Below, piece after piece: positions 1-34,303 of a stretch of DNA of 34,303 nt. The position numbers were made by a program, and so were the translations under genes. Position 1 is the first letter of the stretch. Each line of letters starts with the position of its first letter. A model generated the notes under the pieces. The model was given only the letters and a program-made list of their open reading frames with translations. It did not search any database and had not been told where the DNA came from. Origin of the DNA: Flavobacteriaceae bacterium (GTDB taxonomy: Bacteria > Bacteroidota > Bacteroidia > Flavobacteriales > Flavobacteriaceae); the NCBI GenBank assembly GCA_018623655.1, contig JAAZVG010000003.1, forward strand, positions 1 through 34,303. Reading direction: 5' to 3'.

Positions 1-1525
1 AAGAGATTTTGTTTTCGTACTCTTTAAGTTCTTCGGTGATATAGCGTTCTGCATTGACAAGAGTTTGTTTTCGGATCCACGCTTCAGGAACTTTATCTTT
101 ATGGGTGTTTCGCACCTCGATGTAATACCCGAAAATGCTATTCGATGCGATTTTTAAAGAGGTAATTCCTGTTCTTTCGATTTCTCTTTCGAGTAATGCA
201 TTAAGATGATTGTGCCCTTTTTCAGAAAGTGATCGCAGCTCATCGAGTTCTTCGCTTACTCCAGTTCTAATTACGCCTCCCTTTGATACTAAAGCGGGAG
301 GGTTGTCTTCTAAATGCGAATCGAGTAATTCTGATATAGAAGTAATTATCTGCTTGTCAATAGAAGAATGGTAAGAACTAGACTGTAAAAGGTTTATTAG
401 TTCTGAGATCCTACACAAAGAAGAGGAAAGCGCTTTAAGCTCCTTAGGGTGTACGCGTGCAGTTGCAATTTTTGCTACTACTCGTTCTATATCGATGCAT
501 TTAGACAGAATAACACGAACCGATTCGAAAAGATTATCTATCTGCAGTTCTGCAACCTTTTGATATCTCTTTTCAATTTCCTTCCGATTGGTTAATGGTA
601 GTCCGATCCATCGTTTTAGGAGACGACCACCCATCGCCGTTTGACTATGATCGATGATATCAATGAGTGCTGTTCCTCCGGTTTGAAGCGGATGAAAGAG
701 TTCTAAGTTTCTGATGCTGAAATGATCCAACCATAGCGTCTCCTCTGGTGTGATTTGCTTAATAGATTGGATATGTCCTAGTTTATCATTTCTAGTTTCC
801 CCTAAATAGTGAAGAATAGCTCCCGCACATATTATGCTATCTGTTCTATTATCTAATCCGAATCCGCGAAGATTATGTGTCTTGAAATGGGATAGTAGTT
901 TTTCGTTAGCGAAGCTTTCCCCGAAAATCCAAGAATCTAAGATAAATAGGGGTTTTCCTTGTAGAGACTCTTGAATCTCATTTCGTTGAGGCTTTGAAAT
1001 CAGGATTTCAGAGGGGTTAAACTGTGCTAATAATTTTAGAATGTATGATTCAGAACCTTCAGCTACTGAAAATTCACCGGTAGACACATCCGCTAAGGCG
1101 AGTGCATACTTCTTATCTCCTTTATAGATAGAAGCTAAAAAATTGTTGGTTTTAGAATCGAGTAACTCGCTTTCATAAGTGACTCCTGGAGTGATTATTT
1201 CTGTAATCCCTCTTTTTACAATTCCTTTTGTTTGACTCGCGTCTTCTAACTGATCACATATAGCCACTCGTTCACCCGCTTTTACTAATTTGTATAAATA
1301 GGTGTTCAAGGCGTGATGAGGAAATCCAGCGAGTGGAGTTTGGTCACCTCCGTTATTGCGAGCAGTCAGCACAATACCTAATATTTTAGCTGTTTTTTCG
1401 GCATCTGAACCAAAGGTTTCATAAAAGTCTCCAACTCTGAAAAGAAGTAATGCAGTAGGATGCTTTGCTTTTATTGCATCGTACTGTTGCATTAGGGGAG
1501 TGGTGCTCTTCTTGTTTTTTGCCAT
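1..1525 (-). CDS. mutS: DNA mismatch repair protein MutS (N-terminal part; runs off left edge)
   Basis: Reverse complement from ATG at 1525 reads MAKNKKSTTPLMQQYDAIKAKHPTALLLFRVGDFYETFGSDAEKTAKILGIVLTARNNGGDQTPLAGFPHHALNT..., a typical MutS N-terminus. Absent from the ORF track because no stop lies in the window. Confidence 0.95.
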   Translation of the reverse strand, partial: MAKNKKSTTPLMQQYDAIKAKHPTALLLFRVGDFYETFGSDAEKTAKILGIVLTARNNGGDQTPLAGFPHHALNTYLYKLVKAGERVAICDQLEDASQTKGIVKRGITEIITPGVTYESELLDSKTNNFLASIYKGDKKYALALADVSTGEFSVAEGSESYILKLLAQFNPSEILISKPQRNEIQESLQGKPLFILDSWIFGESFANEKLLSHFKTHNLRGFGLDNRTDSIICAGAILHYLGETRNDKLGHIQSIKQITPEETLWLDHFSIRNLELFHPLQTGGTALIDIIDHSQTAMGGRLLKRWIGLPLTNRKEIEKRYQKVAELQIDNLFESVRVILSKCIDIERVVAKIATARVHPKELKALSSSLCRISELINLLQSSSYHSSIDKQIITSISELLDSHLEDNPPALVSKGGVIRTGVSEELDELRSLSEKGHNHLNALLEREIERTGITSLKIASNSIFGYYIEVRNTHKDKVPEAWIRKQTLVNAERYITEELKEYENKIS

Positions 1526-1532
1526 AGCTTTG
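1525..1532 (+). promoter_or_regulatory. Candidate -7 element TAGCTTTG for trmH
   Basis: Exact match to Bacteroidota -7 consensus TAnnTTTG, 8 nt before the 1541 ATG. Confidence 0.5.
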
Positions 1533-1540
1533 TCGAAAAT

Positions 1541-2086
1541 ATGAAAACTCCCTTTATTAAAACCGAAAATCAGGCATTAGGTCGACCCGACATCGATACT
1601 TTTAAGTCGATTGATAAGCGTCTGATCGTTGTGCTTGATGAGGTTAGAAGTGCCCATAACGTGGGATCTATCTTTAGAAGCTCGGATGCCTTTCTAGTTG
1701 AAGAGGTTTTTCTTTGTGGAATTACGCCAACTCCACCGAGTAAAGAAATTCGCAAAACAGCATTAGGAGCCGAGCAAAGTGTAGCTTGGAGTAAATGGTC
1801 ATCTACTCTGGAAGCTATTGAAGAATTGAAACGTCGGGATTATGAAATATGGGCAATTGAACAAGCTTCTTCAGCCACAGATTTAAGAGACTTTACTCCT
1901 ATGTCTAGCAAGAAATACGCTTTAGTCTTCGGTAATGAAGTTTTTGGAGTTGATCAAGAGGTAATCAATCAGTGTGATGGAGTAATTGAAATCGCTCAAG
2001 GAGGAACAAAGCACTCATTGAATGTCTCTGTTTCTGCGGGGGTAGTACTTTGGCATTGCTTTAGACAAAATCAAAAAACCCCTTGA
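1541..2086 (+). CDS. TrmH/SpoU-family RNA 2'-O-methyltransferase
   Basis: LDEVRSAHNVGSIFRSSDAF, LVFGNEVFGVDQEV and LNVSVSAGVVLW match SpoU methylase motifs 1-3. Confidence 0.9.
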   Translation: MKTPFIKTENQALGRPDIDTFKSIDKRLIVVLDEVRSAHNVGSIFRSSDAFLVEEVFLCGITPTPPSKEIRKTALGAEQSVAWSKWSSTLEAIEELKRRDYEIWAIEQASSATDLRDFTPMSSKKYALVFGNEVFGVDQEVINQCDGVIEIAQGGTKHSLNVSVSAGVVLWHCFRQNQKTP

Positions 2087-2108
2087 ATAACATTCAAAGG
2101 GTTTTTTT
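2073..2108 (+). terminator. Intrinsic terminator, probably bidirectional
   Basis: AAAAAACCCcTTGAA-taaca-TTCAAaGGGTTTTTT; A-run and T-run flanks on both sides; lies between convergent trmH and folK-dNK. Confidence 0.8.
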
Positions 2109-2179
2109 TAGTTTGAGTTAGTTAGCAAAAAATGCTGGGTCTAAATAACTAAGTGTTTTGATGAAATGCAACTATTTTC

Positions 2180-3352
2180 TTAAAAAAGTGTTAATCCTTT
2201 CTTTGTTCGGGTGTTTTTTTTGGTTTGTCTTTTCCAATGAACCTCGAGTAATGCATCCTCGATTTGTTGAATGACCATGCTTAAGAAGTCAGGGTGTTCG
2301 TAGCCAGGGTATTGGCTAAGATCGATGACGAGTATGTTCCATCGTTTTTGCCTTTTAACGAAGTTTTGGTATCCCTTAGTGATTGATTTTAGATATTCTG
2401 GATCAATATCCTGTTCGTAGCTGCGTCCTCTTTTTTTTATGTTTTCAAGGATTCTGTCTAGGTTATTTTCAAGAAGAACGTATAGTCCAGGTGCCCTAAG
2501 TAGGCGTTCACCCCAGCGATAATAACGACTAAAAAGTTCGAAATCAACTTTATTTAGATTGTTTTTGGCAAAGAGTAGCGATTTCGATAGGTGGTAGTCG
2601 CTAATCAGACCTTCTGCTGTTTGATTGCTTTTTAATGCATCAAATCGATCGAGCAAAAAATTTAATTCAACAGGAAGAGCATACACCTTAGGATCCTTGT
2701 AAAAAGACTCTAAATAAGGGTTTTCGTCGAAACGCTCAAATCTTGAAGTAAGTTCATATCGCTCTGTAATCGCTTTACATAGGGTGCTTTTACCTACGCC
2801 TATACAGCCTTCTATCACAATGCTCTTACTTGTGCTCCAAAGCTCTTTTTTACTTCTTAAAAGACTTGTCTTAGTCTTAGTTAGAAGTTGAGATTTGTCA
2901 TTCTCTAGTATTTTCTTCAATTCTTCTATGGGTTTACCCATGACCTCTAGATGAGGAGCGATCTCATGAAGCGGTTCGATTACAAAACGGCGTTGACTCA
3001 TTCTTGGATGTGGAAGGTCAAGTGAAGTAGTTTTTACTTCATTAGGCCCTATAAGAAGGTCAATATCTATAACTCGGTCTTCATAACCTTTTTTATTTCG
3101 TATTCTGCCAAATGATCTTTCAATTTCTAAACACTGCTGCAACAGGTTTTCTGCGGATATCTCAGATTCTAACTCTATACAAGCATTCAAAAAATTTTCA
3201 CCTTCAAAACCCATTGCTGGACTTTCGTAAACCGATGAGACTAGTCTTACGTCTCCTAACTGTTCAGCTAGGGTAAACAAAGCATTTTGAAGTAAGAGTA
3301 AACGATCTCCTTGATTACTGCCAACTCCGATATAATAGGTATTTGCTATCAC
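2180..3352 (-). CDS. Fusion: HPPK (FolK) N-terminal domain + deoxynucleoside kinase C-terminal domain
   Basis: N-terminus YYIGVGSNQGDRLLLLQNAL, RDR/DIDLL-type segment (YEDRVIDIDLLIGP) and LPHPRMSQRRFVIEPL are HPPK hallmarks; then IVIEGCIGVGKSTLCKAI P-loop, FDENPYLESFY and RGRSYEQDI typical of dNK. GTG start. Confidence 0.92.
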   Translation of the reverse strand: MIANTYYIGVGSNQGDRLLLLQNALFTLAEQLGDVRLVSSVYESPAMGFEGENFLNACIELESEISAENLLQQCLEIERSFGRIRNKKGYEDRVIDIDLLIGPNEVKTTSLDLPHPRMSQRRFVIEPLHEIAPHLEVMGKPIEELKKILENDKSQLLTKTKTSLLRSKKELWSTSKSIVIEGCIGVGKSTLCKAITERYELTSRFERFDENPYLESFYKDPKVYALPVELNFLLDRFDALKSNQTAEGLISDYHLSKSLLFAKNNLNKVDFELFSRYYRWGERLLRAPGLYVLLENNLDRILENIKKRGRSYEQDIDPEYLKSITKGYQNFVKRQKRWNILVIDLSQYPGYEHPDFLSMVIQQIEDALLEVHWKRQTKKNTRTKKGLTLF

Positions 3353-3415
3353 GACCTCCGAAAGTACAAAAAGGCTTGAACTTTCAGTATCTTTAAGGCT
3401 TTAATACTTCGTGCT

Positions 3416-5188
3416 ATGAATTTTTTTAAACGTTTTATCGCTTCATTCTTTGCCGTCATCGCAGCATTTTGGTTTATGGGTATCGTACTGATACTTATCC
3501 TTGCAGCAATTGGTAGTGCTGATGGTACCCCATCAGTCGCAAATGGATCGGTTTTAAAAATCTCGTTGAATCGACCTATTGTAGACTATAAAGGGGGTTC
3601 GGGAGACGATCCGTTCTCGGTACTTTTTGAAGAAACTACTGCCCTAGATGAGGTGGTTGCATCTGTTAATGCTGCAGCCAAAGATGATCGTATTTCAGGT
3701 ATAAGTCTCGAGACTCCATTCTTTTTTGGTGGATGGGGGCAAGCTGAAACCCTTCGCAATGCACTTATCGGTTTTAAAAATTCCGGAAAATTCATATATG
3801 CCTACGGAGATTCCTACTCGCAGAAGTCTTTCTACTTATCCTCTGTGGCAGACAGTTTATTTGTAACTCCAACTGGTTTCGTTGATTTACGAGGGCTTTC
3901 TTCCGAACTCACCTATTACAAGTCGTTTCAGGAAAAATCTGGATTGCGTATGGAAGTGATTCGCCACGGTAAATATAAGGCTGCTGTTGAACCATACCTT
4001 AATGATGCGCCATCTAAAGAGAATACTGAACAAATTCAAGAACTAATCGACGGGTTATGGGATGTAGTCGGATCTCAAATGGCGAATCAGAAAGAAGTTT
4101 CAAGAGCAGATTTTGAAGGCTGGGTAAATGATTTGGTGACCAATAATTTGGAGAAGGCTACTTCGCTTGGCGTGATTGGGGGTCTTGTCTATGAGGATCA
4201 GTACGAGGAGTCGTTAAAGCGCGCTGTTGGTGCCTCTAAGAATGATTTGAAGGCTTCTTCGAAGTTGAATAAAATTTCCACTAATTCGTATCACAAAACG
4301 ATTGAATCGGTTCAAGTTGATACTTCAGATAGAATAGCACTAGTTTACGCACAAGGAAGTATTTTGTACGGTGAAGGTTCACCCACTATTATGGGACAAG
4401 AAACCATGAATAAAGCTTTAAAAAGCGCTCGCGAAGATCGAAATGTAAAAGCGGTGGTTATGCGTATTAACTCTCCTGGCGGCAGTGCATTAACCTCTGA
4501 CCTTATCTGGAGAGAAGTAGAAAAAACAGCTAGAGAAAAACCTGTTGTTGTTTCTATATCAGATGTCGCAGCCTCAGGCGGCTACTATATTGCTGCTCCT
4601 GCAACCTACATTATCGCTCAACCGACTTCAATAACTGGTTCGATAGGGGTTTTTGGTACCTTACCTAATGCATCAGAACTCGCAGAGGATTGGGGTATTT
4701 CTTCATATACGTTGAGTACTCATGAACGCTCGGCAACATATTCACCACTTCGGCCTCTAAGTGATTCTTTTAGAGCAGAACTTACCCAAGGAATTGAACA
4801 GACTTACCAGACTTTCTTAGAACGCGTAGCTTCGGGGAGATCGATGTCGATCGATGAAGTAGATGCTATTGCTCAGGGACGAGTTTACTTGGCTTCAAAG
4901 GCTAAAGAAATTGGTCTTGTGGATGAAATCGGAACATTTGATGATGCGATTAACAAGGCTGCTGAGCTTGCTGAAATCGATGAGTTTAAGCTGAGAGAAT
5001 ATCCGAGGTATAAATCTGATTTTGAACGTTTGTTAGGAGATTTACCTACAGCCGGTATTTCAACACTTCATTCGAATTTACCTGGTTTTATTTCTAATTA
5101 CCTTAGTTTTTGGGAGACAGTACAAGAAGAAAATGGAAAATATAATCGTATTCAAACACGTTTACCATTTGACTTAAATATTGAGTAG
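3416..5188 (+). CDS. sppA: Signal peptide peptidase SppA, 67K type
   Basis: N-terminal TM; tandem S49 domains; catalytic-type Lys in VIRHGKYKAAVEPY and Ser in ISDVAASGGYYIAAPA. Confidence 0.95.
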   Translation: MNFFKRFIASFFAVIAAFWFMGIVLILILAAIGSADGTPSVANGSVLKISLNRPIVDYKGGSGDDPFSVLFEETTALDEVVASVNAAAKDDRISGISLETPFFFGGWGQAETLRNALIGFKNSGKFIYAYGDSYSQKSFYLSSVADSLFVTPTGFVDLRGLSSELTYYKSFQEKSGLRMEVIRHGKYKAAVEPYLNDAPSKENTEQIQELIDGLWDVVGSQMANQKEVSRADFEGWVNDLVTNNLEKATSLGVIGGLVYEDQYEESLKRAVGASKNDLKASSKLNKISTNSYHKTIESVQVDTSDRIALVYAQGSILYGEGSPTIMGQETMNKALKSAREDRNVKAVVMRINSPGGSALTSDLIWREVEKTAREKPVVVSISDVAASGGYYIAAPATYIIAQPTSITGSIGVFGTLPNASELAEDWGISSYTLSTHERSATYSPLRPLSDSFRAELTQGIEQTYQTFLERVASGRSMSIDEVDAIAQGRVYLASKAKEIGLVDEIGTFDDAINKAAELAEIDEFKLREYPRYKSDFERLLGDLPTAGISTLHSNLPGFISNYLSFWETVQEENGKYNRIQTRLPFDLNIE

Positions 5189-5904
5189 TGTTGTTCGAAA
5201 AACGACAAAAAGCTTTTTACCTCTTTTTGATATTATCAGGGTTGTTTATCACTTCTTTAGTGGTTTCAAACCTTATTTTTCAAAAGTTTTTTTATTGGTC
5301 TCCTTTTGGTGAAGTAAGCTTGTTTTCTACTCCATTATTTGAGCTCTCAGTAGGTATTTTACCCTATCCATTAACATTTTTAATTACCGATTTGATTTCA
5401 GAAATCTATGGTAAAAAAATGGCAAATAAAGTGGTTGTAGTGGGGATTATTGCTTCGGTTTTTTCGCTATTAATTGTTTACACAGCTTCTTTTGTTAGCG
5501 CTACAGATTGGTCGCCGGTGAGCGATGGGATGTTTTCAAAGGTTTTTGGAAATACGCTAATAGCTGTTTTTTCCTCTATGATGGCCTATTTGTTAGCTCA
5601 GTTTGTGGATATTCAGATCTACCACTTTTGGAAAGGCCTCACCAAGGGTAAACATCTTTGGCTCAGAAATAACTTTTCTACCTTTTCTTCACAACTAATC
5701 GATACTACATCGGTTGTGTTATTGCTTTGTTTTTTTGGTGAAATTGAGTGGAGTCGTTTTACAGGACTTGTTCTATCTGGATTTCTATTTAAGGCGTTAA
5801 TTGCCCTTTGTGACACTCCGATTCTTTATTTGTTGGTTTATGGCTGTCGTAGTTACTTCAAATTAGAAGTGAATGAAGAAATCGAGTTATTTAAGCCTAA
5901 TTAA
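5188..5904 (+). CDS. Queuosine-precursor transporter, YhhQ/VUT family
   Basis: Multi-TM protein with FPLTFLITDLISEIYGKK-like motif (PYPLTFLITDLISEIYGKKMANKVV). GTG start overlaps the sppA stop (TAGTG). Confidence 0.85.
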   Translation: MLFEKRQKAFYLFLILSGLFITSLVVSNLIFQKFFYWSPFGEVSLFSTPLFELSVGILPYPLTFLITDLISEIYGKKMANKVVVVGIIASVFSLLIVYTASFVSATDWSPVSDGMFSKVFGNTLIAVFSSMMAYLLAQFVDIQIYHFWKGLTKGKHLWLRNNFSTFSSQLIDTTSVVLLLCFFGEIEWSRFTGLVLSGFLFKALIALCDTPILYLLVYGCRSYFKLEVNEEIELFKPN

Positions 5905-6688
5905 GCCGTATTTCCACTCGATATCCTTCGTGTGATCGGACGTTGAATACTCTTCCATCCTCGAAAAGTAAATATTGCCCTTTGATGCCTACAAGTGCCC
6001 CATTCAGTTCAGGCTCTTTGCTAAGGTTGGTACTCTGTATATCTTTACCTTTTGGCTCAAAGGGAAAGTTAATCTCAACTACTTCGTTTTCAACAATAAA
6101 GCTTTTAACTTGTTCTGGTAAATAAGCTTTCAGAGAATTCCAATGTTGCTTAAGATCAAGACAAACTTCTTTCTTTGACAACATCACACGAAAGTTGGTT
6201 TTATCACTAATGTGCTTCTTTAGCGCTACCTCAGCAACCCCAGCGAGATATCGATTAGGAACCTCTAATATGGTAAGAGCTTGGTGGGCTCCCTGATCAA
6301 TCCATCGTGTAGGGAGTTGTTTTTTTCTAGTGATCCCAACTTTTATTGCCCCTGTATTAGAAAGATAAACCACATGAGGTTGTAGCTGTATTTGTTTTTC
6401 GAATTCAAGATCCCTGTCCTCAACACCAAGATGCGCTTTACTCTCTTCAGGTTTCATAATCCAACTTCCAGCCATCGGTGATTCAAAGAAGCATTTTTTA
6501 CAGAAACCTTGTCTAAAAATTCCATGATCATCACCACAGTTGAGGCATTGAAATCCTGTGTGTTTCACTTGAATTGATTTACCAATGAGTTGATTGACCT
6601 GCAATAAATCATTTTCGATAGGGAGAAAGTAGTTGATCGGACTGAAATCTTCAGTTTCCATCTTCTTTAGTACCGTCTGAAAAAGCAT
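5897..6688 (-). CDS. DUF2797 family protein (zinc-knuckle plus GIY-YIG-like segment)
   Basis: CLNCGDDHGIFRQGFCKKCFFESP, VEDRDLEFEKQIQLQPHVVYLSNTGAIKVGITRKKQLPTRWIDQGA and VPNRYLAGVAEVALKKHISDKTNFR match my recollection of DUF2797 proteins of Bacteroidota. Confidence 0.8.
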   Translation of the reverse strand: MLFQTVLKKMETEDFSPINYFLPIENDLLQVNQLIGKSIQVKHTGFQCLNCGDDHGIFRQGFCKKCFFESPMAGSWIMKPEESKAHLGVEDRDLEFEKQIQLQPHVVYLSNTGAIKVGITRKKQLPTRWIDQGAHQALTILEVPNRYLAGVAEVALKKHISDKTNFRVMLSKKEVCLDLKQHWNSLKAYLPEQVKSFIVENEVVEINFPFEPKGKDIQSTNLSKEPELNGALVGIKGQYLLFEDGRVFNVRSHEGYRVEIRLN

Positions 6689-6701
6689 AGAAAGGGATGT
6701 G

Positions 6702-6709
6702 TATATTTG
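6702..6709 (+). promoter_or_regulatory. Candidate -7 element TATATTTG for the GH3-like gene
   Basis: Exact TAnnTTTG match; overlaps the ORF-track TTG start at 6707. Confidence 0.55.
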
Positions 6710-6736
6710 AACTTCACAACCTCTAATGTACGAATA

Positions 6737-8260
6737 ATGATGCTGCCTCTTTTTAATTCGGTTGCCTCCTGGTTACTCAAGAAAAGATTTCATCAGATAC
6801 AGCTATTTGTGAAATATCCGGCAGAGGTTCAATACGAATTGCTGCAGAACTTACTCGAAACCGCTTTAGAAACCGAAATAGGTAAACAATATGACTTTAA
6901 AAGTATTCATTCCTATGAAGAGTTTGCTGCTAGAGTACCTATTGTGACCTATGAGAATATTGCTGATCAAATTCAAAGAACACGGGAGGGAGAACAAAAT
7001 ATTTTTTGGCCGACTACGATAAAATGGTTTGCTAAAAGTAGTGGGACAACGAATGCAAAAAGCAAATTTATCCCAGTTAGTCAGGAGGCACTTGATGATT
7101 GTCATTATAAAAGTGGGAAAGACCTTCTTTCACTCTATTTAAATAACAACGAAAATTCAAAGCTCTTTAAAGGTAAAAGCCTAAGACTCGGTGGGAGTAA
7201 AGAGTTATACAAAAACAAAGGTTCTTATTTTGGTGATTTATCGGCCATACTTATTGACAATCTACCCAAGTGGGCTGAATATAGCTGCACACCTAGCAAT
7301 CGAGTGTCCCTACTTCCTGATTGGGAAACTAAAATTGCTGCGATTATCTCTGAAAGCACTAAGGAAAATGTTACTTCATTGGCGGGAGTGCCTTCTTGGA
7401 TGCTTGTCTTGCTGAATGAAATTAATACCTATGCAGGTACCGATCATCTATTTGAAATCTGGGAAAATCTTGAAGTGTATTTTCATGGTGGGGTAAGTTT
7501 TACTCCGTATCGCGGACAATACGAACGATTGCTTCCTAGAAGTAACTTCAAATACTATGAGATTTATAATGCTTCTGAAGGATTCTTTGCTATTCAAGAT
7601 CGCAATTACCAGAATGACCTACTTTTAATGCTTGATTATGGTATTTTTTATGAGTTCATTGCGTTAGATACCTTAGGTAGTTTAGGAGAACGGGCGTTAC
7701 CTATTTGGCAAGTGGAATTAGGGGTAAACTACGCCATGGTTATTACTACAAATGCCGGTCTATGGCGTTATATTGTTGGAGATACTATTCGATTCACCTC
7801 TTTAGATCCTTATCGAATTAAAATTACTGGAAGAACCAAGCACTTTATCAATGTATTTGGAGAAGAATTAATGGTTGAAAACGCAGAACAAGGCCTGAGA
7901 AGAGCCTGTGAACAAACCGGTGCAAGTGTCAGCGATTATACGGTCGCTCCTATTTTCATGTCTGAAACCAAAAAAGGATCCCATCAGTGGCTTATTGAAT
8001 TTAATCGAAAACCTTCAGACTACGACCAATTCATGCAAGTCTTAGACGAGTCGCTGCAAAGCCTTAATTCGGATTATGAGGCTAAGCGATTAAAAGATAT
8101 TACGTTGAGATTACCCGAGTTAGTTGTCGCTAAACCAAAGCTCTTTTATCATTGGATGGATCGGCAAAATAAGGTTGGAGGACAACATAAAATACCCAGG
8201 TTATCGAACAGTAGAATCTACATGGATGAGTTGTTAACACTCAACAAAATAATGAGCTAG
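6737..8260 (+). CDS. GH3 auxin-responsive-promoter family protein (acyl-adenylating)
   Basis: [36 protein letters not shown] and [25 protein letters not shown] match GH3 family motifs. Start moved from TTG 6707 to ATG 6737 because 6707 lies within the putative promoter. Confidence 0.9.
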
Positions 8261-9501
8261 GAAGCGGCTTTTAGGTTTTCTAAAGCGATTGCTGATTCAC
8301 CGGATAACTTCTCCTGAACATAATTTTTATCTACCTTGAGTTGTTTGATTGACTCCTTAGAAGGTAGCTCATACATTGCATCAGTAAGCACTGCTTCACA
8401 CAAACTCCTAAGTCCTCTAGCTCCTAAATCGTGCTCTAGCGCTTTGTCAACCAAAATTTCTAAAGCATCATGGGTGACCTCAAGGACAATATCGTCGATG
8501 GCAAATAGTTTTTGATACTGCTTAATAATCGCATTTTTGGGCTCAGTAAGTATGGATAACAAACTGTCCTTATCTAATGGATTCATGTGTGATAGCACCG
8601 GGAGCCTACCGATGATTTCAGGAATTAAGCCAAAACTTTTGATGTCTTTTGGGCTTATGTATTGAAGTAAATTTTCTTTATCGACTTGACCGCTCTCTAT
8701 TGAGCTGCTATAGCCCACCGATTGTCTATTAAGACGCTTAGAAATGTGTCTTTCAATACCGTCAAATGCTCCTCCTGCTATGAATAAAATATTCGAAGTA
8801 TCAACTTCTATAAATTTCTGATCGGGATGTTTACGACCTCCTTTAGGTGGAACGTTTACCGTTGTACCTTCAAGTAGTTTTAATAATCCCTGTTGTACAC
8901 CTTCCCCAGATACATCTCGAGTGATTGATGGGTTATCGCTCTTTCTGGCAATTTTATCAATCTCATCGATAAAAACAATTCCTCTTTGAGCGCGTTCAAG
9001 ATCGTAGTCTGCAGCCTGTAAAAGTCTGGTGAGTATGCTTTCAACGTCTTCACCAACATACCCAGCTTCAGTTAACACCGTGGCATCTACAATAGCTAAA
9101 GGAACCTCGAGCATTTTTGCAATGGTCTTAGCTACTAAGGTCTTACCTGTTCCGGTTTGTCCTACGATAAGAATATTGCTTTTCTGAATTTCAACCTCGT
9201 TATCGTCATTGGTTTGCAATAAACGCTTGTAGTGATTGTAAACTGCCACTGATAAGACTTTTTTGGTCTTGTCTTGACCAATAACATAAGTGTCTAAAAA
9301 TGCCTTTATTTCTATTGGCTTTTTAAGCGCTAATGCCTCTGATAATTCTGCCTTTTTATTTTCTTTACGCTCTTCTGAGATAATGTGATGAGCTTGTTCA
9401 ATGCAGGCATCACAAATATGAGCGTCAATTCCTGCAATTAGAATTTCGGTTTCTTCTTTTTTTCTTCCACAAAAGGAACACTGTAACGATTTATCGCTCA
9501 T
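8257..9501 (-). CDS. clpX: ATP-dependent Clp protease ATP-binding subunit ClpX
   Basis: N-terminal zinc-binding [10 protein letters not shown]...CDACIEQ; Walker [40 protein letters not shown]. Confidence 0.98.
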
Positions 9502-9510
9502 GAGAAGTTG

Positions 9511-10185
9511 TTACGAACGAACTAGAATTTCGTCAATCATTCCGTACTCTTTGGCAGCTTCTGCTCTCATCCAGTAATCACGGTCTGAATCTTCGTAAAC
9601 CTTATCAAAGGTTTGCTTGCTATGTTTGGCAATGATTTCGTATAATTCGTCTTTCAATTTAAGAATTTCTCTCGCTGTGATTTCGATGTCTGATGCTTGA
9701 CCTTGAGCCCCTCCAAGAGGTTGGTGAATCATCACTCTAGAATGCTTAAGCCCACTTCTTTTACCTTCTGCACCAGCGCATAATAATACGGCAGCCATTG
9801 AAGCAGCTATACCCGTACAAATAGTGGCCACATCAGGACGGATAAATTGCATCGTGTCATAGATACCTAAACCGGCATATACACTTCCTCCTGGTGAGTT
9901 GATGTAGATTTGGATGTCTTTGCTTGCGTCAGTGCTCTCTAAAAATAGTAGCTGTGCCTGAACAATATTTGCAACTTGATCATTAATGCCTGTGCCCAAG
10001 AATATAATTCGATCCATCATCAGTCTTGAAAACACGTCGAAGATGGCAATATTCATTTGACGCTCTTCAATAATATTAGGTGTAAGGCCTACAGGAGTCA
10101 TACTCGACACGATTTGGTCATAATATAAAGAGCTGATACCCTGATCTTTTGTTGCAAATTTCTTGAATTCTTTACCGTAGTCCAT
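9511..10185 (-). CDS. clpP: ATP-dependent Clp protease proteolytic subunit ClpP
   Basis: YINSPGGSVYAGLGIYDTMQ, GIAASMAAVLLCAGAEGKR (Ser) and RVMIHQPLGGAQGQ (His). Confidence 0.98.
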   Translation of the reverse strand: MDYGKEFKKFATKDQGISSLYYDQIVSSMTPVGLTPNIIEERQMNIAIFDVFSRLMMDRIIFLGTGINDQVANIVQAQLLFLESTDASKDIQIYINSPGGSVYAGLGIYDTMQFIRPDVATICTGIAASMAAVLLCAGAEGKRSGLKHSRVMIHQPLGGAQGQASDIEITAREILKLKDELYEIIAKHSKQTFDKVYEDSDRDYWMRAEAAKEYGMIDEILVRS

Positions 10186-10223
10186 TTCCTAATTAACTGC
10201 TTTTACATTTAAAGATACTTTAA

Positions 10224-11546
10224 TTATGCGTATGCTTCTTTTATGAAGTCTTCGAAGCTAATCGCTTTCTCTTTTACTTTCCCTTCTTTTTTGAATAAAC
10301 CTAATAACTTTTCATTCATCACTTGAGTGGATAAACGACGAACCTCTTCTTGATTTTGCATAATAGAAGCGGTGATTTGATCAACTTCTTGATCGCTTGG
10401 ATTCATTCTTCCAAATTGTGCCATTTGACTACGTACATAACCACCAGCATAATCTTTTAATTCATCGAACGATACTTGTAGGTCGTAAGTTTTGATTAGA
10501 TCTGCCTCGATCAGTTGGTAACGGATCCCTTTTTCTGAACGCTCGTATTCAGCCTTTGCCTCTTCTTCGGTAAGTTCCTTCTCTCCACCAAATTGAATCC
10601 ATCGAGTTAAAAATTCTGACGGAAGATCGAATTTAGTTTCTGCGATAACTGCCTCTGTAAAATCATTCATAAACTTCTGATCGGCTTGCTGCACGAATTG
10701 CAACTCAGAATCAGCTTTGATTTTCTCCTTCATTTCTTTAACTGAGTCAACAGTACCTTCACCGAAAAGCTTATCAAAGAATGTCTGGTCTAAAGCAGCA
10801 GGTTCACGGCGATTGATTTCACTTATTGAGAATTCAATTTCGATTGCTAGTCCACCTGCTTCTTCATTAGATATACCTAAAACTCTGGCAAGCTCAGAAT
10901 CTTTTTCAAAGAGACCTTTTGTTTTAACCTTTACTACATCGCCCACCTTTGCCCCGATAAATTTCTTAGCTGAGGCCTTGCTCTTAATTGTTTTTAAAAC
11001 AAGAGTAGTTGTGTTTTCAATTTTTGGGTCTTCTGCAGTGATAAGTCCGGTAATCTCGTCACCTGCCTCTACTTCATTCTTAGAATGAAGAGAGCCGTAT
11101 TGTTCTTGTAAGCGAACTACTTGTTCATCAATACTTTTGTTTGAAGCAGTGATCTTGTAATTGGTAATCGCTTTTTTTGTCTTAATTGCAGGAGTGATTT
11201 CAGGAGCTAGTCCTATTTCAAAGTCGAAATGTAGTGTTTCTGCTTTCCAATCAAAATCTTCGCGCTCTTTCGGGAGAGGGTTTCCTAAAAGGGCTAATTT
11301 CTCATCTTCGACGTATTTTCCGATTTCTGCTTGTAATATTTTGTTGATTTCGTCAACGAGTACTGCTTGACCGTACTGTTTTTTTATCAGCCCCAGAGGT
11401 ACCTGTCCTTTCCTAAACCCTGGGATATTTGCATTTTTTCTATAATTGCCAAGTACAGTATCAACCTTCTCTTGGTAATCAGAAGACTCTAAACTAATCG
11501 TGATTAGCGCGTGTAATGGAGCAAGCTCTTTTTTGCTGACCTTCAT
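10224..11546 (-). CDS. tig: Trigger factor
   Basis: NIPGFRKGQVPLGLIKKQYG ribosome-binding signature; adjacent to clpP/clpX. Confidence 0.95.
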   Translation of the reverse strand: MKVSKKELAPLHALITISLESSDYQEKVDTVLGNYRKNANIPGFRKGQVPLGLIKKQYGQAVLVDEINKILQAEIGKYVEDEKLALLGNPLPKEREDFDWKAETLHFDFEIGLAPEITPAIKTKKAITNYKITASNKSIDEQVVRLQEQYGSLHSKNEVEAGDEITGLITAEDPKIENTTTLVLKTIKSKASAKKFIGAKVGDVVKVKTKGLFEKDSELARVLGISNEEAGGLAIEIEFSISEINRREPAALDQTFFDKLFGEGTVDSVKEMKEKIKADSELQFVQQADQKFMNDFTEAVIAETKFDLPSEFLTRWIQFGGEKELTEEEAKAEYERSEKGIRYQLIEADLIKTYDLQVSFDELKDYAGGYVRSQMAQFGRMNPSDQEVDQITASIMQNQEEVRRLSTQVMNEKLLGLFKKEGKVKEKAISFEDFIKEAYA

Positions 11547-11574
11547 AATAGATCCTAAATTTTAAAACGAGCCG

Positions 11575-11582
11575 CAAAATTA
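11575..11582 (-). promoter_or_regulatory. Candidate -7 element TAATTTTG for tig
   Basis: Exact TAnnTTTG on the minus strand (plus strand CAAAATTA), about 28 nt before tig ATG. Confidence 0.5.
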
Positions 11583-11599
11583 GTTTATTTTAATAGCGC

Positions 11600-12364
11600 T
11601 TACAAGTTTAAAAATTTCGAAACGGCTTCACCAAAAATCAATGGTTGCTCTGCGTGAAGCCAATGTCCCGCATCAGGTATAGAAACTAGTTCAAAGTTGG
11701 GATATTGCTTTTTCAGCGCGATAATATCTTCTTCTTCGATGTAGTTTGATTCAAGTCCTCGAATAAAAAGGGCAGGGGTATATAATTTTGGCTCTTCAGG
11801 TAGGGCTTTACCGATTCGTTCGGGATGAGCTTTAAAAAGATTGAGATTACATTTTACCGACAGAATTCTATCACTAGTTCGCTCTAGATTCTTTAATAGA
11901 AATTGTCGTAAACCGACTTCTGGAAATAAGGGGGCTAAAAATTCATCAGCCTCTTTTCTGCTCTGAAATTGTTGCTCATTTACTTCACTTAATGCTTCTA
12001 AAATTTCAGTATGATGTGGCAGATAGGCCCTAGAAGCAATATCTACTACAATAAGTCGATCAACTCGTTCTGGAAATTGTTGCGCAACAAATTGGGCAGT
12101 TTTTCCGCCCATTGAATGACCTAGAAGATCAAATGTATCTATATCGTTACGATCTGCATAATCAATGACATCCTTACTCATAATCTCATAGCTGAACTCG
12201 TCGCTATGAAAACTTCTTCCATGGTTTCTAGCATCTAATAAATGCACTGATCGCCCTCTTTCAGCCCACTTTTTGGCAAAGGTTTTCCAATTGTCTCCAC
12301 TACCTAGAAATCCGTGTAAGACCAGAAGCGGTTTTCCTTCACCAATAATATTCGAGTGCAGCAT
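11600..12364 (-). CDS. Alpha/beta-fold hydrolase (YbfF-like)
   Basis: LVLHGFLGSGDNWKTFA, DLLGHSMGGKTAQ nucleophile elbow and IPDAGHWLHAEQP. Confidence 0.9.
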   Translation of the reverse strand: MLHSNIIGEGKPLLVLHGFLGSGDNWKTFAKKWAERGRSVHLLDARNHGRSFHSDEFSYEIMSKDVIDYADRNDIDTFDLLGHSMGGKTAQFVAQQFPERVDRLIVVDIASRAYLPHHTEILEALSEVNEQQFQSRKEADEFLAPLFPEVGLRQFLLKNLERTSDRILSVKCNLNLFKAHPERIGKALPEEPKLYTPALFIRGLESNYIEEEDIIALKKQYPNFELVSIPDAGHWLHAEQPLIFGEAVSKFLNL

Positions 12365-12368
12365 ATTA

Positions 12369-13091
12369 CTAGGGGTTTTCTAATCTATGTAGGTATTGAT
12401 TAACTACATTGTCTAAACCGAAGTAAATCGCTTCGCATATCAGTGCGTGTCCGATAGAAACCTCTAATAGATTGGGAATCGATTTTGCAAAAAATGCAAT
12501 ATTTTCTAAGGATAAGTCGTGACCTGCATTAACCCCTAAACCTGATTGTTCAGCGATTTTTGCAGTAGCAATGAAATCTTTTACTGCCTCCTTGCGATTT
12601 AATAGGTATTTTGAGGCATAGGGCTCAGTGTATAATTCAATGCGATCAGTTCCCGTTTTGGCTGCAGCCTCAACCATGCTTGGGTTGGCATCAAGAAATA
12701 TAGAAGTCCTTATCCCTTCTTTTTTAAAGGTAGTAATCACTTCGGCCAGAAAATCTGCATGTTTTTTACAATCCCAACCAGAATCAGAGGTAATCGCACT
12801 GGGAGCGTCGGGAACTAAGGTAACTTGTTCAGGCTTCACCTCTAAAACCAGGTCAATAAACGACTCAATAGGATTTCCCTCGATATTAAATTCGGTGTGA
12901 ACGATAGGACGTAATAATCTAGCGTCCTCATAACGAATGTGTCTTTCATCAGGTCGCGGATGTACTGTGATTCCTTGACCTCCAAAATTCTGAATATCCG
13001 TCGCGGTTTTTATCAGATTTGGATTATTGTGACCACGGGCATTTCGAAGGGTTGCCCATTTGTTAATATTGACACTAAGTTTTGCCGGCAT
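12369..13091 (-). CDS. pdxJ: Pyridoxine 5'-phosphate synthase
   Basis: LSVNINKWATLRNARGHNNPN, GITVHPRPDERHIRYEDA and GLGVNAGHDLSLEN. Confidence 0.97.
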   Translation of the reverse strand: MPAKLSVNINKWATLRNARGHNNPNLIKTATDIQNFGGQGITVHPRPDERHIRYEDARLLRPIVHTEFNIEGNPIESFIDLVLEVKPEQVTLVPDAPSAITSDSGWDCKKHADFLAEVITTFKKEGIRTSIFLDANPSMVEAAAKTGTDRIELYTEPYASKYLLNRKEAVKDFIATAKIAEQSGLGVNAGHDLSLENIAFFAKSIPNLLEVSIGHALICEAIYFGLDNVVNQYLHRLENP

Positions 13092-13113
13092 AGCTCATTG
13101 CATTTACAGAGTA

Positions 13114-13121
13114 CAAAAATA
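13114..13121 (-). promoter_or_regulatory. Candidate -7 element TATTTTTG for pdxJ
   Basis: Exact TAnnTTTG on the minus strand (plus strand CAAAAATA), 22 nt upstream of pdxJ ATG. Confidence 0.5.
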
Positions 13122-13141
13122 GACAATTAAGACCCCTTTGA

Positions 13142-13840
13142 ATGTCTCAAATATCCGTAATTTGCAATATGAATTTCTCTCAGGTCGCATTTCAGGAACT
13201 TTTAAACCATAGCACGCCTATTTTTTACATAGATAGCCATGTAGAAGAGGTTAAAGAATTCTTTGAAGATGGTCGTTTCTCACATGTGGCGATCTACGAT
13301 AACCAGCGTTTCTTAGGTAATTTGTCTTCACATACATTGTATCCAGTGGAGAACGATGAAACTTTATACTCATTGATTGACGAGCTTGAGTCTTTTTGGG
13401 TTGGAGAAACTACCCACTGGGTGAGTGTTTTTGACAAACTATTAAAGTCGGGTGCTGATTTGATACCTGTTATCGACAATACCGGGTTACACAAAGGCTA
13501 TTATTTACTTGAAGATATTGAGGCGATGTTTGGTCAAAGTACCTTTATTCAGGAATCCGGTGAGGTTTTTATTATCAGTAGTGATCCATCGAACTTTTCA
13601 GTCAGCACGATCGTACAGCTCATAGAAAGGAATCAAGGCCATGTAGTCGGTCTTTTAATGACATCTTCAGATGAGTCGATGAGAGAAGTTGCTGTCAAGG
13701 TCATTTCTGAAAATTTTACCCAAATTCTAAGCGAACTCCGACGCTATAGTTATCAAATCGATTATGCACCGGGAAATGATTTGTATTTCGAACAATTAAA
13801 AGAGCGATCAGATTACCTAACCAATTATCTTAATTTATGA
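13142..13840 (+). CDS. CBS-domain protein
   Basis: HVEEVKEFFEDGRFSHVAIYDNQRFLGNLS and LIPVIDNTGLHKGYYLLEDI are CBS-like repeats. Start may instead be ATG 13169. Confidence 0.7.
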   Translation: MSQISVICNMNFSQVAFQELLNHSTPIFYIDSHVEEVKEFFEDGRFSHVAIYDNQRFLGNLSSHTLYPVENDETLYSLIDELESFWVGETTHWVSVFDKLLKSGADLIPVIDNTGLHKGYYLLEDIEAMFGQSTFIQESGEVFIISSDPSNFSVSTIVQLIERNQGHVVGLLMTSSDESMREVAVKVISENFTQILSELRRYSYQIDYAPGNDLYFEQLKERSDYLTNYLNL

Positions 13841-14736
13841 AGAAAGAGGGGGTGAAGATTGCTTTATACAGTTTGCAACTTAACGAAGTCGATATTGTTT
13901 TTTTAGCCGATTTGGTTTTAGAATTGAAGCAAACAGGCTACCAACTCAGTGTAGAGGCAGAATTTGCAGATTCTTTGGCTACTTATCTTCCAGATACACA
14001 TTTTTCGGTGTTTACTTCGGCATCTGAATTAAAGAAAATGGAGGCTGATTTAATGCTCAGTATTGGTGGAGATGGTACCATGCTTCGTGCCGCCACCTTT
14101 ATTGGAGACTCCGAATTGCCACTAATTGGTGTCAATTTGGGAAGATTAGGTTTTTTAGCTACCCTACAGCGTGAGAATGTCGTTGAAGCCTTAGAGCGAT
14201 TTTCGCAAGGGAATTACCGAGTTGAGGAGCGTAGCTTGTTACAAGCTCAACTCAAGGGAGAAAGTGGCGCTTTCGGAAAGATTGATTATGCTTTGAATGA
14301 AGTTGCTGTAAGTCGAAAAGATACGACAAGCATGATCACCATTGAGACTTGGCTTGACGGAGTATATCTTACCACGTATTGGGCCGATGGTCTATTAATT
14401 GCTACTCCTACGGGATCGACCGGCTATTCTCTTAGTTGTGGAGGGCCAGTGGTTTCACCGCATTCCTCTTCTCTAGTCGTTACCCCGGTAGCACCACATC
14501 ATTTAAATGCCAGACCCTTAATTATTGAAGATCGTACTGAAATCAGATTAAAGGTAGATTCTAGAGAGCCGCAACATTTAGTATCTCTAGATTCTAGAAT
14601 AAGCACTGTAGACAATGGACAAGAATTGTGTATTCGTAAGGCTCCATTTGTATTGAAATTAGTCGTTTTCGAAGAGGATCATTTTTTTCAAACACTTAGA
14701 GAAAAACTCCTCTGGGGAGAGGATAAAAGAAATTGA
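13837..14736 (+). CDS. nadK: NAD kinase
   Basis: SIGGDGTMLRAATF, GVNLGRLGFLA and ADGLLIATPTGSTGYSLSCGGP. ATGA overlap with the upstream gene. Confidence 0.97.
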   Translation: MKKEGVKIALYSLQLNEVDIVFLADLVLELKQTGYQLSVEAEFADSLATYLPDTHFSVFTSASELKKMEADLMLSIGGDGTMLRAATFIGDSELPLIGVNLGRLGFLATLQRENVVEALERFSQGNYRVEERSLLQAQLKGESGAFGKIDYALNEVAVSRKDTTSMITIETWLDGVYLTTYWADGLLIATPTGSTGYSLSCGGPVVSPHSSSLVVTPVAPHHLNARPLIIEDRTEIRLKVDSREPQHLVSLDSRISTVDNGQELCIRKAPFVLKLVVFEEDHFFQTLREKLLWGEDKRN

Positions 14737-14738
14737 TT

Positions 14739-15365
14739 ATGAACTGGAGATTTAAGATTGCCTTTGCCTTTTTTGGATTTGTTAGCATATGCATGAAGGC
14801 TCAAGATATCAGAGCTGTAGAGTTGGGAACTTCAATTCACGGTGTGATCGCCATTGGTGACACACCCCTAGAGAATTATACTCCAAAAACATCTGTAGCT
14901 TTAGTAGCTAGGTATAATTTACCCTATCGATTGGCGATTCGGGCAAGTTTCGCACCCACCTATCGTTATACCGCTTTGACATCTTGGGATGTTTACAAAT
15001 CAACACGTGTCGCTCTTGGACTAGAATATCATTTTAGTGATTTTAACGTTTACGATGGAAGGAGGCAATTCACTAACTATGTAATGTTAGGAGGGACTTA
15101 CCAGTTTGGGAAGTTACCTCGACGAAACTGGAATCTTGTTTCGAAGGAACGATTAGGTGCAATGGTAGGATTTGGTGCTAAATTTAGAGCTTTCCCAAAG
15201 CTGGTTGTTTCGGCTGAAATTGCCTCCGGATACCTATTCTCGGATGATTACGATCGACTTGCAGAACCAGCGACTAGCCTTGCCACTTATTACGATCGCT
15301 CAGGGAACGACTGGTACCTGTTTCCTAATTTAACAATAACCTATACCTTTGCCCCCAAATTTTAG
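14739..15365 (+). CDS. Outer-membrane beta-barrel/DUF6089-like protein
   Basis: Signal peptide MNWRFKIAFAFFGFVSICMKAQ, barrel-like alternating strands, C-terminal aromatic pattern ITYTFAPKF; position between nadK and uppS. Confidence 0.65.
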   Translation: MNWRFKIAFAFFGFVSICMKAQDIRAVELGTSIHGVIAIGDTPLENYTPKTSVALVARYNLPYRLAIRASFAPTYRYTALTSWDVYKSTRVALGLEYHFSDFNVYDGRRQFTNYVMLGGTYQFGKLPRRNWNLVSKERLGAMVGFGAKFRAFPKLVVSAEIASGYLFSDDYDRLAEPATSLATYYDRSGNDWYLFPNLTITYTFAPKF

Positions 15366-15379
15366 CCTACCCGATTATA

Positions 15380-16126
15380 ATGATTGAGAATAAAACCGAG
15401 CACTTAGGCCCGAATCACCTTGCTATCATCATGGATGGTAACGGTCGTTGGGCAAAAGCAAAAGGAATGCCGAGGGCTTTTGGGCATGAATCTGGTTTTA
15501 GAGCCGTTCGAGTGATAGTAGAAGCTTGTGTTAAGCACGGTATTGATTTCTTAACGCTTTATGCATTTTCTACAGAGAATTGGCTAAGACCTAAGCATGA
15601 GATCGATATCCTCATGAGAATTCTTCTTAAGGCGCTGAAGTCTGAACTCGCTACCATGCAAGAGAATAATATTCGTCTGAAGACCGTTGGTAATTTAGAT
15701 CGATTACCAGCACCGATAGTCGAAACACTACTGAATGTAGTCGAACAGACTGCATCAAATACGGGAATGACATTAATACTAGCTTTGAGTTATGGTGGTC
15801 GTGAAGAAATTACTTCTGCCACTCGAACCATTGCTGAAAAAGTTAAAAATGGCTTAATTCGTCCCGAAGATGTCGATGAGTCAATGTTAAATGAGCATCT
15901 TTACACCGCAAAATACCCTCCTGTCGATTTATTGATTCGAACAAGTGGCGAAAAACGCATAAGTAATTTCCTACTGTGGCAAATGGCTTATGCGGAATTG
16001 TATTTTACTGAAACCCATTGGCCAGACTTTACCGAAGCCCATTTGGAGAAGGCCTTAGTTGATTATAAACAAAGAGAACGAAGATTTGGAAAGACTAGTG
16101 AGCAGCTTGAAAAAGCTACAAAATAA
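15380..16126 (+). CDS. uppS: Undecaprenyl diphosphate synthase (di-trans,poly-cis)
   Basis: HLAIIMDGNGRWAKAKGMPRAFGHESG, TLYAFSTENW and DLLIRTSGEKRISNFLLWQMAYAELYF. Confidence 0.98.
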   Translation: MIENKTEHLGPNHLAIIMDGNGRWAKAKGMPRAFGHESGFRAVRVIVEACVKHGIDFLTLYAFSTENWLRPKHEIDILMRILLKALKSELATMQENNIRLKTVGNLDRLPAPIVETLLNVVEQTASNTGMTLILALSYGGREEITSATRTIAEKVKNGLIRPEDVDESMLNEHLYTAKYPPVDLLIRTSGEKRISNFLLWQMAYAELYFTETHWPDFTEAHLEKALVDYKQRERRFGKTSEQLEKATK

Positions 16127-18731
16127 TCAGTGTTATCTGGTTATTGTCTTGTTTTTGGCAATGGGGGGTTGGGTAAGAGCCCAAGAAGCAGTTTCTACTC
16201 CTTCGAAAAAAACATACATTATAGGGAAGGTTGAAGTCACTGGACTTCAGAGTTATAACGAACAAACCGTAAAAACCTTTGCCGGCTTTCGAGAGGGGCA
16301 ATTTATTACGCTTCCTAGCGAAGAAGTTTCTGCAAGTATTAAAAAACTATGGAACCTTGAGCTTTTCAGCGATGTAGCTCTCTACTACACAGACGTTCGT
16401 AACGATTCTATTTTTTTAGAGCTAAACATCAAAGAGCGTCCCACGCTTGATGAGGTTACTTTTTATGGGATAAAAAAGGGTAGAACAGAAAGTATCATTG
16501 AAGATACCGATCTTAAAAAGGGAAAAAAGATCACAGAGAGCCTTATAGCCAACACGATTAACTTTCTCGAAAATAAATACAAGCAAAAAGGGTATCTCAA
16601 CGCTAAGACTTTTATTGCCACTGCAGCTGATACCTCTGGAGTAAACACCCAAGACTTAATTGTAAATGTCAAGAAAGGTAAGAAGGTAAAAATTGGAGAG
16701 ATCTCTTTTACAGGTGCCGAGAAATTAAAAACCTCGTTGCTAGAAAAGGCACTAAAGAATACCAAGAAGAAGAAAATTTACCGTTTTTGGAAAAAATCGA
16801 AATACATAGAGGATGATTTTGAAGAAGATTTAGTCGCTCTTCGTGATGCCTATGCAGAAAAAGGATACAGAGATGCTAGAATTATAAGTGACTCAACCTA
16901 TTCTATTGACGATGAAACGATCGGTTTGCAAATTGAGCTTGTTGAAGGTAAGAAGTATTATTTTGGAGATATCGATTTTGTCGGAAATACGGTATATGAC
17001 GACAAAAGCTTATCCTCTGTTTTAGGGATTAAAAAAGGAGATACCTATAACGGAGTACAACTCAAAAAGCGCATTGCCGATAATTCGAAACCCGATGCGG
17101 AGGATTTAACAAATCTGTATCAGAACAACGGTTATCTTTTTTCAAGTATTAACCCTGTAGAGGTATCTGCAGAGCGTGACACAATCGATTTTGAAATTCG
17201 AATCATTGAGGGAAAGGAGACATTCATCAATCACGTAGATGTTTTTGGAAACGATAAGACAAACGATCATGTAATTTATCGTGAAATTAGAACGAAACCT
17301 GGCCAGCAATACAGTAAAGACAACATAATTAGAACCATTCGAGAGTTAGGTCAATTAGGGTTTTTTGATCCTGAACAGATCTCTCCAGATGTGGTTAATC
17401 CTGATCCGAATTCAGGAACTGTTGATTTAAGGTATGACCTGGTTGAGTCAGGTTCATCTCAAATTGAATTACAAGGCGGTGTCGGCGGAGGTGGATTCAT
17501 TGGAACCCTTGGGCTTTCTTTCAATAATTTCTCGATGCGTAATCTTTTTAACAAAAAGGCATATACTCCGGTACCAATGGGAGACGGTCAAACTTTTGCG
17601 CTTCGACTACAGGCTAGTAGAACCTTTAGAGTGTATAGTTTGAACTTTGCCGAGCCTTGGTTAGGAGGTAAGAAGCCGGTGCGTTTTAATTTTTCGCTTC
17701 AAAAAACACAGCAATACGCTGCGCAGTTCAGAAATGGTCGTTTTGATGTGGATAAATCGAGAGGTTTTGGTATAGCAGGTATTTCTGCAGGCTTGTCTAA
17801 ACGTGTTCAGTGGCCAGATGACTTCTTCGTATTATCCCATGCACTTAGTTTTCAGAATTACAATTTTCAGAATTATAATATTGGACTTTTCAACTTCGGA
17901 AATGGATCTTCAAACTCATTTTCTTACAGCTTTGGACTTTCTAGAAGTTCACAGGGGCCTAGCCGTATTTTCCCGTTAACGGGATCTAACTTCGAAATGT
18001 CCATTCGAGTGACTCCGCCATTTTCATCTTTTTCAAAAAAGGATTACGCTAGTCTTCGAGCAGAAATTGATTCAGTTACTGAAGAGTTGTTAGATGAAGG
18101 AGTAAATGGGGTGAATTCAGCTGAGCTAAGCAGAGATTTAGAAGCCTTAGAAGAAGAGCGTTTTAAGCTATTAGAATTCTACAAAGTTAAGTTTAAAGGG
18201 GATTGGTACACGAGAATCGTTGATAAGCTAGTACTTCGAACAAACGCAGAATTTGGATTCTTAGGAGCTTACAATAACGATATTGGTATTGTGCCGTTTG
18301 AAAGATTCTATGTTGGTGGAGACGGTTTAGGAAATTTCACACTCGATGGTAGAGAAAACATACAATTGAGAGGTTACGAGAATAGTTCCATTACGCCTTA
18401 CACTCTTAATCCGATTACAGGTCGTCAAGAACAAGATGGAGGAGCGATTTACAATAAATTTTCGTTAGAGCTGCGCTACCCACTTACCTTAAAACCTACT
18501 GCTTCGGTATTCACTCTTGCCTTTTTGGAGGCGGGTAATGCGTTCAATGGGTTTAACACTTATGACCCATTTAATATGAAACGATCAGCCGGTTTTGGAG
18601 TAAGAATCTTTATGCCAGCATTTGGGTTACTCGGTATTGACTTCGGATACGGTTTCGATAGTGATAATACTCCTGGAGCTTTTGGTCCTAGCGGATGGCA
18701 AACTCACTTCATCATTGGTCAACAATTCTGA
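16098..18731 (+). CDS. bamA: Outer membrane protein assembly factor BamA
   Basis: Signal peptide (LVIVLFLAMGGWVRAQ), POTRA repeats and Omp85 barrel; ends FIIGQQF. Start refined to GTG 16098, overlapping the uppS 3' end. Confidence 0.93.
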   Translation: MSSLKKLQNNQCYLVIVLFLAMGGWVRAQEAVSTPSKKTYIIGKVEVTGLQSYNEQTVKTFAGFREGQFITLPSEEVSASIKKLWNLELFSDVALYYTDVRNDSIFLELNIKERPTLDEVTFYGIKKGRTESIIEDTDLKKGKKITESLIANTINFLENKYKQKGYLNAKTFIATAADTSGVNTQDLIVNVKKGKKVKIGEISFTGAEKLKTSLLEKALKNTKKKKIYRFWKKSKYIEDDFEEDLVALRDAYAEKGYRDARIISDSTYSIDDETIGLQIELVEGKKYYFGDIDFVGNTVYDDKSLSSVLGIKKGDTYNGVQLKKRIADNSKPDAEDLTNLYQNNGYLFSSINPVEVSAERDTIDFEIRIIEGKETFINHVDVFGNDKTNDHVIYREIRTKPGQQYSKDNIIRTIRELGQLGFFDPEQISPDVVNPDPNSGTVDLRYDLVESGSSQIELQGGVGGGGFIGTLGLSFNNFSMRNLFNKKAYTPVPMGDGQTFALRLQASRTFRVYSLNFAEPWLGGKKPVRFNFSLQKTQQYAAQFRNGRFDVDKSRGFGIAGISAGLSKRVQWPDDFFVLSHALSFQNYNFQNYNIGLFNFGNGSSNSFSYSFGLSRSSQGPSRIFPLTGSNFEMSIRVTPPFSSFSKKDYASLRAEIDSVTEELLDEGVNGVNSAELSRDLEALEEERFKLLEFYKVKFKGDWYTRIVDKLVLRTNAEFGFLGAYNNDIGIVPFERFYVGGDGLGNFTLDGRENIQLRGYENSSITPYTLNPITGRQEQDGGAIYNKFSLELRYPLTLKPTASVFTLAFLEAGNAFNGFNTYDPFNMKRSAGFGVRIFMPAFGLLGIDFGYGFDSDNTPGAFGPSGWQTHFIIGQQF

Positions 18732-19519
18732 TGAAAGCACAACAAATTCTTAAACTAGTCTCGTTCGTCCTACTGGTTCAATTCAGTTGGGGTCAGCGAG
18801 CTACTCGTGTAGGATTTATTGATACCGATTACATTTTGTCAAAGGTTGCTTCTTACGCTGAAATGAAAGCAGAACTATCAGGAAAAATAGAAGCATGGAA
18901 TTCAGAAATAGAGCGAAGAAGAACTGATCTCAAGGCGAAGCAAGACGAGCTGAATGCCCAGAGAGATTTTTTGCCATTGTCAATTATCGAGCAGCGAGAA
19001 ATCGAGATTAGTCAATTAAGCAAGGCATTGTTGCAATACGAATTAGATCGATTTGGTCCTGATGGAGATTTGATTGTCGCAGAAGTTACTATTGTACGTC
19101 CGATACAAGATTTGATTTATGCCGCGGTTCAAGAAATTGCCGAAGCTAGAAACTTTGATATGATTTTTGATAAGTCAACAGACTTAGTAATGCTTTATTT
19201 TGATAATCAATTTGATATTAGCGATTTGGTTATTCGAAAATTAGAGGCAGATGCTAAGGTTAGAGTAATCGGAATGCCCGAAGAATCTGAAGTTGATGAA
19301 ATGATAAGTGAGGTTGAAGAGAAGCGACAAACCATTACTAAAGAACTCAATAAAGCACAGCAAACTAAAGAAGAGGAGAAAAAAGCTGGACTATCGCGTT
19401 TAGAAAAACAACGTGAGGAGCGAAGAAAGGCCTATATTAGCAAACGCGAAGCGGTGCTTAAAGCTCGTGCAGAGCGTCAAAAACAAATAGAAGAAAAACG
19501 TAAAGACACAATTAATTGA
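18731..19519 (+). CDS. OmpH/Skp-family periplasmic chaperone, with charged C-terminal coiled-coil extension
   Basis: Signal peptide plus RVGFIDTDYILSKVASYAEMKAEL; Skp-like coil; C-terminal KQREERRKAYISKREAVLKARAERQKQIEEKRK. TGATG coupling to bamA. Confidence 0.88.
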   Translation: MKAQQILKLVSFVLLVQFSWGQRATRVGFIDTDYILSKVASYAEMKAELSGKIEAWNSEIERRRTDLKAKQDELNAQRDFLPLSIIEQREIEISQLSKALLQYELDRFGPDGDLIVAEVTIVRPIQDLIYAAVQEIAEARNFDMIFDKSTDLVMLYFDNQFDISDLVIRKLEADAKVRVIGMPEESEVDEMISEVEEKRQTITKELNKAQQTKEEEKKAGLSRLEKQREERRKAYISKREAVLKARAERQKQIEEKRKDTIN

Positions 19520-19533
19520 AAATCAACTATTCC

Positions 19534-20034
19534 ATGAAACAATTCGTTCTTATTGTAATGGCATTCTTTGCCATAACCACATCTACTTTCGCTCAATCGA
19601 AAGTTGCTCACATCAATGTTCAGCAACTTCTTAGCGATATGCCAGATATGAAGGCTGCCCAAGATGAGTTAAAGAAACTAGAAAATACTTACCGTGCAGA
19701 TATCGAGTCTTCCGTAGCTGAATTACAGAAGAAATTAGTCGCTTATCAAAACGAGGCAGCTAGTAAGACTGCTGAAGAGAACAAAGCAAGAGCCGATGAA
19801 CTGCAGAATGCTGAGCGTAATATTGCCGCAGCTGAGCAGGCAGCGATGCAAGAATTACAGCGTAAGCAGCAAGAATTATTTGCCCCTATTTCTGAAAAGG
19901 CAAAGGAGGCCATTGAAAAAGTAGCAAAAGACCAAGGCTTCGACTATGTAATCGATTCGAGCCCGGGGCTTAGCCTTCTTGTTGCCAACGGTACTGATCT
20001 ATTACCATCGGTTAAGAAGGAGCTAGGATTCTGA
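19534..20034 (+). CDS. OmpH/Skp-family periplasmic chaperone (second copy)
   Basis: Signal peptide MKQFVLIVMAFFAITTSTFAQSKVAHINVQQLLSDMPDMKAAQDEL; coil; DQGFDYVIDSSPGLSLLVANGTDL. Confidence 0.92.
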   Translation: MKQFVLIVMAFFAITTSTFAQSKVAHINVQQLLSDMPDMKAAQDELKKLENTYRADIESSVAELQKKLVAYQNEAASKTAEENKARADELQNAERNIAAAEQAAMQELQRKQQELFAPISEKAKEAIEKVAKDQGFDYVIDSSPGLSLLVANGTDLLPSVKKELGF

Positions 20035-20075
20035 TCGAATTCTAAATCGATTACCGATTAGAAGTAGTAACTTTT

Positions 20076-20100
20076 AACCGCCCTTTTGGGCGGTTTTTTT
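20076..20100 (+). terminator. Intrinsic-terminator-like hairpin abutting the murI ATG
   Basis: AACCGCCC-TTTT-GGGCGGTT followed by T-run; ATG begins at 20101. Confidence 0.8.
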
Positions 20101-20889
20101 ATGGGAAAAACAATCGGAATATTCGACTCGGGTGTCGGCGGATTAACAGTACTCTCTTCAATCGTAAATGAGATATCGGAATCTGTTGATTATCATTATG
20201 TGGCCGATAGGCTGCATGCACCTTATGGGTCTAAATCTATTGAAGAACTTCTCGATCGCAGTAGAAAGATTACTGAATTTTTAATAACTAAGGGGGCAGC
20301 GCTCATTGTTGTCGCCTGCAATACGGCAACAACTCAAGTGATTTCAGTTCTTAGAGAGGAGTTTTCTATTCCTTTTGTAGGTATTGAACCTGCTGTTAAA
20401 CCTGCGGCTCAATTGAGTATTTCAAGACGTATTGGAGTGATCGCTACCGCTAATACTCTCAAGAGCAGTTTATTTAATCAAACCTTAAAAACTCATGCTT
20501 CTACTTGTAAAACCTATGTTCGAGTCGGTGAGGGTTTAGTTGAAGCTATTGAGACTGGCGAGTTAGATTCTAAAGAATTAAATGAATTAGTCAGTAATCA
20601 TATCGACTATTTTAATTCGAAAGAGATTGATGTGCTTGTTCTAGGGTGTACGCATTACTCTTTTGTATCTAGAATATTTGAAAAGTATTTAAATAAGGGT
20701 GTCTCTATGGTAAGCCCGAATGAGGCAGTCGCTCGTCGTGTCAATACTGTCCTTGAACATTTAAAGGGTGAATCCTCATCAGTGACATCGATTAGCATTT
20801 ACAGTACCTCTGAAGAGCTTTTATCCTTATCTAAATTAATTAGCTCAGCTAATCTTCAGGCTGATCAGTTATTGCATGTACAGATTTAA
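20101..20889 (+). CDS. murI: Glutamate racemase
   Basis: IGIFDSGVGGLTVLSSI, VVACNTATTQVI and VLGCTHYSF. Confidence 0.97.
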   Translation: MGKTIGIFDSGVGGLTVLSSIVNEISESVDYHYVADRLHAPYGSKSIEELLDRSRKITEFLITKGAALIVVACNTATTQVISVLREEFSIPFVGIEPAVKPAAQLSISRRIGVIATANTLKSSLFNQTLKTHASTCKTYVRVGEGLVEAIETGELDSKELNELVSNHIDYFNSKEIDVLVLGCTHYSFVSRIFEKYLNKGVSMVSPNEAVARRVNTVLEHLKGESSSVTSISIYSTSEELLSLSKLISSANLQADQLLHVQI

Positions 20890-21377
20890 CCTCGTGTAAA
20901 GGTTTCAATGGTAAAGGCGTAAGTATGTCTTTCATCTGCAGGGTGGTGCTCTTCTTTTGTTTTTTTCCATTCCTGAAGGTTGATTACAGGAAAATAAGTG
21001 TCTGCTTTTGGAGCACCATGAACTCTAGTGATGATCATCTTCGTAGCCAGAGGCATAGCTTGTTTATAAATTTCTCCTCCACCGACAATAAATTGAATAT
21101 TAGAAGGATGTAACTCTAAGGCCGATTCAATAGAATGGCATATTCCAAAAATCTTAAACGGAGGATTATAGTCTGGGTTTCTAGTAATCACGATATGATC
21201 CCTATTGGGCAGTGCTTTTGGAAAGCTTTCTAAAGTTTTTCTACCCATGATAATCGGATACCCTGAAGTCGTTTGCTTAAAATGCTTAAAGTCATCAGGT
21301 AAGTGCCACGGCAAATCTCCCGCTAAACCCATTGCTCCGTCTTCGGCAGCAGCGACAATAATGATAACTTCTTTCAT
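20886..21377 (-). CDS. folA: Dihydrofolate reductase
   Basis: VAAAEDGAMGLAGDLPWHLPDDFKHFKQTTSGYPIIMGRKTLESFPKALPNRDHIVITR. Confidence 0.98.
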   Translation of the reverse strand: MKEVIIIVAAAEDGAMGLAGDLPWHLPDDFKHFKQTTSGYPIIMGRKTLESFPKALPNRDHIVITRNPDYNPPFKIFGICHSIESALELHPSNIQFIVGGGEIYKQAMPLATKMIITRVHGAPKADTYFPVINLQEWKKTKEEHHPADERHTYAFTIETFTRG

Positions 21378-22201
21378 TATACGGCAACCGGTGCTTTTAT
21401 GGTTGGATGCGGATCGTATCCGATCAATTCGAAATCTTCAAAAGTGAAATCGTCGATATGCTTAATCTTTGGATTTATTTTCATCGTAGGCAATGGACGA
21501 AAATCTCTAGAGAGCTGCAAATCAACCTGCTCTTGATGATTGCTGTAAATATGGACATCACCAAAGGTATGTACGAAGTCTCCAACTTCTAAATCGCAAA
21601 CTTGTGCTACCATCATCGTAAGCAGTGCATAGGATGCAATGTTGAAAGGTACTCCTAGGAATACATCAGCACTGCGCTGGTATAATTGACAAGATAATTT
21701 GTTATCAGCAACATAGAACTGAAAGAAAGCATGGCATGGGGGAAGCGCAGCTTTACCATTCGCAACGTTTTCAGAAAAAGGCTTCGAGGTGTCTGGCATT
21801 ACGCTTGGATTCCAGGCGCTCACTAACATTCTTCTGCTATCCGGATTGGTTTTGAGCGTGTTTATTAACTCTTTGATTTGATCAATCCCCTCTGAATTCC
21901 AGTTACGCCACTGGTGACCATAAACAGGACCTAAATCACCATTCTCATCGGCCCATTCATTCCAAATACGCACCCCATTTTCGGTGAGATATTTAATATT
22001 TGTATCTCCTTTTAAGAACCAAAGAAGCTCATAGATAATGGATTTCAGATGTACTTTCTTAGTAGTTACCATTGGAAATCCTTCGCTTAGGTCAAATCGC
22101 ATTTGATATCCAAAAACGCTTTTTGTCCCTGTTCCTGTACGGTCTGTTTTTTGAGTTCCGTTTTCTAAAATATGCTTTAATAGATCGTGATAGGCTTTCA
22201 T
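21377..22201 (-). CDS. thyA: Thymidylate synthase
   Basis: [41 protein letters not shown] and [20 protein letters not shown]. Confidence 0.99.
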
Positions 22202-22237
22202 ATGCTGAAGTTACCGATTATTTAAATTTCACAGTTT

Positions 22238-23530
22238 TTATCCGAGAATCATTCCCGCGATAGTTGCTGATAATAGCGATGCGAGAGAACCTGCTATAAG
22301 CGCCTTAAAACCAAGTTCTGATAGTGTTTTCTTTTGGCTTGGTGCGATAGTTCCTATTCCACCAATTTGTATTCCGATAGAAGCAAAATTGGCAAATCCA
22401 CATAACATATAGGTCGCCATAAGTACTGATTTATCATAGGTAAGGTGAACGGCTGCAGCCATATTTTTTAATTCAGCTAATTGGGTGTAGGCTACAAATT
22501 CTGATGCAACCAGTTTAATACCTAAAAGTTGTCCCATCAGATTGAGATCTTCACTTGCTACACCAATAATATACATGAGAGGGGCAAAAACGGTTCCTAA
22601 TATTGATTCTAAAGACAATTCAGAATATGCGGAGTTTTCTGCTATCCATTCATTAAATCCGGTTAGGTCCCCGATTCCAGCTAAAATTCCATTGATCATT
22701 GCAATGAAGGCAATAAATACTAATAGCATTGCCCCAACATTTAAAGCCAGTTTTAAACCTTCAGTGGTTCCATTTGAAAGGGCGTCAAGGGCATTAGAGC
22801 CAACTTCGGTATCGCTTATCTCGATTTTTTCGTCGATTGTATCGGTTTGTGGAACCATAAGTTTAGCGATAATAATTGCTCCAGGTGCTGCCATAACCGA
22901 GGCGGCAATGAGATGACGCGCAAAAGATAATCTAAGTTCAGGATCTGTACCTCCTAAGAAGCCTACATATGAAGCCAAAACACCTCCAGCGACCGTTGCC
23001 ATACCCCCTGTCATTACAAGCATTATCTCTGACCGATTCATTTTAGATAAATAAGCTTTGATCAACAGTGGAGCTTCAGTTTGCCCTAAAAAAATATTAC
23101 CCGCAACAGAAAGGCTTTCAGCGCCAGATATTTTAAGCGTCTTAGTTAAGAGCCAGGCCAATCCGCTAACTATTTTTTGAACAACACCTAAGTAATAAAG
23201 TATCGAGGTAAGCGCTGAAAAGAATACGATTGTGGGTAGAATTTGGAAGGCAAATACGTATCCAATAGCGGGTTCGTTAACATTAATAAGATTGCCAAAC
23301 AAGAAGGCACTTCCGCTTTCTGTAAATTCAAGTACGGATGTAAAAAAGCCACCTAAAATATTGAAAAAAGACTTCACCCACTCTACTCTCAATACTCCAA
23401 AGGCTAAAACAAATTGAAGTACAAGACCGATGAGAATTGTTTTCCATCGGATCGCCTTTTTGTGAGTGCTTAAGAGATAAGCAATACCTAGTAAAAATAG
23501 AATTCCGATTAAGCCTCTTATAATCGACAT
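22238..23530 (-). CDS. Concentrative nucleoside transporter, NupC/CNT family
   Basis: GNIFLGQTEAPLLIKAYLSKMNRSEIMLVMTGGMATVAGGVLASYV and LMGQLLGIKLVASEFVAYTQL. Confidence 0.95.
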   Translation of the reverse strand: MSIIRGLIGILFLLGIAYLLSTHKKAIRWKTILIGLVLQFVLAFGVLRVEWVKSFFNILGGFFTSVLEFTESGSAFLFGNLINVNEPAIGYVFAFQILPTIVFFSALTSILYYLGVVQKIVSGLAWLLTKTLKISGAESLSVAGNIFLGQTEAPLLIKAYLSKMNRSEIMLVMTGGMATVAGGVLASYVGFLGGTDPELRLSFARHLIAASVMAAPGAIIIAKLMVPQTDTIDEKIEISDTEVGSNALDALSNGTTEGLKLALNVGAMLLVFIAFIAMINGILAGIGDLTGFNEWIAENSAYSELSLESILGTVFAPLMYIIGVASEDLNLMGQLLGIKLVASEFVAYTQLAELKNMAAAVHLTYDKSVLMATYMLCGFANFASIGIQIGGIGTIAPSQKKTLSELGFKALIAGSLASLLSATIAGMILG

Positions 23531-23533
23531 AGT

Positions 23534-24181
23534 TTATTGATTTCGTTGTTCAAGTTCGTCTCTAAGTGCAGCAGCCTTTTCGTAATCTTCGTCTTCGACA
23601 GCTTTTTTTAGCGCAGCTTTTAGCTGTCTCTCGCTGTAGCTTTTAAATCGCTTTGATCCAGGATTGACTTCCTGAGGTTTTTGTTTTATTCCCTCCTCGC
23701 TGGTTGAGGAGGTCTCTAAATGAGCAAGATTTCGTGTATTTGAAGAAAGATCTTTCGACGACGTATCGACGTTTAATTCGATACCTGCTTGGTCTAAAAT
23801 CTCTGGATAAGTGAAAATAGGGGCACCGGTTCTAACAGCAATCGCCACCGCGTCACTTGTTCGCGCATCAATCAACTCTTCTTCATTTTTCTTAATGCAT
23901 ACCAAAGTCGAATAAAAAACACCCTCCTCTAATTTATGAATCACGACCTCTTTGATATTAATTTCAAATCGATCGAGACAGGATTTAAGAAGGTCGTGTG
24001 TTAGGGGACGGGGCGGTTTGAGGTCTTCTTCCAGAGCTATTGCAATAGATTGCGCCTCTGCTGCACCAATAACAATTGGGAGTTTTCGGCTGCCCTTCTC
24101 TTCACTTAAAATAAGAGCGTAGGCCCCTTGTTGGGTTTGACTATACGAGATGCCCTTAACTGTTAGACTTACAAGGTTCAT
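23534..24181 (-). CDS. DUF151 bifunctional-nuclease family protein with C-terminal UVR domain
   Basis: LPIVIGAAEAQSIAIALE and DARTSDAVAIAVRTGAPIFT (DUF151); C-terminal QLKAALKKAVEDEDYEKAAALRDELEQRN (UVR). Confidence 0.92.
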   Translation of the reverse strand: MNLVSLTVKGISYSQTQQGAYALILSEEKGSRKLPIVIGAAEAQSIAIALEEDLKPPRPLTHDLLKSCLDRFEINIKEVVIHKLEEGVFYSTLVCIKKNEEELIDARTSDAVAIAVRTGAPIFTYPEILDQAGIELNVDTSSKDLSSNTRNLAHLETSSTSEEGIKQKPQEVNPGSKRFKSYSERQLKAALKKAVEDEDYEKAAALRDELEQRNQ

Positions 24182-24203
24182 AAAAGGGCAAAATACGAGA
24201 ATT

Positions 24204-25163
24204 TTATGCGTTTTCTGCCTTAAAAGCCTTCAATTTTTCAATAAGTTGTGGGACTATTGTAAATGCGTCACCAACAATTCCATAATCAGCTGCTTTAAAA
24301 AACGGGGCTTCTGGATCGTTATTAATAACCACCTTAATTTTTGAAGCGTTAATTCCGGCTAAATGTTGAATTGCTCCTGAGATACCTATTGCAATGTAAA
24401 GGTTTGTAGCTACAGGCTTTCCTGTCTGTCCAACGTGTTCGCTGTGAGGTCTCCAGCCAAGATCTGAGACTGGCTTGGAGCAAGCGGTAGCTGCTCCCAG
24501 AACATCAGCGAGTTCTTCAATTAGGTGCCAATTCTCAGGGCCTTTAAGTCCTCTGCCGGCAGAAACAACAATATCAGCATCGGCAATTGTCGCTTTTCCG
24601 TTAACAGTAGACTTACTAATTAAAGATACGGGATCGTCGATAACATCTAAAATCATCGATTCTACTCTAGAGCCTGAATCTGAACGAACACTACCAAAAC
24701 TATTCTTACTTAGCCCGATAATGCATCGTTTTGTTTTCGGCGTTGTAAGGGCATACCCTTTATTGGTAAATACTGTTCTCTTAAAAGCTGTTTTTCCGTC
24801 AATGTTTTCTGGAAGTGCAATTACATTAGGAATGTAACCTGAGCTACTTTTTGCCGATATGAGCCCACCTAAGTATTTTGAGTCGGCACTAGAACCAATA
24901 ACTAGATATTGAGCACCACTCTTTTCGAAGGCCACAGAAATCAAACTAGCAAACTTTTCGGCAGTATAAGTATCTAGGGCTTCATTATTCACACTGATGA
25001 TTTGATTGAGTCCACCAATGATTTCTGGCTGGTCATTGTTGATGACTAGCCCGATTGCCTCTGTATTTAGTTGATTAGCCAATTCAGCGGCATAAGATGC
25101 TAGTTCATTTGCTGTCTTCTTATATGCCTTATTTTCTGATTCTAAATAGACGAGTACTGACAT
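24204..25163 (-). CDS. etfA: Electron transfer flavoprotein alpha subunit
   Basis: DIVVSAGRGLKGPENW, GWRPHSEHVGQTGKPVATNLYIAIGISGAIQHLAGI and INNDPEAPFFKAADYGIVGD. Confidence 0.98.
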   Translation of the reverse strand: MSVLVYLESENKAYKKTANELASYAAELANQLNTEAIGLVINNDQPEIIGGLNQIISVNNEALDTYTAEKFASLISVAFEKSGAQYLVIGSSADSKYLGGLISAKSSSGYIPNVIALPENIDGKTAFKRTVFTNKGYALTTPKTKRCIIGLSKNSFGSVRSDSGSRVESMILDVIDDPVSLISKSTVNGKATIADADIVVSAGRGLKGPENWHLIEELADVLGAATACSKPVSDLGWRPHSEHVGQTGKPVATNLYIAIGISGAIQHLAGINASKIKVVINNDPEAPFFKAADYGIVGDAFTIVPQLIEKLKAFKAENA

Positions 25164-25166
25164 GAC

Positions 25167-25913
25167 TTATAAAACTTTTGCTTCTTTGTGTAATAATTCG
25201 ATTAACTGATCAATATTGGCTTCATCTACTAGAGTTATCGCCCCCTTTGAATCAGGTTTTTCAAACGACAGGTCTTCGGTTAATGTTTCAAGACTGGAGG
25301 GTGTAATTATTTCAAGAGGTTTGGTTCTAGCAGACATAATGCCTCTCATATTGGGTATTTTCAGGTCACTTTCTTCAACTAAGCCTTTTTGAGCACCAAC
25401 AACCAGTGGGAGTTGAGTTTCTAAGGTCTCACTTCCGCCATCGATTTCTCTAGTTGCAGTAGCCTTGTTGCCATCGACAGTTAGACTAGTACAGGTATTA
25501 ATAAAGGCGAAGTTGCAATGGTTCGCAATTAATCCTGGTACCATATTGCCGTTGTAATCAATGGATTCTCGCCCGCAAATGACTAGATCGTAATGTTCTG
25601 TTTTGATATGCTCGCTAAGCGTGTTGGCAACTAAGAAACCATCTAACGGGTGGGTGTTTATACGAAATGCTTTATCAGCGCCGATTGCTAAGGCTTTTCT
25701 CATAATCGGTTCAACACTTGCCTCGCCTACGGTTGCTATATGCACTTCTGCACCTTGTTGTTCTTTGAACCATACGGCACGCGTAAGACCGAACTCGTCA
25801 TTGGGATTAATTACAAATTGAACCCCACCGGTGTCAAAAGACTTTTGATCTGCGGTAAAGTTAATTTTTGAAGTAGTGTCGGGAACGGCACTTATACAAA
25901 CGAGAATTTTCAT
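25167..25913 (-). CDS. etfB: Electron transfer flavoprotein beta subunit
   Basis: MKILVCISAVPDTTSKINF, INPNDEFGLTRAVWFKEQ and DLVICGRESIDYN. Start refined to ATG 25913; the track TTG overlaps a -7 motif. Confidence 0.97.
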   Translation of the reverse strand: MKILVCISAVPDTTSKINFTADQKSFDTGGVQFVINPNDEFGLTRAVWFKEQQGAEVHIATVGEASVEPIMRKALAIGADKAFRINTHPLDGFLVANTLSEHIKTEHYDLVICGRESIDYNGNMVPGLIANHCNFAFINTCTSLTVDGNKATATREIDGGSETLETQLPLVVGAQKGLVEESDLKIPNMRGIMSARTKPLEIITPSSLETLTEDLSFEKPDSKGAITLVDEANIDQLIELLHKEAKVL

Positions 25914-25931
25914 GCGATTTATGACTTTCTT

Positions 25932-25939
25932 CAAAGATA
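25932..25939 (-). promoter_or_regulatory. Candidate -7 element TATCTTTG for etfBA
   Basis: Exact TAnnTTTG on the minus strand (plus strand CAAAGATA), about 18 nt before etfB ATG. Confidence 0.55.
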
Positions 25940-25957
25940 CTTAAAAGTTCAAAATAC

Positions 25958-25981
25958 TATGCATGCATAATAAATTTATTA
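25958..25981. repeat. Two overlapping perfect palindromes TATGCATGCATA and TAATAAATTTATTA
   Basis: Read directly; each equals its own reverse complement (12 and 14 bp, sharing 2 bp). Confidence 0.9.
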
Positions 25982-26015
25982 CGCATTTCTAAGCTTTATT
26001 AAGCGTGAAAAGTTT

Positions 26016-26023
26016 TAAATTTG
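26016..26023 (+). promoter_or_regulatory. Candidate -7 element TAAATTTG for pdhB
   Basis: Exact TAnnTTTG match, 23 nt before the ATG at 26047. Confidence 0.5.
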
Positions 26024-26046
26024 CGCCTCAAGAACAAACGAAATCA

Positions 26047-27027
26047 ATGAAAACGATTCAATTTAGAGAGGCGATTGCCGAAGCGATGACTGAAGAGATG
26101 CGTCGTGATGAGAGTATCTATTTGATGGGTGAAGAGGTTGCCGAGTACAACGGTGCCTATAAAGCTTCTAAAGGAATGCTCGATGAATTTGGACCTAAGC
26201 GAGTGATTGATACGCCTATTTCTGAAATGGGATTTGCTGGCATTGGGGTAGGTTCTGCCATGAATGGAAACCGTCCGATTATTGAGTTCATGACCTTTAA
26301 CTTTTCGCTCGTAGGTATCGATCAGATCATTAATAATGCTGCTAAGATGCGTCAGATGTCTGGTGGACAATTTAATATCCCGATCGTTTTTAGAGGTCCT
26401 ACAGCTTCTGCCGGTCAATTAGCTGCGACTCACTCTCAGGCATTTGAGAGTTGGTATGCGAACTGTCCTGGTCTTAAGGTGGTGGTTCCTTCGAATCCTG
26501 CCGATGCAAAAGGATTATTAAAGTCTGCAATTCGAGATGAGGATCCTGTAATTTTTATGGAATCTGAGCAGATGTATGGAGATAAAGGTGAAGTGCCAGA
26601 AGGAGAGTACCTTATCCCATTAGGAGTCGCGGATATTAAGAGAGAAGGAACAGATGTGACTCTGGTTTCTTTTGGTAAGATTATCAAAGAGGCCTACAAG
26701 GCTGCAGACCGTCTCGCTGAAGAGGGAATCTCGGTGGAGGTTATCGATCTTAGAACGATCCGACCAATGGATCACGCTACCATAATTAATTCGGTTAAGA
26801 AGACGAATCGTTTAGTGATTTTAGAAGAAGCTTGGCCATTTGGTAATATAGCAACTGAAATCATTTATCAAGTTCAAGATCAAGCCTTTGACTACCTTGA
26901 TGCCCCAATAGTTAAATTAAATACTGCTGACACCCCTGCACCTTATTCCCCGGTTCTTTTGAAAGAATGGTTGCCGAATGAAGACGATGTGGTAAAGGCT
27001 GTAAAAAAGGTTCTTTATAGAAACTAA
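26047..27027 (+). CDS. pdhB: Pyruvate dehydrogenase E1 component beta subunit
   Basis: MKTIQFREAIAEAMTEEMRRDESIYLMGEEVAEYNGAYKASKGM; GFAGIGVGSAM; PADAKGLLKSAIRDEDPVIFMESE. Start refined from GTG 26005. Confidence 0.95.
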   Translation: MKTIQFREAIAEAMTEEMRRDESIYLMGEEVAEYNGAYKASKGMLDEFGPKRVIDTPISEMGFAGIGVGSAMNGNRPIIEFMTFNFSLVGIDQIINNAAKMRQMSGGQFNIPIVFRGPTASAGQLAATHSQAFESWYANCPGLKVVVPSNPADAKGLLKSAIRDEDPVIFMESEQMYGDKGEVPEGEYLIPLGVADIKREGTDVTLVSFGKIIKEAYKAADRLAEEGISVEVIDLRTIRPMDHATIINSVKKTNRLVILEEAWPFGNIATEIIYQVQDQAFDYLDAPIVKLNTADTPAPYSPVLLKEWLPNEDDVVKAVKKVLYRN

Positions 27028-27047
27028 TTCAATCATTTGATCGTAAT

Positions 27048-27090
27048 AAAACCTGCTCCCTATTTCTAATGAATAGAAAGCGGGTTTTTT
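27048..27090 (+). terminator. Intrinsic terminator after pdhB
   Basis: AAAACCTGC ... GCGGGTTTT stem (one G-U) with inner CTATT/AATAG, then T-run. Confidence 0.7.
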
Positions 27091-27149
27091 AAATACTTCG
27101 AATTGGCGATTCGTTGACAATTCGTTCTTATCATATAGGTAGTTTTTAC

Positions 27150-27157
27150 TACTTTTG
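27150..27157 (+). promoter_or_regulatory. Candidate -7 element TACTTTTG for hppA
   Basis: Exact TAnnTTTG match, about 39 nt before the hppA ATG. Confidence 0.5.
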
Positions 27158-27196
27158 CCCGCATTAACCAATATTATTTAATTAATCATAATTAAT

Positions 27197-29569
27197 ATGG
27201 AGGCATTAATACCTTATTTATGGGCTTTCGGAATCGTAGGCCTGATCTATGTGTTTGTGAAAAACGCCTGGGTTTCGAAACAAGAAGTAGGAGATGAAAA
27301 AATGGCACGTATTGCCAAGAATATTGCCGATGGTGCAATGTCATTCCTAAAAGCTGAGTACAAGATTTTATCAGTGTTTGTCGCTGCTGTTGCCGTTCTT
27401 CTCTTTTTTAAAGGACAGAATGAAGCAGGATCAAACGGTTTAGTTGCCGTGTCATTTATCGTTGGTGCGATTTGTTCTGCACTTGCTGGATTTATTGGGA
27501 TGCGTGTTGCTACTAAAGCAAATGTTAGAACCACTAACGCTGCTCGTACATCACTTCCCAAAGCACTTGAAGTAGCATTTGCAGGAGGTTCTGTAATGGG
27601 GCTTGGTGTTGTTGGTTTAGGAGTAGCAGGTTTAGGAATTCTATTCACAGTATACAGTGCTCAAGGTTGGGGAATTGATGAGGTACTTAACGTTCTTTCA
27701 GGATTCTCACTCGGAGCTTCTTCTATCGCATTATTCGCCCGTGTTGGTGGTGGTATTTACACTAAAGCTGCTGACGTTGGAGCTGACCTTGTAGGTAAAG
27801 TTGAAGCAGGTATTCCTGAAGACCACCCTCTTAACCCTGCTACGATTGCAGATAACGTCGGTGATAATGTAGGTGATGTAGCTGGTATGGGAGCTGACCT
27901 TTTTGAGTCTTATGTTGGTTCGATTATTGGTACAATGGTATTAGGTGCTGCATTTGCAGACGGGGATGATTTTGCAAGTTCTTTTAATGGGTTAGGCGCA
28001 GTATACCTTCCATTAGCTCTTGCCGCTGCCGGTATCATTATGTCAATTATCGGTACATTCTTCGTAAGAGTAAAAGAAGGAGGAAATCCTCAAACAGCTC
28101 TTAATCTTGGTGAATTTGGTTCAGCAGGTTTGATGCTTGTTGTTTCATACTTCTTAATCAATGAAATGTTGCCTGAGTCTTGGGTTTTTGAATCAACAAC
28201 GTATACCTCTATGGGTGTATTTTGGGCAACTATTGCAGGTCTTGTAGCTGGTCTTCTTGTAGGTAAGGTTACAGAATACTATACAGGTACAGGTACGAAG
28301 CCGGTAAATTCAATTGTCCGTCAATCTGAAACAGGTTCAGCAACTAACATCATTGCTGGTTTAGGAGTGGGTATGATGTCGACTGCTATTCCAATTATTT
28401 TAATTGCTGCCGCGATCTTAGTTTCACATCATTTTGCCGGTCTTTACGGTATAGCAATTGCTGCAGTAGGTATGCTTGCTAATACAGGGATTCAGCTAGC
28501 TGTCGATGCTTATGGTCCTATTTCAGACAACGCAGGTGGAATCGCCGAGATGGCTGAACTTCCTTCTGAAGTTCGTGAGCGTACCGATACCCTTGATGCT
28601 GTTGGTAATACTACCGCCGCTATTGGTAAAGGTTTTGCGATTGCTTCGGCTGCACTTACAGCATTAGCGTTATTCGCTGCCTTTATGCAAACAGCAAAAG
28701 TTAAGGCAATTGACGTCTCTGAGCCTACAATTATGGCAGGCCTTTTAGTTGGAGCTATGCTTCCGTTTGTATTCTCTGCACTTTCTATGAATGCAGTAGG
28801 TCGTGCGGCTATGGCGATGATCGAAGAAGTTCGTCGTCAATTTAAAGATATTCCCGCTCTAAAAGCGGCATTAGAAGTAATGCGCAAGTACGATTCAGAT
28901 CTTTCAAAAGCTTCTGCTGCGGATCGTAAGGTTTTCGATGCTGCTGACGGTGTTGCTGAATACGATAAGTGTGTTGCGATTTCTACTCAGGCATCTATCA
29001 AAGAAATGGTTATGCCAGGTCTACTAGCGATAATCGTTCCTGTTCTTGTAGGATTTTTAGGAGGAGCTGAAATGCTTGGGGGTCTTCTTGCGGGGGTTAC
29101 TGCCTCTGGAGTTCTAATGGCAATCTTCCAGTCAAATGCAGGTGGCGCTTGGGATAACGCCAAAAAAACGATCGAAAGTGAAGGCCGAAAGGGTAGTGAT
29201 GCTCACAAAGCCGCTGTTGTTGGTGATACAGTAGGTGATCCATTTAAGGATACCTCTGGGCCATCATTAAATATTCTTCTGAAATTAATGTCTGTTGTGG
29301 CACTTGTAATTGCGCCGAGCTTGGTTAATCCAACAGAAACTGCTTACGCTGAAGCTGCAACTGCACAAGAGGTTCGAAAAGAAATTTCTGTAAATGTTCA
29401 GACTTCTTCTGAAGAAGGAGTTGAGGTTTCAGTGATTACTTCAGAGACTACTAATGGAGAAACAACTACTACTGAAGTAGCTTATGCTGGGTCTGATCTT
29501 GATGAGGTTATGAAAGAGGTTAGAGCGAATCATCCAGAGGTTACTATTAAAAAACATACTCAGGAGTAA
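27197..29569 (+). CDS. hppA: Membrane-bound ion-pumping pyrophosphatase (K+-dependent type), with extra C-terminal tail
   Basis: [63 protein letters not shown] and [32 protein letters not shown]. Confidence 0.97.
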
Positions 29570-29589
29570 GAGATTTGATTATAGCCTGT

Positions 29590-29621
29590 AAAAAAGCCTG
29601 CTAATCTTAGCAGGCTTTTTT
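29590..29621 (+). terminator. Bidirectional intrinsic terminator between convergent hppA and dNK
   Basis: AAAAAAGCCTGCTAATCTTAGCAGGCTTTTTT near-perfect inverted repeat with A-run and T-run flanks. Confidence 0.9.
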
Positions 29622-29647
29622 ATTTATTAATAACGGTAAACCAAGTT

Positions 29648-30262
29648 TTAGAATAGGCCGTTGAGTTCTGCATCGATTCGATTTACAATACTTCCAAGGT
29701 CTTCTGGCTTATCTACAAAATCTAAATCATCAACATCGAAAATAAGCAGTTTACCTTTATCGTATCCCTTTATCCAATCTTCATATCGCTCATTAAGACG
29801 ATTCAAATAATCAATTGAAATTCCGTTTTCGTAAGAACGACCTCTCTTGTGGATTTGTTTCACTAGGTTAGGAATTGAACTTCTTAGGTAGATTAGCAAA
29901 TCAGGTGGTGCAACAAAAGATTCCATTAAATCAAATAAACTCTTATAGTTTTCAAAGTCGCGCCCAGTCATTAGACCCATATCATGCAAGTTCGGTGCAA
30001 AGATGAAAGCATCCTCGTAGATTGTGCGATCTTGAATGACACTTTTTCCACTTTCTCGAATTGCCGAGATTTGTTTGAATCTAGTATTCAAAAAGTAAAT
30101 CTGTAAATTAAAGCTCCAACGTTCCATTTTGGTGTAGAAATCGTCTAGATAAGGATTGGTAATTACCTCCTCAAACTGCGGTTCCCATTTAAAATGCTTA
30201 GCAAGTAGACTCGTAAGTGTAGTTTTTCCGGCTCCAATATTACCGGCGATAGCAATATGCAT
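29648..30262 (-). CDS. Deoxynucleoside kinase
   Basis: HIAIAGNIGAGKTTLTSLLAKHF, NPYLDDFYTKMERWSFNLQIYFLNTRF, QDRTIYEDAFIFA and RGRSYENGI. Confidence 0.95.
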   Translation of the reverse strand: MHIAIAGNIGAGKTTLTSLLAKHFKWEPQFEEVITNPYLDDFYTKMERWSFNLQIYFLNTRFKQISAIRESGKSVIQDRTIYEDAFIFAPNLHDMGLMTGRDFENYKSLFDLMESFVAPPDLLIYLRSSIPNLVKQIHKRGRSYENGISIDYLNRLNERYEDWIKGYDKGKLLIFDVDDLDFVDKPEDLGSIVNRIDAELNGLF

Positions 30263-30333
30263 CCTGTTTTTATTTTTTGGAAATGAACCTCAAGATAAGA
30301 ATATCTTTCCTGTTTAGTGTTATAAAATAAGTG

Positions 30334-30341
30334 TACTTTTG
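30334..30341 (+). promoter_or_regulatory. Candidate -7 element TACTTTTG for metK leader
   Basis: Exact TAnnTTTG match; predicted start at about 30347, immediately before the SAM-II-like motif. Confidence 0.6.
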
Positions 30342-30349
30342 TAGTCTAT

Positions 30350-30401
30350 TTGAGGAAAAATTTGAACTGATTGCAACCTCTTAAAAAATGCTAAAGCAGT
30401 A
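30350..30401 (+). ncRNA. SAM-II-like riboswitch aptamer upstream of metK
   Basis: GAGGAAAAATTTGAACTGATTGCAACCTCTTAAAAAATGCTAAAGCAGT: P1 GAGG/CCTC, ATTT...ATTGCAA core, A-rich linker, ATGCTAAA, and pseudoknot P2 ACTG/CAGT, resembling the SAM-II consensus from memory. Confidence 0.75.
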
Positions 30402-30475
30402 TTCGTGTCTAAATAGCCCGTAGTGCTCTAGCTTCTTTTTCGGTTTTGTAATCTTCTGAATTAAAGAGACGAATT

Positions 30476-31747
30476 ATGTCATATTTATTTACATCAGAGT
30501 CGGTTAGTGAAGGACATCCTGACAAGATCGCCGATCAAATTAGCGATGCGCTATTAGATCACTTTTTGGCTTTTGATTCGCAAAGTAAGGTAGCTTGTGA
30601 AACACTTGTAACTACAGGTCAGGTGGTTTTGGCAGGCGAGGTGAAAAGCTCAACCTATTTAGATGTTCAATCGATAGCGCGTGGGGTAGTTAATAAGATC
30701 GGGTATACCAAAGGTGAATACATGTTTAGTGGTGATTCGTGCGGTGTTATCTCTCTTATTCATGAACAGAGTCAAGACATTAATAGAGGTGTTGATCGAA
30801 GCGCTCCAGAATCTCAAGGTGCAGGCGATCAAGGCATGATGTTCGGGTACGCGACTTCTGAAACTGAAGAGTATATGCCCCTGGCTCTTGTTATCTCACA
30901 TGAGATCTTAAAGGTACTTGCTGAATACCGTCGTGCTGCACATGAAGATTCGTCTAAACCGATGAATTATTTGCGCCCAGACGCGAAAGCTCAAGTCACT
31001 TTGCAGTATAACGACAACAATCAGCCGGAGCGAATTGACACCATCGTAGTATCTACCCAACATGACCCTTTTGACAATGAGCAAAACATGCTTAATCAGA
31101 TACGTACTGACATTGTCAATTACGTAATACCAGAAGTTAAGCAGAGAATGAGTGCTACGGTTCAGGCATTATTTACCGATGAAATCAACTATCACGTGAA
31201 CCCTACTGGTAAATTTGTTATTGGAGGTCCGCATGGTGACACCGGGTTAACGGGTCGTAAGATTATCGTTGATACTTACGGAGGTAAAGGCGCCCATGGT
31301 GGTGGAGCTTTTTCAGGAAAAGATCCTTCAAAAGTGGATCGATCTGCAGCCTATGCAGCACGGCATATTGCAAAGAATCTAGTAGCTGCAGGTGTAGCTT
31401 CTGAAGTACTTGTTCAATTGAGTTATGCTATTGGAGTGGCAGAACCTACCTCGGTGTTTATCGATACCTATGGAACGAATGCTACATCGTTTAGCGACGC
31501 AGAAATAGCTCAGAAAGTTTCAGAACGCTTTGATCTTACTCCATACGGAATAGAGACGCGGTTAAAGCTTCGTAATCCGATTTACAGCGAGACGGCCTCT
31601 TACGGTCATATGGGTAGAACTCCAAGGAAAGTGGTAAAGATCTTTGAATCACCATATAACGGTAAAGTTGCCCGTGAAGTTGAACTATTTACGTGGGAGA
31701 AACTTGATTTTATTGAATCCATGAAAGCGGTTTTTTTCGATAGTTAA
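30476..31747 (+). CDS. metK: S-adenosylmethionine synthase
   Basis: [37 protein letters not shown] and [21 protein letters not shown]...[19 protein letters not shown]. Confidence 0.99.
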
Positions 31748-31787
31748 AAATCGAATCATTTCACCCTTTTTTGAATTATTTTGCTCC

Positions 31788-31795
31788 TATGTTTG
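31788..31795 (+). promoter_or_regulatory. Candidate -7 element TATGTTTG for the pheA leader
   Basis: Exact TAnnTTTG match, 38 nt before the leader-peptide ATG; no convincing -33 element at standard spacing. Confidence 0.5.
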
Positions 31796-31833
31796 GTTTT
31801 TACTAAACCTTTTCTGTAATTAGCGCCGTTATT

Positions 31834-31896
31834 ATGAACAAGACACGCTTTTATAACGACTTTACTTACTTTAACTATTATCAGTTAGAGAGGTAG
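31834..31896 (+). CDS. Leader peptide MNKTRFYNDFTYFNYYQLER (Phe/Tyr-rich), putative attenuator peptide
   Basis: ATG...TAG 20-codon ORF; codons 6-16 are F Y N D F T Y F N Y Y; stop codon G overlaps the antiterminator strand; below the ORF-track length cutoff. Confidence 0.85.
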   Translation: MNKTRFYNDFTYFNYYQLER

Positions 31897-31954
31897 GGGC
31901 TTGTCGTTATTTAACGTATCATTATATTAAAGTCCCGTTTTTCGGGACTTTTTT
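31853..31954 (+). promoter_or_regulatory. Phe/Tyr transcription attenuator: mutually exclusive helices 1:2, 2:3 and 3:4
   Basis: Region 1 ATAACGAC 31853-31860 pairs with GTCGTTAT 31903-31910; GGGGCTT 31896-31902 pairs with AAGTCCC 31930-31936; terminator AAGTCCCG 31930-31937 pairs with CGGGACTT 31943-31950. Confidence 0.8.
31930..31954 (+). terminator. Attenuator terminator upstream of pheA
   Basis: AAGTCCCG-TTTTT-CGGGACTT followed by TTTT; ends 6 nt before the pheA ATG at 31961. Confidence 0.9.
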
Positions 31955-31960
31955 GTTTTT

Positions 31961-32800
31961 ATGAAAAAAGTAGCCATACAAGGGGTCGACGGATCCAACC
32001 ATTACATCGTAGCAAAAGCTTTCTATCCAGAGGGAGTAAGTTTAAGTCACTGTTATTCTTTTACGATGCTTGCCGAACAATTGTCAAGCGGTGAAGTAGA
32101 TGAGGCTATTATGGCCATTGAAAATTCAATTGCCGGGGCTATATTACCGAATTACTCTTTGATTTATCAAAATGACTTTGAGATTTCAGCTGAGTCCTAT
32201 TTGAGTATCTCCCATAATCTAATGGCTCTGCCAGAGAGTACAATAGATGATATAAAGGAAGTGCGGTCACATCCTATGGCCTTACTCCAATGTGCAGCCT
32301 TTTTTCAAAATCACAAGTCAATACGACTTGTCGAAGATGATGACACGGCCTCAGTAGCAGCAAGAATTCAGGAATCCAATTTAAAAGGAGTGGCTGCTAT
32401 AGCACCAAAGGTGGCTGCTGAACGCTATAATCTAAAAATCTTGAGTCCAAATATTCAGACCTTGACGAATAATGCTACCCGTTTTGTAGTATTAAATAGA
32501 ACGAATAGCAAGTCTAAATCAGGGCAAATCAATAAAGCCTCTGTTCGCTTTGTAACAGGTCATAAGAGAGGAAGCCTAGCTACCATCCTTAATGTGCTTA
32601 GCGATTGTGATATGAATTTGACTAAAATTCAATCTTTGCCCATTGTCGAAACCCCTTGGAAATATGCTTTTTTTGTAGATGTCACTTTCGAGAAGGTTAA
32701 TGACTTTGAAAAGGCAGCGACGGCCTTATCTATTATGGCTGAGGAGTTTAAAGTGCTAGGTACTTATGAAAATCAACTCTTAAAAAGTGCTGACAAATGA
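31961..32800 (+). CDS. pheA: Prephenate dehydratase with C-terminal ACT domain
   Basis: MAIENSIAGAILPNYSLIYQ, VRSHPMALLQC, NNATRFVVLNR and GSLATILNVLSDCDMNLTKIQSLPI. Confidence 0.96.
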   Translation: MKKVAIQGVDGSNHYIVAKAFYPEGVSLSHCYSFTMLAEQLSSGEVDEAIMAIENSIAGAILPNYSLIYQNDFEISAESYLSISHNLMALPESTIDDIKEVRSHPMALLQCAAFFQNHKSIRLVEDDDTASVAARIQESNLKGVAAIAPKVAAERYNLKILSPNIQTLTNNATRFVVLNRTNSKSKSGQINKASVRFVTGHKRGSLATILNVLSDCDMNLTKIQSLPIVETPWKYAFFVDVTFEKVNDFEKAATALSIMAEEFKVLGTYENQLLKSADK

Positions 32801-33942
32801 GAGAAGCCGATCGATTAAGCAGCGTTTCAGAGTACTATTTCTCTAAAAAACTGAAAGAGGTAAAGGGACTTATAGCCGAAGGGAAACCCATAATCAATAT
32901 GGGAGTTGGAAGCCCAGATTTGAATCCTCCAGTCGAGGTTACAGATGCGCTGGTGAGTGCGCTTTCTGTAAAAGGTGTTCATGGTTACCAAAGTTATGTG
33001 GGTAGAGAAGAATTGAGAGCGGGTTTTGCATCGTTTTACAAAGAACATTACGGTGTAAGTCTAAATATAGATTCAGAGATTCTTCCTTTAATGGGATCTA
33101 AAGAAGGTATTATGCATATCAGTATGGCCTTTGTAAACCCTGGTGATAAGGTACTTATACCTAACCCTGGGTATCCGACATATTCTTCAGTCACCGAACT
33201 TGTTGGAGGCAAGGCAATTTACTACAGCCTTACCTCTGATGGGTTACCAGATTTCGACCAAATTGACGCAAGAGATCTAAATGAAGCGGTAATGATGTGG
33301 GTGAATTATCCGCACATGCCAACAGGTAAATCAATCACCGAGGATAAGTGGGCTGTCTTGGCTCAAAAAGCTCAAGAATTTGATTTGCTTTTAATTAACG
33401 ATAATCCGTACAGTTTTATTGGTAACGATCATCCGAGTTCACTCTTGTCGCAAAAAGGTAAATACGGTCCCTTACTAGAATTAAATTCACTTTCAAAGGT
33501 GGTTAATATGGCCGGATGGAGAGTGGGTTCAGTACAAGGGGATACCGATCTTATTCAATCGATCTTAAAGGTTAAATCAAATATGGACTCAGGAATGTTT
33601 ATGGGAATTCAACACGCTGCGGTCGCTGCACTTGCTCAGCCTAGAGAGTGGTTTGATCAGTTGAATAGGGTATACGATCAGCGAAGAGCAAAGATGGAAG
33701 AATTGTGCCAACTTTTGGGATTAGCACCTGACCCAAATCAGGTAGGGATGTTTGTGTGGTGTCGAATCCCAGAAAACACAAAGGCCGAGGAGCTCGTAGA
33801 GAAATACCTCAGTGAATATCATTTTTTTATTGCACCCGGAACTATTTTTGGCTCTGAAGGCAGTGGGTATGTTCGTTTCTCTCTCTGTATTGAGATCGAT
33901 CGAATTGAAGAAGTAATTAAGCGAATAGGTAAAGCGTCATGA
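32797..33942 (+). CDS. Class I/II pyridoxal-phosphate aminotransferase
   Basis: INMGVGSPDLNPP, NPGYPTYSSV, MWVNYPHMPTG, ELNSLSKVVNMAGWRVG; ATGA coupling with pheA. Confidence 0.95.
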   Translation: MREADRLSSVSEYYFSKKLKEVKGLIAEGKPIINMGVGSPDLNPPVEVTDALVSALSVKGVHGYQSYVGREELRAGFASFYKEHYGVSLNIDSEILPLMGSKEGIMHISMAFVNPGDKVLIPNPGYPTYSSVTELVGGKAIYYSLTSDGLPDFDQIDARDLNEAVMMWVNYPHMPTGKSITEDKWAVLAQKAQEFDLLLINDNPYSFIGNDHPSSLLSQKGKYGPLLELNSLSKVVNMAGWRVGSVQGDTDLIQSILKVKSNMDSGMFMGIQHAAVAALAQPREWFDQLNRVYDQRRAKMEELCQLLGLAPDPNQVGMFVWCRIPENTKAEELVEKYLSEYHFFIAPGTIFGSEGSGYVRFSLCIEIDRIEEVIKRIGKAS

Positions 33943-34303
33943 AGTCGGTATCGATCATAGGAGTTGGATTAATTGGAGGATCTTGGGCGCTTGCTCTAAA
34001 AAAGCACTTCTCAGACATCACTATTTTGGGTGTAGACAACAATCAATCTCACCTAGAGGAGGCGCTTCGTTCAGGTTTAATTGATAAAGCTGTTGATTTA
34101 GATGCAGCTGCACAGTCAGATTTAGTTTTTGTAAGCATTCCTGTAGGAGCAGCATCAGAGGTCATATGTTCTTTACTTGATAAGGTTGGTGAGCACACGC
34201 TCGTTATGGATGCGGGTTCAACAAAATCCGCACTCTGTAAGTCAATTAACGAACATCCGAATCGATCGCATTTTCTAGCCGCTCACCCTATTGCCGGGAC
34301 CGA
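33939..34303 (+). CDS. tyrA: Prephenate dehydrogenase (5' part; runs off right edge)
   Basis: Translation from ATG 33939: MKSVSIIGVGLIGGSWALALKKHFSDITILGVDNNQSHLEEALRSGLIDKAVDLDAAAQSDLVFVSIPVGA...VMDAGSTKSALCK...FLAAHPIAGT. Confidence 0.95.
   Translation, partial: MKSVSIIGVGLIGGSWALALKKHFSDITILGVDNNQSHLEEALRSGLIDKAVDLDAAAQSDLVFVSIPVGAASEVICSLLDKVGEHTLVMDAGSTKSALCKSINEHPNRSHFLAAHPIAGT

What the first reader, a model, noticed from the sequence alone, without database searches (positions are those of the whole stretch)
31834..31960. Complete Phe/Tyr leader-peptide attenuator upstream of pheA-aminotransferase-tyrA
Seen directly: a 20-codon ORF absent from the ORF track, MNKTRFYNDFTYFNYYQLER, with 3 Phe and 4 Tyr codons, all within codons 6-16. 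Three helices can be drawn. 1:2 is ATAACGAC (31853-31860) with GTCGTTAT (31903-31910), 8 bp perfect. 2:3 is GGGGCTT (31896-31902) with AAGTCCC (31930-31936), 7 bp with one G-U. 3:4 is AAGTCCCG/CGGGACTT with a U-tract. Helix 2:3 excludes the terminator 3:4; 1:2 would make 2:3 a topologically disfavoured pseudoknot. The leader stop TAG (31894-31896) donates the first G of the antiterminator strand, so a ribosome at the stop would mask it (terminate), whereas a ribosome stalled on the Phe/Tyr run would cover region 1 and free 2:3 (read through). Established knowledge: this is the logic of enterobacterial pheA/trp attenuation. Inference: here one leader senses both Phe and Tyr, matching an operon that makes both, in a phylum that generally does not rely on Shine-Dalgarno initiation, so how leader translation starts is itself of interest.
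Basis: partly seen in the sequence, partly recalled or inferred. Interest (0 to 1): 0.93.

Follow-up and report, generated by a model that had tools for sequence, protein, structure and literature searches.

The report
Phe/Tyr leader-peptide attenuator before pheA
Upstream of its genes for making phenylalanine and tyrosine, this flavobacterium carries a tiny Phe/Tyr-rich reading frame and three competing RNA hairpins that should stop transcription when both amino acids are plentiful; the same switch, diverged in sequence but kept in logic, sits before pheA in almost every Flavobacteriaceae genome examined and in many other Bacteroidota families.

Summary
The ORF alone is weak evidence (2.5% of shuffles give one as F/Y-rich). 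Comparison settles it. 166 of 170 Flavobacteriaceae pheA upstream regions have an F/Y(/W)-rich leader plus terminator. All three helices covary: partners from the same genome pair far better than swapped partners (1:2 -13.9 vs -9.3, sd 0.2), and the test repeats for 1:2 and 2:3 in 27 regions from 15 other families. The gap from the last F/Y codon to the antiterminator is almost fixed (9-12 nt; 14 here). Footprint modelling gives the expected switch. Best reading: classical ribosome-mediated transcription attenuation, without Shine-Dalgarno, with a predicted short 5' UTR. Expression and response to Phe/Tyr remain untested. Prior art reduces novelty: an attenuator was predicted before B. thetaiotaomicron pheA (2005), and leader-peptide attenuation was suggested for F. 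psychrophilum (2021), with a conserved pheA 5' element. No Rfam family covers it. New member of a known kind, unusually well supported, part of a suite (his, trp, some ilv) in this family.

The parts
31793..31795 (+). candidate -33 element TTG of the conserved promoter
   Evidence: 21 nt upstream of the candidate -7 box; in relatives TTG lies 17-19 nt upstream of the box in 75 of 135; inferred
31817..31823 (+). candidate -7 box TAATTAG (predicted TSS about 31828, 5' UTR about 6 nt)
   Evidence: the position is conserved in the nearest relatives; the family box TAnnTT[AT]G is upstream of 135/160 leaders vs 4/160 control segments; the window's copy is a degenerate match; inferred
31788..31795 (+). 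alternative -7 box TATGTTTG (exact TAnnTTTG; would give a 5' UTR of about 34 nt)
   Evidence: sequence; not exactly conserved in L002/L003; inferred
31834..31896 (+). leader peptide ORF MNKTRFYNDFTYFNYYQLER, 3 Phe + 4 Tyr codons
   Evidence: F/Y-rich leaders at the same place in 166/170 Flavobacteriaceae regions
31853..31860 (+). region 1, 5' arm of anti-antiterminator helix 1:2 (hairpin pairing extends to 31876)
   Evidence: compensatory changes in 5 of 8 pairs in six nearest sequences; species-swap test
31903..31910 (+). 3' arm of helix 1:2
31896..31902 (+). region 2, antiterminator strand GGGGCTT; its first G is the last base of the leader stop
   Evidence: covariation with region 3 across species
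31929..31937 (+). region 3, 5' arm of terminator and 3' arm of antiterminator
31943..31951 (+). region 4, 3' arm of terminator
   Evidence: hairpin -13.4 kcal/mol
31952..31960 (+). U-tract of the intrinsic terminator
31961..32800 (+). pheA, prephenate dehydratase
   Evidence: PF00800 E=1e-50
32797..33942 (+). class I/II aminotransferase
   Evidence: PF00155 E=7.2e-53
33939..34303 (+). tyrA, prephenate dehydrogenase, cut by contig end; in the sister genome followed by a DAHP synthase-chorismate mutase
   Evidence: PF02153; L201 5193-6275 PF00793+PF01817

Best explanation
This is a ribosome-mediated transcription attenuator controlling the pheA-aminotransferase-tyrA(-DAHP synthase/chorismate mutase) operon in response to charged tRNA-Phe and tRNA-Tyr. 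The leader ORF is translated as it is transcribed. If either amino acid is short, the ribosome stalls on one of the seven F/Y codons (6-16) and covers or melts region 1. Region 2 (GGGGCTT) then pairs with region 3, the terminator cannot form and the operon is read. If both are plentiful, the ribosome reaches the stop codon, whose last base is the first base of region 2, and masks region 2, so 3:4 forms and transcription stops just before pheA. Without translation, 1:2 sequesters region 2 and the default is termination. Shown: sequence, conservation, covariation of all three helices, spacing. Modelled: ribosome footprints. Inferred: promoter, translation of the leader, response to Phe/Tyr.
For: 166/170 Flavobacteriaceae pheA upstream regions carry an F/Y(/W)-rich leader plus terminator; at score cut-offs passed by 91-98% of real regions, 5-11% of shuffles pass. 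Swap tests on 155 regions, mean duplex energy own vs swapped: 1:2 -13.86 vs -9.33 sd 0.20; 2:3 -12.65 vs -10.15 sd 0.17; 3:4 -14.59 vs -11.73 sd 0.14; control segment -5.33 vs -5.12 sd 0.12. Repeated in 27 regions of 15 other families: 1:2 -11.3 vs -8.2 sd 0.53; 2:3 -13.2 vs -8.4 sd 0.53. In the six nearest sequences 5 of 8 pairs of 1:2 change on both sides. The gap from the last F/Y codon to region 2 is 9-12 nt in nearly all. Modelled stalls at F6-Y16 allow 2:3, a ribosome at the stop does not. A promoter-like box and A at -3 (72%) precede the leader start. The same genome has His (hisG) and Trp (trpE) leaders with terminators.
Against: No transcript or translation data. The window's -7 box is degenerate and an alternative box exists. 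The swap tests use region boundaries chosen by best complementarity, which helps 2:3 and 3:4; 1:2 is less affected. The 2:3 helix here is weak (-7.6 kcal/mol for the helix alone, loop of 27 nt) and hardly varies among the six nearest sequences, so its support comes from the wider family.
Confidence: 0.93

Rival explanations
1. Translational rather than transcriptional control: the hairpin 3:4, ending 9 bases before the pheA start, blocks ribosome entry on pheA, and leader stalling opens it.
For: In the window the stem ends at 31951 and pheA starts at 31961.
Against: Across the family the terminator keeps its distance to the leader stop (mostly 18-36 nt) while the distance from leader stop to pheA varies from about 48 to 180 nt, and a T-run follows the stem (required by the terminator scan, but also plain in the sequences printed); these fit an intrinsic terminator.
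Confidence: 0.05
2. The hairpin is only the terminator of metK and the ORF is a chance reading frame.
For: metK ends at 31747 upstream on the same strand; the ORF by itself has about a 2.5% chance.
Against: Conservation of leader, spacing and covarying alternative helices over 166 Flavobacteriaceae regions and 15 further families.
Confidence: 0.01
3. The terminator is controlled by something other than the ribosome (T-box, protein or riboswitch) and the peptide is incidental.
For: Some bacterial aromatic amino-acid operons use T-boxes or protein-controlled attenuators (general knowledge).
Against: No Rfam family other than SAM-II before metK (and tRNAs) reaches its gathering score in the window or in ten relatives; the fixed spacing from codons to region 2 is explained by a ribosome and by little else.
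Confidence: 0.01

Closest known systems
Enterobacterial pheA (pheL) leader attenuator, Rfam RF01859 Phe_leader
   Same: Leader peptide with Phe codons, 1:2 / 2:3 / 3:4 logic, pheA downstream.
   Different: Covariance model scores 22.7 bits against a gathering score of 55, so not a member of the Rfam family; Tyr codons as numerous as Phe; no Shine-Dalgarno; the operon also makes Tyr and, in the sister genome, holds a DAHP synthase.
Structured 5' element upstream of pheA in Flavobacterium psychrophilum (PMC9723704, 2021)
   Same: Same bacterial family, same gene; the authors report strong clues for leader-peptide attenuation before amino-acid operons and conservation of the pheA and hisG elements in other genera of Flavobacteriaceae.
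   Different: The main text gives no peptide, alternative-helix model or covariation for pheA; its supplements could not be read here. The present data extend it to 166 regions and to other families.
Predicted attenuator before pheA>hisHb>aroA-aroQ>tyrA in Bacteroides thetaiotaomicron (PMC1173090 Table 7, 2005)
   Same: Same operon type and phylum; predicted terminator/antiterminator attenuator.
   Different: The paper describes no leader peptide for it.
E. coli trp and his operon attenuators
   Same: Mechanism: ribosome stalling on regulatory codons selects antiterminator over terminator.
   Different: Two amino acids sensed here; initiation without Shine-Dalgarno.

Membership tests
Ribosome-mediated (leader peptide) transcription attenuators | Short upstream ORF rich in codons for the operon's product | tested here: met
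   7 F/Y of 20 codons; 166/170 relatives
Ribosome-mediated (leader peptide) transcription attenuators | Intrinsic terminator between leader ORF and first gene | tested here: met
   9-bp stem, U-tract, -13.4 kcal/mol; covariation of 3:4
Ribosome-mediated (leader peptide) transcription attenuators | Antiterminator 2:3 excluding the terminator | tested here: met
Ribosome-mediated (leader peptide) transcription attenuators | Anti-antiterminator 1:2 overlapping the leader ORF | tested here: met
Ribosome-mediated (leader peptide) transcription attenuators | Regulatory codons and stop placed so that stalling frees region 2 and the stop position masks it | tested here: met
   near-fixed 9-12 nt gap, footprint model
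Ribosome-mediated (leader peptide) transcription attenuators | Leader is transcribed and translated; readthrough rises on starvation for the cognate amino acids | not testable with these tools
   needs RNA and reporter experiments
Rfam RF01859 Phe_leader | Match to the covariance model at gathering score | tested here: not met
   22.7 bits vs 55
T-box | T-box motif and specifier stem (Rfam model match) | tested here: not met
   no match at gathering score in the window or ten relatives, none at E up to 5 in 31750-31980

The most novel reading that the evidence does not exclude
One leader senses all three aromatic amino acids. 114 of 160 distinct Flavobacteriaceae leaders also contain a Trp codon, in one large clade the residue before N-G-F is always W, Y or F (54/12/9), and the operon (sister genome) ends with DAHP synthase, which feeds Trp as well. 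The leader would start on a very short 5' UTR without Shine-Dalgarno (predicted median 14 nt, about 6 nt here), so that attenuation in Bacteroidota would rest on close transcription-translation coupling from nearly leaderless starts. The window's own peptide has no Trp.
Probability: 0.3. Interest if true: 0.7.

Novelty: new member of a known kind. Interest (0 to 1): 0.52.

Why it matters
It shows that ribosome-mediated attenuation is a standard control of aromatic amino-acid synthesis over much of the class Bacteroidia, a group that hardly uses Shine-Dalgarno initiation. Such control needs close coupling of the leading ribosome to RNA polymerase, so these leaders are ready-made probes for whether coupling exists in Bacteroidota and how a short leader ORF is started there. 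It also supplies an element family (Phe/Tyr, with His and Trp counterparts) that Rfam lacks.

Tried and rejected
RNAalifold on the two large clade alignments recovered essentially only 3:4, because 1:2 and 2:3 shift register between species and compete; replaced by species-swap duplex tests. Rfam at relaxed threshold gave only sub-threshold matches. Thr-rich leaders before fused thrA-type genes were looked for and were not clear. Formal pair counting of 2:3 in the six nearest sequences was uninformative because the helix hardly varies. Beyond the class, five pheA homologues with 32-37% identity had no such leader.

Full report
WHAT IS THERE. The window is a whole contig of a small Flavobacteriaceae draft genome (the nearest named relative, L002, is a Flavobacteriaceae metagenome-assembled genome with PheA 86% identical). 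Between metK (ends 31747) and pheA (31961) lies an ORF 31834-31896, MNKTRFYNDFTYFNYYQLER, followed by a strong terminator (31929-31951) and U-tract. The 1:2 hairpin is longer than drawn: with the internal pairing it has 23 bp and -18.8 kcal/mol, holding region 2 partly paired and partly in a bulge. Downstream genes are prephenate dehydratase, a class I/II aminotransferase and prephenate dehydrogenase; the contig stops there, and in the sister genome a DAHP synthase-chorismate mutase follows.

MORE THAN CHANCE? Taken alone, the ORF is only mildly unusual (505 of 20,000 shuffles), though the fold is more stable than all 200 shuffles (z -4.66). Relatives decide. From 170 pheA upstream regions of Flavobacteriaceae, 166 carry a short ORF with at least five F/Y/W residues and a terminator behind it, F/Y counts being mostly 7-11. 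Peptides form recognisable types...YFWNGFYFYFFFKRGTGLL...TYYNWFYFFFSKRNETLYV...VWQGFYFYFYFFSKR, and the window's own type. Some regions come from the same or closely related genomes found in two collections; 160 are distinct in sequence.

COVARIATION. Because the helices shift register between clades, I tested whether a segment pairs better with its own genome's partner than with that of another genome. For 155 regions the mean duplex energy was -13.86 own vs -9.33 (sd 0.20, best of 200 swaps -9.94) for 1:2, -12.65 vs -10.15 (sd 0.17) for 2:3, and -14.59 vs -11.73 (sd 0.14) for 3:4; a control segment upstream of the leader gave -5.33 vs -5.12 (sd 0.12). Regions 2, 3 and 4 were located by complementarity, which favours 2:3 and 3:4 somewhat; 1:2 was not selected that way. 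In the six nearest sequences 5 of 8 pairs of 1:2 change on both sides and sliding the partner destroys the signal, while 2:3 hardly varies there.

RANGE. In an even draw from the class and order, 50 pheA regions of 26 other families were read. 27 of them, from 15 families, have an F/Y-rich leader, terminator and complementary region 2, and the swap test holds again for 1:2 and 2:3. Two genomes listed as phylum-level relatives with PheA 41-45% identical also have such leaders; five more distant ones do not. Absence in a family is not proven by this search.

GEOMETRY AND MECHANISM. The last F/Y codon before region 2 ends 9-12 nt upstream of it in nearly all genomes (14 in the window), whatever the peptide; this is about the reach of a ribosome beyond its A site (general knowledge). 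Region 2 overlaps the last five or six codons in most of the family and starts at the stop codon here. With a footprint of -17 to +12 around the A-site codon, stalls at F6, Y7, F10, Y12, F13, Y15 and Y16 each leave 2:3 as the predicted fold of the emerging RNA; a ribosome at the stop leaves region 3 without its region-2 partner and the terminator forms; with no ribosome 1:2 forms and again the terminator. This is the trp/phe attenuation logic (established knowledge). Once region 4 is made, the terminator is also the most stable fold of the stalled state, so antitermination must be kinetic, as in the classical cases. Expression, translation and response are inferred, not shown.

START OF THE LEADER. 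135 of 160 leader starts are preceded by TAnnTT[AT]G (4 of 160 in control segments), often with TTG 17-19 nt further up (75 of 135), matching the Bacteroidetes sigma-A promoter (TAnnTTTG at -12 to -5; PMC9723704). The implied 5' UTR has a median of 14 nt. For the window a degenerate box (TAATTAG, 31817-31823) would give about 6 nt; an exact TATGTTTG at 31788-31795 would give about 34 nt but is less conserved. Only 1 of 160 has an SD-like 4-mer; A at -3 is 72%, the positive determinant found in F. johnsoniae (PMC6847099). 5' UTRs average 33 nt in F. johnsoniae and have a median of 24 nt in F. psychrophilum, so these leaders would be at the short end.

CONTEXT. The same family has His-rich leaders before hisG (30 of 30 looked at have at least 2, nearly all 3-6 His), WWW leaders before trpE (29 of 30 with WWW; the window's own genome has WW), and Ile/Val-rich leaders before some ilvD genes. 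In the window's own genome MNKTSHHQHLFYCAQAR and MIQKITNKNWWKSS are each followed by a terminator-like hairpin before hisG and trpE.

KNOWN OR NEW. A 2005 survey lists a predicted attenuator before B. thetaiotaomicron pheA (PMC1173090). The 2021 F. psychrophilum transcriptome paper reports strong clues for leader-peptide attenuation before amino-acid operons and a pheA 5' element conserved in other genera without Rfam match (PMC9723704). I found no paper in the held library that describes the Phe/Tyr peptide, the helices or the range given here; most subscription journals and the supplements were not readable. Rfam has no matching family. So it is a new, well-supported member of a known kind. 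The open part is whether Trp is sensed too and how the SD-less leader is started.

Noticed in passing
window 30346-30404: SAM-II riboswitch (RF01726, 62.5 bits) upstream of metK (30476), so two different RNA switches lie within 1.7 kb.
   Followed up: no
L260 1227-1280 (own genome, before hisG): His leader MNKTSHHQHLFYCAQAR with terminator-like hairpin; similar HHHH leaders before hisG throughout the family.
   Followed up: partly
L297 reverse strand 880-924 (own genome, before trpE): Trp leader MIQKITNKNWWKSS, terminator-like hairpin behind it, and a TATATTTG box ending 5 nt before the ATG, implying a nearly leaderless start; WWW leaders in 29 of 30 loci examined.
   Followed up: partly
L300, L304, L323, L325, L326, L328 upstream of ilvD: Ile/Val-rich short ORFs such as MNRQIINIISIIIVVIISHR, probable branched-chain leader peptides.
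   Followed up: partly
Flavobacteriaceae leaders, clade with YTY...LYV (e.g. L100): The C-terminal residues LYV* seem kept because their codons (TTGTATGTATAA) pair with the codons for YTY near the start, i.e. RNA structure appears to dictate the peptide.
   Followed up: partly
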